From positions 1 to 61,969 of the forward strand of contig JAKFYD010000016.1 of assembly GCA_021731025.1 (NCBI GenBank): a stretch of 61,969 bases of DNA. The letters run 5' to 3'. Origin of the DNA: Pseudobdellovibrionaceae bacterium (lineage in GTDB: Bacteria > Bdellovibrionota > Bdellovibrionia > Bdellovibrionales > Bdellovibrionaceae). The notes under the pieces are model-generated. The model was not told the DNA's origin, made no database searches, and saw nothing but the letters and a program-made list of their open reading frames with translations. Positions 1-61,969 of this stretch are shown here, piece by piece. Made by a program: the position numbers and the translations under genes. Each line of letters opens with the position of its first letter. The first letter of the stretch is position 1.

Positions 1-2
1 CC

Positions 3-308
3 TTTGAAGTTACCCTGGTCCCGAGAACACAAGGGTTTCCAATTGGAAATCAAATTGCCGATTTGGAGCAAATTAAAAACTTTAGAGCACTGATTCCTGT
101 CAAAAACTATTGGATGAATGGGCGGGACAGTTATCCCATTCAAATTCAAAACATTAGGCTCGACTTATTTGTAAATGGCTCAAAGAAGACGTTTCAGTTT
201 AATAACCAAGAGGAGTTGACCCCTGTTCGCGAACAGAAAGATGTTCTTTGGGGATACTTAAATCCTGTTCGCAACTTCGATTTCACTTTAGGTCAATGGA
301 CACAATGA
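3..308 (+). CDS. Unknown protein, 5' end outside the window
   Basis: The reading frame is open from the first complete codon of the window to a TGA at 306-308, so the gene begins upstream and only the last 101 codons are visible. The visible part mixes beta-prone and charged stretches and has no signal peptide, membrane segment or motif I recognise. The next gene starts at an ATG overlapping this TGA (ATGA), so the two are probably translated as a coupled pair. Function unknown; a TTG near 63 could serve as a start but the open frame upstream argues against it. Confidence 0.55.
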   Translation, partial: FEVTLVPRTQGFPIGNQIADLEQIKNFRALIPVKNYWMNGRDSYPIQIQNIRLDLFVNGSKKTFQFNNQEELTPVREQKDVLWGYLNPVRNFDFTLGQWTQ

Positions 309-676
309 AGCTCGATAAGTTTCGCATCAACATTCAGTTTGATGATAACCAGACAGTGCTTGTGACGCTGTGGTTGAATAGGTTTAATCAAAACACCATT
401 CATATGTGGTCGACTCCAAAGATCACTGGCAGCACGCTATCAATCCATCCTGCCGATTTCCCAAATCTACTTTTGCAAGCACAACCTCAAGACTGTACTG
501 AACTTGAATTTTATAGAATACGAAAACAAGGCGCACTTGCAATATCCCAAACTTTAAAAACCAGAAAATCAAAAATCTCGTCTGAACTTTATAGCATGGT
601 AACAGATTCCATTGCCGGACTTAGGCCTGCTATCTTCAGCGAAAACCTTACTTCTTCTGAAGTCGGTCTTTCTTGA
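305..676 (+). CDS. Unknown small protein coupled to upstream gene
   Basis: A 123-residue frame starts at the ATG that shares bases with the upstream stop codon, a typical translational-coupling arrangement. The product looks soluble, with a beta-rich first half (alternating hydrophobic residues, e.g. RINIQFDDNQTVLVTLWL) and a helical second half. I recognise no family. An in-frame TTG further upstream at 248 would give 19 more residues but lies inside the previous gene, so the ATG is preferred. It converges with the minus-strand gene ending at 727. Confidence 0.5.
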   Translation: MKLDKFRINIQFDDNQTVLVTLWLNRFNQNTIHMWSTPKITGSTLSIHPADFPNLLLQAQPQDCTELEFYRIRKQGALAISQTLKTRKSKISSELYSMVTDSIAGLRPAIFSENLTSSEVGLS

Positions 677-726
677 AAATTTTTGTTAAAATAGAGCTTC
701 GAAAATCACAAAATGTTTCTTGAAAG

Positions 727-1467
727 CTATGTGGTGGACTTCCGCGACGGAGGATTAAGCTCTTTGAAGATATGGCCTCTCAAAGTATCGATCTTTGGTT
801 CCAAATCGGACATAGTTTTCCGCATGTCAGTCATCCACTTTGGGTTTCTAGTATCCTGCCGGGCCATATCAGCATCGACCTTTGCACTCACCAACATTTT
901 GTGAATATCCAACGCCAGCGCCCGAATCTCTTCCGTGATGAAAATTTCTTTCAGCATTACAAAATTCATTATTTCAACAAGCGCTTTATGGGCATCAGAA
1001 AATTCAACTTCCCGCAGAAACTGTTCCAACTTTTTTATTCCCGCTTCTCTATCACTCGTGATTGCAGAAAGAAGTTCCTGTCTTATTCCTGTTGCCACAT
1101 TTTTTTCAGATAAAATCTTTTCGAAATCAACTTCAACAAATCCATCCCAGGTGCTTGCGTATCTAAGGCCATAGAAATTCAATACGATCCCCTGTGCAAT
1201 TCGGACTTTCTGAAAGAGATCAGGATAAATAGAAAAGATTGAATTTGAATATAGCTGCGATCTGGCAATATCTTTTTGAAGATCATACTTTAAATGTTCA
1301 GCAGTTTCACCTAGCGTCGCTTTGAATTTTTCAACGTCTATATTTGCGGCCACAGAAAGCCAGGATGTAAAAGCACCTCTAAACAAGTACATAAGTGCAA
1401 AAACAAGAACCGTGCCTAATGAGCCACCAGCAATATTAGAAATCAGTTGATATAAATCGTTGGACAT
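727..1467 (-). CDS. Single-pass membrane protein paired with NucS-like nuclease
   Basis: The 246-residue product has one hydrophobic segment near residues 13-32 (GGSLGTVLVFALMYLF), then a long helical, probably cytoplasmic region with no recognised domain. Its ATG overlaps the stop of the upstream NucS-like gene (ATGA at 1464-1469), so the two form a coupled operon. The pairing of a PD-(D/E)XK-type nuclease with a membrane-anchored partner resembles two-gene anti-phage modules, but that is inference. The family is unknown to me. Confidence 0.6.
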   Translation of the reverse strand: MSNDLYQLISNIAGGSLGTVLVFALMYLFRGAFTSWLSVAANIDVEKFKATLGETAEHLKYDLQKDIARSQLYSNSIFSIYPDLFQKVRIAQGIVLNFYGLRYASTWDGFVEVDFEKILSEKNVATGIRQELLSAITSDREAGIKKLEQFLREVEFSDAHKALVEIMNFVMLKEIFITEEIRALALDIHKMLVSAKVDADMARQDTRNPKWMTDMRKTMSDLEPKIDTLRGHIFKELNPPSRKSTT

Positions 1468-2567
1468 CAGGCCGCCTTAGCTAGCTTTTCCAGCGCCTGC
1501 ATTTTTTCAGCTCTTATTTCATGAAGCGTTTTTCCTGCTGACTTTAGAATCGCCCATTCATAAATACATATTGAAGACCAACCAGTGACAGTTTGACCCC
1601 AATCGTTGAAGCTAATTTGCTTTCCTTTAAATTCAACGGTTTTGCAGTCGACCACAACGGCATCTGATTCTTTGAAGTTTTTTATTTCCATTTTGTCGCC
1701 AGATTTTAGAATCTTCCATTCAAAAAGGGCGGCCATTCTCGGCAATGATCTTCTCTTTACTCGATCGGTCTTTTCTTCAACTCCAACGGACTCTTGCGAT
1801 GATGAATGAATATCAATAAAAAAGTCTTCATCTTTTTCAACAGGCATTATTTTGGCAAATTCAATTACGTGTTTACCATTCATGCGCATCGGCCTGAGCT
1901 CATAGCAAGACAGGTCGACACCATTTCTAATTAACCAAGCTGAACTTGAAAGAGTTATCGCATCGAATTCAGATGAAACAAGTATAATCCGCTGTTTCTT
2001 ATTGAAACCAGATCCAATATTGTTCTGTTTTAGAAATGTATTTAATTCTCTGTTTGCAAGTTCATACTCAGAAAGAGCACCGAGCTTAGATTTGTATGGA
2101 TCTTCATCTTTGTGCTTGGCAATATAAGACCCAAACATTTTTTCAACTAAGTCCCTTGGGTCTTTAATCTTCGCTAGGGAGGCAGCGTATCTAATCGCTT
2201 GAGACTCAAGAGTTTCTGATCTGGATTTAATATCCAATAAATCCCTTTTGATTTCCAAGAGCACCAAACAACCATCGCCATCCACAGCTACAAGGTCAGA
2301 GCGTGAACCTTCTACATCAACGACTTGTTGGCCAACCATCAACAGGCTTTCTTGATCGCCAAAAAGTTGTCCAATGTTTTTGCGTAGAAATTCCTCTAGA
2401 TGTGCTTCCTTCAAGTTTAATTCCTTAAAGGTTAACTCTTCAATTTCGGTATCTACTTCGATGGATTGTCCTTTAATTGTCACAGGTATAAATGTCATAG
2501 ACGAATTATCGGCATTTTCTAAAAAAACTGGATGGACATTAGTCGAGTCGCCACTCTTGAAATTCAA
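1467..2567 (-). CDS. NucS-like (DUF91) PD-(D/E)XK nuclease family protein
   Basis: Residues about 55-150 match the nuclease core of the DUF91/NucS group: a LEEFLRKNIGQLF helix, then RSDLVAVD...LVLLEIKR with Asp91, Glu105 and Lys107 spaced as a D-x(13)-E-x-K active site, followed by a QAIRYAASLAKI helix. In characterised NucS enzymes this core cuts branched or mismatched DNA. The C-terminal 100 residues are probably an accessory or DNA-binding region. The longest frame starts at TTG 2567; ATG at 2498 (before TFIPVTIKG) is an alternative, and neither has a clear Shine-Dalgarno. It is coupled to the membrane-protein gene downstream. Confidence 0.75.
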   Translation of the reverse strand: MNFKSGDSTNVHPVFLENADNSSMTFIPVTIKGQSIEVDTEIEELTFKELNLKEAHLEEFLRKNIGQLFGDQESLLMVGQQVVDVEGSRSDLVAVDGDGCLVLLEIKRDLLDIKSRSETLESQAIRYAASLAKIKDPRDLVEKMFGSYIAKHKDEDPYKSKLGALSEYELANRELNTFLKQNNIGSGFNKKQRIILVSSEFDAITLSSSAWLIRNGVDLSCYELRPMRMNGKHVIEFAKIMPVEKDEDFFIDIHSSSQESVGVEEKTDRVKRRSLPRMAALFEWKILKSGDKMEIKNFKESDAVVVDCKTVEFKGKQISFNDWGQTVTGWSSICIYEWAILKSAGKTLHEIRAEKMQALEKLAKAA

Positions 2568-2587
2568 CCCGATATAATTTCCCGTAA

Positions 2588-2863
2588 ATGAACGCTACAG
2601 TCACTGAAATCTTGGAGATCTCAGACATTTGGCCTGACACAGAAGTGACAGTTCGTCTTTTCCTCGCGCGCTCGATGTCAAACCAACCATTCATTATATG
2701 GGCGGAAACAAAGTCCGAGCGATTGCTTCTGAGTTCCTATAAAGGTTTCGCCTGCGAAACCCAGGCTAGGTGTACCTTCAATCTGCTTATTCTGTTATTG
2801 GTAGAAATAAATGACCCAATTATTTCGGCCCTCAAAGAAGTTCCACGTATTAACCCTCAATAA
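2588..2863 (+). CDS. Doubtful small ORF, hypothetical
   Basis: A 91-codon frame lies in the gap between the divergent nuclease gene and the convergent integrase gene, overlapping the integrase stop by 14 bases. No ribosome-binding site is obvious, and the ATG is only 20 bases from the start of the opposite gene. The product has a short hydrophobic stretch (FNLLILLLVEI) but no recognisable domain. It contains one copy of the palindrome GTTTCGC-NN-GCGAAAC (2745-2760), so the interval may instead be a control region. Confidence 0.3.
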   Translation: MNATVTEILEISDIWPDTEVTVRLFLARSMSNQPFIIWAETKSERLLLSSYKGFACETQARCTFNLLILLLVEINDPIISALKEVPRINPQ

Positions 2864-4154
2864 TTTCGTCCAGATCAATTGTGTCCTCGACTTGGCGATC
2901 CTGGGCCATCTTTTGTTGAATCACTTCCCACAGGTGCAAGTAGTTTTCAGTTGTTGAAATATCCGAATGTCCCAAAACGTACTTTGCAAGAAAGTGATGC
3001 CCCTCCGTTAACGCAACAAGTTCTGTACAATAGGTATGGCGGCAATCATGTGGCGACTTAGCCGCAACCCCTAGCAATTCATAAGCTCGACGCATTTTGT
3101 TTGATACCCTATTCTTATCAAGTCCAGAAAATAGAAGATAGTTGCCTCGCTGATCGCCAAACGTTTTAGCCTTAATCAAGGCTGCTTGTGCATTAAATCG
3201 CTCTGCAATGATTGTCGCTGCTAGTTTGTCGCTAACAGGAATGATTCGATTATTTTTTGGCTCAATTCGTCGACGGTGCTTCATCGGTTTTCTTAGAACT
3301 GTACCATCTTTGCTTCGAATACCTTCATTGGAGCTGGGCTGCGAATCCAATACAATATGAAGGATTGAATTCAATCCGTATCGATCCAACATCTTTTTTA
3401 AATTCACCTCAGATGGTTGACCCTTAAATACATGCGACGCTGCTAGGCCAATGCACTCATTCAACCTAAGCCCAGTATGCAAAAGGACCCAGTAGAATTC
3501 AGCCACATCCTTATCAATCTCTTTTAGCTTCTCGAAGACTACTTGTGATTCCGCTGGGGTTATATAGGATTCAATGCCTTTACGATTCAATTGATGTTTG
3601 GGAAACATAGAACATCGGGATACCGGCCCCTTCATTTTCTGCTGTCTCACCATTGTTGAGAGAAATCGATTGAGAGCCTTAATACATGCATTCTTTGTGG
3701 CATAAGCTAAACGCAAATTTTTACCCTTTTGTTTTACCAATTCAGCATCTTTTTCAAGCCAGTCACGTAGGTCCTCAAAATAGTTTTCCCAGCTATGGAG
3801 ATTGTTGGACTTTTTTATGGATAGGAAAAAAGTAAAAACGTACTGCTCTAAATAATAGACATCAGTTTTCCAAGAGTTCGGAGCTTCTGTTTTACGTCTT
3901 TTGGCGTAGAGTTCAAGAAGCTGTTCGAAGTCATAAAACTTTCTCTTCCATTCCAGGTCACGTTTTACTTTTAGACTGAAATTTTGAAGTTCTGCTTCTT
4001 TAAGTTTACAGAAGCTTTCTGCCTTTTCATCTGTATCTATATCCGCAGGAACTTCAGACTTTCGAAGTCGCATCCGTTTTTTTGTCTTTGGATCCCAATA
4101 GAGGAACGAATAGTACTCTTCTTTATTTTTGGATTTTCTTTTTTCATATCTCAT
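2850..4154 (-). CDS. Tyrosine recombinase / phage-type integrase
   Basis: The 434-residue protein has the catalytic set of tyrosine recombinases: Arg230 in HTGLRLNE, H369-x-x-R372 in PHDCRHTY, His396 in YVLGHSDISTT and the nucleophile Tyr405 in ENYLHL. The basic N-terminus (residues 1-35) resembles arm-binding domains of element integrases, and residues 75-180 form the core-binding SAM-like domain. Length is typical of integrative-element integrases. The gene is transcribed away from the methyltransferase cluster and shares its upstream region with the gene at 4267. It probably moves the accessory block; no att site was found with confidence. Confidence 0.9.
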   Translation of the reverse strand: MRYEKRKSKNKEEYYSFLYWDPKTKKRMRLRKSEVPADIDTDEKAESFCKLKEAELQNFSLKVKRDLEWKRKFYDFEQLLELYAKRRKTEAPNSWKTDVYYLEQYVFTFFLSIKKSNNLHSWENYFEDLRDWLEKDAELVKQKGKNLRLAYATKNACIKALNRFLSTMVRQQKMKGPVSRCSMFPKHQLNRKGIESYITPAESQVVFEKLKEIDKDVAEFYWVLLHTGLRLNECIGLAASHVFKGQPSEVNLKKMLDRYGLNSILHIVLDSQPSSNEGIRSKDGTVLRKPMKHRRRIEPKNNRIIPVSDKLAATIIAERFNAQAALIKAKTFGDQRGNYLLFSGLDKNRVSNKMRRAYELLGVAAKSPHDCRHTYCTELVALTEGHHFLAKYVLGHSDISTTENYLHLWEVIQQKMAQDRQVEDTIDLDEIIEG

Positions 4155-4184
4155 GCGTGCGAATACGTTTCAGACTGAAGGGGG

Positions 4185-4208
4185 TTGAAGGCAATAATTT
4201 GCCTTCAA
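4185..4208. promoter_or_regulatory. Inverted repeat in the divergent integrase/4267 promoter region
   Basis: Perfect 10-base arms (TTGAAGGCAA at 4185-4194 and its complement at 4199-4208) surround a TAAT spacer, 31 bases before the integrase start and 58 bases before the ATG at 4267. The position between divergent genes suits a shared operator controlling integrase and cargo expression. It has no T-tract, so it is less likely to be a terminator. The regulator is unknown. Confidence 0.45.
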
Positions 4209-4266
4209 CAGCCGTCAATCCAAAATTATATGGCAATCACAACCAACAAAACGAAGGAAGTGATCC

Positions 4267-4467
4267 ATGAAATCCAAAAATGAGACGTTATCTCCAAAAC
4301 TAATCGATGACTTCATCCAATCTGGCGGAACGATCACTATCTGCAAGCCTAAGCCCGCACCAATTCGTCGCTCATCAAATCACAAAATCCTCACTCGCGA
4401 TCAAATGAAGTCAGCAATTGGGCAACGACGATCTCTATCGCAAATTGCAAGATTGGAGCTCCCATGA
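4267..4467 (+). CDS. Small basic protein leading the methyltransferase operon
   Basis: A 66-residue frame is preceded by GGAAGTGATCC, giving a plausible ribosome-binding site, and its TGA overlaps the ATG of the methyltransferase gene (ATGA at 4464). The product is basic with a central proline-rich stretch (ICKPKPAPIRRSS) and a C-terminal helix resembling the start of a helix-turn-helix (RDQMKSAIGQRRSLSQIARLE). It could be a small DNA-binding regulator of the methyltransferase, but this is inference. No family recognised. Confidence 0.55.
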   Translation: MKSKNETLSPKLIDDFIQSGGTITICKPKPAPIRRSSNHKILTRDQMKSAIGQRRSLSQIARLELP

Positions 4468-5495
4468 AAACACCCACTGTTGTCTCATTATTCACAGGGT
4501 GTGGCGGTCTTGACTTTGGATTCGCCAAGGCCGGATTTAAAATTGTGTTTGCAAACGATTTCAATCGTTTCGCATGTGAAACCTACAAACGCAATTTTTC
4601 ATCAATTTTTAATCATGACATCTCGTATCTAGTTGAAGGCGACATCAATAAACACTTCGACTCGATCCCTGAGAATGCAACTCTATTGATAGGAGGTGCC
4701 CCTTGCCAGTCTTGGAGTTTAATGGGCAATCGGAAGGGCGCCGACGATAAACGAGGCGATTTATTCTTTAAAACGGTCGATGCTCTTTCTGTTAAGACAC
4801 CAAGATATTTTATTTTTGAGAATGTAAAGGGCTTGCTAAGTCACGACAACGGAAAATCATTCGAACATCTTCTCAATAGGATTACACAAGCGGGCTATGA
4901 ATACAACTTTCAGCTTTTTAATATGTCAGAATATGGGGTTCATCAAAGAAGAGAGCGAGTAATTATTTGGGGAAAAAAGATTGGCGAATTGATGAATCTC
5001 GAATCTCTGGTTCCGGCTAAATCAAATTTTGGTGCGTTGATCCTAGAAGATCTTTTAAATCAAATTCAAGAAACACTTCCAAATAGTGAAATCACATACG
5101 GCGGTTCCAAAACTGTCGCCTTTGGAAAGACTCTTCGACCTGGCGAAAATTTGAAAAATGTCTCGGAAATCGAATTGAAAAGAAGATTTGCTCAAGCCGG
5201 CGTCCATAATCCTCCACAGAAGATTAAAGGTCACCGACCTGTCTATCGACTCAATCCGTTTCTTGTTGCGCCTACAATGGTTTTCAATAACGGAACAAAT
5301 GTTCCGTGGCATCCTTGGAAAGATCGAAGACTTACTGTCAGAGAGGCGGCGACCATACAAGGCTTCCCATTGAACTTTGAGTTTATGGGCAAATTCCAAG
5401 AACAGTATAAGCAAGTGGCAAATGCTGTTCCGCCTACGTTTTCAGAGTTACTAGCAAATCAATTTCTTAACCAACTAAAAAAGGAGAGAGTATGA
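4464..5495 (+). CDS. DNA (cytosine-5-)-methyltransferase
   Basis: This 343-residue protein carries the ordered motifs of C5 methyltransferases: motif I VSLFTGCGGLDFGF (SAM binding, residues 7-20), motif IV GGAPCQSWS with catalytic Cys81, motif VI FENV (118-121), motif VIII QRRERV (161-166), and motifs IX-X near the end (REAATIQGFP and QVANAVPP). It transfers methyl groups to cytosine C5 in a short, unpredictable target. No restriction endonuclease gene lies beside it, so it looks like an orphan element-borne methylase that may protect the element from host restriction. The stop overlaps the next start. One GTTTCGC palindrome (4567-4582) lies inside the gene. Confidence 0.93.
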   Translation: MKTPTVVSLFTGCGGLDFGFAKAGFKIVFANDFNRFACETYKRNFSSIFNHDISYLVEGDINKHFDSIPENATLLIGGAPCQSWSLMGNRKGADDKRGDLFFKTVDALSVKTPRYFIFENVKGLLSHDNGKSFEHLLNRITQAGYEYNFQLFNMSEYGVHQRRERVIIWGKKIGELMNLESLVPAKSNFGALILEDLLNQIQETLPNSEITYGGSKTVAFGKTLRPGENLKNVSEIELKRRFAQAGVHNPPQKIKGHRPVYRLNPFLVAPTMVFNNGTNVPWHPWKDRRLTVREAATIQGFPLNFEFMGKFQEQYKQVANAVPPTFSELLANQFLNQLKKERV

Positions 5496-5803
5496 AAAAG
5501 CGTCCCAAAGAAAAGCTTCTGCAAGCGCATCATATTGGTGACTTACTTGGCTCTTATGTCATTCACATTTGCGAGTGCAAACAAAATAATCGAATGAACG
5601 GCTTGGATATAAACATATTGCTTCATCTGCTGACGAATCACATCGATAGAATAAAAAGTGAGTGCGGCGAATATATTACTGAGGCTCACTGGCAAACAAT
5701 AGTTGATATGAGTTTGACGGACGCAATTAATCATCAAAGAAATCTTCTGAACGATCCGTCTGTTCAAAAGAATAATTCCAAAGGCAAAGCGGATACCCAT
5801 TAA
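5492..5803 (+). CDS. Hypothetical protein coupled to methyltransferase
   Basis: The ATG overlaps the methyltransferase stop (ATGA) and follows GGAGAG, so translation is probably coupled. The 103-residue product is mostly helical, with a Cys and His pair (HICECKQ) and a charged tail. It is not recognisable as an endonuclease and lacks an obvious D...ExK or HNH motif. It could be a methylase accessory or controller protein; that is only context-based. Confidence 0.6.
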   Translation: MKKRPKEKLLQAHHIGDLLGSYVIHICECKQNNRMNGLDINILLHLLTNHIDRIKSECGEYITEAHWQTIVDMSLTDAINHQRNLLNDPSVQKNNSKGKADTH

Positions 5804-5835
5804 CACTTTAGCGATTCAATAATTTAGGAGAAAAT

Positions 5836-6588
5836 ATGAAAGACCAAGAAATGATCGAAGCAGAAGCTTTAGCATCGGCTTTAAATTCGGACGTCAACCT
5901 AGAGCAGTTCATTGACCACCTGTTGATGTTGGACAAAGAAACATACAACAGAATCTACGATGATCCGACTGAGCGAGAGAAGTTTTCGAAGCTCAATGCT
6001 CAAGACCGACTCATCTACTTCCATCCTGATTTGCAAGCCGAGATACAACTTCTCTACCACAACTTCCAGACCCATAAGCAGTCAGCCCATACGCTATCAA
6101 TCAGCGTATATAGGATCGGGGTGCTTACAAACGCTTCATACAAAGAGATCGCGGAGAAACTTGAAAAGGCGATGCAAAAACAGTTCAGCAAATCCTATAT
6201 CAGCAAGCTCTATAGAGTTGGAAAAATACTCAGCGTTGCACCTGAACTCGCAGTTGTTTCTGATACTGAAAAGTTAGCAGAGCTGGCTCGTATCCCTGAG
6301 ACAAAACTTTGTCAGATGATCGAATCAAACAACGGAATTGTGAGAGTGGCCAATCACGACGTTGCCACTGCATCACGCGCTCAAATTCAAGACATCGTGA
6401 GAAAGGAGGTACCAGCAAAAACTCGGTCTCTCAGTATTGTATCCTCTGCGCCTATTGTGACATGGGATATTCAAAGCCTACATCAGAGTCTGACTGAGAG
6501 TCTTGCTAACATTGACCAGAGTGAGTCCGAGCTCGTCAACGTGATTCAAGAGTGCATCCGTATAATAGATTTGAAATTTAAAAGATAA
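5836..6588 (+). CDS. HTH protein, ParB/KorB-like DNA-binding region
   Basis: The 250-residue protein follows a good ribosome-binding site (TTTAGGAG). Residues about 95-130 (YKEIAEKLEKAM...SKSYISKLYRVGKIL) read like the helix-turn-helix of ParB/KorB proteins, and the next block (AELARIPETKL) resembles the second helical part. The N-terminal ParB nuclease/CTPase motif (GERR) is not visible. The N-terminus is acidic and helical, the C-terminus helical and possibly dimerising. It may be a plasmid-type partition or global control protein of the element. It could bind the palindromes found in and downstream of this region, which is untested. Confidence 0.6.
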   Translation: MKDQEMIEAEALASALNSDVNLEQFIDHLLMLDKETYNRIYDDPTEREKFSKLNAQDRLIYFHPDLQAEIQLLYHNFQTHKQSAHTLSISVYRIGVLTNASYKEIAEKLEKAMQKQFSKSYISKLYRVGKILSVAPELAVVSDTEKLAELARIPETKLCQMIESNNGIVRVANHDVATASRAQIQDIVRKEVPAKTRSLSIVSSAPIVTWDIQSLHQSLTESLANIDQSESELVNVIQECIRIIDLKFKR

Positions 6589-6591
6589 AAT

Positions 6592-6646
6592 CGTTTCGCG
6601 TGCGAAACGTTCCTTGGCAATTATGCCTGGGATTTATTAAGGAGAA
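6592..6646 (+). promoter_or_regulatory. Structured leader A upstream of small gene 6650
   Basis: The 61 bases between the stop at 6588 and the ATG at 6650 hold a perfect 8-base inverted repeat (CGTTTCGC at 6592-6599, GCGAAACG at 6602-6609). A second small stem (TTGGCAATTATGCC) and a strong AAGGAG site follow. Leader B at 6839 has the same order of parts, with changes that mostly keep pairing. Such conservation suggests an operator plus a translation-control hairpin. Confidence 0.5.
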
Positions 6647-6649
6647 AGT

Positions 6650-6835
6650 ATGAGCGACCAAGAGATTAAGAAGCCAGGGATTTATATTACTTCAATATGT
6701 CCTGTTGATGGCGAGTATACGAGATCATTAAGAGATTTTAGTGATGGATACGATGTTATCGACTTCATTGAAACAATACTATCAGAGTTTCCAGATATAC
6801 CCGGATACAAAGATCCAGAAGTCATAGAAAAATAA
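6650..6835 (+). CDS. Small acidic protein behind leader A
   Basis: A 61-residue frame is preceded by AAGGAGAAAGT at ideal distance. The product is acidic with no Cys pair motif beyond a single Cys and no membrane segment; no family recognised. Its C-terminus (YKDPEVIEK) loosely resembles that of the next small gene (YQDADLEK). Both genes follow near-duplicate leaders, so the two units may have arisen by duplication and diverged. Confidence 0.6.
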   Translation: MSDQEIKKPGIYITSICPVDGEYTRSLRDFSDGYDVIDFIETILSEFPDIPGYKDPEVIEK

Positions 6836-6838
6836 ATT

Positions 6839-6891
6839 GCTTTGCATGCGAAACGAGTCCGGGCAATTCCGCCTGGATTTTAGAAAGGAGA
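6839..6891 (+). promoter_or_regulatory. Structured leader B upstream of small gene 6896
   Basis: It repeats the layout of leader A: a GCTTTGC-AT-GCGAAAC inverted repeat (6839-6854, arms imperfect, one U-G and one mismatch), a CC-GGC...GCC-GG stem, then AAAGGAG. The second stem has base changes on both sides relative to leader A (TGGC/GCC against GGGC/GCC), which hints at preserved structure. Confidence 0.45.
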
Positions 6892-6895
6892 AGGT

Positions 6896-7045
6896 ATGAA
6901 TATCAAAGATCTTAGAATAAAGAGTTTTGATGAGACCACCAAGGAAATCGTTATCGAATTTGATCATGGCTGGTTTGTTGGAGTGCTAAAGGAAGTTGAG
7001 CCAGAAATCATAGAAAACTATCAAGATGCTGACCTAGAGAAATAA
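6896..7045 (+). CDS. 49-residue small protein behind leader B
   Basis: An ATG at 6896 follows AAAGGAGAAGGT at good spacing and opens a 49-codon frame ending at TAA 7043-7045. The product is acidic and predicted beta-then-helix (IVIEFDHGWFVGVL then EPEIIENYQDADLEK). The duplicated leader, strong ribosome-binding site and sensible composition support a real gene. It is probably cotranscribed with the 6650 gene. Function unknown. Confidence 0.6.
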   Translation: MNIKDLRIKSFDETTKEIVIEFDHGWFVGVLKEVEPEIIENYQDADLEK

Positions 7046-7055
7046 GATTCTTTTC

Positions 7056-7071
7056 GAGCCACGGAGGGCTC
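7056..7071 (+). terminator. Weak stem-loop after the small genes
   Basis: GAGCC (7056-7060) pairs with GGCTC (7067-7071) around ACGGAG, followed by ATTCTATTTAA. The stem is short and the T-run broken, so termination would be partial at best. It separates the small-gene unit from the replication-initiator-like gene at 7113. Confidence 0.3.
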
Positions 7072-7112
7072 ATTCTATTTAATAACAATTAACAAAGGAA
7101 TAGGACTTCGCT

Positions 7113-8153
7113 ATGTCCATAGAAAAATCAAAATATCTACAAGAGTTAGACGATCGAGGCGGCTACGGCCGCCTCCCAAATGAAATATGGGAAATGAAGA
7201 TCGATCATATTGCCAAAATCATTTGGGCTTATCTGGTTTCACAAAAGCCCAGTTGGGATTCAAGTCGAAACAACATTTCCAGAAATTTGGACATTCATAA
7301 GGATACAGTATCAAAACACGTAGAAGCACTTGAACAACTGAATATGATTAAAGTCATTAAGGGAACCAATAACGCTTGGAGTTTTGAGATCGTTCCGCCT
7401 TCGGGTTGGTTGGCACGAGCGGGCTATCCGGCAGTCCAGGCTAAAAATGGACCACCAACAAGCAGACTGGCCGATAGCCCGCCAGAAGCGTCTCAAACAG
7501 TCCACCAAAGGCCAGAGGATCAGCCCACATTAAATAATAGAAATACTATTAATAATACTGACGAAACTAACTCTTCAGATTTTAAGGAAAAGGAACTCAT
7601 TTCTAATCCTAAAAAAATTAGTACCACCCCGGCGACTGCGATACTTATTTCCTGGCGAAATCAGTTCCCGGATCTAAAATTTATCTCGGGAAAAAAAGCT
7701 AAACCAAACATTGAAGCCTTATTCATGACTTTGAAGCAACATGACCACATGGGTGATGCTCTCTCAACGACACAAATCCTGAAGGCCATATTTGGCTCAA
7801 ATCCAAAACCAAAAATGCGTGCTTGGATTGAGGACGTCGAAGGTCAGATTGATTTCGCTAGAATATCTGCATATCAATCAGTATCCATTGTCCCAGCAGA
7901 AGATACGACGGGCGAATCCGAGTTTATAAGCCCTCGAGCTGAAGTCCTTTACAGGCAATATAAGAGTGAAGGAAAAACAGCCGCAGACTTTAATGGATTG
8001 TCGCTCCTAGAATATGCCAATCAACGAGCCTATTCAGATGAGTTTCAAACTCTTGATACAGCCGAGCTTATAGAACAATACAAAGAGCGTGACTTAGATT
8101 TTGATCTCGATTTGATGATGAAAGCTGCAGGGTGTTCAAAAAGTGAAGATTGA
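7113..8153 (+). CDS. Winged-helix protein, replication-initiator-like
   Basis: The 346-residue product begins with a winged helix-turn-helix at about residues 35-95 (IIWAYLVSQ...SRNNISRNLDIHKDTVSKHVEALEQLNMI), the HTH_36 type common in plasmid replication and primosomal proteins. A proline/asparagine-rich linker follows (about 105-165), then a helical C-terminal domain with a conserved-looking IEALF...ILKAIFG region. The layout resembles RepA/DnaD-like initiators of mobile elements, but no origin iterons were seen next to it. AAAGGAATAGG upstream is a modest ribosome-binding site. Replication or regulation of the element are the two options. Confidence 0.6.
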   Translation: MSIEKSKYLQELDDRGGYGRLPNEIWEMKIDHIAKIIWAYLVSQKPSWDSSRNNISRNLDIHKDTVSKHVEALEQLNMIKVIKGTNNAWSFEIVPPSGWLARAGYPAVQAKNGPPTSRLADSPPEASQTVHQRPEDQPTLNNRNTINNTDETNSSDFKEKELISNPKKISTTPATAILISWRNQFPDLKFISGKKAKPNIEALFMTLKQHDHMGDALSTTQILKAIFGSNPKPKMRAWIEDVEGQIDFARISAYQSVSIVPAEDTTGESEFISPRAEVLYRQYKSEGKTAADFNGLSLLEYANQRAYSDEFQTLDTAELIEQYKERDLDFDLDLMMKAAGCSKSED

Positions 8154-8234
8154 AAAGCGAAATGAAGTAGATCACTCAATGGTTATCATAATGTCCATTT
8201 TGATAACGATCATAAATTTTAAAAAATACTTTGT

Positions 8235-10925
8235 TTATGATCGCCAAGGTTTCTTGAGTACAGTCAAACGCTCTGAATTATCGAGTACCTTTCCGCACGT
8301 TTCCCATGGAACAGACTCCGGCTTTCGATAACGTAATTCAAATGGATGTTTCGTTGGCAGATCGCCAATGATCCTTTTGGCTTCTTCAATTTCACCCTCT
8401 GCAATCGCTATCCAAGCGTCTTCAAGAACATCAGGAATTTGTCCAAAAAGATCAAAGATATTTTCGAGCCGACCAGAAAGCAAATCATGAACTCTGTCTT
8501 CAACGGAATCAGCATAGCGCATGTTATAGATTGATACAAGATCACGAACTTGCCCAATTCTCTGAATACGACCTTTTCGCTGTTCAAGACGAGTGGGATT
8601 CCATGGTAAATCGAGATTGATAAGAGTGCCAAGCTTCTGAAGGTTCAATCCCTCACTTGCGGCATCTGTGCCGAGTAATAGACGAAGTTCACCTTTGGCC
8701 ACCATCGTCTTAAGTTCTTCTCGAGACATCTTTTTGAAGGAGCCATCCTTTATTAATCCTGATTTTGCTCCCCCTGCATAAATACCAATTAATTCCTGAG
8801 GGTATTCTGCTCTAAGCTTTTCTGCTAGCCACCAAATTGAATCAAAATATTGAGAGAAGATAATGCAGCCTTGTTTGAGCCAACCACGCTCACCAAGGCA
8901 TTTCAAAACAACAGCTAGCTTTGGATCGTTGTCACGATTGGCCTCAAGTTCCTCAATGAATTGCTTAAGAAGCCTTTTCTCCTCAATCGTCAAATCTTTA
9001 AGATCAGGTGTGTCTTGAACTTGAGTTTCATCGTCTTCACCCTCTAATTGTGAAATGCCCGGCCATTCCTTCAACATTTTGGTTGCGGTAATTCGACCAG
9101 CTTCAATCGAGCTTCCTACGCGTCTAAGCAACAGTGTTTTTAGAAACCCTGCACCCTTGGCCCGCTTTGCAAGCTTAGAGCAGAACTCTTCTGCAGTATG
9201 ATAAGCTGCCGCTAAATAAGCTGGTAACTGGATAGGATCCTGTTCGCCAAGAAGTTCAACTTTGACTGGTTTTAGCATTGGCTCGTTTGTATCCGGATCA
9301 AGTTGCTGTTCCAGATAATCTCGAGTCCTGCGAATTACATGGCGAATAATAGGGTTATGATCGCGTAAGAAATTATCTTCGAGATTTCTTATTTGCGCTT
9401 TTCTTGGGTCAGGAAGTCTTTCCCAATAATCGCCAGGAGCAATAGCTTCGTTATCTTTCATCTTTAAGGCGCGACGAAGATTCGTAAAAACAATGTCTTC
9501 ATTGGCCGGTGGCAAAGGATTTCTGATCCATCCCCATAAATCTAAGTCGTTGGTTGGAGCTGGTGTACGTCCCATGATCAAGCTCAGAGCCTCAGCTGGT
9601 TTTCGCCAGTTGCTCCAGTCATTGCCAAGTACAAATTCAGTTCCCATTCCTAAAATAGCAATGAGATCCCAGACTTCAATAGGATACATTTGAACTGGCG
9701 TGGCCGTACCTAACAAAACACTCTTTGCATTTGGCGCCATTGCCATCAAAAATTTCATTAGATTATTTGGATCAGGTTTTTCACCTTCGCGATTATCACC
9801 TAAGTTTCGTCGTCGACAACGGTGAGCTTCATCAACGATTAAACATTCAAGCTTCATCGTCTTAATATATTCGATGATTGGCGAACCACTGGTGATTAGC
9901 CCCTGAGAAATTATCCCAATTCGTCGTGGGCAATCTCGAATACTTTCAGGACCAGCACTTGGATAATCAATACCATTCTCATCTACCCAATGATTGGAAT
10001 CCCAGACAGCACACGGCACGTCCAAAAGAGTCTTTAGCTCCCCTTGCCACTGCCAAAGCAATGTCTTAGGCGCAACAACCAACACTGGTCCGCCGCCGTA
10101 CAAGGCCATCAGCTGAGCGCTCATTCCTAGTTGAACAGTCTTTCCAAGGCCAACTGAATCAGCCAATACAAGTCTGGCGCCATATGGTCCTTTATGAAGA
10201 TCGAACGCAGTTTTAATAAAAAATTTCTGATGCGCCCCAAGGCCAGTTTCTTTTCGATAGACTGGGGATTCGACAATCGGAGCTGCTGGCTCTGGGTCTT
10301 TTCGCCAGTCCTCAATACTGCCGACTACTTCTCTTTTGGAAAGACGTTCAATATCTTCAACTACGAATTTACTGAGTGGAATTGCCAAAGGATGGTTCCA
10401 GAACATGTCGAACTCTTCTTGAACCCATTTAATGGCATCATCCGAATCATCTTCCCAAACAATTTCATAATTCAACTTCCATGCGGCCAGTGTTTCGTTC
10501 GTGCTTCCTATAAAAGAAGTCTTTTTCCCGCTCTTGTTTTCGATAACGCCAGCTTTGCCGTGAACCAAACCAAATTTTTCAGTTGGAAGAACTCGCACTT
10601 CAAGTTTCCCTGACTTTAGCAAATGAAACAGCTTAGTGAATCGGTCAGAACTGCCGTCAGTAAGTTTCTCAGGTTCAGACGCGCACCATTCTTTACGTAA
10701 TGCTTGTTCTGCGGCTTTCGCAATTTCAGCATCTCTTGGCACGATGTCCGAATTGCAAACCATTCTAATTTTGCCAGTGACTTGTTCTAATCTTTCACCG
10801 GCAATTTCCAAAATTGAAGAGCTAAAGTAACCTGCTACTCGGTCGTATCTAGCCGCATCAACTAGGCGCTCACCAAGAAAGTCTTTGTAGATATTTTGTC
10901 TTCGTGATGAGAAACGATTAATCAT
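8235..10925 (-). CDS. PLD-domain plus SNF2-type helicase, defence cassette
   Basis: This 896-residue protein joins a phospholipase-D-like N-terminal domain (HGK at 122-124 and GSTNET at 140-145) to a SNF2/RapA helicase. The ATPase motifs are GLGKT (Walker A, 259-263), VDEAH (364-368) and GTATP. The second RecA fold contains a late RIQRIGQ motif VI. Such enzymes translocate on duplex DNA; the PLD part may cut or bind nucleic acid, though only one HxK motif is clear. It is the last gene of the minus-strand cassette, 8 bases after the DUF1156 gene. It resembles DISARM DrmD in class but with a fused PLD domain. Confidence 0.88.
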   Translation of the reverse strand: MINRFSSRRQNIYKDFLGERLVDAARYDRVAGYFSSSILEIAGERLEQVTGKIRMVCNSDIVPRDAEIAKAAEQALRKEWCASEPEKLTDGSSDRFTKLFHLLKSGKLEVRVLPTEKFGLVHGKAGVIENKSGKKTSFIGSTNETLAAWKLNYEIVWEDDSDDAIKWVQEEFDMFWNHPLAIPLSKFVVEDIERLSKREVVGSIEDWRKDPEPAAPIVESPVYRKETGLGAHQKFFIKTAFDLHKGPYGARLVLADSVGLGKTVQLGMSAQLMALYGGGPVLVVAPKTLLWQWQGELKTLLDVPCAVWDSNHWVDENGIDYPSAGPESIRDCPRRIGIISQGLITSGSPIIEYIKTMKLECLIVDEAHRCRRRNLGDNREGEKPDPNNLMKFLMAMAPNAKSVLLGTATPVQMYPIEVWDLIAILGMGTEFVLGNDWSNWRKPAEALSLIMGRTPAPTNDLDLWGWIRNPLPPANEDIVFTNLRRALKMKDNEAIAPGDYWERLPDPRKAQIRNLEDNFLRDHNPIIRHVIRRTRDYLEQQLDPDTNEPMLKPVKVELLGEQDPIQLPAYLAAAYHTAEEFCSKLAKRAKGAGFLKTLLLRRVGSSIEAGRITATKMLKEWPGISQLEGEDDETQVQDTPDLKDLTIEEKRLLKQFIEELEANRDNDPKLAVVLKCLGERGWLKQGCIIFSQYFDSIWWLAEKLRAEYPQELIGIYAGGAKSGLIKDGSFKKMSREELKTMVAKGELRLLLGTDAASEGLNLQKLGTLINLDLPWNPTRLEQRKGRIQRIGQVRDLVSIYNMRYADSVEDRVHDLLSGRLENIFDLFGQIPDVLEDAWIAIAEGEIEEAKRIIGDLPTKHPFELRYRKPESVPWETCGKVLDNSERLTVLKKPWRS

Positions 10926-10933
10926 GTTCGACC

Positions 10934-13825
10934 CTAAGCATGATCATTTTCCAATGCTCCGGCGAGCAGTTTTAATACTTTAGAGTCCCGACTCCAATGT
11001 GCCATTTGTCCGGTGGTATCCGAAATAAAGTTACAAATTTGAACCAGCACTCGACGCTCATTCCAATAGTTTTTGAATTCAGTTTTTAACCAATTTTTGC
11101 CAACCTGAATATCATCAGTAGAAATAGCCTGATGCCCAGCAAAAAGGATATTTCTAACCCCGGAGGCTCCAAATCCTTCGCCATCCAGCAACTTTGTACC
11201 AAATTCGAATGCAGTTCTTAATCTAGCGTGGTTTGCCTTTTCCGAAAAAAGCAATGGCTTGTACTCACGAACTCCAAATCCACGGGCGAGCTCTTGATAA
11301 ACACCAGCACGATTTTCGCCATGACTCTCGACCTCCAGACCCTTTAGATACAACTTTTCTTCTGGACGCAAAGCCTTCCAGGTCTGAGTATCAAAACCCT
11401 TTGGAACAAGAAAATCACATGCAACTTTAACCGCATTATCAATAATAAGTTCGATCGGAGACCTGTCACTTGAGATTCGAACTTTTTTCAATTCAGAATG
11501 TATATCAATGTCTTCGATTGATTTGTATTGAGTCAATACCCTAAGGGCCGCAGCATAAGCAGCAAGTTGAAAGTCTGCATCTCCAAAATTAGGAGAATTC
11601 TGGTCTTCTAACTTTAACATTTCTTCCAATTGAGACTTAACTTCAGCCTCAACCCGAGGAAAAAGCTCATCAAGAAAAGCAACTTCGGTTGACATTTGTT
11701 TTCGAAGAATCAAAAGGACAGTACCCTGTACGTAATTACCTTCCTTCAATGCATTGCTAGTTTCAGTCCCAATACACCAGGCAGCGGTTACTCTCAGCCC
11801 CGATGCCCAAAGTATCAATGTCAGGTCCGCCCATACTGACGCATCCTGATGGGTAAACATTACGATTTGCGCACCATTCGATGTCATATTTTGGGCCAAA
11901 GACTTATAACATGCAACCATGCTTTCTTTGAAATCAAGCTGGGTACCTTTTACAGCTAATGCTTTTTTTGAGTCCACATACCAGGTCTTAAATTGAGTTC
12001 TAAATACCGGCTCATACCAAGCTAAAAAAAATTCAGCCAATTCATGGTAATTTACTGCATCAGCATATGGTGGATCAGTAATCCAAAAATCCTGCACTGA
12101 TTTAATTTCCCTAGCGTCTTTCGGTTCGACCACAAATTTTGAGTGTATTTCGTATGACTTCAAATCGAAAAACCAACCTGTGCCCACAGCTTGCAATGAC
12201 CGACAGCCATAATTAAAAAGTGTATTCAGCGCAAGATTAGTAAAAACAGACAATACCATCTCTTTACTAGGGGTTGGATCCCAAGCACTCAGTCTCGAGT
12301 TATAATTTATTGTTTTTCCAAGAGATAGAAAGCAGGCAATAGAAAGTCTCGGTTCTTTGATCTCCTCAGTTATTGTCTCAGACAAATATCCCAAAAGCAG
12401 AAGTTGCCTCGGATTAAAAAGATGGTGCCAGAAAGACCAACCTCTCTCTCTTGTCGGTTGATCAGTATTATAACCTGACTCAATTCGCCGTGAAGGAATA
12501 ATTCCATTTTGCTGCCATCTCTCAAACTGTTCCTTCAAAAGCTCAATCGTTTGCATCTCCTTTTGTAGGTCAGCTTCCGTAGGTGCCGAGTAGTGACGCT
12601 GACCTTGAACTCCACCATTTTCTGAATTTTGCTCGACCCATCGGATACAATAAAGGCGTTCTTGAAAAACATCGTCAGGCCTAGGTATGACGTCACTATT
12701 TTCCCACATACGAAGACCACTTATTGTTCCCTCAGAAGTGCGTCGATCACCACGTAATGTTGAAATAGAAGTACCATGTTCAGCTAGTGGATGTACTAGG
12801 CGTGAATTTTTTATTGTGGCAGAGGCTTTTGCCTTTGCCATCTCAGCATCACTTACACCGCTTCTTATTAAAATATCATATCGTTTGTTTAAATGATCTG
12901 GAATGAGTTCAGCTATGCACTTTGTTTTTTCACCAATAACCCAACTAGGAGCTAGTGGCACCATCCAGCCCGTTTCAGGACAACGAACTTCCGCACAATA
13001 CAAATAGGCATCCGCACGCCAGCCTTTTTCATTGTGCTCAATCCCTAATTGCTTAATTTTTCGATCTACAATATCGAAAACATTTTGTTGTGCTTTTTTA
13101 ATATCAGTCGCTAATTTTTCTCCACCGCCAACGAGATTCAAAGAGGCCCAAGAGAGTAGGGATGCAACAGGATTCAGATCAGAAGCATAGACTTCACAGC
13201 CTATTCTTGCAGCTTCAAAAGGAATACTTCCTCCCCCACAAAAACTATCTCCAATTCTAGGTGTATGCCCAAACTGATTTCTACCCAATTCCTGAATTAA
13301 ATCTGAAATTGAATGTGCATTAGTTTTTAGGTGAGAATTAATTTCAGCCCATTCTAATGCAGATGGTCCGTCAATTTGCTCCGGTCTATCGCAAAATGTG
13401 AGTTTTTTATCATACGGCAATCTTTGAAAAACCGCTTTTTGGAAACTACTTTTTTCTTGGTCGGATTTGCCTCTCTTAAGTTTTGGCTTCTGAGAATCTA
13501 GCTCGTCAAACCAAGTAGTCTTTTCTTCATCTGAAGCATTTTCAAAGAGCTCAGCTGATGTAAGATTCTTTGACCTTCTTCTAAGAACTCCTTCATTATC
13601 CATCGTAAGTATTTTCAGAAATATCTCACGATCTTTTTTTGGATCTACTGTAGCCGGGAAAAGTAGGCCTAAAATTGCTGCACGTACAAGGATAGTTGGT
13701 TTTCTGCCCCACCATCTACCCAATGGTGTGAGAGTTTGGGTAGGCCCAGCTTTTCTCTCTTTATAACTTTCAGCACTAATTTTAGAGACCGGAAATTGTG
13801 TCTCGATGAAGCTTTTGAACATCAT
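10934..13825 (-). CDS. DUF1156-type adenine-specific DNA methyltransferase
   Basis: The 963-residue protein starts with the DUF1156 signature (SYKERKAGPTQTLTPLGRWW and RKP) and contains a SAM-binding motif I (DSFCGGGSIPFEAA, about 193-206). Motif IV, DPPYADAVNY, lies near residue 584, the catalytic loop of amino-methyltransferases acting on adenine N6 (or cytosine N4). It is probably the self-marking enzyme of the defence cassette. The start overlaps the end of the DUF3780 gene by 44 bases, and the gene appears intact. Substrate sequence cannot be predicted. Confidence 0.88.
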   Translation of the reverse strand: MMFKSFIETQFPVSKISAESYKERKAGPTQTLTPLGRWWGRKPTILVRAAILGLLFPATVDPKKDREIFLKILTMDNEGVLRRRSKNLTSAELFENASDEEKTTWFDELDSQKPKLKRGKSDQEKSSFQKAVFQRLPYDKKLTFCDRPEQIDGPSALEWAEINSHLKTNAHSISDLIQELGRNQFGHTPRIGDSFCGGGSIPFEAARIGCEVYASDLNPVASLLSWASLNLVGGGEKLATDIKKAQQNVFDIVDRKIKQLGIEHNEKGWRADAYLYCAEVRCPETGWMVPLAPSWVIGEKTKCIAELIPDHLNKRYDILIRSGVSDAEMAKAKASATIKNSRLVHPLAEHGTSISTLRGDRRTSEGTISGLRMWENSDVIPRPDDVFQERLYCIRWVEQNSENGGVQGQRHYSAPTEADLQKEMQTIELLKEQFERWQQNGIIPSRRIESGYNTDQPTRERGWSFWHHLFNPRQLLLLGYLSETITEEIKEPRLSIACFLSLGKTINYNSRLSAWDPTPSKEMVLSVFTNLALNTLFNYGCRSLQAVGTGWFFDLKSYEIHSKFVVEPKDAREIKSVQDFWITDPPYADAVNYHELAEFFLAWYEPVFRTQFKTWYVDSKKALAVKGTQLDFKESMVACYKSLAQNMTSNGAQIVMFTHQDASVWADLTLILWASGLRVTAAWCIGTETSNALKEGNYVQGTVLLILRKQMSTEVAFLDELFPRVEAEVKSQLEEMLKLEDQNSPNFGDADFQLAAYAAALRVLTQYKSIEDIDIHSELKKVRISSDRSPIELIIDNAVKVACDFLVPKGFDTQTWKALRPEEKLYLKGLEVESHGENRAGVYQELARGFGVREYKPLLFSEKANHARLRTAFEFGTKLLDGEGFGASGVRNILFAGHQAISTDDIQVGKNWLKTEFKNYWNERRVLVQICNFISDTTGQMAHWSRDSKVLKLLAGALENDHA

Positions 13826-14492
13826 CTCCGTCCTCTCGTTTTTCTTCTAGGCTCTGACTTTCCGGATCTTTTTTTTTAATCGCGTCTGGCTTTTTTTCTT
13901 CAAGCTCAAACGGTGATTGAAATAAACCAATTAGGTCGTCCAGGTTAGTTTGCTTACGTTCTGAAACTTGATTTTCGGTCAGCGCATATCGCACGGCCTT
14001 TCGCCATCCTTTGCCTCGACCATTCAATGCATGGCCTGTAGCCGCATTTGTCATTGTATAGAGCCACCAGCGCTCCTCAGGCGTCAATCCTAGCCAATTC
14101 TGTATTGCAGTAGGTATAAGGTTAGGATCTGAGTCTTCGATAGCCCAGGCAAGCAGTACGAGCTCCTTACCAAAACTACGATTAAGAACATTTGGCCCAG
14201 CCTTCCAGCTTGCGGCCTTTGTCTTAAATTCTTTTCTTAGACGCTTGTTAAACTCCATGGCAACTTGTTCAGCGATTTTTTCCCACTTATCAATTGGCAG
14301 TACGACTCTGAGGCTACTGTTATCAGTGCCCATTGAATATTGAATGTTATCTTCTTTCCAAGCAGCATCGCCGGAAAGATGTTCGCTGATATAAACGTTG
14401 TCTTTTGTAGCCCGTGGAATTACCACTACAAAGTGATGTCCTGTTTCATCGGGACTAAATCCAAATCCGTAGATTTTCTTTTCTTTTTTCAT
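13782..14492 (-). CDS. DUF3780 defence-associated protein
   Basis: The 236-residue protein is identified by its place between DUF499 and DUF1156 genes and by family-like text (YGFGFSPDETGHHFVVVIPR, then EERWWLYTMTNAATGHA and GKGWRKAVRYALTEN). It has no catalytic motif I recognise; the last 50 residues are highly charged and probably disordered. Its ATG overlaps the DUF499 stop (ATGA). It may bridge the ATPase and the methyltransferase. Family assignment rests on memory of this recurrent neighbourhood. Confidence 0.75.
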   Translation of the reverse strand: MKKEKKIYGFGFSPDETGHHFVVVIPRATKDNVYISEHLSGDAAWKEDNIQYSMGTDNSSLRVVLPIDKWEKIAEQVAMEFNKRLRKEFKTKAASWKAGPNVLNRSFGKELVLLAWAIEDSDPNLIPTAIQNWLGLTPEERWWLYTMTNAATGHALNGRGKGWRKAVRYALTENQVSERKQTNLDDLIGLFQSPFELEEKKPDAIKKKDPESQSLEEKREDGDDVQKLHRDTISGL

Positions 14493-17400
14493 TTTTGTAC
14501 TACCTCCCCAGGAGCCAATGTCAGCCTAGCATCGGCAACCCAGTCTTGAAGATCTTGGCCTTTTGTGAAATGTATAGCCTGACAAGTAAGACTTGCCTCT
14601 GAATTTGGAAGCAATTCTTTTAATCCAAGAACAAGTTTTTCGGTCTCTTTGGGGCCTATGTTAAATTGTTGTCCTGAAGTCAGGTTTAACCAACAATTTC
14701 TAGAAGATCCATCTTGCCCACGCAGAAGAATTTCAACATCCACCAGTTGGCCACCATACTTGGACGTTCTTGCAAGCAACTCAAAAACATCTCGTGTAGC
14801 TTGCGCCTCCAAATTTCGCATCAGAGTTGCCGCCTTAATATTATCAATCTTTTGTTCGCCAAAAGATTCGGGATCAACAGCAATCTCTTGCTTCTCAGAA
14901 AAGGTCCCATTCTTCTCGGCAACTGCGATTACAAATCTCGTGCCTTTGGGAATGGGGAATGGATCATTGTAGGCAGCTCCACCATTCCGAGGATCGGAAC
15001 CATCCGTCGTATAACGGATACTTGCTGGTGGCGCCGATCTTAGTTCCATCCTGCCTTCATTGCCTTGCTGAAATGCTCGATACTTGAGTGTGATTTGATT
15101 CGTCCAAGTGTATTGGTCGCCAGTTTCATGCTCATTTTTGCTATCAATACATAGAAATGAAACTGACATTTCTTTTGTTTTGAAATTGTTAAAGTCTTCA
15201 ACTCTTTGAGACCCAGTGGTCGCAGGTTGACCAACTTCGAAATAGACTAGGTCTGCATGAACGGGCTGAATCTTCAAGGTCACTTCGCCAGTTTCATCGT
15301 TTCGGGCCTTTTGTTGAACGAAGACCTCAGTTCTAGGTTTAGGAAATGGAGGTTTTTCAATATATCCACTGCCATCATCACGCCAATGACCTTTTTCCAA
15401 TGAGTCTCGCTTCATTGCATCCAGCGCATCCATTCGATGCCATTGCCATGCAGGAGTTTGGGCAGCTCGTTGTACAACTTCGTTCCAAGGCATCTTTTTG
15501 ATAGTAAAAAGTCTTTGTTCGATCTTTTTCCTAAACGTTTCACTGCTAATATCTGCACTGAACTTCTGCTTCTCTTCAAGAGTCTTCTTGATTTGCTTTT
15601 CGCCTTCAAATTTATTGTCAGAGAAGCTCATCTGAAGATCTGCTGAGGAAAGACGATCTGCAGTTGGATAGAAAATAACTGTGAATGTTTCACGAATAGA
15701 ACTCAGGAACTGAAGTTCAAATTTATCTTGGTAAGTTATCGCTTGCTGCATGAGTGGGTCATCGTCGCGAACCTTTTCAGCCTGCAATTCTTCGATAGCC
15801 GTCTTAACAGCCTTAAGGTCTTTTGAGCGTTCTATAAGATTATCTAAATTTCCTCGCGAGCCCGTTAGAAAAAGCACACGATTTTTGAACGTTTGATCTC
15901 GATAGAACTTCTCAATGTCTGGATGAACCTGTGTTCCAGAGTGTGGTTCATAGATGACCATTGTAACTTTGTCTTGCGTGAGTTCAATCTCATCAAGTGC
16001 AGGTAATACCTTTACCACTTGATAGGCGTCTTTTACGGAAGGCGAGAACATTCCTTCAAGTCGCGTTCTAAGTTCCTTAATTGAGGACTCTCGATTGACG
16101 TTTTCTGCAATGGACTTAATCTTTGCGACAAGATTCTGAGTGTTTTTGAAGAAAAATTTTCCTTCACGATTTGTATGGAGGTACCAAGCTCGGGTAGATA
16201 AAACCTCGATGATGTTTTTGGGTATTCCAGAAATATCACGACCAGGAGCACATAGGTAAGAAACTGCCTCGGAGGTGTTCAAGCCAACTAATGAATTTGG
16301 GACATTTGCCAGTGAGGATACAAGAAGAAGTTTACATACATCTTGTGCATCACGCTTAGTTCCAAGATTTTGATCCATTAATTCTGCAACTGCTTTTCCA
16401 GCAGAAGCAATGTCATGGCTGATTGCATTGTCTAATGTTGGATTAATTGTCGAGATCTCAGCTAGAGTATCGCGATCATTTAAATCAATATCATGAGCGT
16501 GAATTAAGTAACTTGTGCTGGCGACCCCATCAACATCATTCCACATTCGCGCTACCACGACACGCATAAGACGAATTAGGCCGCGCGTCTGCTGGAAGCC
16601 AGGATTCTCTCTAAATCGAGCATAAAGATCACGAATTGCCGGATGAAAGGGATAGGATTTTTGAATCTGACTTGCAAATGCCTCTGGGGTTGCAGCAGTA
16701 ATATCCATCTGACGTGCATCGCGAATGGCCTTTGAATAGCCCTGCGCAACTTCTCCAATATCAGATTCTTCTGGGAGTTCTGAAAAAAGTCTTTTCCTAA
16801 GAATAAAATAGAGTTCGTCTGTGTTAAGTGCCACCGGCTCAAGTGGCAGGGCGTTTCTTCCGACCTCTGAATCAAGATCCCTGAGGGCCTTATTCAGAAT
16901 TTCGCTTCCGCCTTCGTAGGTAGCCTTTAAATCGCTAATGACAAGGCACACATTTGATAGCTCATCTTTGCCGACGGCTACAAATAAATTGGATAGGGCC
17001 GTCGCTGTCACAACTGAGAGGTCTGAATTACCAATGGCAATTGACTTTGAATTCTCTAAGTAAGGCGGTAGCTCATCAAGTAGGATCAATAGAGGCTCAC
17101 CCTTCAAGAGATTAACCCAAGCAGACTGACCTGGCGCCTTGAGGGGACTATAATATTCGTTAAAGAGTTCTTTTTTCCCAAGCTGAGATGCAATTGCTCC
17201 CCAAATTCCTAAGGGGGCATCGCTTTCACGTCCAGAAAAAGCCACGACGCGTGCTTTGCCAACTCCGGAGTGGTCAACAATTCCATCAAGTACTTTCGCA
17301 CGAATGCTAGGTTCTTGAGCGAGAAGTCCAAGCGCAATTAAATTATGCGTCTTACCGCCACCCATAGCTTGAGTAAGCTTAAAAATTCCCTGCTGAGAGT

Positions 17401-17590
17401 CACCCTTAAATCGTCGGAACGATTCTCGGAAAAGACTCTTCATGCCGCCAGTAATATAGTTCTCCTCAAAGAATTCTGGAGCCTTAATTTTTCCGGGCTG
17501 AAGAAGGTCTGAAAGATCGAGGACGATGTCTCGCTTAGACCGATCAAATACATTTTTACGTGGCTTACATGTTTGCTTTAGTGTCTTCAT
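14489..17590 (-). CDS. DUF499 AAA-type ATPase, defence cassette
   Basis: The 1033-residue protein has a P-loop GGGKTH (77-82) and Walker B LILLDE (168-173) within a DUF499-like ATPase fold. Middle regions are rich in helices and the C-terminus (about 830-900) carries a beta-domain with an SIRYTTDGSDPRNG segment like those of chitobiase-type beta-sandwich repeats. DUF499 ATPases recur beside DUF3780 and DUF1156 in predicted defence loci. The ATPase probably powers or gates recognition of invading DNA. The gene starts inside the end of the HTH gene (26-base overlap). Confidence 0.85.
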   Translation of the reverse strand: MKTLKQTCKPRKNVFDRSKRDIVLDLSDLLQPGKIKAPEFFEENYITGGMKSLFRESFRRFKGDSQQGIFKLTQAMGGGKTHNLIALGLLAQEPSIRAKVLDGIVDHSGVGKARVVAFSGRESDAPLGIWGAIASQLGKKELFNEYYSPLKAPGQSAWVNLLKGEPLLILLDELPPYLENSKSIAIGNSDLSVVTATALSNLFVAVGKDELSNVCLVISDLKATYEGGSEILNKALRDLDSEVGRNALPLEPVALNTDELYFILRKRLFSELPEESDIGEVAQGYSKAIRDARQMDITAATPEAFASQIQKSYPFHPAIRDLYARFRENPGFQQTRGLIRLMRVVVARMWNDVDGVASTSYLIHAHDIDLNDRDTLAEISTINPTLDNAISHDIASAGKAVAELMDQNLGTKRDAQDVCKLLLVSSLANVPNSLVGLNTSEAVSYLCAPGRDISGIPKNIIEVLSTRAWYLHTNREGKFFFKNTQNLVAKIKSIAENVNRESSIKELRTRLEGMFSPSVKDAYQVVKVLPALDEIELTQDKVTMVIYEPHSGTQVHPDIEKFYRDQTFKNRVLFLTGSRGNLDNLIERSKDLKAVKTAIEELQAEKVRDDDPLMQQAITYQDKFELQFLSSIRETFTVIFYPTADRLSSADLQMSFSDNKFEGEKQIKKTLEEKQKFSADISSETFRKKIEQRLFTIKKMPWNEVVQRAAQTPAWQWHRMDALDAMKRDSLEKGHWRDDGSGYIEKPPFPKPRTEVFVQQKARNDETGEVTLKIQPVHADLVYFEVGQPATTGSQRVEDFNNFKTKEMSVSFLCIDSKNEHETGDQYTWTNQITLKYRAFQQGNEGRMELRSAPPASIRYTTDGSDPRNGGAAYNDPFPIPKGTRFVIAVAEKNGTFSEKQEIAVDPESFGEQKIDNIKAATLMRNLEAQATRDVFELLARTSKYGGQLVDVEILLRGQDGSSRNCWLNLTSGQQFNIGPKETEKLVLGLKELLPNSEASLTCQAIHFTKGQDLQDWVADARLTLAPGEVVQK

Positions 17591-17804
17591 CTTTTTGATC
17601 TCTTCTTTTTGTTGTCACACGGGTTGTATCACTCGCGCCACCATTCGTGACCCAAGCGTCCACTTCAGAAACACGAAACTTCCAAAGCTTGCCTATGCGG
17701 TGGCTCGGAATTCGATTTTTCTCAAGCCAGCGATAAACAGTCTCTTTTGAAATCCCCAAATGTCCTGAGATCTCTTCAACTGAAAGCCATCGTTCTTCGT
17801 TCAT
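17565..17804 (-). CDS. Excisionase-like HTH regulator of the defence cassette
   Basis: The 79-residue protein matches the MerR-type/excisionase HTH_17 fold: WLSVEEISGHLGISKETVYRWLEKNRIPSHRIGKLWKFRVSEVDAW split over residues 6-50, with a charged tail. It is the first gene of the cassette and overlaps the DUF499 start. In such loci a small DNA-binding protein commonly tunes expression; an excisionase role is less likely because no integrase is adjacent. Confidence 0.8.
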   Translation of the reverse strand: MNEERWLSVEEISGHLGISKETVYRWLEKNRIPSHRIGKLWKFRVSEVDAWVTNGGASDTTRVTTKRRDQKDEDTKANM

Positions 17805-17851
17805 GAAATTCTACACCTTTCAAAATTCTGTCACCAATGAGTATTAATGAC

Positions 17852-17945
17852 TACCAAATGTAAGTAAATACCAAACAAATTCATGCACCACGTTATTAAG
17901 CAAAATAGACGAGGCTACCGCTTTGCTAGGTGCTAAATTTTGGTA
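17852..17945. promoter_or_regulatory. TACCAAA boxes upstream of the defence cassette
   Basis: Two direct copies of TACCAAA (17852-17858, 17869-17875; 17 bases apart) and one inverted copy (17939-17945) lie in the gap before the HTH gene start at 17804. The 214-base gap holds no convincing gene and must carry the cassette promoter. The boxes could be binding sites for the small HTH protein. Confidence 0.35.
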
Positions 17946-18019
17946 TTTTTTGGAATCAGCTGATCAGAAGATAGGCGCCCATCAAGTGTTCTAGAGCCAA
18001 CTTTGTCGCCCCTGGGACA

Positions 18020-18730
18020 TCACATTTCCAGTTTCAGATAGATCGTTCGACTGATTGAATCACCATTTTCCCAGGAACCTAAATCAATCTTTTCATCGAG
18101 GTACTTCTGTTTTTTTAATACGACCGACCTGTCGCCCTCTTTCAACTCAACACTCTGGGTATTACCTTTTACTTCTACGACGGCTCTTTCGCCAGCATCA
18201 TTTAAAATAATCAATCGATCAGCGGTTGGAACAGTCGCGATATTTAGAATCGCTCTTTTATACTTTAGCGAATTTGTTTTTTCTTTTTGATCCACCGAAT
18301 CCGTCGATACCGAGGCCACTTTAGAACTGAACTCTTGTACGGATTTTTTTGAGATGCGACATCTCAACCAGACTCGAAAGCCATTTTCAATTTTTTCAAC
18401 GTAGCGGCTTAGCCACTCACAAGATAGAACTCGGTGAACTGGAGTTATTTCTGCAATCTCAGCGGAATCAGAGCCGGTAAGGCTTTGAACTGTTTTTTGA
18501 GTCACCTTAACTTCAACGTTTCCAAGCTTTGCGGCACTCGCAAGGCATTTATTCTCAGCAACCTGCTTAACTTCCTCGGGATCTAAGCCATCGTGACTGC
18601 AGATAATGTAATGATAATTTGAATCAGATAGTGAGGCCTCGGTGACCCATTTGGGTCGACCTTCAGCAGCAAACGCCGTATTGAAGATAAGAAGACTAAT
18701 GAGTAACAAGGTCAGACTTTGGTTTCGCAT
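18020..18730 (-). CDS. Exported LPP20-like protein
   Basis: A signal peptide (LTLLLISLLIFNTAFAAEG) leads a 236-residue protein. The mature start has RPKWV and a later AENKCLASAAK helix, features shared with the lipoprotein encoded at 21043, so the two are probably distant paralogues of the LPP20 group. Four cysteines in the mature part may form disulfides. It is the last of five coupled minus-strand genes, overlapping the preceding gene by 35 bases. Role in the envelope unknown. Confidence 0.7.
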   Translation of the reverse strand: MRNQSLTLLLISLLIFNTAFAAEGRPKWVTEASLSDSNYHYIICSHDGLDPEEVKQVAENKCLASAAKLGNVEVKVTQKTVQSLTGSDSAEIAEITPVHRVLSCEWLSRYVEKIENGFRVWLRCRISKKSVQEFSSKVASVSTDSVDQKEKTNSLKYKRAILNIATVPTADRLIILNDAGERAVVEVKGNTQSVELKEGDRSVVLKKQKYLDEKIDLGSWENGDSISRTIYLKLEM

Positions 18731-19826
18731 ATTTGCAGAATGGAGTTGGGTCCCATTCTATCCGTGAAATTGTCCAACCAGATTGAACTGTTTTTTTGAC
18801 TTTAACACTCGACAGTAGAAAGAGATCTTTACTCCAGGCGTTTTCCCAAACAAGTTTTGTATGACCTCCATCGTCGCGTAGAGTTTCTAAAAAATTCCTT
18901 CTGTATTCGAAATCATTATACTTAAGGCAGATATCACCAAAACGATTGTCCTGCGAAATATTTCTCAAAAAATGGTTAGTAAATGGAAATTTCTTGGCAA
19001 AACCCGGGTCATTACAATAGTCGGAGATTTCGGTTGCCTTGGGTAATGCAAAGCAATTGTCATTCAGACCGGCATCGTTGCAAACTTGAGATTTCTGAGC
19101 ATCTGGAACAGAAAAATAGTTGATGTTGAACATTGTGCCGCCGCGGAATCCAGTGTCCATCATGAAGCCACCCTGGTCGAAAGAAGGTCGTGGGTAGCAC
19201 GCCTGAGGGTAGGTGTCGCGCTTCAAGCTCAGAAATGACGGATCTTCCGGCGAGGGATCGATACCAGGAACGTAGTACCACTGGCAATCTTCGAAGGCAT
19301 AACCGTTTTGAGTGGCTCGGTATTTTCCTACAGCAACCTTTGCCTTATTAACCGGATCCTGAGAGCCTGCACAGGATTGACCATCACAAAATAGAAAGTT
19401 GAATGGTCCAGTCCTAATGATCGATAGTCTTGAAATTTCAGAATACTTGGCAAGGCCCTGAATATTTTCACTTCCATAATTCCATTTGCCCTCGGAATCT
19501 TGGCCAAGTCCAAATGACAGAAGATGCCGGATCCAATTGGCGGCTGCATAGCTGTAATCTGCTTCTTGAGAAGCCAAGTTTTGTGATGCCTTTTCTATCG
19601 GAGTTCCCGCTGGTAATTGGAATTTTCCAGATAGCGTAAAAACAAATTTCTTTCGAGCTCTTAATCCGTCACAAGTAGAGAACTCAGGAACATCAAGTTT
19701 GCCGACGTTTGGCTTTTCATTTGATTTGTCCCAACCCATTCTTTGACCCAACGCTGAAGCACAGCCAACTGAAAGGATAGACATTCCAATAAGTGATGCG
19801 GCTAAAATTATTAATTTCGTTTTCAA
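18696..19826 (-). CDS. Large lipoprotein, unknown
   Basis: The N-terminus has a lipobox (ILSVGC, Cys22), so the 376-residue protein is predicted to be lipid-anchored. The mature sequence is rich in aromatic residues and cysteines (at least twelve), suggesting a disulfide-stabilised extracytoplasmic domain. No family recognised. Its ATG overlaps the stop of the upstream gene, placing it firmly in the operon. Confidence 0.7.
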   Translation of the reverse strand: MKTKLIILAASLIGMSILSVGCASALGQRMGWDKSNEKPNVGKLDVPEFSTCDGLRARKKFVFTLSGKFQLPAGTPIEKASQNLASQEADYSYAAANWIRHLLSFGLGQDSEGKWNYGSENIQGLAKYSEISRLSIIRTGPFNFLFCDGQSCAGSQDPVNKAKVAVGKYRATQNGYAFEDCQWYYVPGIDPSPEDPSFLSLKRDTYPQACYPRPSFDQGGFMMDTGFRGGTMFNINYFSVPDAQKSQVCNDAGLNDNCFALPKATEISDYCNDPGFAKKFPFTNHFLRNISQDNRFGDICLKYNDFEYRRNFLETLRDDGGHTKLVWENAWSKDLFLLSSVKVKKTVQSGWTISRIEWDPTPFCKYAKPKSDLVTH

Positions 19827-21046
19827 TTTGATTCCCCCTCATCAGACGATCCTTCTGAATCAGATGTTGATTCGGGATCATCAGAGATCTTTTTGCTTTG
19901 TCGCTTAAATGTGGACGTCAGATCAAGTTGAAGCTTTGATCTATTCTTTGGGTCCTTATCAAGAGTACTGTCTTCTTTTTCAAAATTTAATTCCATTCCA
20001 TTTAACTTAAAGATACCAAAGCTCGTCTTTCCGATCAGTGGGGCCAATTCTTTTGACTTAGTAATGTCGTATTCGCGGTTAGCAACGACTGAAATTAGGC
20101 CGAACTTTCCTGACTCCGAAACTTGGGCAGCATAGTCTTGATCGAAAATCTTGAACTTTGCACTTAAGTTCGTTTGATCTATGGCTTTAGTTCCACCTTT
20201 GGCATTTATAATTTCCCCGACTTTGTATTTTCCGTTCAAAATTATTCGTTCATATCTATTCGCAGCTTTGCACCCTGTTGATTTAAAAGAGTCCACTGAA
20301 ACTTCGTATTTGCCATTTGAAAATACCATTGATTGCCTATCACTAAAATCTTCTTTGTCTTTACATGGACCAATCCACGATCCGTCAATTTTAGTTAGAC
20401 TCTCTTTCTCCTGCTTTTTTTGAAGCTCTTTCTTGGCTTCAGCTTTTATTTGATTTTGCTTTTTCTTCTCGGCAGCCTTGGCTTCCTCAGCTTTTGCTTG
20501 GAGTTCGACTTCAGCTATCGCCTTTTCGATGGACTTTCTATATTCAGTAGAGCTTGAGACTAAAATGACAGTCTTACTATCGGAGCTCGAAGGTCTTGTC
20601 AGCTTACCTAAAACACTACTGGCTCCGTACATCCCGAGTTTCATTTTCACTAGTTCTTCAAAACCACCGTTGGCACAAGGTTTTCCTTTTACAACAGTTA
20701 GTTCAGCACGACCGAATGAGTCCATAGTTTGAACAGGTAAGTACCTATTTGTTTCTGAATTGAACCATGAAAGCGCGCAACCCTTTGCTTCGTCAATTGT
20801 GCCTTCACCAGCGGTCAGATCTTGAACGCATAGAAGTTGCTCCCTCCATGCTCGAACATGATATGAATTGTATTGCCCATCCTTAGGAACCTCCGCCACG
20901 GCAAAGGCACAGGAGCCTTTTTTAGTGATGAAATCAGCAACACCCTGTAGCTTTGGCGGTAGACTCTCAGCAATTGCTCCCTGTGAACTAAAAACTGAAA
21001 GGATAACAATTGCGACAAAGTTTAACGAAGTTCCAAATGTTTTCAT
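19823..21046 (-). CDS. Exported coiled-coil protein
   Basis: The 407-residue product has a signal peptide ending near AIA-ES, a globular cysteine-containing region to about 185, and a Lys/Ala/Glu-rich helix at about 170-225 (EVELQAKAEEAKAAEKKKQ). A beta-rich region follows, with an acidic Ser-rich end. The helix is probably a coiled coil. It shares ATGA overlaps with both neighbouring genes. No known family; it may form an envelope complex with the lipoproteins of the operon. Confidence 0.65.
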   Translation of the reverse strand: MKTFGTSLNFVAIVILSVFSSQGAIAESLPPKLQGVADFITKKGSCAFAVAEVPKDGQYNSYHVRAWREQLLCVQDLTAGEGTIDEAKGCALSWFNSETNRYLPVQTMDSFGRAELTVVKGKPCANGGFEELVKMKLGMYGASSVLGKLTRPSSSDSKTVILVSSSTEYRKSIEKAIAEVELQAKAEEAKAAEKKKQNQIKAEAKKELQKKQEKESLTKIDGSWIGPCKDKEDFSDRQSMVFSNGKYEVSVDSFKSTGCKAANRYERIILNGKYKVGEIINAKGGTKAIDQTNLSAKFKIFDQDYAAQVSESGKFGLISVVANREYDITKSKELAPLIGKTSFGIFKLNGMELNFEKEDSTLDKDPKNRSKLQLDLTSTFKRQSKKISDDPESTSDSEGSSDEGESN

Positions 21047-21660
21047 TTGTTACCGCCGCCGACAAAGTCATCCCAATGGGCATCTACTTTTTTTGCGAAG
21101 TCTTCAGACAAACCACCCTTGCCTTGTTGCTTTCGAGCTGCGTCCAGAATAGCACGTTTAAAGTCTTGCTCAGGCATTGAAACGGAACCAAAAACTTTGT
21201 ATCGAGTGACACGCTCACCAGAATCTGTACTCATAGCTACTTTTTCCCAGTAGCGATTGCCTGATTTAATTGATGATGTTGTTATCTTGCATGCCTCAGC
21301 ACCAATTCGTCTTATCTGCGTGGAATCAACTGCAGTTCCTTCTTCAGCCTGCTGGAATACAAAATCGAGACGTGACTCAATTGCTGAACATATTCCGCCT
21401 TTTGCATTATTCTCAGCAATCATGTAGGCGGCTTCGACTCTGTTATCTCCAGGAATTGTGGTCTGTCCTAGAAAGATAGCATTTCCATTTTTAACTTCAA
21501 ATGGCCGCTCTTCATTAAGCCAGTCAGGACGAGATGATAGGTCATTGATGCGAGAGAGGACTTTATCAGGCATTGCTTCGGGCAAAGTGGATTGCGGCAC
21601 CGAGGAGCATCCTGCCATCGTGAGGACTGCAATTACTGCAGCGAGAATAGTTTTATTCAT
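21043..21660 (-). CDS. LPP20-like lipoprotein
   Basis: The lipobox LTMAGC places the lipidated Cys at residue 18. The 205-residue product carries RPDWL near residue 44 and an AENNAKGGICSAIES helix matching the RPKWV and AENKCLASAAK segments of the protein at 18020. The repeated fold within the operon suggests duplication. The ATG of this gene overlaps the stop of the 21657 gene. Confidence 0.68.
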   Translation of the reverse strand: MNKTILAAVIAVLTMAGCSSVPQSTLPEAMPDKVLSRINDLSSRPDWLNEERPFEVKNGNAIFLGQTTIPGDNRVEAAYMIAENNAKGGICSAIESRLDFVFQQAEEGTAVDSTQIRRIGAEACKITTSSIKSGNRYWEKVAMSTDSGERVTRYKVFGSVSMPEQDFKRAILDAARKQQGKGGLSEDFAKKVDAHWDDFVGGGNK

Positions 21661-22031
21661 GATAGTTTCCTTCCTTTTTGTAAGATCGTTTCAATATCTG
21701 CTTGAACAAGATTCTCTCTGGCGTGATGTTCTGTCTGATATTGCAGTTTAGGGATTTCATCAGGTCCTAATTGTTTTTTTTGATTTCGCAAAATGGCTTC
21801 GCCACCGATTCCCTTGTAATAAAGGTGCCCTTTTTCAACCACTGATGCCCGCAGCTTTGGATTATTTGAATCCTTCTGCAACTCGGACAAGGCGTGGTCA
21901 TATGAAGCTTTTACGCCGATCATATATTTTTGCAAATTTTCAAGCGCTCGTCTTGGTGCCCAAACGACAAAGAAATACCAACCGGCCCCAAATGGCACAG
22001 CTAATAGCAAAATGGTAACTAGAAAATACAT
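21657..22031 (-). CDS. Membrane-anchored protein, unknown
   Basis: The 124-residue protein begins with one transmembrane segment (residues 2-22, YFLVTILLLAVPFGAGWYFF) and continues as a charged helical domain, probably cytoplasmic or periplasmic. An ALENLQKYMIGVKASYDHAL stretch might form a coiled coil. It is the first gene after the XRE regulator, one base from its stop. The shape is LemA-like but the family signature is absent. Confidence 0.6.
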   Translation of the reverse strand: MYFLVTILLLAVPFGAGWYFFVVWAPRRALENLQKYMIGVKASYDHALSELQKDSNNPKLRASVVEKGHLYYKGIGGEAILRNQKKQLGPDEIPKLQYQTEHHARENLVQADIETILQKGRKLS

Positions 22032-22032
22032 A

Positions 22033-22386
22033 TTATTTTCCTTTCTTCGGCACGAGCCTTTGGATATTTATTTTGCAGATTCCTTCAAACATTTCTTTTT
22101 CATCAAAAAGATCGGCAATCGACATAGCTTTAACGGTTTCAGATTCAACTTCGCCAAGCAGTAGTTCTTTGAAGTTCATATTTAAAGCTTTAGCCAAGCG
22201 ACTCACTGACTTGAGATCGTGAGGGTTTGCATTTGATAGCCAGGACATCACAACACTTGGTTGCTTCACTCCCGCCATCACGGCAATTGCACGAACTGTA
22301 AGGTTACGTTCGTCCATTATTCGTTTTAAATTCTTAGCGAAAGGGAGCTCATCTGTCCCTTGACGCTTTTTTTTTATCTTCGCCAT
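22033..22386 (-). CDS. XRE-family transcriptional repressor
   Basis: Residues about 17-75 form an HTH_XRE domain (FAKNLKRIMDERNLTVRAIAVMAGVKQPSV and a later LAKALNM helix). The C-terminus is short and lacks a LexA-type peptidase, so control is probably by ligand or antagonist rather than self-cleavage. The gene sits next to the divergent gene at 22564 with palindromes between them, the arrangement of phage-like switches. It heads the five-gene exported-protein operon and probably controls it. Confidence 0.8.
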   Translation of the reverse strand: MAKIKKKRQGTDELPFAKNLKRIMDERNLTVRAIAVMAGVKQPSVVMSWLSNANPHDLKSVSRLAKALNMNFKELLLGEVESETVKAMSIADLFDEKEMFEGICKINIQRLVPKKGK

Positions 22387-22400
22387 AATAATTAATTATT
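22387..22400. promoter_or_regulatory. AT-rich palindrome at the repressor start
   Basis: AATAATTAATTATT is a perfect 14-base palindrome ending one base before the repressor's ATG. Its place suggests an autoregulatory operator. Alternatively it is only an AT-rich opening region of the promoter. Confidence 0.4.
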
Positions 22401-22469
22401 GAACTGTTTCGGGTTTAAGTGGACCCCTGCGCCTCAAATATCCACAACTCTGAACAAGCACATCATTTT

Positions 22470-22482
22470 AGTACAGAGTACT
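22470..22482. promoter_or_regulatory. AGTAC-AGA-GTACT inverted repeat between divergent genes
   Basis: Five-base perfect arms with a 3-base spacer lie midway between the repressor (22386) and the gene at 22564. Such short dyads are typical XRE half-sites. The rest of the gap contains only the ribosome-binding site AAGGAG of the next gene. Confidence 0.4.
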
Positions 22483-22563
22483 GATCATGCAATTGCCTTC
22501 CCGAAAGTAGGAGCATTTCGTTGATTGCAATAACTGCGGTCACTAAACTTAAGGAGTGTTCAA

Positions 22564-22986
22564 ATGGAAAAGCCGAAACTGGTCCAAGGAGTCACACAAG
22601 AAAATAAAATCAACACAGATGCTAAAAAGATCGAGACATCAAAAGTTGAAACTAAAGTTCCTGCGAAGTCATCTAAGCCTGAATCGCACGGAATCACCCA
22701 GAGGGAAGCTGTTTTTGTTGAAGTTATGCGAGCGATCCGCGAAGAAAAAATTATCTTTACAGATGGTCAAGCCGTGAAGCCACTCTTGAATGAGACACAC
22801 ATTAAAAGAATCTGTGCTGCACTCGTCGCTAGCTTCCAAGCAAAGAAAGTTGCACTTAAGGATACCGAGGCCAATAAACAAAAACTTACGGATTCAAAGA
22901 TGATGGAACTGTATTGCTTGGGCTTGCTAAACAATTGGCTTCGACGCGACGCCCGTTTGAACGGAACTCTGAACAGAAAAAAGTAA
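22564..22986 (+). CDS. Unknown protein, TQxEA...WLRxDxRLNG family
   Basis: The ATG follows TTAAGGAGTG. The 140-residue protein has a Lys-rich flexible first 50 residues, then a helical domain beginning GITQREAVFVEVMRAI and ending NNWLRRDARLNG. The same two motifs occur in the minus-strand protein at 27509 (GLTQKEAIYQIICKVL and YWLRHDRRLNG), so both belong to one family I cannot name. The divergent position beside the repressor suggests an early element gene. Confidence 0.65.
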   Translation: MEKPKLVQGVTQENKINTDAKKIETSKVETKVPAKSSKPESHGITQREAVFVEVMRAIREEKIIFTDGQAVKPLLNETHIKRICAALVASFQAKKVALKDTEANKQKLTDSKMMELYCLGLLNNWLRRDARLNGTLNRKK

Positions 22987-23070
22987 GACTATAGTCCAGA
23001 ACGCAAGTGCCAGAACGGTGGGGCCCCTGCATATAGGTTCAAGCCGGGCGGGGCCCATTTTCTAGACCGT

Positions 23071-23079
23071 TGGTATAAT
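23071..23079 (+). promoter_or_regulatory. Extended -10 promoter, TGGTATAAT
   Basis: TGGTATAAT is a perfect extended -10 element (TGnTATAAT). No -35 consensus lies upstream, where GGGCCC is found. Transcription would begin near 23086, exactly at the first base pair of the long stem described next. Confidence 0.55.
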
Positions 23080-23085
23080 TAAATC

Positions 23086-23190
23086 GTTCGAGCCTCTGAG
23101 TAAATTCGAATCACAAATCTGGGTGTATCCATGTAACCTCGTAAATTCCTGGAACGGATTTGTAATGCGACTCAGAGGCTTGAATTCTTT
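23086..23190 (+). ncRNA. Candidate structured small RNA
   Basis: Bases 23087-23101 (TTCGAGCCTCTGAGT) pair completely with 23170-23184, allowing one G-U pair. After internal loops, ACAAATC (23113-23119) pairs with GATTTGT (23157-23163) around a 37-base loop. The closed ends and long rod shape recall 6S-type or antisense control RNAs, but it is shorter than 6S RNA, and no known family was identified. It lies in the 360-base gap from 22987 to 23346, which otherwise shows GC-rich repeats (GGGGCCC twice at 23020-23056), two small hairpins and no gene. Confidence 0.4.
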
Positions 23191-23346
23191 CAAAAACCCC
23201 TCCCACACAAAGTTCGCACCGAGTGTACCACTCCTGATTATAGGGATCCCTTTAAAAGCCGTGGCTAGCGGGCGCCACTTTTCCTGAAGCGACGAGTGAC
23301 CAACTCAAAACGATGCTGGTCAATGATCAGCTGAAAGGAATTTTCT

Positions 23347-23601
23347 ATGGGAACAAAGCCCGTATACCAATCGACCATTGAAGGCCGACATCCAACAATT
23401 GGGGATGATGATATTGAAAAAATGCTTCAGCTTCGCCGTGCAAAAGAATGGCTTATGAGGCGGGTCGACAAAGTCGAAGGCCAATTAAAACACATCGAGA
23501 ATGACATTATCACTCGGATTGAAGCTGGCGCAAAGTTGTCGGTAAATCGTCATGTCAGGATCGAGAAGGCACTTGTCATTAAGCTACCTGACTCAGAGTG
23601 A
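23347..23601 (+). CDS. Small helical protein, paralogue of the next gene
   Basis: The 84-residue product contains a coiled-coil-like helix (LRRAKEWLMRRVDKVEGQLKH) and an EAGAKLSVNRHVRIEKA end. A GAAAGG stretch precedes the ATG. The helix and EAG segment align with the next gene's product, so the two are tandem duplicates. The role is unknown; such coiled coils are common in small phage and element proteins. Confidence 0.6.
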   Translation: MGTKPVYQSTIEGRHPTIGDDDIEKMLQLRRAKEWLMRRVDKVEGQLKHIENDIITRIEAGAKLSVNRHVRIEKALVIKLPDSE

Positions 23602-23681
23602 CCGAGAGAAATTGCTTTCCTGAAGTAAGTGAAATTTACAACGGATGCCGACAATGGCAACCAAAACTTAGGAGGTTAGAA

Positions 23682-24026
23682 ATGAGCACGGCAATTAAAA
23701 TTCAGAATCAAACTACTACCCAACCAGTGGTCACTGATAATGAAGTGAATCGTATCGTCAACTTGAGGGACAGCAGAGCTTTACTTAAGAAACGCCTAGA
23801 AGAGATTGAGGCAAACCTTGAGCAAGCGGAGGAAGGTGTGATTAAGTTAGTTGAAGCAGGCAGTATCGTAAAAACCACTTATCCCATTAGAGTGAAGACC
23901 TCTGAGCGACATTTCCCAAGCTGGAAGGATGCATTCATCAGTCAGCTTGGTCTCACAGCAGCAGCAAAGGTTTTGGCGCAAACTGAGCCGCGCATCTATA
24001 AAACGCTAATCATTTCTCAAGATTAA
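23682..24026 (+). CDS. Small helical protein, second paralogue
   Basis: ATG 23682 follows a strong AGGAGGT site; the frame is open further upstream but lacks such a site, so this start is chosen. The 114-residue product has LRDSRALLKKRLEEIEANLEQ then EEGVIKLVEAGSI, matching the upstream protein's helix and EAG segment, with a longer C-terminal part. A clear terminator follows. Function unknown. Confidence 0.65.
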   Translation: MSTAIKIQNQTTTQPVVTDNEVNRIVNLRDSRALLKKRLEEIEANLEQAEEGVIKLVEAGSIVKTTYPIRVKTSERHFPSWKDAFISQLGLTAAAKVLAQTEPRIYKTLIISQD

Positions 24027-24045
24027 TTTGGAACAAGTCCATGCG

Positions 24046-24074
24046 GAGAGCGCCACCCAAAGTGGCGCTTTCTC
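24046..24074 (+). terminator. Rho-independent terminator
   Basis: AGCGCCAC (24049-24056) pairs with GTGGCGCT (24062-24069) around CCAAA, and flanking GAG/CTC extends the stem. TTTCTCAATT follows. It closes the 23347-24026 unit. The remainder of the gap to 24302 holds a CCCACC/GGTGGG hairpin near 24190-24212 and the AAAGGAG site of the next gene, but no gene. Confidence 0.7.
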
Positions 24075-24302
24075 AATTCCCTCTATGTGATTTCAGCAAT
24101 TTAGACCTCATCAATTTATTAAATGACCCAAATCAGAGTGCCCCGAAAGTATAACCTTGGTTTTCTTTTGCAAGCAGTGAAAGTGCCCACCAAGTAACGC
24201 ACAGGTGGGTCCTTAGTATGTGAGAAGTGATGGGAATGATGGCAATTTATGTTTTGAAATGCCAATCCTGACTTTAGCGATCAATAACTAAAGGAGCCAC
24301 TG

Positions 24303-25529
24303 ATGGAAAATAACAAACTAGAAATTAAATGCCCCAAGGAATGGGTGATTGAAAGATTGCGTGAACACGAACTCGACTACGACTATAAAACAGATGCCCT
24401 CAAGAAAGGCGACTTAATTGTTGAAGAAGCCTTGACCATTTCATTACTAAGACTTGATGCAAGACACTTGGACGTTGAAGAAATTCGCGCTTACATAAAA
24501 GATGCCCTGGCAGTATATCGACATGAGCGCTCACAGATTGAATTGAATTTACTCGTTGATCAATTGGCTTATGTATCCACCGACTCTGATCCTGTTGCTG
24601 AATGGGCCACTGCCGTTTGCGGAAAGTCATCGACTCTGGACACCATAGTCATGAAGCATTTCATTTGGCAGGTGAAACGAAAACTCGCAGGTCTTCCAGT
24701 CGAGAGGCACATGATGCCAGTGCTATGGGGGAAATCAGGTATTGGAAAATCCGTAGCAGTGTCACGGCTAATTGAACCTCTTTCGTCCGTTGCACTTCAA
24801 ACTGATATGGGAATATTTGGAGACCAATTTAGTCGTCGTGCTTTTTCCAGGAACTACCTAGTATTCTTTGACGAATTGCAAGGGAGTGAAAGCGCAAACA
24901 TTAACTCCATGAAACAAATTATTACTGCTCCAGTAATTGAGTGGCGGGCCATGCGCTCTGAGCGCGTGATGTCAGCCCCTCAAAATTCAACTTTTATTGG
25001 CTGCAGCAACGATCCTGTCCGTGATCGGATCAAAGATCCAACTTCGTCGCGCAGATTTTGGCAAATCAACTGCAGTGATCAAATCGACTGGGATGCGATC
25101 AACCGCATCGACTATCTTTCTTTATGGCGTTCCGTTGATGAAAAGGCTGCATCGCCAATCCTAAATCATTTGGAAGAGATAAAAATGATCCAGGAGTCAG
25201 AGATTCGAACAAAGGACTTAGTAGAACAATGGCTCGATGAAGCCTGCGAAGTAGTAACTTTCGACGAGTCATCACTCACGACTTCGGAACTCTATGAACC
25301 TTTCAAAGAATTCTGTATATGGCAGGGCCAAAAGTCATTCCCACAGTTCCAGAAGTTCGCTAGGGACATCAAACGGATACTGGAGGCGTCATTACATGGG
25401 CCGGTGGCCAAGAAAACCAACAGAGGGACTACCTGGTGTATTAAGATCAGGCTCCGCGAAGCAGTGTCAGTTAATGACAATATTGACGGCAGTGCAGAAC
25501 AGCTTGAGTTTGATTTTAAGGCCGCCTGA
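24303..25529 (+). CDS. VirE/SF3-like primase-helicase ATPase of a mobile element
   Basis: The 408-residue protein has Walker A GKSGIGKS (143-150), Walker B LVFFDE (186-191), a sensor-like FIGCSND and an arginine-finger-like TSSRRFWQI. These form the helicase half of VirE/DUF5906-type phage and satellite replication proteins. The N-terminal 90 residues are short and no archaeo-eukaryotic primase motif is visible, so it may work with a separate primase or be helicase only. It is preceded by AAAGGAG. This suggests that the 22-28 kb block can replicate on its own. Confidence 0.85.
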   Translation: MENNKLEIKCPKEWVIERLREHELDYDYKTDALKKGDLIVEEALTISLLRLDARHLDVEEIRAYIKDALAVYRHERSQIELNLLVDQLAYVSTDSDPVAEWATAVCGKSSTLDTIVMKHFIWQVKRKLAGLPVERHMMPVLWGKSGIGKSVAVSRLIEPLSSVALQTDMGIFGDQFSRRAFSRNYLVFFDELQGSESANINSMKQIITAPVIEWRAMRSERVMSAPQNSTFIGCSNDPVRDRIKDPTSSRRFWQINCSDQIDWDAINRIDYLSLWRSVDEKAASPILNHLEEIKMIQESEIRTKDLVEQWLDEACEVVTFDESSLTTSELYEPFKEFCIWQGQKSFPQFQKFARDIKRILEASLHGPVAKKTNRGTTWCIKIRLREAVSVNDNIDGSAEQLEFDFKAA

Positions 25530-25791
25530 TTTCGCCATTTCTGCAGAGTGAAGCAGTATCAAAGAAAATTGCATAAGGATTTCCTGAAGTTTGGTTTTGA
25601 AGTGTGACTACGCCGTTATTCAGCGAGAACTCAAAATGCTCACCTGAAGATTCTATTTTAAGTAACAGCATTGCCGTTTTCTTGGAGGGCCAAGCCTTAC
25701 ATGAATCTAGGGAATTGAACATAGTTTTGGACTGTTGCGCCTTGATGCTTGACCCGAAACTTAAATGAAACATCAGAATCCAAATCTTCAT
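25516..25791 (-). CDS. Possible small exported protein
   Basis: A 91-residue frame has a plausible signal peptide (residues 1-18, ending IKA) and a mature part with two cysteines. It converges with the helicase gene (14-base overlap) and overlaps nothing else real, because the recombinase starts at 25819. No strong ribosome-binding site is visible. The composition is credible but this may be chance. Confidence 0.4.
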   Translation of the reverse strand: MKIWILMFHLSFGSSIKAQQSKTMFNSLDSCKAWPSKKTAMLLLKIESSGEHFEFSLNNGVVTLQNQTSGNPYAIFFDTASLCRNGEIRRP

Positions 25792-25818
25792 ACGGAATAT
25801 TGGGTTTCAGGAGGACTA

Positions 25819-26763
25819 ATGAAGCTACTCCCCATCACACCAGAAGCTCGTTTGACAACCTTGGTCGCTACTTTTCTTTCTACCAAGGGCCCAGCAACAA
25901 GGGATGCGTATAGGCAAGATCTGAAGTGTTTCCAAAGCTATCTGATCACAAAATATGGCATCGACTCATTCCAAAATCTACTCCTAGTTTCGCCTGGTGA
26001 TTTGAATTTTGCAGTACTTGGATATCGCGAATATTTAGTTGAGCAAAAATTTAGTCCAGCGACAGTCAATAGGCGATTGGGTGCTGTGCGAAGTATTTTT
26101 AAGCTATCAAGACTTTTGGGCTTCACCTCATCAAGAATTGAAATATCAAATATAAAGTCAGAATCCTATCGAGACACAAAAGGCCCTGGTCTCCCTGCTT
26201 TCAAAAGAATGATGACCAAGGCGAGCGCACAGTCCTTGGTAAAAGCAGCAAGGGATCATCTGATTTTGCGTTTGTTATTTGACCTTGCACTTCGCGCAAC
26301 GGAACTTATTGAATTGGATTTATGCCATGTTCAGCTTGAGCAAAAACGTATTTCAATACACGGAAAAGGTCGAACTGAGCGAGAATTTCTTTCTTTGCCT
26401 GCGACCAGCATCCAAGCGCTAAAAAAATGGATTGAAATTCGAGGACTTGCTGATGGCCCTCTGTTTGTAAACTTGGTTCGCGCGAAAGATCAAAGAAAGC
26501 GACTAACTCGCACGGGTTTATTCAAACTAATTAGGTGGCTTGGTCAACAAGTTGATGTAAGGACTCGCCCCCACGGTGTCCGACATTTGAGTATCACCGA
26601 AGCATGTAAGGCAGCACAAAACAATGGCTTTGCCCTAGAGGAAGTTATGGATCATTCACGGCATAAATCCATCGCCACTTTGATGATTTATCGCGATCGT
26701 GAGCGTGACGTTCAAGGAGCAATTTCAACCCTAGTGGCGAACACCATACTCGGAGAAGAATAA
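25819..26763 (+). CDS. Tyrosine recombinase, XerC/D-like
   Basis: ATG 25819 follows AGGAGG, so the shorter 314-residue frame is chosen over an upstream start. The protein has the N-terminal SAM-like fold and the catalytic motifs ALRATELIEL (Arg), HGVRH (HxxR), a DHSRHKS box in place of the usual LGHSS, and Tyr in MIYRDR. It is smaller than the integrase at 2850 and closer to Xer or phage recombinases. It may process the right-hand element or its dimers. The 26765 gene starts one base after its stop. Confidence 0.88.
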   Translation: MKLLPITPEARLTTLVATFLSTKGPATRDAYRQDLKCFQSYLITKYGIDSFQNLLLVSPGDLNFAVLGYREYLVEQKFSPATVNRRLGAVRSIFKLSRLLGFTSSRIEISNIKSESYRDTKGPGLPAFKRMMTKASAQSLVKAARDHLILRLLFDLALRATELIELDLCHVQLEQKRISIHGKGRTEREFLSLPATSIQALKKWIEIRGLADGPLFVNLVRAKDQRKRLTRTGLFKLIRWLGQQVDVRTRPHGVRHLSITEACKAAQNNGFALEEVMDHSRHKSIATLMIYRDRERDVQGAISTLVANTILGEE

Positions 26764-26764
26764 T

Positions 26765-27067
26765 ATGAGACGATTTCTTACCTTCGAACTTTTAATCCAT
26801 TTATCAGACCGAGATTTAACTAAGGTTATTGAAGAAGTCGACCGGTACACAGTGATGAATGCCTACTGCGATACCGACAAAGAAACTTTAGATCGTGTAA
26901 AACGAGTCTTCACTGACTATGGGGTTGATAGCTTTGAAAAAGATGTTAAAAAAAGTTCGCCAATTTCGGAAGAGATCCAGTCTCAAGCAAAAGAAAAGCT
27001 AGCAGAGATTGCAGATCGATTTTTAACTGAGGGCGACTTCGACGACCTGAAATTGAGAAAGGCCTGA
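26765..27067 (+). CDS. Hypothetical protein following recombinase
   Basis: The 100-residue product is helical and acidic with no motif I recognise. It starts one base after the recombinase stop (TAATATG), so translation is probably coupled. Such small partners can be directionality or accessory factors, but no winged-helix signature is seen. Confidence 0.55.
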   Translation: MRRFLTFELLIHLSDRDLTKVIEEVDRYTVMNAYCDTDKETLDRVKRVFTDYGVDSFEKDVKKSSPISEEIQSQAKEKLAEIADRFLTEGDFDDLKLRKA

Positions 27068-27098
27068 ACCCCGTTGCTGATTTTGCATATATTTCAGA

Positions 27099-27512
27099 TC
27101 AGGCAGCGGACGGCTTTATGTTTGTTTTGTAATATGTTTGGATTTTTGAGCCTGCAGCAACGGCCAATCTAGGTTCGCTTCTAACATATAAACTTTTGCT
27201 TGCCTGTGAATGTTCAAACAGAGCAAACAGCTTTTTCGTAACTTCCAGGCAAACATGATTCTTACTTTTGATAACCTTTATGAAATCAGTTGAAAAATAG
27301 ATTCCAGCCTTAAAGTGTTCACCATTAACGTCAAACCGAGCAAATAGATCATCGATATGTACGTTAGAAATAGTTACATCAACTTGACGATCCGAAGACT
27401 TGATAACAAGATCGAAACTTTTATTTCCATCAGCTCCTGCGATATGAGTTCCAAAGTCCTTAATATTAAAGTTACCTTTTCCATTTTCAATAAGAGTTAG
27501 GACTTTGCTCAT
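27099..27512 (-). CDS. Hypothetical protein, 137 aa
   Basis: The product is beta-rich with alternating charged and hydrophobic residues (VDVTISNVHIDDLFARFDVNG), no signal peptide and no membrane segment. Its ATG overlaps the stop of the 27509 gene. It is convergent with the recombinase unit. No family recognised. Confidence 0.55.
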   Translation of the reverse strand: MSKVLTLIENGKGNFNIKDFGTHIAGADGNKSFDLVIKSSDRQVDVTISNVHIDDLFARFDVNGEHFKAGIYFSTDFIKVIKSKNHVCLEVTKKLFALFEHSQASKSLYVRSEPRLAVAAGSKIQTYYKTNIKPSAA

Positions 27513-28144
27513 GCTGCCTTCTTTCCAGAATTTGAGTCGGGTTGATCTTCAAGCTTAAGGATAACTTTAAGACTAAGAGGGATTTCGTTTTTATCAATTT
27601 CGAATGCATCTAAAATAATGGAAAATGTTCTGCCCTTTATATAGGATTCGACCTCGAACCTATCTGCATCTGTAAGGCATTTTTTGTATACACTCTTAAG
27701 AGCCTTGAGCTGAGGATCATTTTTAATCCTAGATTGCAATATGACTGCTCTTTGTTTTTTCTTTGAAATTCTAGTGCCGCTAAAACCGCCATTGAGGCGC
27801 CGATCATGGCGTAACCAATAGTGAGTAATTCTATTTGAATACTCTCTAACATTCTTGAGCTGTGATCCTGAGTTGTACTTTGAAGGAATAGTCGCATCAA
27901 TGATTCCGGCAGAAACCAATTCGATCATTTTAAGCAATTCTGGCGAATTCCATCGTGGATGCAGATCGCCCTCAGGTTTATTGGCAATGAGGTCTTCAAC
28001 TTCAATTCCCGGCTGTAATCGAGCGCCGAGCACCTTGCAGATGATTTGATATATCGCTTCTTTCTGAGTTAGCCCAGTTTTGCCAAATTTCTTTTCCATG
28101 AAGTCTCTATCGGCAGAAAGTGAAGTGACTTCAACCCACTTCAA
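27509..28144 (-). CDS. Unknown protein, second TQxEA...WLRxDxRLNG member
   Basis: The 211-residue protein contains GLTQKEAIYQIICKVL (residues about 24-39) and ITHYWLRHDRRLNG (about 105-118), both also found in the protein at 22564. A basic GTRISKKKQR stretch follows and could contact nucleic acid. The extra C-terminal domain is helical then beta. The two copies flank the replication and recombination genes of the right-hand block, so they may act on the same DNA or partner. Family not known to me. Confidence 0.6.
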   Translation of the reverse strand: MKWVEVTSLSADRDFMEKKFGKTGLTQKEAIYQIICKVLGARLQPGIEVEDLIANKPEGDLHPRWNSPELLKMIELVSAGIIDATIPSKYNSGSQLKNVREYSNRITHYWLRHDRRLNGGFSGTRISKKKQRAVILQSRIKNDPQLKALKSVYKKCLTDADRFEVESYIKGRTFSIILDAFEIDKNEIPLSLKVILKLEDQPDSNSGKKAA

Positions 28145-28285
28145 AGAGCATCGCAGACTAGCCCAAGGTCGACATTAACGCCGTCAGTAAATTTCTAGCG
28201 TAGCTCCAGAAAATCCAGATCAACTTCGTATAATAGCGCTATCCCCATAAATTTATTTATTGATTTAAAATCCTGGTTCCGTTAA

Positions 28286-28552
28286 TCTGGCCCCCGCAAC
28301 CATTTTTCCTTTTTCAGCTGGAAAACTTCTAAGAAAATAATGGGAACAATGACCAACTCTCCCAAGGATGTCGTTCGCGAAATGGCTCAAAGCGGTTATA
28401 TAACTAATGTCGATCTGTGGCTAAAAGCCATTGATATGAGAAATTTATATTCTTACATCTACAAAGAAGATTTGGCTGAACAAGTCTATACTTTCGCAGC
28501 TTCTTTCTTGGCAGAATTCAAAACACTATCAACAAAATTAGAAAATACATGA
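28286..28552 (+). pseudogene. Truncated HEPN antitoxin/toxin-type gene (HI0074-like)
   Basis: From about 28310 the frame reads FSWKTSKK...SPKDVVREMAQSGYITNVDLWL then DMRNLYSYIY, matching the C-terminal two thirds of HI0074-type HEPN proteins. The usual N-terminal helices (about 40 residues) are missing, and homology stops near 28305. The catalytic R-x4-6-H motif reads RNLYSYIY, with Tyr in place of His. An ATG at 28340 could start a shorter frame. The loss suggests that insertion of foreign DNA cut the gene, making this a likely island edge. Confidence 0.65.
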
Positions 28553-28737
28553 AATTTGGTCTGGGTTTAATGATTGAAAGCCCTCATGATCTTTCAATAA
28601 TCATCGCACAGATCCAAGAAACTTTAACAAATAGCAACTTTCCTTTTAAAGTAGACATTGTCGAATTCAAAAATTTTGCAGAAAGCTACAAGTCGGGATA
28701 CCAACGCGACAAAGTTAGGCTTTTTACTGAGGCCTAA
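28549..28737 (+). pseudogene. Truncated MNT nucleotidyltransferase remnant
   Basis: The 62-codon frame starts at an ATG overlapping the HEPN stop. Its middle (NFPFKVDIVEFKNFAES) and end match the C-terminal half of MNT-type nucleotidyltransferases. The GS-x9-SDxD catalytic segment that should precede GLMIES is gone, apparently by deletion joining the HEPN end to the MNT interior. It therefore cannot adenylylate its partner. It converges with terC, overlapping its stop by four bases. Confidence 0.6.
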
Positions 28738-29681
28738 AATTTGTCGACTTTCTCTTCCACTTTCGTCACGTACCAAGAACCCAAAGCGGCCGTCAGTAAA
28801 ATCGAAAAAATAACAAGTAATGAAATCCAGCTGGGTATTTTGATAAAATCCATGAGAAGCATTTTGGTTCCGATGAAACCCAAGATGACGGCTAAGCCCG
28901 GTTTTAGGTAGCGCAACTTCCCTACCCAATCAGCCAACACAAAGTACAGAGCGCGCAGACCTAATATCGCCAAAATATTTGAAGCGAACGCCACGAAAGC
29001 ATCTTGAGTAACCGCAAACACAGCTGGGATCGAATCCACAGCAAATATCAAATCAGTAACCTCGATCACAATCAGCGCAAGAAACAAAGGCGTGGCTTTG
29101 CGAATTCCATTTTCGACGACAAAGAAATGATTTCCATTAAAGGCTGTCGTGGTGGGAATTATTCGCCGGATGAAACGAATGGACCAATTTTCTTTGACGT
29201 CAATTTTCTCATCGGTTTCACGCAGAAATTTAATGGCTGTGACGATCAGAATTCCACCGAAGATATACAAAATCCAGTGAAAAAGATGTAACAGCTGCGC
29301 ACCAATAATAATAAAAAAGGCTCGCAAAACAATAGCGCCAAGCACGCCGTAAAAAAGAACACGATGCTGATGCTCATCAGGAATACGAAATGAACCAAAG
29401 ATGAGTAAGATTATAAATAGATTATCCACACTCAAACTTTTTTCGACCAAATAACCCGTTAGAAATTCCATTCCTAACTCTTGACCATAGGTAAAACCGA
29501 ACCAGGCATTAAACGTGAGAGCCAACGCAACCCAAATACCGCTCTCGATGAGAGCGGCTTTGCGGGAAACTTTGTGTGTGCCTTTACCAAATAAACTCAG
29601 ATCAATTAAAAGCAGAACAAAAATCCCTACACAAAATGAAATCCACAGCCAAGTTGGTGCGATCGAAATATTCGACATCAT
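28734..29681 (-). CDS. TerC/Alx family membrane protein
   Basis: The 315-residue protein has eight to nine hydrophobic helices and the TerC signature: GYLVEKSLSVDNLFI, then a second conserved acidic segment EVTDLIFAVDSIPAV. TerC/Alx proteins are linked to metal (manganese) ion export and membrane-protein metalation. It shares an ATGA overlap with htpX upstream, so both form an envelope-maintenance operon. Confidence 0.92.
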   Translation of the reverse strand: MMSNISIAPTWLWISFCVGIFVLLLIDLSLFGKGTHKVSRKAALIESGIWVALALTFNAWFGFTYGQELGMEFLTGYLVEKSLSVDNLFIILLIFGSFRIPDEHQHRVLFYGVLGAIVLRAFFIIIGAQLLHLFHWILYIFGGILIVTAIKFLRETDEKIDVKENWSIRFIRRIIPTTTAFNGNHFFVVENGIRKATPLFLALIVIEVTDLIFAVDSIPAVFAVTQDAFVAFASNILAILGLRALYFVLADWVGKLRYLKPGLAVILGFIGTKMLLMDFIKIPSWISLLVIFSILLTAALGSWYVTKVEEKVDKF

Positions 29682-30586
29682 CCGACGGCTCGTTTCAAGC
29701 GCTCAATCCGCTCTTCAAGTGGGGGATGTGTTGAAAAGAATCTCATAAGACCTCCAGGACGGCTGGAAATTTTTAAAGCTTGCACCGAAGGTTCAGCCAC
29801 TTGCTCGACACCTCCAAAAGTTTTCTTAAGTCCTTCCAAAGCAAGGATCATATTTCCTCGACCAGCTAAGCGAGCTCCACCGGCATCGGCTCGGTATTCT
29901 CGATAACGGGAAAACCAAGCCACAACCATCGAGCCCAGTATCATAAATACAATTTCCAGAGCAAACTGTACAAGATAATAGGTCATTGGAGTGCCTTGTC
30001 GCTCTTCCCCATCTTGACTTCGAGTCATCGTTAAAGCGTAGGCAATAACCCGAGCCAGGAACATGACGAAGGCATTCACCACACCTTGAATTAAAGTCAT
30101 CGTCACCATGTCACCATTCGCGATGTGAGCGACTTCGTGACCAAGAACTCCTTTAATTTCTTCTCTCTTCATTCGCTGCAAAAGGCCCGACGAAACCGCA
30201 ACCAGTGATCTGGATTTTGAAGGCCCTGTTGCGAAAGCATTCACCTCTGGGGATTCATAAATACCGACTTCAGGCATTACGGGAAGGCGTGCCGAGCGAG
30301 AAAGCTCGTGGACCATCTGCACCAGATCATGCAATTCAGGATCGCGAGTGTTGGCAGGAATCACTTTGACTCCCATCGTCCATTTGGCCATCACTCTGGA
30401 AAGTAAAAGCGAAATGAAGGCTCCGCCCATCCCCCAAATTAAACAGAAGATCATCAGTGATCCATAGTCGAGGCCCTGAGCTGTTAAGTAGGGCTTAACT
30501 CCGAGAATATTGAGAACCATTGAGATCGTGAAAATAACTAATGCATTCACCGCTAGAAAAAGTCCGATTCGTTTAAACCATGTCAT
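29678..30586 (-). CDS. htpX: Membrane zinc metalloprotease HtpX
   Basis: The protein has two N-terminal membrane helices, the catalytic HEVAH (His150-Glu151-x-x-His154) and a later zinc-ligand glutamate in SRYREYRADAGGA. Two more hydrophobic helices lie between. HtpX degrades misfolded inner-membrane proteins together with FtsH. The 302-residue length fits the family. It is the first gene of the pair with terC; the start codon lies 109 bases from the divergent nhaR gene. Confidence 0.93.
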   Translation of the reverse strand: MTWFKRIGLFLAVNALVIFTISMVLNILGVKPYLTAQGLDYGSLMIFCLIWGMGGAFISLLLSRVMAKWTMGVKVIPANTRDPELHDLVQMVHELSRSARLPVMPEVGIYESPEVNAFATGPSKSRSLVAVSSGLLQRMKREEIKGVLGHEVAHIANGDMVTMTLIQGVVNAFVMFLARVIAYALTMTRSQDGEERQGTPMTYYLVQFALEIVFMILGSMVVAWFSRYREYRADAGGARLAGRGNMILALEGLKKTFGGVEQVAEPSVQALKISSRPGGLMRFFSTHPPLEERIERLKRAVG

Positions 30587-30619
30587 AATAAGATACCTCC
30601 GACAGACTCTATTCTAACT

Positions 30620-30648
30620 TTGACAGATTCTTTTTAAAAGACGATAAT
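30620..30648 (+). promoter_or_regulatory. Sigma-70-type promoter of the LysR gene
   Basis: TTGACA (30620-30625) and GATAAT (30643-30648) are separated by exactly 17 bases, close to the ideal. Transcription would start near 30655, giving a 5' leader of about 40 bases before the LysR-type gene. Confidence 0.65.
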
Positions 30649-30695
30649 TTAGCACAAATACTTCGCTTTAAGCGAACTATCTCGAGGAGTTCAAC

Positions 30696-31571
30696 ATGGC
30701 CCAGTGGCTGAATTACCATCACCTTTTTTATTTTCGAATGATTGCTACCGAGGGAGGCATCGCACGAGCCGCCGAAAAATTAAATATTGGCCAACCCACT
30801 TTAAGTTCGCAGTTAAAACAGCTTGAAGATTCCCTAGAGAAATCTTTGTTTGAAAGACGCAATCGCAAATTGATTCTGACCGAAGCTGGGAAAGCCACCC
30901 TTAATTACGCGAATGAAATCTTTCGCCTTGGGGATGAAATGCTCGAGGTTTTAAAAGATCGCACGAAGGACAATAAGGCCCACTTACAAATTGGAACACT
31001 CGATAGCGTTCCTAAAAGTGTTATCCTTTCTTTAGTGATGTCGGCTTATAAGATCGCGCCTTGTGCGGTTTCGATTTTGGAAGGGAAAGGAGATGAACTT
31101 TTCCGCGAATTAAGAGCTCACAAACTTGACTTGATTGTTTCGAATTACCCGTCGCAGGCGATCGAAGAAGCCCAAGTTTTTTCAAAGTCGGTGGCGAAAA
31201 TACCGGTCTCGGTTTATGGCGCAAAAAAATATAAAAATCTGAAAATAACTTTCCCTAAATCTTTAGATGGAAAACCTTTTGTCTTTCCGACAAACCACAG
31301 CAAGCTCAGACATGATTTAAATCATTATTTTAAACTTCACGGAATTCACACGATACCTGTCGCTGAAACTCAAGATACAAGTTTGCAGAGATTGCTTGCA
31401 GAACATGGGGTCGGTCTTGCCCCCTTTTCCGAGGTCGAAGACACTCGCAAAATGGGCTTGGTTCAATTGGGAAGACTGAAAGACGTCTATGAAGAAATCT
31501 GGCTGATTTCGGCACAGAGGAAATTAGAAAACCCTATCGCTGCGAAATTGATGAGCACTTTTGTAGTTTAA
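30696..31571 (+). CDS. nhaR: LysR-family regulator, NhaR-like
   Basis: The 291-residue protein opens with the NhaR-type phrase WLNYHHLFYFRMIATEGGIARAAEKL split over an HTH (residues about 17-45, QPTLSSQLKQLE), followed by a LysR substrate-binding domain. NhaR activates Na+/H+ antiporter and stress genes in enterobacteria; no antiporter gene is adjacent here, so the target is distant or different. A good promoter lies upstream. Confidence 0.85.
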   Translation: MAQWLNYHHLFYFRMIATEGGIARAAEKLNIGQPTLSSQLKQLEDSLEKSLFERRNRKLILTEAGKATLNYANEIFRLGDEMLEVLKDRTKDNKAHLQIGTLDSVPKSVILSLVMSAYKIAPCAVSILEGKGDELFRELRAHKLDLIVSNYPSQAIEEAQVFSKSVAKIPVSVYGAKKYKNLKITFPKSLDGKPFVFPTNHSKLRHDLNHYFKLHGIHTIPVAETQDTSLQRLLAEHGVGLAPFSEVEDTRKMGLVQLGRLKDVYEEIWLISAQRKLENPIAAKLMSTFVV

Positions 31572-31609
31572 TGCCGTAACTTTACGAAACCATTAGAACT
31601 TATTTTCAA

Positions 31610-31639
31610 TTGACTTCATAGGGGGTAGGGGTATATGCT
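31610..31639 (+). promoter_or_regulatory. csoR promoter with overlapping copper operator
   Basis: TTGACT (31610-31615) and TATGCT (31634-31639) form a promoter with 18-base spacing. A G-rich block (CATAGGGGGTAGGGGTATAT, 31617-31636) fills the spacer; CsoR operators are typically GTA-flanked G-tracts of this kind. Apo-CsoR would block RNA polymerase until copper is bound. Confidence 0.6.
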
Positions 31640-31666
31640 ATATGTGAAAGTGAATTGGAGGCTTCT

Positions 31667-31963
31667 ATGGTTAAGTTGAGTAAGAAAACTAAGTCTGGTC
31701 ACCCGACTCATCAGGAAGAACTCGTTCGTCTTCGTCGAATTAAAGGCCAAGTCGAAGGGATCGAGCGAATGATCAAAGATCAACGCTACTGTTTGGATAT
31801 TGTGACTCAGATTCGTTCAATCATCTCTGCCTTACGTTCGACGGAGGGAGTGGTTATGGAGCGACATCTTCGTCATTGCGTGTCTGATGCTGTCAGTGCG
31901 CAAAATGAACGCCTTACCCAAGAAAAAATCCAGGAACTTATTGCTTTATTTCAAAAGCGATAA
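31667..31963 (+). CDS. csoR: Copper-sensing repressor CsoR
   Basis: ATG 31667 follows TTGGAGG. The 98-residue protein is a CsoR/RcnR-family helical repressor with the RLRRIKGQVEGIERM signature and copper ligands Cys42, His67 and Cys71 (YCLDI; HLRHC). The ligand set fits CsoR rather than FrmR. It precedes copA by 17 bases and probably represses both. Confidence 0.88.
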   Translation: MVKLSKKTKSGHPTHQEELVRLRRIKGQVEGIERMIKDQRYCLDIVTQIRSIISALRSTEGVVMERHLRHCVSDAVSAQNERLTQEKIQELIALFQKR

Positions 31964-31980
31964 TTTGAAACGGAGAAATT

Positions 31981-34344
31981 ATGGAACATTCACACTCACA
32001 CCATCATTCACATTCTGGTCATCACCAACAAACAGACGACTCAAAGGTCAAAGATCCTGTGTGTGGAATGATGATCTCCCCTTTAACCGCAAAGGGTGGC
32101 AAAAGCCATTTTGCTGGGCATGATTATTTTTTCTGCAATCCCAAATGCAAAATAAAATTTGATGCTAATCCCGAAGAATACACCACTGATAAGAAACCCA
32201 AAATCATTTCAGCGATCGACAAAGAGAGCATCTACACCTGCCCCATGCATCCTGAAATCCGTCAGAAAGGCCCCGGCGATTGTCCTATTTGCGGGATGGC
32301 TCTCGAACCCGAAGAGGTGAAGCTTGAGGAAAAAGAAAATCCAGAGCTTACGGATTTTAAACGGCGCTTAAAAATAAGTACTCCTTTGGCCATTCCCCTT
32401 TTAATTTTGGCCATGTCAGATTTAATCCCCGGCCAGCCTGTCCAGCACGCCCTTCCCGCTGGGATCAATGCCTTCATTCAATTTCTTTTAGCCACACCCA
32501 TTGTGCTTTGGGCCGGATTTCCGTTTTTTAAACGGGGTTGGAGTTCATTGAAAACTCTAAACTTTAATATGTTTACCTTGATTGGCCTAGGCACAGGCGT
32601 CGCTTACCTGTTCAGCCTGGTTGGAACTTTTTTCCCAGGCGTATTTCCCGAAAGCCTTCGCGTTCACGGCGGCATGGTGCCGCTCTATTACGAAGCTGCA
32701 GCCATTATCACAGTGTTGGTTTTGCTGGGACAGGTTCTCGAGCTCCGCGCACGTCAACAAACTGGAAACGCTATTCGCGCACTTCTTGGTTTAGCTCCGA
32801 AAACAGCCAAACGAATTAAAGCTGACCAATCCGAAGAAGATGTCCCCGTTGAATCGATTCATGTTGGCGATCTGTTGCGAGTACGCCCTGGCGAGAAAGT
32901 TCCCGTCGATGGAGAAATCTTTGAAGGTCGAAGCTCCATCGATGAATCAATGATCACAGGAGAACCCGTTCCGGTTGAAAAAAATGTGGGTATGCCAGTC
33001 ATGGGAGCTACCATCAATGGCGCTGGAACTTTTGTCATGCGCGCAACGAAAGTAGGTGCAGACACACTGCTCAGTCAAATCGTCAAAATGGTTTCTTCAG
33101 CACAACGAAGTCGTGCTCCTATTCAAAAATTAGCAGATAAAGTATCAGCTTACTTTGTTCCTGCTGTTATTCTTATCGCCGTCGTCACTTTCTTAATTTG
33201 GTTTTTTACTGGACCTGCGCCCCAACTGACTTACGCGATTATCAATGCCGTTGCTGTCTTAATCATTGCTTGTCCCTGCGCTTTGGGACTGGCAACTCCA
33301 ATGTCAATCATGGTGGGAACAGGAAAAGGTGCCAAGCTTGGGGTTTTAATTAAAAACGCAGAAGCTTTAGAGAGCTTGCAGAAAATCACGACTCTCGTTG
33401 TGGATAAAACTGGTACACTAACTTTAGGAAAACCGAAATTATCTGCAATTAAAGTCATAAACAACTTTGGAGAGAACGAAGTTCTGCAACTTGTAGCTTC
33501 ACTGGAAAAATCAAGTGAGCATCCCCTGGCCGAAGCGATTATTGAAGGCGCCAACGAAAAGAAACTGAACTTACATCCCGTAAAAAACTTTGAATCACTC
33601 ACGGGCATGGGTTTAAAAGGAAATATCCAAGGCAAAGAAGTTCTTGTGGGGAACCGAAAACTTTTAGAAAAATTTAATGTTGATGCTGCTGAACTTTCTC
33701 AAATTGCTCTTGATTTGCAGAGCACTGGACACGGAGCTATGCTGGTAGCCCTAGATAAAAGGCCCGCTGCAGTTGTTGCCGTCAAAGATCCCATTAAAGA
33801 ATCAGCAAAACCGGCGATTAATTATTTTCACTCTAAAGGTATCAAAGTCATAATGCTGACAGGAGACCATCGAAAAACGGCCGTTGCTGTGGCGAGCGAA
33901 ATGGGAATTGATCAGGTCGAGGCCGAAGTTCTTCCTCAACAAAAAAATGAAGTGATAAAACGACTTCAAGCTCAAGGAAAAATTGTGGCGATGGCTGGTG
34001 ATGGTATTAACGATGCTCCAGCATTAGCCCAAGCGGATATTGGCATTGCCATGGGGACTGGAACAGATGTCGCCATGGAAAGTGCCGGCATTACCCTTGT
34101 CAAAGGGGATCTTAAAGGAATTGTTCGGGCTCACCAACTGAGTCAAGCCACGATGAAAAACATTAAACAGAATCTGCTTTTTGCATTTGGATACAATGCA
34201 CTGGGAGTTCCACTTGCCGCCGGTTTACTTTATCCCGCATTCGGGTTTTTACTGAGCCCCATGTTTGCGAGCTTAGCTATGAGTTTAAGTTCTGTATCGG
34301 TGATTTTGAATGCACTAAGGTTGGGCCGAAGGAAAATGGATTAA
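31981..34344 (+). CDS. copA: Copper-exporting P1B-type ATPase CopA with YHS domain
   Basis: The 787-residue pump has a His-rich start, a YHS domain (VKDPVCGMM...[10 protein letters not shown], 23-60) and a heavy-metal-binding CPMHPEIR...CPICGM zinc-ribbon-like domain (87-106). The P1B core follows: TGEP, ACPCALG metal site (about 429-435), phosphorylated Asp in DKTGTLT (about 474) and GDGINDAPA. The HMA domains usual in CopA are absent; a periplasmic HMA protein is encoded at 45076. Copper(I) export to the periplasm is the probable role, controlled by CsoR. Confidence 0.93.
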
Positions 34345-34434
34345 ATAGGTCCTGCGGCGCAGCTCTAAGCTCACTAAAATATTTTTACATTACTACCTTG
34401 CAATACACAGTACCATATGTTAGCTACTACCGGC

Positions 34435-34761
34435 ATGAACACTCAGTTTAATAAAGGTGTGATTGAAATGTGCGTGCTGTCTCTGGTGAGTCGGCGTGAT
34501 TATTATGGCTATGAGCTTGTCGAAACAATCTCTAAACGCATCGAAATTTCGGAAGGAACTATCTACCCGATTCTACGACGACTAACTTTAGAAAAGTATT
34601 TCGATACTTACCTGAAAGAGTCTTCGGAAGGTCCGCCCCGAAAATACTACCGCATGACCACAGAGGGCCGTCAGCACACGCACAAATTATTGAAGTCTTG
34701 GCGAAAATTTAATGAAGATGTTGAATTTATTTTAAACGGGGGAACCGGTGACAAAAAATGA
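34435..34761 (+). CDS. PadR-family transcriptional repressor
   Basis: The protein from ATG 34435 (MNTQFNKGVIEMCVLSLV) matches the usual PadR start; an ATG at 34417 is possible. Neither has a clear ribosome-binding site, so the mRNA may be nearly leaderless. A winged-helix (YYGYELVETIS, then SEGTIYPILRRL) is followed by the dimerising helix. PadR next to DUF1700 and DUF4097 genes forms a widespread envelope-response operon. An upstream dyad (TTGCAATACACAGTACC region, 34398-34414) may be its operator. Confidence 0.87.
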   Translation: MNTQFNKGVIEMCVLSLVSRRDYYGYELVETISKRIEISEGTIYPILRRLTLEKYFDTYLKESSEGPPRKYYRMTTEGRQHTHKLLKSWRKFNEDVEFILNGGTGDKK

Positions 34762-35317
34762 ATACCTGTACAATTTGAAATCTGAGCTTTCGGGCCTGCC
34801 CGAAACTGACATTGCGGAAATCTTGCGGGATCAGGATGAATACATTTGTGAAGCCCTGCGATCAGGGCGCAATGAAAGTGAAATTATTTAGTCTCTAGGA
34901 TCTGCAAAAGATCTGGCTAAAGAATTGAAAGCTGATCATCAAATTCGCTCTGCCGTTACGGAAGAAAAATTAATTTCTAAGATGAATAAAGTCTTTAAAG
35001 CAATCCTTGCTGTTGGGGTCCTAGCTCCTTTTAATTTAATTTTTGTTTTAGGCCCCTTCCTTGGAGTGTGCGCAATCCTTCTCGCATTTTGGACCGGTGC
35101 TGCAGCCATTGTAGCAGCGGGAGTTGGCGGAGTGGGTATCGCTTTCTTAAGCTTACCCGCAGGTGTCATTTTATTTTTGTTTATACTTTTCAGTTCGCTG
35201 ACAGGTGTTGGGATCGGCGCTTTACTGTTAATTGCTTGCTACTTTCTGTCCTTATGGATTTTGAAAGGCCTACTTCAGTATGTGAAATGGAACTTTGACC
35301 TTATTATCGGAGAATAA
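34748..35317 (+). pseudogene. DUF1700 membrane protein interrupted by an amber stop
   Basis: A GTG at 34748 overlaps the padR end and opens a frame with the DUF1700 signature (NEYLYNLKSELSGL, then DEYICEALRSGRNESEII). The codon at 34889-34891 is TAG, where relatives have a residue just before SLG. The same frame then continues without further stops through SAKDLAKELKA and four hydrophobic segments to 35317. One base change explains the break. It may be a real nonsense mutation, read-through, or a sequencing error. The downstream part could start at TTG 34925. Confidence 0.78.
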
Positions 35318-35320
35318 TTT

Positions 35321-36139
35321 ATGAAAAAGCTTATTCGCTATACCCTGCTCTTGACTGCCGGATTTTTTTTGCTTGCACTGGTTTCTTTTAACTTTATCAG
35401 TGCGGAAGATTTTAAGAACATTTACTACGCAAATGGCTTTAAAAAAATAAATACTGCTGACTTGGTTGATTTCAATTTTGACCAGACACTTTCCTTTCCT
35501 GAAACGGATGAGATCGTATTTAAAATCACTTTCGGTAAAGTCTATTTTTCCACAAACCCCGGCAATGACTTTAAAGTCCGCTTAAAAAGCAAAATCAATA
35601 AAAATAAGAATACAGATTTAACTCATTATATTTACAAGCGCGATCATCAAATTATTGTTGATTTAGCAGAAGCATTTACCGAGGAGAGCACTCCCAAGAG
35701 TGAAGTCCGAATAACAAAAAATTCGTTTACAATTCAAGATGCTCTTGCTTTGGAAATCAGTATTCCCCAAACAATTAAGAAAATACATATCAATACGGTG
35801 TCAGCCGATTGGAAAATAAAAGGCCTTGATATCGACAATTTCAATCTGAACAATGTCAGCGGCGATATTAAAATTAACGATTCTCGATCCAACGAAATTA
35901 AAGTGAATACCGTCAGCGGCGATTTAGAAGTAAAAAATTTAGATTTTAACAGCTTCAATGGTGACTCCGTCAGTGGGGATTTTGAATTTAAAAAAATGAG
36001 CTCCTCGCCTCTTTCTGTTGCTTTTAAAACTATTAGCGGCGAAATGAAGGGCTTTGATCAATTAAATGTGGAGAATTCTCCACGAAAATTAAACATCAAA
36101 ACTGTCAGTGGAGATTTGGAAATGAAGTCATTGGAATAA
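35321..36139 (+). CDS. DUF4097 beta-helix-like envelope protein
   Basis: The 272-residue protein has one N-terminal membrane/signal segment (about 6-28) and, from about residue 175, five repeats of the VSGD/ISGE type (NVSGDIKI, TVSGDLEV, SVSGDFEF, TISGEMKG, TVSGDLEM). These repeats are typical of DUF4097 beta-helical adhesin-like proteins. With PadR and DUF1700 it makes a classic three-gene unit, three bases after the DUF1700 stop. Its role in envelope stress signalling is inferred. Confidence 0.87.
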   Translation: MKKLIRYTLLLTAGFFLLALVSFNFISAEDFKNIYYANGFKKINTADLVDFNFDQTLSFPETDEIVFKITFGKVYFSTNPGNDFKVRLKSKINKNKNTDLTHYIYKRDHQIIVDLAEAFTEESTPKSEVRITKNSFTIQDALALEISIPQTIKKIHINTVSADWKIKGLDIDNFNLNNVSGDIKINDSRSNEIKVNTVSGDLEVKNLDFNSFNGDSVSGDFEFKKMSSSPLSVAFKTISGEMKGFDQLNVENSPRKLNIKTVSGDLEMKSLE

Positions 36140-36200
36140 GCATTGCAATCCTAAAAAACCTTTGCTGGAATTAGAGCAAATGAGATTAGGAAACAAAATT

Positions 36201-37175
36201 ATGTTTAAATTATTGACGATAAGCTTATTTTCGACTCTTTTCCTTGCTTTACCCACTTACGCAGGTCCTGGTACGAGCGGTGGCGGCGATGGCTCTCGGG
36301 CAGAGTTTTACTATTTGGGTGATATTTTATTTAAGGAGTTAGACCAACTTCAATTGTCTGCAAAACCCCTCGATTTAGCTCGACAAGCATTTGCTGAACT
36401 TCGCCTTAAAGAAAAAAAATATCCCGAATTTACGGATTTAGATCTTGTTCTCAATGGACAAACTGTAACCGCAATTAATGATTACGGTGATTTTACCATA
36501 GTCGTTAATGAACCTCGATGGAACCGTTCTACTTTTTCACAAAAGCGACAGCTGATTCTTCATGAACTTTTGGGTTTAAGTCGCAAATATGACATCAGTA
36601 TTGATGATTCTGGTTACGCTATTTCAAGTCCCATCATGGCTAAACTGGCAAAAGTGGATCAGAAAAATTTTCTACTCAATACGGATTATCCAGCTAATTT
36701 TGTTGCTCCAGAACTTATGGAATTAAATGCAAGTGTAATTTCAGACATAAAGATTGCACGTTCTAAAACTCGAACTGGATTGGCGCAAGCAACTGCTGAA
36801 AACTGTATAGCGACAGATATTCAACCTGCAATTGGGTTGCACTTTAAACGTGAGTCAGACCTTATTGAAAATAAATACACTTTACAATTTAAAATTTTAT
36901 GCAAAGAACCCGATGGCCATATGTATGGTCATAGTCAAGGTGCGGATGAAATTGGCTCTTTTGATTTGGTATCTAATAATCTTTTCGAAATGAATAGCGA
37001 AATTGGTAGCTTTATTCTGGGTTGGATTTCGGGACAAGATTTCTTGGTACGCTCTCCAGGTATGCTGATTAAATTAGAAAAAAATAAAGACGGCACTTAC
37101 AATTTTACTTTTGAATTTTACCGCGGTCCAAATGGGCCTGCTGAAAGAATCACCGGGATTTTGAAAAGGAATTAG
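36201..37175 (+). CDS. Secreted HELLGL-type protein, copy 1
   Basis: ATG 36201 gives a clean signal peptide (MFKLLTISLFSTLFLALP, cleaved near TYA) and follows AGGAAAC, so it is preferred to longer starts. The mature protein begins GPGTSGGGDGSR and has ILHELLGLSRKYDISIDDSGY near residue 115-135. That segment recurs in exported proteins of predatory bacteria and resembles an HE-containing but incomplete metalloprotease motif. It is about 45 percent alike by eye to the next gene product, a tandem paralogue. Confidence 0.75.
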   Translation: MFKLLTISLFSTLFLALPTYAGPGTSGGGDGSRAEFYYLGDILFKELDQLQLSAKPLDLARQAFAELRLKEKKYPEFTDLDLVLNGQTVTAINDYGDFTIVVNEPRWNRSTFSQKRQLILHELLGLSRKYDISIDDSGYAISSPIMAKLAKVDQKNFLLNTDYPANFVAPELMELNASVISDIKIARSKTRTGLAQATAENCIATDIQPAIGLHFKRESDLIENKYTLQFKILCKEPDGHMYGHSQGADEIGSFDLVSNNLFEMNSEIGSFILGWISGQDFLVRSPGMLIKLEKNKDGTYNFTFEFYRGPNGPAERITGILKRN

Positions 37176-37184
37176 TCAAAGCTT

Positions 37185-38138
37185 ATGTTTAATTTTTTTA
37201 CTTTAAACCTACTTTTATCTCTATGCTTCGCTTTGACCTCCCATGCCGCAGGTCCCGGCACAAGCGGTGGTGGTCACGGCTCGCGCGGCGAATTCTATTA
37301 TCTTGGGGATAAACTATTTAAGGACTTAGCTACAATTGGTGTTCATACACCGGCGCTTGAACTTTCTAAAAGAGCCTTTGAAGAACTTCGTGAAACAAAA
37401 ATTTTGCCTGAGTTTACGGATTCAAATCTTTCAATACGAAACCGGCCGGTAAATGCTATTAATGACTTCGCAGATTTTACTCTTATCATCAACGAGCCCT
37501 GGTGGAACAAAGCTAGTCTCACTCAAAAAAGCCAAATTCTATTTCACGAACTCCTAGGATTAGCACGTAAATATGACGCCTCAATTGATGACTCCGAATA
37601 CAAAATATCCAGCATGCTTTTAACTAAGCTAAATGAAAAAAGTCATAATAATTTTTTGTATAGGAATCCCGAATTGACTGAACTGAACGTCAACAGCTCG
37701 AATTCAGATGTAAAATTGATTCGGGCTGCAAGCAAAGACTCCTTATCTTTAGCACCGGCAAAAAAATGCTTAGCAACCCCTGAAGGGCCCGCTGTTACAT
37801 TGAAATTCAAACGAGAACCTGGCGACGAGAACAGATATACATTTAGTTTTAATATTTTATGCGTGCTTGCTGATGGGAAATACTATGGCCACCGGCAAGG
37901 TGAAGGTGAAATTGGGATCTTTAAATTAGGTCCAAATAATCTTTTCGAAATTACTTCTGAATTCGGTACCTTTATTGTTGGGTCGATTTCGGGAAAAGAT
38001 TTATCCTTTCGCACGCCAAATATGAGTATCGAGCTTAAAGAAAATCCTTTTGATGATACTTATATTTTTAAATTCGAATTTTACTCAGGTGAAGACGGTC
38101 CGGCTGAACGAGTAATAGGAATTTTGAAAAAGAACTAA
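37185..38138 (+). CDS. Secreted HELLGL-type protein, copy 2
   Basis: The 317-residue paralogue of the preceding gene has a signal peptide ending near SHA, GPGTSGGGHGSR at the mature start, LFHELLGLARKYDASIDDSEY in the middle and the shared end ERVIGILKKN. Both copies keep two cysteines in the second half. It begins 9 bases after copy 1 and converges with the TIGR02147 gene, overlapping by four bases. Confidence 0.75.
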   Translation: MFNFFTLNLLLSLCFALTSHAAGPGTSGGGHGSRGEFYYLGDKLFKDLATIGVHTPALELSKRAFEELRETKILPEFTDSNLSIRNRPVNAINDFADFTLIINEPWWNKASLTQKSQILFHELLGLARKYDASIDDSEYKISSMLLTKLNEKSHNNFLYRNPELTELNVNSSNSDVKLIRAASKDSLSLAPAKKCLATPEGPAVTLKFKREPGDENRYTFSFNILCVLADGKYYGHRQGEGEIGIFKLGPNNLFEITSEFGTFIVGSISGKDLSFRTPNMSIELKENPFDDTYIFKFEFYSGEDGPAERVIGILKKN

Positions 38139-38950
38139 TCCTTCATCGCCTTTGAAAAATCGATATTAAAGTTTACTACGATCTCTGCCGGTGAAGGTTC
38201 GGCCCTAGCTTGGAATTTCTTTATGACTTCACGAAGTTCATCTTGAAATTCAAGGTAATCCGATTTCGACAAAGACTGAATAACTGTAAAGTGAACTCCT
38301 TCTTTCACTTTGGACTCAGTAAAGTTAGTAACGGATTTTTGCCTCCACATATTGTGAAAGTGAGGCAACCAAGGGGATTCTTGGGTTAAGTGAAGTCCAC
38401 CCGATTTGAATTTATAATATCCATTTTTAAATTCAACCAACCCTGCTTTCTCGAGACGTTTTAAAACATCAGAAACTAAATTAATTTCTAAATGAAGATT
38501 TTCAGCGATTTGTTTTTCTGTCAGAGGATGGGCTAAACTTGTAGCGATATGAATAACAGACCAATACCAAGCGGAATAATAATGTTGAGCAAAATCTTCG
38601 GCCAGTTTTTTATCTCGGCCTACAATCTTTTCCAAACGCTCTGATTCATCTCGGATTTGATCTAGTTTGAGCGTAAGAAACTTTCTATGATCAGCATCAC
38701 CTGCCCGGCCAAGCTCAACCAATAAGGTCAGATAGCTACGTTCATTTTCGTGGGTGAATGCTATCTTGGTGAGCTTAAAACATTGATCTGGGGTCAGATG
38801 CACATGAGAATGCATCACCTGGGAAATGTAGGAGCGCTGACAATTCAGCTCCTTGGATAGACGGGAAATAGCTCCATGACCTTGCTCTTTTACCCAATCG
38901 GCTAGCCATTCTCTATAGTCTAAGTAGCTAAAAATGTTTACTTTTTTCAT
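38135..38950 (-). CDS. TIGR02147/DUF4423 family regulator
   Basis: The 271-residue protein starts IFSYLDYREWLADWV, has an HTH-like segment (SRLSKELNCQRSYISQVM, about 30-47) and a DUF4423 middle (HYYSAWYWSVIHIA, then the second winged helix LTEKQIAENLHLEINLVSDVLKRL). The family is characteristic of Bdellovibrio, Fibrobacter and some deltaproteobacteria. It probably controls neighbouring secreted-protein genes at 36-40 kb, which is inference. Confidence 0.88.
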   Translation of the reverse strand: MKKVNIFSYLDYREWLADWVKEQGHGAISRLSKELNCQRSYISQVMHSHVHLTPDQCFKLTKIAFTHENERSYLTLLVELGRAGDADHRKFLTLKLDQIRDESERLEKIVGRDKKLAEDFAQHYYSAWYWSVIHIATSLAHPLTEKQIAENLHLEINLVSDVLKRLEKAGLVEFKNGYYKFKSGGLHLTQESPWLPHFHNMWRQKSVTNFTESKVKEGVHFTVIQSLSKSDYLEFQDELREVIKKFQARAEPSPAEIVVNFNIDFSKAMKD

Positions 38951-39060
38951 ATTCGATATAAATTATAACACAATTTGATCAAATTTTATAACAAAAATCT
39001 TATGCGACGCATTGTTTGTGTGTATAACTTTGAAAACTTAACTTTCGAAAGGAATAGAAA

Positions 39061-39495
39061 ATGAAGCCCAGCTTACTACTTAAAATTGCTAGCATGGTAG
39101 TTCTTAATATCAATCTGAGTTATGCGACCGAAAACGGACCTGCTCATCACGTTGCTAACTGCCCTACTATCAACGGTCAATACGTTCAAGATAGTGGTGT
39201 TAACCGGAAGACGATCAAAACACAGAAAACTACTAACGGCCTCAACTTTGAGGATACAGAAGTTAAATGGATAGTTGATGGAATAACCCATTCAGTCGAA
39301 GGCGGGCCTCAACTTTCCTATCGTGGATCTTGTGAAAGAAATTCCATCGTCCTGACTTTGTATCAAGAAACTACACAGGTTGGTCGCATGATCTATTTCA
39401 CGAATGATAAATCACAGCTAGTGATTGAAACAATGGCAATAGATTCCCGTCTAGGTCAAAGCGGCAAAGAAATTTGGAATCCCGAAAAACAATAA
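39061..39495 (+). CDS. Small exported protein, unknown
   Basis: A signal peptide (residues 1-20, ending SYA) precedes a 124-residue mature domain with two cysteines and beta-prone segments. AAAGGAATAG lies before the ATG. It is nine bases from the lipoprotein gene at 39505 and may be its operon partner. Family unknown. Confidence 0.65.
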   Translation: MKPSLLLKIASMVVLNINLSYATENGPAHHVANCPTINGQYVQDSGVNRKTIKTQKTTNGLNFEDTEVKWIVDGITHSVEGGPQLSYRGSCERNSIVLTLYQETTQVGRMIYFTNDKSQLVIETMAIDSRLGQSGKEIWNPEKQ

Positions 39496-39504
39496 GGAGT
39501 TATT

Positions 39505-40095
39505 ATGAAAAAGAATTTAAATATCTTATGTCTTTCTATTTTAGCCGTTTCTTTTGCAGCTTGTAATGGCGGTAGTGGCGGAGGCAATGATTCCCCGCCC
39601 ACTCCCGTAGAGCAAAGCGAACAAGTTGGGACCGCAAAGGTTGCGGACTTTCCAAGAACATTCTCTGCAACATTTCAAGTTCTGGATAATAAAACTGCTG
39701 CATCTCTTAGTGTTTCATCTTACTCAAAAACCAATGATAAATCTTTACTTGGCTGCATGGAAACACCCGATGGTAAGAATTTTACATTTATATTGAAAAA
39801 CGAAGGCGAATATCCTGATGATTTAAAAATCCAGGTGAAGAATGCTTACTTCCGAGAAAATAAAACAAATTATAAAGACTTAAGTGAAGTCTCGCTGGAT
39901 GGATATACGAGAAACAAGTGGTTTGAGTTTAATTCAAAGGAACAAATGTACCAACTTCATCATTGTGAAGGAAAAATGGAACGAGTTAAAAATTATTTGT
40001 CTGGCTACTTCCAGTGCCTCTATGCCCAACCCCATAAAAAAGACAAAACAATTGATTTTGTACTCGAATTTTCCTGCGATGTTATTCAGCGCTAA
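39505..40095 (+). CDS. Lipoprotein, unknown
   Basis: The lipobox SFAAC at residues 16-20 follows a Lys start and a Leu/Ile core, so lipidation is likely. A glycine-rich linker (NGGSGGGND) leads to a beta-rich domain with three cysteines. TAAGGAG is a strong ribosome-binding site. No family recognised. Confidence 0.7.
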   Translation: MKKNLNILCLSILAVSFAACNGGSGGGNDSPPTPVEQSEQVGTAKVADFPRTFSATFQVLDNKTAASLSVSSYSKTNDKSLLGCMETPDGKNFTFILKNEGEYPDDLKIQVKNAYFRENKTNYKDLSEVSLDGYTRNKWFEFNSKEQMYQLHHCEGKMERVKNYLSGYFQCLYAQPHKKDKTIDFVLEFSCDVIQR

Positions 40096-40147
40096 ATTTA
40101 GGTAAGATAAATAAATCTCGGCGAAGAATTTGCATCCTTGGGTTCAA

Positions 40148-41485
40148 ATGGTAAGAACCGAGGATGCTTTTTTTGACTCAGTGATTGTCGGGGCCGGTAC
40201 TGCAGGATTAGCTTGTGGTATCGAGCTGTTAAAGCGAAAAAAATCATTTGCGATTTTTGAAGCTCGACCACGAATTGGTGGTCGAATTTTGACTCGGCAA
40301 AGCAAAGTTTCACAACTGCCTGTTGAACTTGGACCCGAATTTATTCATGGATATCCCTCGGAAATCATGAGTTTAACAGACAGCTCGAAACTTCCTTTCT
40401 ATGATGTGACCGACCTTCACTATACTTTTCAAAAAAAGAAACCTGTTCATCTTGTTAAGGAATATTGGGACATACTGCAAAATATTCTGGAAAAAATTCC
40501 CCGCAATCCTGAAAAAGATCAGACGGTAAAATCATTCTTAAATAACCACAAAATTAACTCTTGGGCGAAATCTCACTTTACTAGTTTTGTTGAAGGCTTT
40601 CATTCTGCGAATCTAAATCTCATGGGAACGCAGGGGCTGTTATCCACCGAAGAAGTTACCGAAGATGATAAAAACGGCTCCGAATTGTTTCGCTGGAAAA
40701 ATGGCTATGGCGAATTTCTATCCGAGTTCGTTACGTCTGCTGGCAAAAGTTTTCTTTCGCATCTTCGCTTTGATTCCGTCCTTAAAAAAATCGACTGGAG
40801 CCAAAAGCAGATCAAGCTCCAATTCCACAATCAAAAAACATCTCGATGGATCAAGGTCATCTGTCGAAAGTTGATTCTCACGGTGCCTATCGGAGTTTTA
40901 AAAGCACCGGCTCGTGCTGTTGCTGGAATTGAATGGCTTCCCTATCCACCGCCATCGCTGACCAAGTCTCTCGAATTTGTTCACATGGGTCATGTTGAAA
41001 AACTGAACTTCACTTTTAAAAATAGATTTTGGGAAGACTTGACAGAAAAACAATCAGCATTTTTTCACACGACACCGGATCATTATTTTCCGACGTGGTG
41101 GACGCAAATGCCCATGCGTTCTCCTCATCTTGTGGCCTGGCAAGGGGGCCCAAAAGCGGAAGAGATGAAAAGCTGGAAGACGGAAGCTAAAATTACTGCA
41201 GCATTAAAAACTTTGGCTCTCCTTTCACGAAAAACAAAAACCAGTTTAGTCAAAGAAATTATCGATTGCGAAACTCACAACTGGAGTTCTGATCCCTTCG
41301 CACTGGGAGCTTATTCTTATGTGGGAGTCGATGGATCAGGAATCGCAAAGAACTTAACAAAAGTTTTAGAAGGAAGAATTATTATTGCAGGCGAAGGAAG
41401 TGTCACTGGCTCGGGCCGGGGCACCGTTCATGGAGCACTGGCTTCAGGTCTTCGCGCGGCGAAACAAGCTTTAACACTGAATTAG
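40148..41485 (+). CDS. Flavin-containing amine oxidase family protein
   Basis: From ATG 40148 the 445-residue protein carries the FAD dinucleotide motif VIVGAGTAGLACGIEL followed by the GG-rich ARPRIGGRI and ends with GEGSVTGSGRGTVHGALASG, both diagnostic of amine oxidases. The substrate cannot be told. An upstream TTG (40130) could extend it by six residues. No good ribosome-binding site is seen at either start. It lies 12 bases before a second flavoprotein gene. Confidence 0.85.
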   Translation: MVRTEDAFFDSVIVGAGTAGLACGIELLKRKKSFAIFEARPRIGGRILTRQSKVSQLPVELGPEFIHGYPSEIMSLTDSSKLPFYDVTDLHYTFQKKKPVHLVKEYWDILQNILEKIPRNPEKDQTVKSFLNNHKINSWAKSHFTSFVEGFHSANLNLMGTQGLLSTEEVTEDDKNGSELFRWKNGYGEFLSEFVTSAGKSFLSHLRFDSVLKKIDWSQKQIKLQFHNQKTSRWIKVICRKLILTVPIGVLKAPARAVAGIEWLPYPPPSLTKSLEFVHMGHVEKLNFTFKNRFWEDLTEKQSAFFHTTPDHYFPTWWTQMPMRSPHLVAWQGGPKAEEMKSWKTEAKITAALKTLALLSRKTKTSLVKEIIDCETHNWSSDPFALGAYSYVGVDGSGIAKNLTKVLEGRIIIAGEGSVTGSGRGTVHGALASGLRAAKQALTLN

Positions 41486-41497
41486 GGGGAACTTTTT

Positions 41498-43048
41498 ATG
41501 GATCAACTTCATCCTGGCGAAAGTCTTTCACTTTGGAAAGACACCTGCGAAATGCCGCAGTTTGAAAAACTCGAAAAAAATATTCGAGCTGACGTCGCTA
41601 TAATTGGCGGCGGTATTGCGGGGCTAACGACAGCTTATCTGCTCGCAAGAAAAGGAAAATCCGTTGTGTTGCTTGAAAGTGCTGAACTTGGCAGTGGCCA
41701 AACCGGGAAAACAACGGCACACATGACTGTGGTCTTAGATGATCGCTATTACAATCTGGAAAGGATTCATGGTCAGAAGGCGACGTCTTTAGCGGCCCAA
41801 AGCCACCGCGCGGCCTTAGATAAAGTGAAAGAAATTGTCGAGCGCGAACAGATCGATTGTCACTTGCAAAAGGTCACCGGATATTTGTTTAGTTCCAATG
41901 AACAGCAAACAAAAATTCTTGAAAAAGAATTAGCAGCCTATCAACGAAATGGAGTCGACGACGTCGAGTTTTTACAAAATCCTACTTCCAGTTTAAAAAT
42001 GCAAGCTTGTCTGAGGTTTCCGAATCAATTGCAAATTCATGCTCTTAAATATCTTGCAGGATTAACTCAAGCTTTCATTAAACTCGGTGGAAAAATACAC
42101 ACTCACACTCACGTGGTGGGGGTTTACGGTGGTGAACGAGCCAGTGTTGTCACAAAAGAAAATTTAAAAGTCTATTGTGACTCGGTTGTGGTTGCGACCA
42201 ACTCGCCGGTCAACAATTTATTTGCGCTTCACACAAAACAAGCTCCCTACCGCACTTACGTGGTTGGATTCAAAGTTCCGAAAGGCTTTAGCGAGGACGC
42301 GTTGTTTTGGGATACCCTTGACCCTTATCACTACATTCGTTTCGAATCCCAAGAAGATCACGATGTTCTGATCGTGGGTGGTGAAGATCATAAAACGGGA
42401 CAAGATGAATACCCTTCGGATCGCTATGAGGCTTTAGAAAAATGGGCTCGTGAGAATATCAGTTTTGATGGACCGCTGATTTACCGTTGGTCAGGTCAGG
42501 TTATGGAGACCATAGATGGACTGGCCTATCTTGGTCACAATCCTATGGACGAAAAAAATGTGTACGTGATCACGGGAGACTCTGGAAATGGAACAACTCA
42601 CGCCACCATCGGAGCTATGCTTATTACCGATCAAATTTTAGGCGAGAAAAATCCTTGGGAAGAGGTTTATGCTCCTAACCGTATTCAATTGGGATCGACA
42701 GGCAGCTTTCTAAAAGAGAACTTAAATGTAGCGGCTCAGTATGCGGATTGGGTGAAAAGCAATCCTCGCCCTGATTTTTCTAAGGTCGAACCAAATACAG
42801 GTGTTGTTTACCGCGAAGGATTGAAAATGATCGCGGCTTATAAGGATGAAACTGGCCGAGTTGAAATGATGTTAGCAGCCTGCACACATTTAGGTGGAGT
42901 GGTCCGATGGAATCCTGCAGAGCGCTCGTGGGATTGCCCTTGTCATGGATCACGCTTTGACTGTCATGGAAATGTCATTGAAGGACCAGCTTACAGAGGT
43001 CTTGCTCATCATGAAGAACATCAGCCTCAAAAAGATCACTCTCAATGA
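41498..43048 (+). CDS. FAD-dependent oxidoreductase with C-terminal Rieske domain
   Basis: The 516-residue protein opens with a DAO-like FAD motif ([21 protein letters not shown]) and ends with a Rieske [2Fe-2S] domain (CTHLGG...[12 protein letters not shown], the C-x-H and C-x2-H ligands, about residues 465-490). Such fusions may pass electrons from a flavin to the cluster. The paired amine oxidase upstream suggests one oxidative pathway. It stops within a strong hairpin that also serves the convergent gene. Confidence 0.9.
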
Positions 43049-43060
43049 GGGTGATCTTTT
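43030..43060. terminator. Bidirectional terminator overlapping two stop codons
   Basis: Fourteen-base arms (43030-43043 and 43047-43060, one wobble) close over AAT. The plus strand ends in TTTT and the minus strand reads TTTTT, so both convergent genes can terminate here. The stop codons of the Rieske flavoprotein (43048) and of the 43042 gene lie inside the stem. Confidence 0.75.
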
Positions 43061-43446
43061 AAACGTTCAATCATTTCGTGAGATAACTCATCATGATAGG
43101 TTCCGTAAGACTCGACGTAGATTCCTTTTACATTTTGTGAGGGCGATGAAATCGCGTACAAAATGGATTGATCATCAGGATCGGAAGTGTTTTCAAAACG
43201 GATCATCTTATCTATGACGAGATCATCAGGGTAAAGTTTGATATTGCCCATGTCGCATTCAAGACGATCAAATTTTGGAACCAAATTCGCCGTGTATCCT
43301 TTTTCCTGCATCTTATGAATGCCTTCAACAAGCGACATCATAAACCCTGTTCCGGCTTGCCCAATGTCTTCACACTGAGTGCTGTCTTCTTTTTTGCGAA
43401 ATATTTTTTTTAAGTAATCGATAATACCTTCGTGTCCTTGCTGCAT
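43042..43446 (-). CDS. Hypothetical protein, 134 aa
   Basis: A soluble protein with no signal peptide; it has two cysteines and an even mix of helices and strands. GGGGGAATT precedes the ATG. It ends inside a shared terminator hairpin. No family recognised. Confidence 0.6.
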
Positions 43447-43524
43447 AATTCCCCCAAACTCTTGTCGCTGATTCTCTGTTCTTAGTTCTTAATAGTATTT
43501 AAAAGCAAAACGTATTCCATTGCC

Positions 43525-43560
43525 GAAAAAAACGTGCTGATTCCGTAAAGAACCAGCACT
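43525..43560 (-). terminator. Terminator of the csbD-like gene
   Basis: On the minus strand CAGTGCTGG pairs its GTGCTG (43554-43559) with CAGCAC (43534-43539), and GTTTTTTTC follows. It is placed 34 bases after the stop of the CsbD gene. Confidence 0.6.
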
Positions 43561-43593
43561 GATTTATTAATTCAAACTTGTAGCGAAGATCTT

Positions 43594-43842
43594 TTAGTTT
43601 CTAAGCTTATCTTTCGTAGCTTCCATCGCCTTGTCTTTTTTAATTTCGAAGCGGCGATAAATGTCAGACAATTTATCTTTGTAAGTGTCTTGAGAATCAC
43701 CATAGCGTTGTTGAATCAAACCACCTATTGCGGTCATATCGCCTTTAGTTTGCTCAAGCTCATCATCAGTTAATTTCCCCCAGCCTTTACGGATTTCACC
43801 TTTGATTTCGCGCCATTTTCCTTGCAGTGTATTTTCGTTCAT
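43594..43842 (-). CDS. CsbD family stress protein
   Basis: The 82-residue protein shows the CsbD signature: NTLQGKWREIKGEIRKGWGKLTDDE and a later GLIQQRYGDSQD, with a Lys-rich helical tail. CsbD-like proteins accumulate in general stress and stationary phase; their molecular role is unclear. AAAGGAGATC gives a strong ribosome-binding site. The 226-base gap to 44068 has no other gene I trust. Confidence 0.88.
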   Translation of the reverse strand: MNENTLQGKWREIKGEIRKGWGKLTDDELEQTKGDMTAIGGLIQQRYGDSQDTYKDKLSDIYRRFEIKKDKAMEATKDKLRN

Positions 43843-44068
43843 GTTGATCTCCTTTTGTTACTGTACACTACAGCAATTTAAAGACCTCCGTTGATTGGCT
43901 CTAAAAAGCCCATTAACACGTTTCAAAAAATCCTTTGGGTATTTTTGCTACATGATGAGTATGTTTTGAACATCAAATATTCCACTTTGATAAATTCCTT
44001 TACTGCAATTGTGATGTCAGTTAGAAATTTTTTAACCGCGGAAAACCACCGCAGAAACAAGGAGATTT

Positions 44069-44626
44069 ATGATGAAGAAAATTTTGATGACTTCACTGGC
44101 ACTGGGTCTTTCATTTTCATTGGCTCAAGCAGCTAGCGAAACTGCAACGACAACGACTACGACAACAACAGCGGGAACACCTACTGATCCGCAAATTGCT
44201 AATGTTGTTATGACAGCTAACACAGTTGATATCGACGCTGGAAAATTGGCAAAATCAAAAACTAAAAATCCAGAAGTGAAAAAATTTGCCGAGCAAATGA
44301 TTAAAGATCACACTTCAGTTAACAAAGACACCAGCAAATTGTTGGGTAAACTTAAAGTTAAAACTGAAGAAAGCGACACAAGCCGTACTCTTCGCAAAGA
44401 AGGCGAAGCGACAATGGCGAAATTGAAAGGTCTTAAAGAGACTGATTTTGATAAAGCTTACATCGATAATGAAGTGACTTACCACCAAACAGTTTTAGAT
44501 GCGATCGACAAAACTTTAATGCCAGCAGCACAGCGTCCTGAAATCAAAGATTTGTTGGGAAAAGTTCGTCCTTCAATTGAAGCGCACTTACAACACGCAA
44601 AACAATTGCAATCATCTTTACAGTAA
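44069..44626 (+). CDS. Exported DUF4142 protein
   Basis: AAGGAGATTT precedes two tandem ATGs. The signal peptide ends near AQA; a run of threonines (eight in a row, 32-39 region) forms a linker before a four-helix DUF4142 domain (ANTVDIDAGKLAKSK, EQMIKDHTSVN, DNEVTYHQTVLDAI, HLQHAKQLQ) similar to ferritin-like folds. The family is periplasmic and often stress-linked. The His and Glu residues do not match a confident metal site. Confidence 0.85.
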   Translation: MMKKILMTSLALGLSFSLAQAASETATTTTTTTTAGTPTDPQIANVVMTANTVDIDAGKLAKSKTKNPEVKKFAEQMIKDHTSVNKDTSKLLGKLKVKTEESDTSRTLRKEGEATMAKLKGLKETDFDKAYIDNEVTYHQTVLDAIDKTLMPAAQRPEIKDLLGKVRPSIEAHLQHAKQLQSSLQ

Positions 44627-44635
44627 TTATAGACG

Positions 44636-44977
44636 ATGCACTTGGTACTGAAGAATCTATTTTTGTTTATTCTGGCCGTTCCTCTCTTAGGAGCGGCCTT
44701 TGCTCCTCACAAGCCTGAACGACACACCGTCGTGATCGAATCCATGAAATACGCGCCTTCAGAAATTCGCATCAGTGTGAACGATTCTGTTCGTTGGATG
44801 AACAAAGATTTAGTTCCCCACACTGTGACCAGTCTTGACAAAAAATTTGACTCAAAGGAAATTCCTTCCCATGGCCGGTGGACTTATGTTTTCCGCAAGC
44901 CTGGAACTTACCCCTATAAATGTGATTATCACCCCATGATGAGTGGGACAGTGATTGTTGAAGATCGAAAGCATTAA
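44636..44977 (+). CDS. Cupredoxin (plastocyanin/amicyanin-like)
   Basis: The 113-residue exported protein has a signal segment ending near AAFA. It has the type-1 copper fold: a His ligand in DLVPHTVTS and the loop CDYHPMMSG supplying Cys, His and Met. It should bind one copper in the periplasm for electron transfer or copper buffering. It follows the DUF4142 gene by 9 bases. The next HMA gene is 98 bases on, suggesting a periplasmic copper cluster. Confidence 0.87.
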   Translation: MHLVLKNLFLFILAVPLLGAAFAPHKPERHTVVIESMKYAPSEIRISVNDSVRWMNKDLVPHTVTSLDKKFDSKEIPSHGRWTYVFRKPGTYPYKCDYHPMMSGTVIVEDRKH

Positions 44978-45075
44978 ACCCCAGCCTTAAATTTACACCG
45001 TTCGGCATTAAATTTCAGATACACTTTGAGAAGGTTTCGGATTACTTTCAAAATTCATCGCTTAATGGAGGCTCT

Positions 45076-45375
45076 ATGTTAAAAAAGTTTTTCTTTTTTG
45101 GAATGCTCACTTTCACAGTTATTGCTGCAAAAGCGGCCGAACCCGAAGTCTACAATTATCAAATTAAAGGCATGAAATGCGGTGACTGCATTGAATCCGT
45201 CAAAAAAGCTGTCTGTGGTCTTAATGGTGTCGAGAAGTGTGACGTCACCGTCGGAAAAGCAACTTTAGAGGTTACACCTGGAACCAAAATGGATCAAAAA
45301 GCTATCGCTAAAGCCATCAAAGATGCTGGACACTATTCTGTTAAAAGTTACGAAAAAGTTGCAGTCAAAAAATAA
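45076..45375 (+). CDS. Periplasmic heavy-metal-associated (HMA) protein
   Basis: After a signal peptide (FFFFGMLTFTVIAAKA), the protein has one HMA domain with MKCGDC (GMxCxxC) and a second CGL...C pair (VCGLNGVEKCDV). HMA proteins bind Cu(I) or other soft metals. Being exported it resembles MerP-type scavengers. The CopA encoded at 31981 lacks an HMA domain, so this protein could be its periplasmic acceptor. The stop overlaps the next ATG (TAATG). Confidence 0.85.
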   Translation: MLKKFFFFGMLTFTVIAAKAAEPEVYNYQIKGMKCGDCIESVKKAVCGLNGVEKCDVTVGKATLEVTPGTKMDQKAIAKAIKDAGHYSVKSYEKVAVKK

Positions 45376-45908
45376 TGAAACTTTTTTGGATTGACCTTGA
45401 AATGACGGGCCTTGATATCGAAAAAGAAGTGATCATCGAGGCCGCGGCCATCATCACTGATTTGAATTTCGCGGAGCTTGCGACTTTCGAGGCCGTTGTT
45501 CGCCAGCCTCAAGAGTATTTGGACAATATGGACGCATGGAACACCGAGCATCACGGAAAATCAGGTTTAACGGCCAAAGTTCCTATGGGCATGGAGCCCA
45601 GCTATGTTGAAAATAAATTAATTGAGTTAGTCGATCGTTTCTTTCCAAGCCCCAATGACAGACCCGTGCTCGCGGGAAACTCTATTGCTCAAGATCGATT
45701 GTTCATTGATAAATATTTTAAAAACTTTTCGAAGCGACTTCACTACCGCGCTCTGGATGTCACATCTTGGAAAATTATCTTTCGTGAAAAGTACGGCCGC
45801 GAAATTAAAAAGACCAACCAGCACCGCGCTCTGGATGACATTCGCGAAAGCATTCAAGAGCTGCAGTATTACACCAGTTTTATTCAGATTCCCGAGGATT
45901 TGCGCTAA
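45375..45908 (+). CDS. orn: Oligoribonuclease
   Basis: The 177-residue DEDDh exonuclease starts FWIDLEMTGLD (Asp-x-Glu catalytic pair, residues 6-8) and has the later HRALDDIRESI motif with the conserved His and Asp. It degrades 2-5-nucleotide RNAs, finishing mRNA decay and clearing pGpG. The ATG overlaps the HMA stop, an unusual but plausible operon joint. Confidence 0.95.
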   Translation: MKLFWIDLEMTGLDIEKEVIIEAAAIITDLNFAELATFEAVVRQPQEYLDNMDAWNTEHHGKSGLTAKVPMGMEPSYVENKLIELVDRFFPSPNDRPVLAGNSIAQDRLFIDKYFKNFSKRLHYRALDVTSWKIIFREKYGREIKKTNQHRALDDIRESIQELQYYTSFIQIPEDLR

Positions 45909-45933
45909 TATTTTTGCCTTCCTGTTGAAGGGT

Positions 45934-47253
45934 ATGATGAAGAAAAAGTTGATGACCATTTTCTACTGCTTTTTAAGTTTGCTTTTAATCCCTATGAAAA
46001 TTTGGGCTAACGGAATTCATTTAATTGAAATTCGTGGAACCATTAATCCCGCAACTTCACATTATCTGACTCGAGCGATTAAAGAAGCAGAGACTGCCAA
46101 TTCCAGTTTTTTACTCATTGAACTGGACACACCCGGCGGACTTGTATCCAGTGTTCGCGAAATGGCACAAAGTATTGATCAGTCGAAAGTCCCCGTTCTT
46201 GTATTTACCATGCCTGCTGGAGCAGCAGCGACATCTGCGGGGGCCTTGCTGATGATTTCGTCTCATCTGGCCATCATGTCGCCAGGAACAAACATTGGCG
46301 CTGCTCATCCTGTGGGAGCTCAAGGCGAAGACATCAAAGGCACTATGGGTGAAAAGGCAGTGAATGATATTTCTGCTTTTGCAAGATCAATGGCAGAACT
46401 TCGAAACCGAAATCCAAAAGCCGCAAGCGAAGTCGTTTCAAAAAGTAACAGCTACACCGCCGAGGAAGCTTTAAAAGAACAGCTTATCGAGGTGATCGCT
46501 GCCGATCGGAATGCACTTTGGAAATCACTGAATGCCCGGCAAGTTCAGGTCGGCCCCAATAAAATAATTTTAAATACTGACCCTGCTCCGACGATTCATA
46601 TTCTCGAAATGTCTTTAGGCGAGAAAGTTCTTAATTTTTTATCGCATCCTAATATTGCCGCAATACTGATGTCTTTGGGACTTCTTTTGATTTACGCCGA
46701 ACTCTCTGCTCCGGGTATAGGTATTGGCGGAGTTTTGGGCGGGCTTTGCCTTTTTGTCGCTTTCATTGCTTTCCAATCAATTCCAATTTACCTGGGAGGG
46801 CTTATTCTTCTGGGATTGGGAGTCATTTTAATTATCGCCGAAATATTTATTCCAACCGCTGGCGCTCTGGGTGTCGGTGGCACCATCACTTTACTGTTTG
46901 GATTTCTTTGGGTGGTCGATCCGACGGGCACTGATTTAAGAATAAGTCCTTGGATCATTGGAGCCATCTGCGGAACCTTACTCTTGAGCATGACCTTGAT
47001 CAGCTTTGTCGTATCGCGGATTAGAAAACAATCGGAAGAGGCCTTAAAAAATGTTGGTGGCGGAGGCTTCGCCGGCATTCAAGGCTACAAAGGTCGCATT
47101 CAAACAGTTGCTTCGGATGGCAAATCAGGGCATGTCTTTATCAAAGGGGAACTTTGGAAATTTGTTTCAGTGGAACCTTTAAAAGAAAATGAAAAAGTTA
47201 TTGTTAGTGGATCTCGCGGTTTAATACTCGAAGTGATTCGAGACATGGAGTAG
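45934..47253 (+). CDS. NfeD family membrane serine protease
   Basis: From ATG 45934 (or 45937) after TTGAAGGG, the 439-residue protein has a signal peptide, a ClpP-like domain with GLVSSVREMAQSI, the GAAATSAGALLMISS catalytic serine region, then five membrane helices and a small cytoplasmic OB-like NfeD tail (GYKGRIQTVASDGKSGHV). NfeD and stomatin-type proteins work as a pair in membrane microdomains; the slipin gene starts 4 bases later. Confidence 0.9.
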   Translation: MMKKKLMTIFYCFLSLLLIPMKIWANGIHLIEIRGTINPATSHYLTRAIKEAETANSSFLLIELDTPGGLVSSVREMAQSIDQSKVPVLVFTMPAGAAATSAGALLMISSHLAIMSPGTNIGAAHPVGAQGEDIKGTMGEKAVNDISAFARSMAELRNRNPKAASEVVSKSNSYTAEEALKEQLIEVIAADRNALWKSLNARQVQVGPNKIILNTDPAPTIHILEMSLGEKVLNFLSHPNIAAILMSLGLLLIYAELSAPGIGIGGVLGGLCLFVAFIAFQSIPIYLGGLILLGLGVILIIAEIFIPTAGALGVGGTITLLFGFLWVVDPTGTDLRISPWIIGAICGTLLLSMTLISFVVSRIRKQSEEALKNVGGGGFAGIQGYKGRIQTVASDGKSGHVFIKGELWKFVSVEPLKENEKVIVSGSRGLILEVIRDME

Positions 47254-47256
47254 AAC

Positions 47257-48021
47257 ATGGAAAATTTAGGCATATCAATCCCTTTTAGTTTACTTATTTT
47301 TGTTTTTGTTGTCGTTTGGTTTTTGAGCCAAGCCGTTCGCATTCTTAAAGAGTACGAACGCGGAGTTGTTTTTCGCTTGGGACGTATTATCGCTGCAAAA
47401 GGCCCTGGGCTAATTATCTTAATTCCTGTATTAGACCGCATGGTGCGCGTTGATCTTCGAACAGTAACCATGGATGTTCCACCACAGGATATCATCACAA
47501 AAGATAACGTAACCATGAAGGTGAACGCTGTTGTTTTCTTCCGCGTTGTCGAGCCAACCCGATCAGTCATTGAGGTTGAAGATTATTACACTGCAACTTC
47601 ACAATTAGCACAGACCACGTTGCGCTCGGTTTTGGGTCAAGTTGATTTAGATACAGTTCTTGGCGAGCGAGATCGCTTAAATAAAAACTTGCAAGAAATT
47701 CTGGATTCACAAACTGATCCTTGGGGCGTGAAAGTCAGTCACGTGGAAATAAAAGGCGTCGATCTTCCTAGCGAAATGCAAAGAGCCATGGCTCGACAAG
47801 CCGAAGCTGAACGGGAAAGACGTGCTAAAATCATCGCTGCCGAAGGAGAAATGCAAGCCAGTCAGAAAATTTCCGAAGCCGCCGAAGTCCTATCGACAAA
47901 TCCCGTTTCCTTGCAATTGCGCTATCTGCAATCCATGATCGAAATGGCCAACGAGAGAACCTCGACAATCATTATTCCTTTCCCAATGGATATGATTAAA
48001 CCCTTCTTAAATAAAAACTAA
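47257..48021 (+). CDS. Slipin/stomatin-like SPFH protein
   Basis: An N-terminal membrane anchor ([18 protein letters not shown]) is followed by the SPFH domain ([13 protein letters not shown], then [24 protein letters not shown]) and a helical tail rich in [16 protein letters not shown]. This 254-residue protein is a typical slipin. It forms membrane scaffolds and partners the NfeD protease encoded just upstream. Confidence 0.92.
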
Positions 48022-48028
48022 ACGGCAC

Positions 48029-48047
48029 CTGTCTAAAGTTTAGACAG
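48029..48047. terminator. Palindrome after slipin, possible terminator
   Basis: CTGTCTAAA (48029-48037) and TTTAGACAG (48039-48047) flank a single G. CTTATTTAAAT follows. It probably marks the end of the nfeD-slipin transcript, though the T-run is weak. The same gap has a second dyad (CACTTGG-T-CCAAGTG, 48101-48115) upstream of the lipoprotein gene. Confidence 0.4.
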
Positions 48048-48152
48048 CTTATTTAAATCCAAATCTAAATTAATGCATTTCTATGCTGTCCAAGCAATTG
48101 CACTTGGTCCAAGTGTAGAAATTTAAATGAATTTAATTTTTGGAGAAGTTCG

Positions 48153-49073
48153 ATGAAAACCATTAACAAAATAAGCATTATCTCTGTTTTAACAGTAGGA
48201 CTGGTTGTCGCAGCATGCGCTGAAAAAAGCTCAAAGGCCAAAAAGGATCAAGAAAAAAGCGGCGTCACTGAATTTGTTACGGAGCAAGTTGATCTCACGC
48301 CTCCACAAAAAATTGCTGCACAAGTGGAACTGACGGCTGAAGAAATGAATGAAGCTAAAGAGATCTATTCATTCATCAAGCTGACTACAGATAGCAAGAA
48401 TAAAATCCACAATTATATTCAGTTTAAAAACGATTCTGATTTTGAAAAAAGCCAAAAAGAGAAAAAGCTTTCACAAGCTTCTCCTGAGCTAAAGAATCTT
48501 ATTAAGTTGGTTGAAGAAAAGTGCAAAATCTCAAGCGCGGAGCTAGATCAAACCGATGCAATAATTGAAAATTCTATTTCGGGCGAAAACTGCCCAATTA
48601 ATGAAAAAGTGCAAAAAACAAAACTAGTCAAAGTCATTTATAGCGAGGGAAAACCTCAACAACACTCCCAGCTTTCAAGAACCTTTTCTTACAACGAAGA
48701 ATTGAATTATAATACGGACGATGTTGTTGCCATCACAAAAATCAAATCTCTTAAGGGTTCAATTGCTGGCACGATTAAAATTAGCGCGGCGAATACAGGT
48801 AAGCAAAGAAAGTCTTATACCCAAGGTGGGGGTAAAATCGAAGCCGTCTTTTCCGGCGACAAACCCCTTCTAATGAACATGAAGATACAAAGCTCATCCT
48901 CATACAATACAAATAATGAAATTGTTGACAGCAGGGATGAAGCCAAAGTTTCCTTAAGTACGAATAAAGAAGCGATTATCACTGTCATCAAAAAAACAAT
49001 CAACGCAGTTATTGTCTCTAAAAAGGTTTACATCAACGATAAAGAAATTGAGTCAGAAGTAGCTAAAAATTAA
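48153..49073 (+). CDS. Lipoprotein, unknown
   Basis: The lipobox VAAC (Cys22) predicts lipidation. The 306-residue mature sequence begins with a Lys/Ser linker and helical segments, then a beta-rich half. Three cysteines occur after the lipobox. GGAGAAG precedes the ATG. It converges with the 49063 gene, overlapping by 11 bases. Function unknown. Confidence 0.7.
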   Translation: MKTINKISIISVLTVGLVVAACAEKSSKAKKDQEKSGVTEFVTEQVDLTPPQKIAAQVELTAEEMNEAKEIYSFIKLTTDSKNKIHNYIQFKNDSDFEKSQKEKKLSQASPELKNLIKLVEEKCKISSAELDQTDAIIENSISGENCPINEKVQKTKLVKVIYSEGKPQQHSQLSRTFSYNEELNYNTDDVVAITKIKSLKGSIAGTIKISAANTGKQRKSYTQGGGKIEAVFSGDKPLLMNMKIQSSSSYNTNNEIVDSRDEAKVSLSTNKEAIITVIKKTINAVIVSKKVYINDKEIESEVAKN

Positions 49074-49566
49074 TCGGCTTACCGAGTGACTCTTGGGCTA
49101 GAAACTTAATGTAGACCCAGCTGGGAAATCGAATCAGCATATTTGCTGTGGCCACAAAACCGAAGACCCAATAGATGGGCATAAAATGCAATTGGTAGGC
49201 TAAAACAAAGCCGAGCAAAGCCAGAATTTCAAGACTAGCTAAACCTAAAAGAAAACCTGGTTGATAACTTTGAATCACTTGCTCTTTGCTCGTATTTGGA
49301 AGCTTTCTTAAACGCGATCGGAACAAAAATTTTGGCAACATTCGACTGATTGTCACCAGCACAAATCCAATGACCACAGAGATCGTAAAGTCTTTTCTCT
49401 GCATAATCTGAGAAAACTGAGTAACAAACTCTCCGCTGGGAGAGCTTGCGTTCAACAAGAAATAAAGAATTATTCCGTACAAGACAGCCGAAAAAACAAA
49501 AGCCCCCCAGATCAACTTTAGAGTAAAAAGCGCGTCGCTGCGGGGGCTAGTGATTTCAGATTGCAT
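49063..49566 (-). CDS. Four-helix membrane protein, unknown
   Basis: The 167-residue protein has about four hydrophobic helices (near 17-38, 58-77, 105-122, 127-146) and basic cytoplasmic loops (FRSRLRKL). Its ATG overlaps the stop of ahcY (one-base joint at 49566). It is the third gene of the map-ahcY unit. No family recognised. Confidence 0.65.
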   Translation of the reverse strand: MQSEITSPRSDALFTLKLIWGAFVFSAVLYGIILYFLLNASSPSGEFVTQFSQIMQRKDFTISVVIGFVLVTISRMLPKFLFRSRLRKLPNTSKEQVIQSYQPGFLLGLASLEILALLGFVLAYQLHFMPIYWVFGFVATANMLIRFPSWVYIKFLAQESLGKPINF

Positions 49567-50975
49567 TAGTAACGATAGTGCTCAGGTTTAAATGGACCTT
49601 CTGAGCTGAGACCAAGATATTTGGACTGCTTCGAGCTGAGTTTCGTCAACTTAACACCCAATTTATCCAAATGAAGTGCAGCCACTTTTTCGTCCAAGTG
49701 TTTAGGCAATCGATAAACTCCAATTTCTTGGTACATATCGCGATTTCGGAAAAGTTCGATTTGCGCCAACACTTGGTTGGTGAACGAATTCGACATGACA
49801 AAACTAGGATGGCCTGTGGCACAGCCTAAATTCACAAGACGACCTTGGGCTAAAATAATAATTTGGTTTCCACCTTTTAAAGTGTGGATATCAACTTGAG
49901 GTTTAACTTCACGTTTTTTTGAATTCTTATTTAACCAAGCCATGTCGATTTCAATGTCGAAGTGACCAATGTTACAAACGATAGAATTATTTTTCATTTT
50001 CGAGAAATGTTTATCCGTAATGATGTCACAGCAACCTGTTGCGGTAACAAAAATATCACCCATAGGAGCTGCTTCCTCCATTGTGGTCACTTCAAAACCT
50101 TCCATAGCTGCTTGCAAGGCACAGATTGGATCAATCTCAGTCACCAAAACGCGAGCTCCTAAACCTTTCATCGAGAAAGCACAGCCTTTACCCACATCGC
50201 CGTACCCCGCAACAACCACAACTTTACCAGCAATCATCACGTCAGTTGCGCGCTTGATTCCATCAGCTAAAGATTCGCGGCAGCCGTAAAGATTATCAAA
50301 TTTTGATTTTGTGACAGAGTCATTGATGTTGATTGCAGGAACTTTTAATTTTCCTTGTTCAAGCATTGTCATCAGATTGTGCACGCCTGTTGTTGTCTCT
50401 TCAGAAAGACCAATGATTTTTTTAATTTCTTTAGCAAACTTTGGCAAATGCATCATGTTGGTCAGATCACCGCCATCATCTAAAATCATATTGTAGCCTT
50501 CGCTCCCCCAACCTGTGATCGTTTGCTCGATGCACCAGTTGAACTCTTCTTCGCTTTCGCCTTTCCATGCAAAAACAGGAATACCAGCTGCAGCCATTGC
50601 AACAGCTGCATGATCTTGCGTCGAAAAGATATTGCATGAAGACCAACGAATTTTTGCTCCAAGATGAATTAAAGTTTCAATCAAAACAGCTGTTTGAATT
50701 GTCATGTGCAAGCAACCAGCGATTTTTGCACCTTTCAAAGGTTGTTGTTTACCGTACTCTTTACGAAGAGCCATAAGTCCTGGCATTTCAACTTCGGCGA
50801 GCTTAATTTCTTCACGTCCCCATCGAGCCATATCTTCGAAGACTTTGGGATTTTCCATCGCTTCTTTACAAACTTTGTAGTCCACTTTAAGCGCCGGATT
50901 TTTGCTAAGACCTTTCATAGGTTGTTTGTTCATTTTCATATTGCTTTGCTTTCCATTAGTCGTTGTTTGTGCCAT
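49566..50975 (-). CDS. ahcY: S-adenosylhomocysteinase
   Basis: The 469-residue protein has the AdoHcy hydrolase core: [15 protein letters not shown], the NAD-binding [10 protein letters not shown], the substrate segment [13 protein letters not shown] and the C-terminal KPEHYRY. It splits S-adenosylhomocysteine to adenosine and homocysteine, relieving inhibition of methyltransferases. The first 30 residues are a Gln/Asn/Lys-rich extension not essential to the fold. The gene is 26 bases downstream of the methionine aminopeptidase gene. Confidence 0.96.
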
Positions 50976-51001
50976 TTGTTCCTCGGGTTAATTTTCCGTT
51001 T

Positions 51002-51763
51002 TTAAATTAATGTTAAAATTTCGTAACCGGTTTCAGTCACCAATACGGTGTGCTCAAACTGGGCTGATAGCTTTCCATCACTCGTTTCGTAATATTTAAT
51101 GTTCGAGCTTGGAATTGCAAATTCTTTTACTTTTTCAGTACCTTCGTTAATCATGGGTTCAACCGTAATGCAATGATAAGGTATTAGGACATCGCCTTTT
51201 CCTTTTTTTCCTATCGAAGGGACAAAGGGCTCATCGTGAAAAGTTCTGCCTATTCCATGACCACCAATTTCTATAACTGAAGTATAGCCCTTGCGAGTCA
51301 CAAACTTATTGATGGCGAAGCCAATATCACCCGTCGTCCCCTTAGGTGTAATGGCTTCTATTCCTTTCATCATGGCTTCGTGAGCGGCTTCCACGAGTCT
51401 TCGGGCATCATCTGATACTTGACCAACCATAAAGGTTTTAGAGCTGTCTCCGTAGAAGCCATCGATTTTTGGAGTTACATCCACATTGATAATATCACCT
51501 TCTTTTAAAAGGGTCGAGTCAGGCACTCCGTGACAAACCACCTGATTGACCGAAGTGCAAACGGACTTGGGGAAACCATGATAGCCCAAAGGCGCGGGCG
51601 TTGCCCCTTTACTGAGGGTAAAGTCGTGCACCAATTGATCAATCTCATTCGTGGTGATTCCCGGTTTGATGTACTTTTCGATATAAATCAAAGTTTCTGC
51701 CGCTAAACGACAGGCCTTTTTCATTTTGACGATTTCATCGGGGTTTAGTGGTTTTATTGACAT
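51002..51763 (-). CDS. map: Methionine aminopeptidase type I
   Basis: The 253-residue protein has the metal-ligand pattern of MetAP-I: CHGVPDS (His), NVDVTPKIDGFYGDSSKTF (two Asp), GHGIGRTFHDEPFV (His), ITVEPMI (Glu) and QFEHTVLV (Glu). It removes N-terminal Met from new proteins. The gene heads the map-ahcY-49063 unit, separated by a terminator from the SWIB gene. Confidence 0.95.
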   Translation of the reverse strand: MSIKPLNPDEIVKMKKACRLAAETLIYIEKYIKPGITTNEIDQLVHDFTLSKGATPAPLGYHGFPKSVCTSVNQVVCHGVPDSTLLKEGDIINVDVTPKIDGFYGDSSKTFMVGQVSDDARRLVEAAHEAMMKGIEAITPKGTTGDIGFAINKFVTRKGYTSVIEIGGHGIGRTFHDEPFVPSIGKKGKGDVLIPYHCITVEPMINEGTEKVKEFAIPSSNIKYYETSDGKLSAQFEHTVLVTETGYEILTLI

Positions 51764-51789
51764 TCAAGCTCCCGATATAGCTGTAACAG

Positions 51790-51818
51790 AAAAAAAAGGC
51801 CCACTCAAGAGTGGGCCT
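51790..51818 (-). terminator. Strong terminator of the SWIB gene
   Basis: On the minus strand the arms 51809-51818 and 51797-51806 form a ten-base GC-rich stem, and eight or so T residues follow. It ends the SWIB transcript before the map promoter. Confidence 0.8.
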
Positions 51819-51845
51819 CTATAAAACAGTTCTATTATGTAAAAA

Positions 51846-52202
51846 CTATTTTAAGTGTTTGCTGATGAGTTTAGTCATCTCAAACATATTTACAGTTGCT
51901 TTACCAAAGATTGGTTTCAACTTGTCATCTGCATTGATGTTACGTCGGTTAGCTTTGTCTTGCAGATTGTTCTTTTTGATATAGGCCCAAAGTTTTTTAA
52001 CAACTTCAGTTCTTGGAACTGGAGAAGCTCCAATCACTGCAGCTAAAGTCGCACTTGGCGTCAATGCTTTCATGAAGGCTGCATTTGGTTTTCTTTTGCC
52101 GCCTGCTTTTTTAGCAGGAGCTTTTTTCGCAGTAGCTCTTTTAGGAGCTGCTTTTTTGGTTGTCTTTGCGGCTTTCTTTTTTGCTTTTTTCGTTTTAGCC
52201 AT
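51846..52202 (-). CDS. SWIB/MDM2-domain protein with H1-like basic tail
   Basis: The start at 52202 is fixed by GGAGGAAACG upstream; a longer ATG at 52241 lacks such a site. Residues 1-45 are mostly Lys and Ala (KKAKKKAAKTTKKAAPKR), like histone-H1 tails, and residues about 50-118 form a SWIB fold (PNAAFMKALTPSATLAAVIG, then the LWAYIKKNNLQD and IFGK segments). Similar proteins bind and compact DNA in Bdellovibrio and Chlamydia. It is divergent from the J-domain gene. Confidence 0.88.
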   Translation of the reverse strand: MAKTKKAKKKAAKTTKKAAPKRATAKKAPAKKAGGKRKPNAAFMKALTPSATLAAVIGASPVPRTEVVKKLWAYIKKNNLQDKANRRNINADDKLKPIFGKATVNMFEMTKLISKHLK

Positions 52203-52240
52203 ATTTTCGTTTCCTCCATCGGTAACGTTGTTAATTGCCA

Positions 52241-52954
52241 ATGAGCCCTAGTGTAACGACTTCTCTGGCTTTGTCCAAAAAAAAATGCAGTGAATTCACT
52301 TTTTTTTCATTTTTCCCTGATTTCTCGAGGGAAAATGACAATTTTGTTCGATTTCTCGAGGGAAACTACGGCGGAAGGTCTGTTTTTCCCTCGGAAAATG
52401 CATTCTCGACTCTCGAAAATCACGCTTTGACCGAAGAAGTGAGGGTGGAATCAAAGACTTCTTTTCAAGATATTCTAGAATCCAAACTGAGCGAAAACTC
52501 TGTTTTTCACTCGAGAACTCCTTCGGCTCCATCGTCTCAGGGCCTTGAACCTCTCCATTTGTCTTCTTTATTTGCTCTAAGACCCAGTAAGATTTCTGTG
52601 AATACACAGTCAAAAACACCCAAGGCCTACCAAAAATCGACCGGGCCTTTGTCGCAAACTGCTCACAATAAAAAGCTTATGACGGATCAAGTTCAAAAGT
52701 CCAAAGAGATTCCAAAACCAATTAAGGTAAGAACCCCGGGACCAAAGCATAAATTAACTGCAGTTCAACAATCCAGCGTCAGCTTTTTTGTCTCTCATCA
52801 AGCCGTCCTACCAGAAGACTTTCATCGGGATGAACTGAAGTTAGCTTATCGCCTTTTGGCGCTCAAGCTACACCCCGATCGCCAAGAAGGTTCGGCCATA
52901 GAATTCATTGAACTTAAATCTCACTACGAAATTCTCAAAAAACTTTTTGTTTAA
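52241..52954 (+). CDS. J-domain protein, C-terminal
   Basis: The 237-residue product has a poorly conserved, Ser-rich first 180 residues. A C-terminal J-domain follows: ELKLAYRLLALKLHPDRQEGS containing HPD, and a final HYEILKKLF helix. It would present clients to DnaK-type chaperones. The first 60 codons hold repeated CTCGAGGGAAA motifs, so a downstream start is possible. The start of the divergent SWIB gene lies 39 bases away. Confidence 0.75.
   Translation: MSPSVTTSLALSKKKCSEFTFFSFFPDFSRENDNFVRFLEGNYGGRSVFPSENAFSTLENHALTEEVRVESKTSFQDILESKLSENSVFHSRTPSAPSSQGLEPLHLSSLFALRPSKISVNTQSKTPKAYQKSTGPLSQTAHNKKLMTDQVQKSKEIPKPIKVRTPGPKHKLTAVQQSSVSFFVSHQAVLPEDFHRDELKLAYRLLALKLHPDRQEGSAIEFIELKSHYEILKKLFV
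52320..52393. repeat. CTCGAGGGAAA repeats in the 5' part of the J-domain gene
   Basis: ATTTCTCGAGGGAAA occurs twice directly (52320-52334, 52351-52365). Inverted relatives TTTTTCCCT (52311-52319) and TTTTTCCCTCGGAAAA (52383-52398) lie beside them. The cluster is dyad-rich and may bind a regulator, or reflect low-complexity coding. Confidence 0.5.
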
Positions 52955-52969
52955 AGATAAATAAACAGA

Positions 52970-53088
52970 GGCTTCTCTAAAAGCTTAAAGATCAAGGCCG
53001 CACGACTGAAGGCGACTGAGGCGTACGCATGTACGTCGCAGGGAGCCTGATGGAGGAGAACGCAGAGATTTAAGCTTTTAGAGAAGCC
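52970..53088. repeat. Large hairpin element between convergent genes
   Basis: Two perfect 20-base arms (52970-52989 and 53069-53088) enclose 79 bases with internal small dyads, including CGTAC-GCAT-GTACG (53022-53035). The element fits neatly between the stops of the J-domain gene and ettA. It resembles REP- or MITE-like intergenic elements that double as bidirectional terminators. No transposase is near. Confidence 0.6.
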
Positions 53089-53091
53089 GCG

Positions 53092-54768
53092 CTATTGGAT
53101 GTTGCGGAAGCGTATCCGCTTCGGCGCCGCAGCCTCGTCTCCGAGACGTTTTCTGCGATCTTCCTCGTACTCGGTGAAGTTCCCGTTAAAGAGAGAGACT
53201 TTAGACTCCCCTTCGAAGGCTAAGATATGAGTACAAATACGATCCAAAAACCAACGGTCATGGGAAATAACAACAGCTGAGCCCCCAAAATCCAACAGAG
53301 CTTCTTCGAGCGCTCTCATTGTGTTCACATCAAGATCATTCGTGGGTTCATCCAGCAAGAGCAGATTCGCACCTTGCTTAAGGATCTTGGCCATGTTGAC
53401 TCGATTTCTTTCTCCACCTGAAAGGGCGCCCACTTTTTTCTGCTGATCCGTTCCCGAAAAGTTAAACCAAGAAACGTAGGCCCGCGCAGGAACTTCTCTT
53501 AAACCTAAATTGATAAGATCACGCCCTTCACTGATTTCATCAAAGACGGTGCGATCCGCGCCTAAAGTTTCTCGAGATTGATCGACATAGGCCATCTTTA
53601 CAGATTGGCCGACTTTGAAAGTTCCACTGTCGGGTTTTTCCTGACCTGTAATCATGCGAAAGAGTGTTGTTTTGCCGACACCATTGGGTCCGATAACTCC
53701 AACAATGGCTCCGCGAGGAATCGTAAAGCTGACATCATCAAAAAGCAATTTAGAACCATAACCTTTAGTTACATTCTGAGCTTCGATGACCACATCACCA
53801 AGGCGTGGTCCCGGCGGAATGTAAATTTGCATTTCATTCATTTTTTCGGGTGTTGGTTCTTTCAACAAATTTTCATAGGCAGAAATACGCGCTTTGGATT
53901 TGGCCTGTCTGGCCTTTGGATTCATGCGCACCCATTCCAACTCGCGCTCGAGAGTTCTTTGTTTACGTCCTTGCTCTTTTTGTTCTTGAGAGACACGCGC
54001 TTCTTTTTGTTCAAGCCAAGAAGTGTAATTCCCTTTCCAAGGGATACCTTCACCGCGATCCAGCTCGAGGATCCAACCCGCAACATTATCTAAAAAGTAA
54101 CGATCATGGGTCACCGCAATGACGGTTCCAGGGAATCTCGCAAGATACTGCTCAAGCCACGCGACGGATTCGGCATCAAGATGATTCGTTGGCTCATCCA
54201 GAAGAAGAATGTCGGGATTGCTCATCAGTAAGCGACATAAAGCAACCCGGCGCTTTTCCCCACCCGACAACTGAGTTACGGGCAAATCACCTTCAGGACA
54301 GCGAAGAGCATCCATGGCCATTTCAATTTTTTGGTCTACTTCCCAACCGCCAAGAGCTTCGAGTTTTTCTTGAATCTCACCCTGTTTTTCAATGAGTTTG
54401 TTCATTTCATCAGGATCCAAATCAGGATTATTGAATTTTTCTGAAATAGCGTTAAAGTCTTTCATCAGTTTCGGCAACTCGCCCATTCCCGAAAAAATAT
54501 TTTCTTTCACGGTCATGGTCGGATCCAATTGAGGTTCTTGTTCCAGAAAGCCCACTCGCATTTGTTTTGCCGGGAAAGCTTCCCCAAGGAAATCCTTGTC
54601 TAAGCCAGCCATGATTTTGAGGAGACTTGATTTACCCGAACCATTCAGCCCCAGCACTCCAATTTTTGCCCCATAGAAATACGAGAGATAAATATTTTTG
54701 AGGACGTAGCGATTGGGAGGGTAAACTTTCGAGACACCCTTCATGGTATAAATAATTTCTTGGGACAC
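53092..54768 (-). CDS. ettA: Energy-dependent translational throttle EttA (ABC-F)
   Basis: GTG 54768 follows TGGAGGCTCT and gives 558 residues, close to the 555 of EttA. Two ABC domains are present: GLNGSGKSSLLK and the second GPNGVGKTTLFR, signature QLSGGEKRRV and ALSGGERNRV, Walker B LLLDEPTNHLD and LLLDEPTNDLD. The linker and arm fit ABC-F. EttA gates the ribosomal E-site according to ATP status. Downstream lies the large hairpin. Confidence 0.94.
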   Translation of the reverse strand: MSQEIIYTMKGVSKVYPPNRYVLKNIYLSYFYGAKIGVLGLNGSGKSSLLKIMAGLDKDFLGEAFPAKQMRVGFLEQEPQLDPTMTVKENIFSGMGELPKLMKDFNAISEKFNNPDLDPDEMNKLIEKQGEIQEKLEALGGWEVDQKIEMAMDALRCPEGDLPVTQLSGGEKRRVALCRLLMSNPDILLLDEPTNHLDAESVAWLEQYLARFPGTVIAVTHDRYFLDNVAGWILELDRGEGIPWKGNYTSWLEQKEARVSQEQKEQGRKQRTLERELEWVRMNPKARQAKSKARISAYENLLKEPTPEKMNEMQIYIPPGPRLGDVVIEAQNVTKGYGSKLLFDDVSFTIPRGAIVGVIGPNGVGKTTLFRMITGQEKPDSGTFKVGQSVKMAYVDQSRETLGADRTVFDEISEGRDLINLGLREVPARAYVSWFNFSGTDQQKKVGALSGGERNRVNMAKILKQGANLLLLDEPTNDLDVNTMRALEEALLDFGGSAVVISHDRWFLDRICTHILAFEGESKVSLFNGNFTEYEEDRRKRLGDEAAAPKRIRFRNIQ

Positions 54769-54884
54769 AGAGCCTCCAGTGATTGTCAATAATGGACAAT
54801 CTTTATAAAACAAAAAAAGTTGACTCACAAGAGGAAGATTCCCTTGTCAAAGATCATAGAAATGCCTTTTAATCATTGTTCCCG

Positions 54885-55103
54885 ATGAACAAACAAAGTA
54901 AAGACTCTGCCCGAAGAGCCTCAGATTCACGAAAAAAGAAGAACAACTGGGACCAGTTGAACAATAAGCTCAGCTCGGCCTTAAAGACCTGGGAAGACGT
55001 CAGTAAATCAGTGGGGACGAAGCTTTCTCCCGACGAAGAACAGCTGAAAGAGATTAAGAAATTATTAAAGGATCTGCAGTCGCGGATTGATGAGTTTAAT
55101 TGA
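54885..55103 (+). CDS. Small Lys-rich helical protein
   Basis: The ATG at 54885 gives 72 residues; a TTG nine bases upstream is possible. The product is highly charged with two predicted helices (KLSSALKTWEDVSKSV and EEQLKEIKKLLKDLQSRIDEF), perhaps a coiled coil. No clear ribosome-binding site is seen. It ends in a perfect hairpin. Function unknown. Confidence 0.6.
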   Translation: MNKQSKDSARRASDSRKKKNNWDQLNNKLSSALKTWEDVSKSVGTKLSPDEEQLKEIKKLLKDLQSRIDEFN

Positions 55104-55130
55104 GGTTACTGCCACGGTGGCAGTAACCTC
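55102..55130 (+). terminator. Perfect 13-bp hairpin after small gene
   Basis: GAGGTTACTGCCA (55102-55114) pairs fully with 55118-55130 around CGG. It begins within the stop codon of the small gene. No T-run follows, so it may be an mRNA-stabilising or weak terminating element. Confidence 0.55.
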
Positions 55131-55165
55131 GTGACCATTCCTTTAAGGCATGAGATTTTAGCGCA

Positions 55166-55915
55166 ATGCTAGAAAAACCTCAGGAAGTTGTTAAAAAACT
55201 ATTAAAAGTTAAACATCCTCACTCTAATTGTATTATCTTAGCCGGTTCAGTGGTTCGCGGTGAAGCGACAGCTTATTCCGATCTCGACCTAATTGTCCTC
55301 TATGAAAAAATTGATGCTGCTTATCGTGAATCATTCATGTTTGATGAATGGCGAATTGAAACTTTTGTCCATGATTTATCTACTCTCAGATATTTTTGCG
55401 TAAATTTGGATAAGAAAGAGGGAAAGCCGTCGCTGCCTCAAATGGTCATAGAGGGAATAGCAATTCCTAGCAGCACTGAGCTTGCTAATAAAGCGAAATC
55501 ATTTGCGGAAGAACTTTTAAAAAGTGGCCCCGCTCCGCTTTCCGATGAAGAACTTAGACTTAGGCGCTACTTTATCACTGATAGAATTGACGACATTCGT
55601 GCTCCAAGATCGAAGGGTGAGCTTATTGCCACCGGCACGCAGTTGTATTCAGCAATTTCAGATTTTTACTTCCGCTCCCGGGGTTTATGGTCTGCGGATG
55701 GAAAAACAATTCCAAGAAAACTGAAAGATCAGAATCCTCAGTTCCATGACGAATTCACTGAAGCTTTTCGTGCATTGTTTGAGAATGGAGATCAGAGCAA
55801 AGTCATCAAACTGGCCGAGGAAGTTCTCGGCCCCACTGGAGGCTTTTTGTTTGACGGGCTTAAACTTGAAGCTCCCAAAGATTGGCGAATAGATTCAGAT
55901 TTTCTAAAAACTTAG
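55166..55915 (+). CDS. Nucleotidyltransferase-fold protein
   Basis: Residues 26-45 (LAGSVVRGEATAYSDLDLIV) hold the GS-x9-SDLD motif of the nucleotidyltransferase superfamily, as in aminoglycoside adenylyltransferases and MNT enzymes. The helical C-terminal part (about 120-249) resembles a substrate-binding domain. It stands alone, without a HEPN partner. It could modify an RNA, a protein or a drug; the substrate is unknown. Confidence 0.8.
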   Translation: MLEKPQEVVKKLLKVKHPHSNCIILAGSVVRGEATAYSDLDLIVLYEKIDAAYRESFMFDEWRIETFVHDLSTLRYFCVNLDKKEGKPSLPQMVIEGIAIPSSTELANKAKSFAEELLKSGPAPLSDEELRLRRYFITDRIDDIRAPRSKGELIATGTQLYSAISDFYFRSRGLWSADGKTIPRKLKDQNPQFHDEFTEAFRALFENGDQSKVIKLAEEVLGPTGGFLFDGLKLEAPKDWRIDSDFLKT

Positions 55916-56298
55916 ATACCTTTACAGGCGATATGAACGTTCACTCCTGATGTGTTCTCATCCATATAGACTGTACTATTAATTAATCCCGAAGAAGAAA
56001 TATTACCATCGTGATTTTCGCGTCTAATTGTAACTTGCAGGGTTTCATCAGTATGTCCATAGATCGCAACTTTAAATAAAGTCTCTCCAACTTTAAGCAG
56101 CTCAGCTTCTTTATAATATTCCAAGCCATCGTCCCTTTTTTGCATAACGACTGAGTTCGATGAATATTTCGATGTTCCATTTACTGCGTAAGTTGTCACA
56201 AGACAGGAAACAGCAGTGTTACGTTTGGATTCTGCATAACTATAAATCCCCATCAGAGAGGTTAACAAAAACATCATTGGTTTAGAGAAATGCAACAT
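55912..56298 (-). CDS. Small exported protein
   Basis: The start at 56298 follows AGGAGTT and opens with a signal-like segment (KPMMFLLTSLMGIYSYAES). The 128-residue product has two cysteines in the mature part and beta-rich character. It converges with the nucleotidyltransferase gene with a four-base stop overlap. Family unknown. Confidence 0.6.
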   Translation of the reverse strand: MLHFSKPMMFLLTSLMGIYSYAESKRNTAVSCLVTTYAVNGTSKYSSNSVVMQKRDDGLEYYKEAELLKVGETLFKVAIYGHTDETLQVTIRRENHDGNISSSGLINSTVYMDENTSGVNVHIACKGI

Positions 56299-56455
56299 TT
56301 TAACTCCTAAAAAAGTTGAGGTGTTCGCCACCATAACAAAATTCGGAAAGTTTTTAAATGCACAAACTTTTGACAGGTAAAATAGTAACCCTTTCGACTC
56401 AAATGCATTAGAATATCTATGAACTTCTTTGAACTTACGAAGTTTGATATTCAGT

Positions 56456-56776
56456 TTAGCGAGACTTACTCCCGCCCCGACACTCGGGCGACACCATCGG
56501 AAATTGATCCTTCGTTTTTTCCCACTCTTCGGGAGTTAAAGCTCTTTGCGATAAAGCGTGAACTCCACCATTCAATTCGGCAGCGAGCACAGAGTTCACT
56601 TGCCGTTGACGATCAATTCGCGAAAGGCCTGCGAAGTGACCAGACACCACCAACAATCGAAAATGGGTTTCTGACCCCGGTGGCACTGAATGCTTCGAGC
56701 TTTCATTTTCGAGTTCGTAATACTCGGGATGAAAGCTCGCTTCAATTTTCTGACGAATGATTTGTTCGATCTTCAT
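56456..56776 (-). CDS. bolA: BolA family protein
   Basis: The 106-residue protein shows HFRLLVVSGHFAGLSRIDRQ, then QVNSVLAAELNGGVHALSQRALTPEEW, the BolA core. BolA proteins partner with monothiol glutaredoxins in iron handling and affect morphology. A frame on the opposite strand is an antisense shadow. The next upstream gene ends 9 bases away. Confidence 0.92.
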   Translation of the reverse strand: MKIEQIIRQKIEASFHPEYYELENESSKHSVPPGSETHFRLLVVSGHFAGLSRIDRQRQVNSVLAAELNGGVHALSQRALTPEEWEKTKDQFPMVSPECRGGSKSR

Positions 56777-56785
56777 GAATTCAAA

Positions 56786-57274
56786 TTAACGGCGCAGTTT
56801 TGATTGAGCGTAATCAATTCCTGTTTTAACCAGGGCGAAAACACCAGACTGCTCGAGCTTTTTTTCGATTTTCTTAGCTTTGCGCAAACCATAAACGGTG
56901 AAGGCTTTAGCTAAAGGTGATTCAACAGGAATTGAATCAAAACGACCATTATTCACCCACTCTTCAGCAACAGTTTCGGCAAAATCAAAAGCTTGAGGAG
57001 CCTTCTGTTTTAAAAGTTCAGAACCGTAAAACTCAATATGAACTTTTCGACGATCTGATTGATCTTGATGGTGTTGAGAGTCGTTTACATTCGAGCTATG
57101 TGCATTCGATGAAGACTCTCGTTGAGATTCTTCTCTTGAAACTTCTTGAGCCATTTCATTTCCGTCGTGGTCAACTTCGCTGGACATATCGGCAGTATCA
57201 CGCCCGGGACGACGTTGATTTTTTTTGTGTTTTTTTCCCTTATGACTGTTTGAGTGATTATCTTGTGAGCTCAT
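56786..57274 (-). CDS. ParA-neighbour protein with charged N-terminus
   Basis: The 162-residue product has a disordered, Ser/His/Asp-rich first 85 residues and a compact C-terminal helical domain (IEFYGSELLKQKAPQAFDFAETVAEEW, split over about 75-105). It overlaps the ParA gene by 17 bases, so the two are probably translated together. It may act as the ATPase's partner in place of ParB, but there is no HTH motif. Confidence 0.6.
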   Translation of the reverse strand: MSSQDNHSNSHKGKKHKKNQRRPGRDTADMSSEVDHDGNEMAQEVSREESQRESSSNAHSSNVNDSQHHQDQSDRRKVHIEFYGSELLKQKAPQAFDFAETVAEEWVNNGRFDSIPVESPLAKAFTVYGLRKAKKIEKKLEQSGVFALVKTGIDYAQSKLRR

Positions 57275-58232
57275 TGAGTTCTCCTTTATCCTGAGATTTT
57301 TGATTGAGGCCCATTATTTCGCGGGTGACGAGATCATAATCATCCTTCGCCGTCGAACGCCCGTGAAACAGGGTCTTTTGAGTTCTTATGGTGTTCTTTA
57401 CTTCAGAAGAAGTGCGAATGTAAGAAGAAATTAAGTTAGAACCATAGTGTTGACTGCACTTTTGTAAAATTTCGTGACTGAACTTCTCGCGAGCGTCAAA
57501 TTTTGTCAGTAGAATCTGCGTCGCAAAATTCAAACCAAAATCTTTTTTAATTTCTTCGAGTTCTTGCAGGTTCTTTTGCAAACCCAGCCATGAAAATTTA
57601 TCGGGGTTCAATGGCAGCAAAACAATTTCAGAAGCCACGGTGACCGCAGTATTGGTTGCGCTTAAGGCTGGCGCCGTATCAATTAAGATCAAATCGTAAT
57701 TGTTTTTAATGATATTTAGCGGAGCCTGAATCGCTTGTGCCCAATTGCGGTTGGAGTTCAACAAAACACGGTCCAATACCGAATTGTTCAGATTCGAAGG
57801 AATAAGATCAACGTGGGACTCTAAAGAAATCACACATTGCTCGACTGTGTGCTTTTTTTCGACGATATCGAGCCAAACTGGCAAATCTTCACTCTCGACT
57901 CCTAAAGAGTAGGTCAGATTAGCTTGTTGATCCAGGTCAATGAAAAGGACCCTAGCCCCATACATGGCTGCACGTAAACCAATGTTCAAAACTGTCGTGG
58001 TTTTAGCAACACCACCTTTGAGCATCTGAACCGAAATCACTTTTTTAGGATAAACAATTCCGCGTTTACTAAAAATCTGGCGAACGATTTCAGGAGGTAA
58101 ACTGATTGATGTTGAGTTGTAAGAATATTTTTCTTTGAGGTCTTCACGAAGCTCGGACACCGGAATTTCCAGGTAAGAAGCCAAATCATTCAATGAAATC
58201 TCGAAAAGAGGGGCTTTCTCGGCACTCATCAT
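57258..58232 (-). CDS. parA: ParA/Soj-type partition ATPase
   Basis: The deviant Walker A KGGVAKTTTV (about residues 68-77), Walker A' IDLDQQAN and Walker B LILIDTAPAL mark the ParA/MinD class. An N-terminal 55-residue segment (LNDLASYLEIPVSELREDLKE) resembles a winged helix, as in plasmid ParA or regulatory ParA proteins. No ParB gene is adjacent. It may position chromosomes or a cellular structure; a standard par role is unproven. Confidence 0.87.
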   Translation of the reverse strand: MMSAEKAPLFEISLNDLASYLEIPVSELREDLKEKYSYNSTSISLPPEIVRQIFSKRGIVYPKKVISVQMLKGGVAKTTTVLNIGLRAAMYGARVLFIDLDQQANLTYSLGVESEDLPVWLDIVEKKHTVEQCVISLESHVDLIPSNLNNSVLDRVLLNSNRNWAQAIQAPLNIIKNNYDLILIDTAPALSATNTAVTVASEIVLLPLNPDKFSWLGLQKNLQELEEIKKDFGLNFATQILLTKFDAREKFSHEILQKCSQHYGSNLISSYIRTSSEVKNTIRTQKTLFHGRSTAKDDYDLVTREIMGLNQKSQDKGELNELTR

Positions 58233-58280
58233 TACAGTCGAGCGGGGTTCGTCACAAATGTACAGAGCTTTTGTGCAGCG

Positions 58281-60302
58281 TTAGGTGGACTTGTTCAGGG
58301 ATTTTAAGAAGTCAGCCACCAATTGTTCTCGCGCTGCCCCACTAACAGGACGAACGCCGTGGGGAAATTCACTGTACATCGCTTTAGGGATCTCGACCAG
58401 AAAACGCGAAGGTGAAACTTTTTTTATCATTCCGTTGCGCTTCCGCTGTTGACAGCGTGTAAGGATCAAATGCTCTTGAGCCCGGGTAATGCCGACATAA
58501 AAAAGTCTTCGCTCTTCATCCTGATCACTTCCCAAACTTTTATGGGGCAAAAGATCTTCTTCGATCCCGCAAAGAAAGACGATGGGAAATTCCAGTCCTT
58601 TTGAAGCATGTAGGGTCATCAACTGAACTTTATCTCGTTGCTCGAGGTCGTCGGGATTATCCCGCAACATCAGGGACTCTAAAAATTCTTTAAGAGCTGT
58701 CGCGCTGTGCCCCCGTTTTTCGAGAGCGACATCAAGTATACGACCGAAAATTTCAACCAAGGCCCAACGCTTGTCTCCAGCGCCAGGTTCGCGACTGATT
58801 TGAATCAAATGATCTCGATAGCCAATTTCTCGCAATGCTTGGGTCAAGCGCTCACCGGGAGTTCCACTAGCCCCGTTCATAATCAAAGATGGCAGAGTCC
58901 AAAGAAATTTCTGCAAAGCCTCGAGACTTTCACCAGCTTTGTCTAAGACTTCAGCTTCTTTCCATCTTTTTGTGGCCTCGAGAAAACTGATATTATGAGC
59001 CGTTGAAAAGTGATTGAGTTTCTCGATGGTCGTATCACCTATTCCCCGAGGCGGAGTGTTGATGATGCGCTTGAAAGTCACATCTTGGGGATAAAGCGAT
59101 TGCCGAAGGTATGCGATGACATCTTTAATTTCTTTGCGATCAAAAATTGAAGTTCCTCCTGAGATCGAATAATCGATCCGCGCTTTACGCAGTGAAGATT
59201 CAATCCACGCCCCTTGAGAGTTCGAGCGATACAGTACGGCGAGATCTTTCAACGCACGTCCCTGCTGTTGAAAGCGACGAATTTCTGAAACGATCAGTTC
59301 ACTTTCATCTTCTTCGCGCTCGAGCACAAAAACTTCGGGCAATTGTTTGGCAGCGCTTTCATCCGCAAATTTTCTTTCGGCACGCAAAATTTTTCCATGA
59401 CGATGTTTATTATTAGAAATGACCTGATTCGCTAAATCCAGAATCGGCGAAACTGATCGGTAATTTCGTTCGAGCTTGACCACCATGCAATTATTAAATT
59501 CGCGAGGGAAAGAGAGAATATTTTGAACTTGGGCTCCCCGCCAACCGTAAATCGATTGATCATCATCACCAACCACGGTGAGATTTAAATTTTTCTCTGC
59601 AAGTTTTCGAATCAGTTTCATTTGAATAAGATTGGTGTCTTGAAACTCGTCCACCATAATCTGTTGATACTGTGACTGAACGTGAGCGAGAATCTCGGGA
59701 TCATTTTCAAAAAGTTTAATGGGCTTAATTAAAAGAGCTTCGAAATCTACAACTCCCAACAAATCCATACGGCGTACAAATTTTTCTTCCAGAACTTCAG
59801 CGAGCTCATCGTATTCATCGACGGCTTGATGCTTGGGCGTTTCACCGGTTCTTCGACGATTGACGATATTCAGGACGCGCTCGAGATCATAGCGGTCTTT
59901 ACCCACCACTTTGACATCTTTCATCAAATCTTTCAGAATGGACTGACAATCCGTCGTATCGACGATCCCAAAATCTTTCGGCAGACCCGCTTGGCGATGA
60001 TATTTTTTTAGCAGTTGCAAACCAAAAGAATGGAAAGTTCCCGCAGTCAGCCCTTGGGCCGCACTGCCAATTTTAACCTGCACTCGGTGTTTAAGTTCCC
60101 GTGCTGATTTGTTAGTAAAAGTCATGACTAAAACTTGATTGGCGCGAACGAGACCTTCTTGAATAAGCCGACCTGTGCGAGCCACCAGCACGGTGGTTTT
60201 TCCCGAACCAGCTCCTGCAAGAATAAGCATAGGGCCATGGTTGTGAAGGACGGCCTGAACCTGCTCGGGGTTAAGGCCCTTGAGCCAAAATTCTGATGTC
60301 AT
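58281..60302 (-). CDS. uvrD: UvrD/PcrA-type ATP-dependent DNA helicase
   Basis: The 673-residue helicase shows motif I LAGAGSGKTT (about residues 28-37), motif II VDEFQDTN, motif III GDDDQSIYGWRGA, motif IV ERNYRS, motif V QLMTLHASKGLEF and motif VI RRLFYVGITRA. It unwinds 3'-5' in nucleotide-excision and mismatch repair and clears RNA polymerase. It lies four bases from the zinc-ribbon gene upstream. Confidence 0.93.
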   Translation of the reverse strand: MTSEFWLKGLNPEQVQAVLHNHGPMLILAGAGSGKTTVLVARTGRLIQEGLVRANQVLVMTFTNKSARELKHRVQVKIGSAAQGLTAGTFHSFGLQLLKKYHRQAGLPKDFGIVDTTDCQSILKDLMKDVKVVGKDRYDLERVLNIVNRRRTGETPKHQAVDEYDELAEVLEEKFVRRMDLLGVVDFEALLIKPIKLFENDPEILAHVQSQYQQIMVDEFQDTNLIQMKLIRKLAEKNLNLTVVGDDDQSIYGWRGAQVQNILSFPREFNNCMVVKLERNYRSVSPILDLANQVISNNKHRHGKILRAERKFADESAAKQLPEVFVLEREEDESELIVSEIRRFQQQGRALKDLAVLYRSNSQGAWIESSLRKARIDYSISGGTSIFDRKEIKDVIAYLRQSLYPQDVTFKRIINTPPRGIGDTTIEKLNHFSTAHNISFLEATKRWKEAEVLDKAGESLEALQKFLWTLPSLIMNGASGTPGERLTQALREIGYRDHLIQISREPGAGDKRWALVEIFGRILDVALEKRGHSATALKEFLESLMLRDNPDDLEQRDKVQLMTLHASKGLEFPIVFLCGIEEDLLPHKSLGSDQDEERRLFYVGITRAQEHLILTRCQQRKRNGMIKKVSPSRFLVEIPKAMYSEFPHGVRPVSGAAREQLVADFLKSLNKST

Positions 60303-60305
60303 GAA

Positions 60306-60764
60306 TTAAGGTCGATTATGAATAAGCGAGCGAACTTCATCCTGAAAAACAACTTCAATCTTTTCAGGTTGAATAGCTCGAATAACTCCAAGACCAAACT
60401 TAGGATGATCTAATTTATGATTAGCTTCAAATCGAGCTTTCATGCTGTAAGTTTGGGTTGGCTTCGCATCGTTAGACTGCAACAGAGCCTCGTACTCAGC
60501 AATGTGAGCGGCACGTCGAGATTCTTCGCTGTTTTTCCCACGACGCCCAGCCGGTTTAGCTGCACCTGGTTTAGCCGCCGCACGGGGCTTTGAGGCTTTG
60601 GGAAGTGAGTAAGATTTTTGACTGCCGCAAACTTCGCATTTAATTTTTGCAGACTTTTCAGACGTATGAGCCAAAACAACATGATAGCGCTCGGCTTCGC
60701 ACTTTTTGCAAAGAGTGTAAAATGATTTTGCGACTGGAGGTAATTCTGTAATTGTAGTTGTCAT
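60306..60764 (-). CDS. Zinc-ribbon protein with CarD-like HPxFG domain
   Basis: Residues 16-50 hold two cysteine pairs (CKKCEAERY and CEVCGSQK) typical of a zinc ribbon. After a basic Ala/Gly-rich linker, the C-terminus has NHKLDHPKFGLGVIRAIQ then KIEVVFQDEVRSLIHN, a small beta fold seen in several delta-type proteins. GAGGAAC lies before the ATG. It may bind nucleic acid; the exact family is unknown. Confidence 0.65.
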   Translation of the reverse strand: MTTTITELPPVAKSFYTLCKKCEAERYHVVLAHTSEKSAKIKCEVCGSQKSYSLPKASKPRAAAKPGAAKPAGRRGKNSEESRRAAHIAEYEALLQSNDAKPTQTYSMKARFEANHKLDHPKFGLGVIRAIQPEKIEVVFQDEVRSLIHNRP

Positions 60765-60784
60765 AGTTCCTCGAAATTAGTGAC

Positions 60785-61660
60785 TCAGTAATTTGATTTC
60801 ATACGATAGATCCTTAATTTTTCGTTCAGCGCTTTAGAGGCGATCTCACCAGCACTCAAATAAAAAGGTCCTTCGTTTTTCTGGATGCGATACTGAAGGT
60901 CTATCATACTATTTTCATTCTGAGGATCAATTTCTATCTGCGTAGGTTCAAATTTTTCTAGAAATGCAAGATCAGGCTCGCGAGTAAAAAATTGTTCCCA
61001 GTTATGGGTGTCCACTTTTGCTCTATAAGTGATTGTCTTTGCATAAGAGTGCACCGGTGCATAAGCACCAATGACTTCCAAGTGCCCATAATGCGAGTGA
61101 AGTTTTAAAGCAGGTCCACCCCACTGTGTCATGCCTGTGCACTGATCCACGTTGGCGTACCACAAACCAAAGGCTTTCGATAAAAAACCCAAGCCATAAA
61201 ATTGATCAGCTTTAGGGAGAAGCGAATTTACACTGCACAAATTATGAGCGACCCACTCGCCTTTATGCATCGTGGGATTAATAATAAAAAGTGATAAGGG
61301 CGTCCATTCGGCATTTTTTTGCAGAGGCAAAATCTTTTTTAAAGCCGCAGGCAATTTTTCGGTGCGATAAGCAAATCCCGAAACAAAGCCCGGCATAACG
61401 GCACAGTCGTAAAAGACCCATCGAGGCATGGGCATTGCCGAAGGTCCAAAGGCAGCATTTTCAATAAAATAAATTTGCTCTGCAAAAGGCAGCTCTTCCA
61501 AGTGGAGGGGATTTTTCACAATCGCCTTTTCGATGAACCATCCAAGACGGTGCCGAATTCCTGGTGTGTTGATTTGATTTTCGGGCCTAACAAAAACATA
61601 AGGTCGAACATCTTCCGAGTCCAACCAATTTACCTTTTTTAAAAGTGGATCTAAAGCCAT
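60785..61660 (-). CDS. Conserved-looking protein, unknown
   Basis: The 291-residue product is soluble with many aromatic residues (YFIENAAFGPSAMPMPRW) and no motif I can name. It lies between the zinc-ribbon gene and fumC, all on the minus strand. An acetoacetate-decarboxylase-like fold was considered but no catalytic Lys motif is evident. It could be an enzyme. Confidence 0.55.
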   Translation of the reverse strand: MALDPLLKKVNWLDSEDVRPYVFVRPENQINTPGIRHRLGWFIEKAIVKNPLHLEELPFAEQIYFIENAAFGPSAMPMPRWVFYDCAVMPGFVSGFAYRTEKLPAALKKILPLQKNAEWTPLSLFIINPTMHKGEWVAHNLCSVNSLLPKADQFYGLGFLSKAFGLWYANVDQCTGMTQWGGPALKLHSHYGHLEVIGAYAPVHSYAKTITYRAKVDTHNWEQFFTREPDLAFLEKFEPTQIEIDPQNENSMIDLQYRIQKNEGPFYLSAGEIASKALNEKLRIYRMKSNY

Positions 61661-61670
61661 TTATTACTCA

Positions 61671-61901
61671 TCATTTTTGCAAAGGGCCAATCATTTCCTC
61701 GGGTCTTACGATCTTATCAAATTGTTCCGCTGTCAGTAGTCCTAATTTAACAGCCTCTTCCTTTAAGGTCGTACCATTCTTGTGGGCGGTTTTTGCTATC
61801 TTCGCTGCATTATCATAGCCCACATGAGGATTTAAAGAAGTGACCAGCATCAATGAATTGTCTAAATGCTTTTTAATTTGAGCTGTATTTGCAGTGATCC
61901 C
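61671..61901 (-). CDS. fumC: Class II fumarase FumC, C-terminal part only
   Basis: The segment reads [36 protein letters not shown], the end of class II fumarase, which converts fumarate to malate. The rest of the gene should lie upstream beyond 61901, but the sequence there is the reverse complement of the same gene. An ATG at 61934 arises only from this fold-back and is not a real start. The gene is broken by the window end. Confidence 0.85.
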
Positions 61902-61969
61902 ATCACTGCAAATACAGCTCAAATTAAAAAGCATTTAGACAATTCATTGATGCTGGTCACTTCTTTAAA
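61831..61969. repeat. Perfect 68-base inverted repeat at the window end
   Basis: Bases 61831-61898 are the exact reverse complement of 61902-61969, with a CCC spacer (61899-61901). Both arms are fumC sequence. Identical coding arms and the sequence end at the palindrome point to a fold-back assembly artefact or a hairpin chimaera rather than biology. Confidence 0.85.

Follow-up and report, generated by a model that had tools for sequence, protein, structure and literature searches.

What is a predicted rod-like RNA fold, preceded at promoter distance by an exact extended -10 box, doing in the gene-free gap ahead of the replication genes of a mobile element? The gap lies in a contig of a Pseudobdellovibrionaceae bacterium, analysed over 61,969 nucleotides (the window), and sits inside a small integrative element with a gene set of HTH repressor, orf140, two paralogous small ORFs, VapE/P4-type primase-helicase and tyrosine integrase. 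The genes of the element, and the hairpin that follows orf140, are arranged as follows.

22033–22386, minus strand: HTH (Cro/C1-type) repressor, by family match
22564–22986, plus strand: orf140, the family-defining protein of the element, uncharacterised; by homologue searches
23020–23062, plus strand: terminator-like hairpin 3' of orf140 (GGGGCCC stem, 23-nt loop, ATTTTC tail), by sequence and fold
23347–23601, plus strand: orf84, a paralogue of orf142, by protein comparison
23682–24026, plus strand: orf142, read from its ATG, with one orthologue in the relative G030
24303–25529, plus strand: VapE/P4-type primase-helicase, by family match
25765–26763, plus strand: tyrosine integrase, by family match

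Neither a family nor a fold match was found for orf140, and the idea that it is an RNA chaperone was rejected. The small ORFs orf84 and orf142 are tandem paralogues, of which G030 has just one. Right behind the integrase is a small ORF (26765–27067) resembling the C-terminal domain of FliG, and G030 has an ORF of similar size at the matching spot after its integrase (L003:9983–10297). In the neighbourhood of the element the window holds a DUF1156 methylase/DUF3780/DUF499/PLD-helicase defence set (8235–17590), and the relatives (L010:9359–13859, L036:2541–6135 and L003:93–2267) adjoin E1-E2/JAB and patatin-like, OLD/Gabija-like and methylase genes; the family looks like a defence-carrying one.

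The gap itself contains the following elements.

23071–23079, plus strand: extended -10 promoter-like element TGGTATAAT, without a -35 partner, read directly
23086–23185, plus strand: the rod, a 16-pair outer stem with inner helices, predicted at -38.3 kcal/mol
23086–23101, plus strand: left arm of the outer stem, by inverted-repeat search and fold
23106–23119, plus strand: left arm of the inner stem, by inverted-repeat search
23157–23170, plus strand: right arm of the inner stem, by inverted-repeat search
23170–23185, plus strand: right arm of the outer stem, by inverted-repeat search and fold
23196–23292, plus strand: 97-bp noncoding block, 77% identical in G030 and aligned without gaps in G305
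23261–23282, plus strand: weak terminator-like hairpin (GTGGC..GCCAC followed by TTTT) within the 97-bp block, by scan

Direct reading confirms the coordinates and geometry proposed in the initial annotation, namely an extended -10, a start at the first pair and a rod in a gene-free gap; the 13 bases that it counted separate 23074, where TATAAT begins, from 23087. The last base of TATAAT is 23079, and the usual spacing of 6–7 nt puts the predicted +1 at 23086–23087, on the first pair of the stem, with six bases between the final T of the TGGTATAAT box and the 16-pair stem. The box contains an exact TGNTATAAT, a motif with two occurrences in the window where 1.6 would be expected, which is chance level. 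A scan for -35/-10 pairs gave no -35 hexamer for the box, and the promoter scan gave no other promoter-like site on the plus strand of the gap. The less likely part is the spacing between box and rod, which we estimate from the TGNTATAAT rate at about 1e-4 per rod and strand. What is unusual is thus the position of TGNTATAAT before the rod, and not its presence alone.

The 15-bp stem and second inner stem described initially are also there. The outer arms (23087–23101 and 23170–23184, 15 nt each) are 93% complementary, the odd position being a G-U, and an additional G-U pair (23086/23185) brings the outer stem to 16 pairs with two G-U and the rod to 100 nt. The inner arms are 86% complementary; the inner helix is interrupted, and in the minimum RNA fold its register is slightly slipped with respect to the inverted-repeat arms. 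Of 2000 dinucleotide shuffles at the fixed position, not one reached the minimum free energy of -38.3 kcal/mol (z -5.5). The minus strand comes close, at -35.0 kcal/mol (z -5.2); with two strands that fold about as well as each other, the fold gives no clue to the strand. A fairer test leaves free the choice of the best 104-nt window in the 283-nt gap, and here 4 of 400 shuffled gaps attain -38.3 kcal/mol, so that the strength of the rod is only moderate. A 15-nt arm pair of like quality occurred in one of 300 shuffled 360-nt gaps; about 0.5 such arms are expected by chance per window, and the host genome has 21 against about 7 expected per 800 kb. A chance origin is probably to be discounted, yet the rod is not extreme. 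With the downstream leader included the fold is retained, with pair probabilities of 78–91%. The rod fold is a prediction from a single sequence.

Searched with orf140, the set of 369 phylum genomes yielded relatives in four genomes besides the host's. In the closest, G030 (59–70% protein identity), the terminator-like hairpin behind orf140 is present too, followed after about 15 nt by the block that matches 23196–23292 at 77%; the promoter and rod are absent, and the region is about 125 bp shorter than in the window. The two sequences do not tell gain in the element of the window from loss in G030. The more distant relatives G106 and G225 have no rod at the site; the contig of G305 ends too early for the site to be read, so the rod comparison comprises G030, G106 and G225. 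The initial annotation held that absence of the dyad from close relatives would count against it: absent it is from all three, but these are not close relatives. At the equivalent positions of other VapE loci there is no comparable rod.

The rod is single copy in its own genome, by DNA comparison and by structure model. The one-sequence structure model gave no credible match in the 369 genomes of the phylum, a search with strict filters that could miss weak relatives; a 22-bit match in G245 (E 0.34) was rejected as chance, as it overlaps a reading frame and folds no better than shuffles. DNA comparison with phage and plasmid records and an exact 20-base probe of viral contigs gave no match to the rod. 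The Rfam search proposed initially returned nothing credible at the rod, only chance microRNA-precursor matches on the minus strand at gathering and permissive thresholds.

The simplest reading that makes use of the promoter geometry, and the most likely one, is that the rod makes up the initial ~100 nt of a leader RNA for the replication genes, as a structured 5' end peculiar to this copy; we hold it tentatively. An exact extended -10 with its predicted start on the first stem pair speaks for it. As orf140 is closed by the terminator-like hairpin 23020–23062, transcription of the genes that follow has to begin 3' of that hairpin. No T-rich terminator follows the rod immediately; the first possible terminator for a transcript starting at 23086 is the hairpin 23261–23282, inside the block conserved in G030. 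Against this reading, chance alone would give about 1.6 exact extended -10 boxes per window, and the minus strand folds almost equally well. Moreover, G030 has an equal gene set without rod and promoter, so the operon does not generally need them.

From these features we infer promoter activity, read-through and processing. RNA polymerase would start at 23086 from the extended -10 and transcribe the rod; the transcript would then enter the 97-nt conserved block and, unless stopped at the weak hairpin 23261–23282, reach orf84, orf142 and vapE. Because the rod is predicted to fold alone, in a duplex that would hide the 5' end, it probably sets the stability and processing of the leader (by protecting the 5' end or through RNase III cleavage) and leaves the conserved block to fold apart; regulation in trans is less likely. 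The rod is a real sequence feature, with a putative and probably modest function. If transcribed, it would be an example of a mobile element gaining a promoter and a structured leader before its replication genes.

The main rival of the leader reading, possible but less probable, takes the rod for a solitary palindromic DNA insert (REPIN or MITE type) or the remnant of one, lodged between terminator and conserved block with no RNA role of its own. The rod would then fold because such elements are palindromes, and the extra ~125 bp relative to G030 would be explained. The rod has the inverted-repeat ends around a short non-autonomous unit, the host is rich in rods of like size (more than 12 in 862 kb, with arms of at least 20 bp and a total of about 80–125 nt), and its genome has 8 matches to Y1_Tnp, the superfamily of REP-associated transposases. 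However, the dispersed host rods have longer arms, the arms of this rod match no dispersed host family (the best further match has E 0.4, and the structure model gives none), and the multiple dispersed copies typical of REPINs and MITEs are lacking. No clear target duplication is seen at the rod, where the flanks are too diverged from G030 to read one, and an insert leaves a promoter at exact spacing unexplained. Elsewhere in the window, a 119-nt rod with perfect 20-bp arms (52970–53088) has 14 further near full-length copies at 82–93% identity, a REPIN/MITE-like family, and the very end of the contig (61831–61969) is a 68-bp perfect inverted repeat with a 3-nt loop, probably an assembly artefact.

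The initial annotation, sound in its geometry, went further in suggesting a copy-control or 6S-like RNA, and neither function found support. It is unlikely that the rod is a trans-acting sRNA, processed to ~100 nt, that exerts antisense control of the element's replication genes in the manner of plasmid copy-control RNAs or the P4 CI RNA. Its position between the repressor side and the primase-helicase would suit such a role, and the UAACCUC of its apical loop could pair with GAGGUUA in the orf142 ribosome-binding site, but a 7-base match is likely enough by chance. No pairing with any start region of the element stands out: the duplexes of the loop with the leaders of orf84 (the 23347 leader, proposed earlier as a partner and unremarkable in energy) and orf142, at -18.2 and -19.0, are only about 1 SD stronger than the average 60-nt window of the sequence (-14.3). 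Near the rod there is no repeated target like seqA/seqC, inverted repeats being at about chance level besides the rod, and a copy-control RNA would be conserved with its replicon, whereas the rod is absent in all three relatives compared. Quite unlikely, too, is the bolder idea that one copy of a defence-carrying integrative element gained a promoter-rod cassette, giving a new orphan sRNA that feeds into the leader block 23196–23292 and controls the VapE replication genes as a lineage-specific RNA immunity or copy control. Still less probable is that the dyad acts as DNA, either bound by a protein or serving, when single-stranded, as a hairpin origin or initiation site; the near-equal folding of the two strands and the replication genes nearby would fit, but relatives that share the VapE and integrase lack the dyad, no iterons were found around it, and the promoter spacing becomes coincidental. 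The reading as a 6S-like RNA, an open-promoter mimic, is suggested by the rod shape with inner bulges only, and its probability is negligible: 6S (RF00013) is excluded by the lack of a covariance-model match at the rod, and the host's own 6S RNA lies elsewhere, at the only matching locus (G000:C22:22962–23139, 178 nt, 62.3 bits).

A by-product of the comparison, the conserved noncoding blocks beside the rod, is more useful than the rod and offers better targets. These blocks are kept between elements whose proteins are 59–70% identical, and the rod is the one part not kept. The 97-bp block has counterparts at L003:6361–6457 and L035:8032–8128; in G305 it stands before a different gene, a homologue of orf140. 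It is likely a leader or regulatory region of the downstream genes, possibly a conserved leader RNA of the element family. A coding role was rejected: a single frame stays almost open across three genomes, but third codon positions show no excess of mismatches once the third genome is added. Matching CCCGAAAGTA sites stand upstream of orf140 and vapE (22500 and 24142 in the window, L003:5783 and 6948), the motif occurs once in 800 kb of host DNA, and it is likely an element-specific operator or RNA motif; the end of the 97-bp block carries a variant (CCTGAAG, CCCGAAG). The vapE leader (24137–24222; L003:6943–7026) is conserved as well, with overlapping, mutually exclusive helices CTTGG/CCAAG and CCCACC/GGTGGG. 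The second helix reads CCTACC/GGTAGG in G030, a paired change, and the leader could be a switch.

Among known systems, 6S RNA (RF00013) is, like the rod, a long rod-like hairpin, of which the rod has about half the length. REPINs and MITEs (REPINs are described in PMC3116915) resemble it as intergenic palindromic rods of about 100 nt, in keeping with a host that has many rods and Y1 transposases; the rod differs in its single copy, arms unlike those of host families, no clear target duplication and a promoter ahead. The CI RNA of phage P4 arises by processing of an untranslated leader ahead of the replication genes; its pairing partners are seqA and seqC (PMC4825925). In contrast to it, the rod has no complementary seqA/seqC-like targets that we could find and is not kept in relatives. 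What it shares with the P4 CI RNA and leader (cf. IsrK of Gifsy-1; PMC4825925) is a noncoding structured RNA, here predicted from sequence, placed upstream of P4-type replication genes in an integrative element, near an immunity region.
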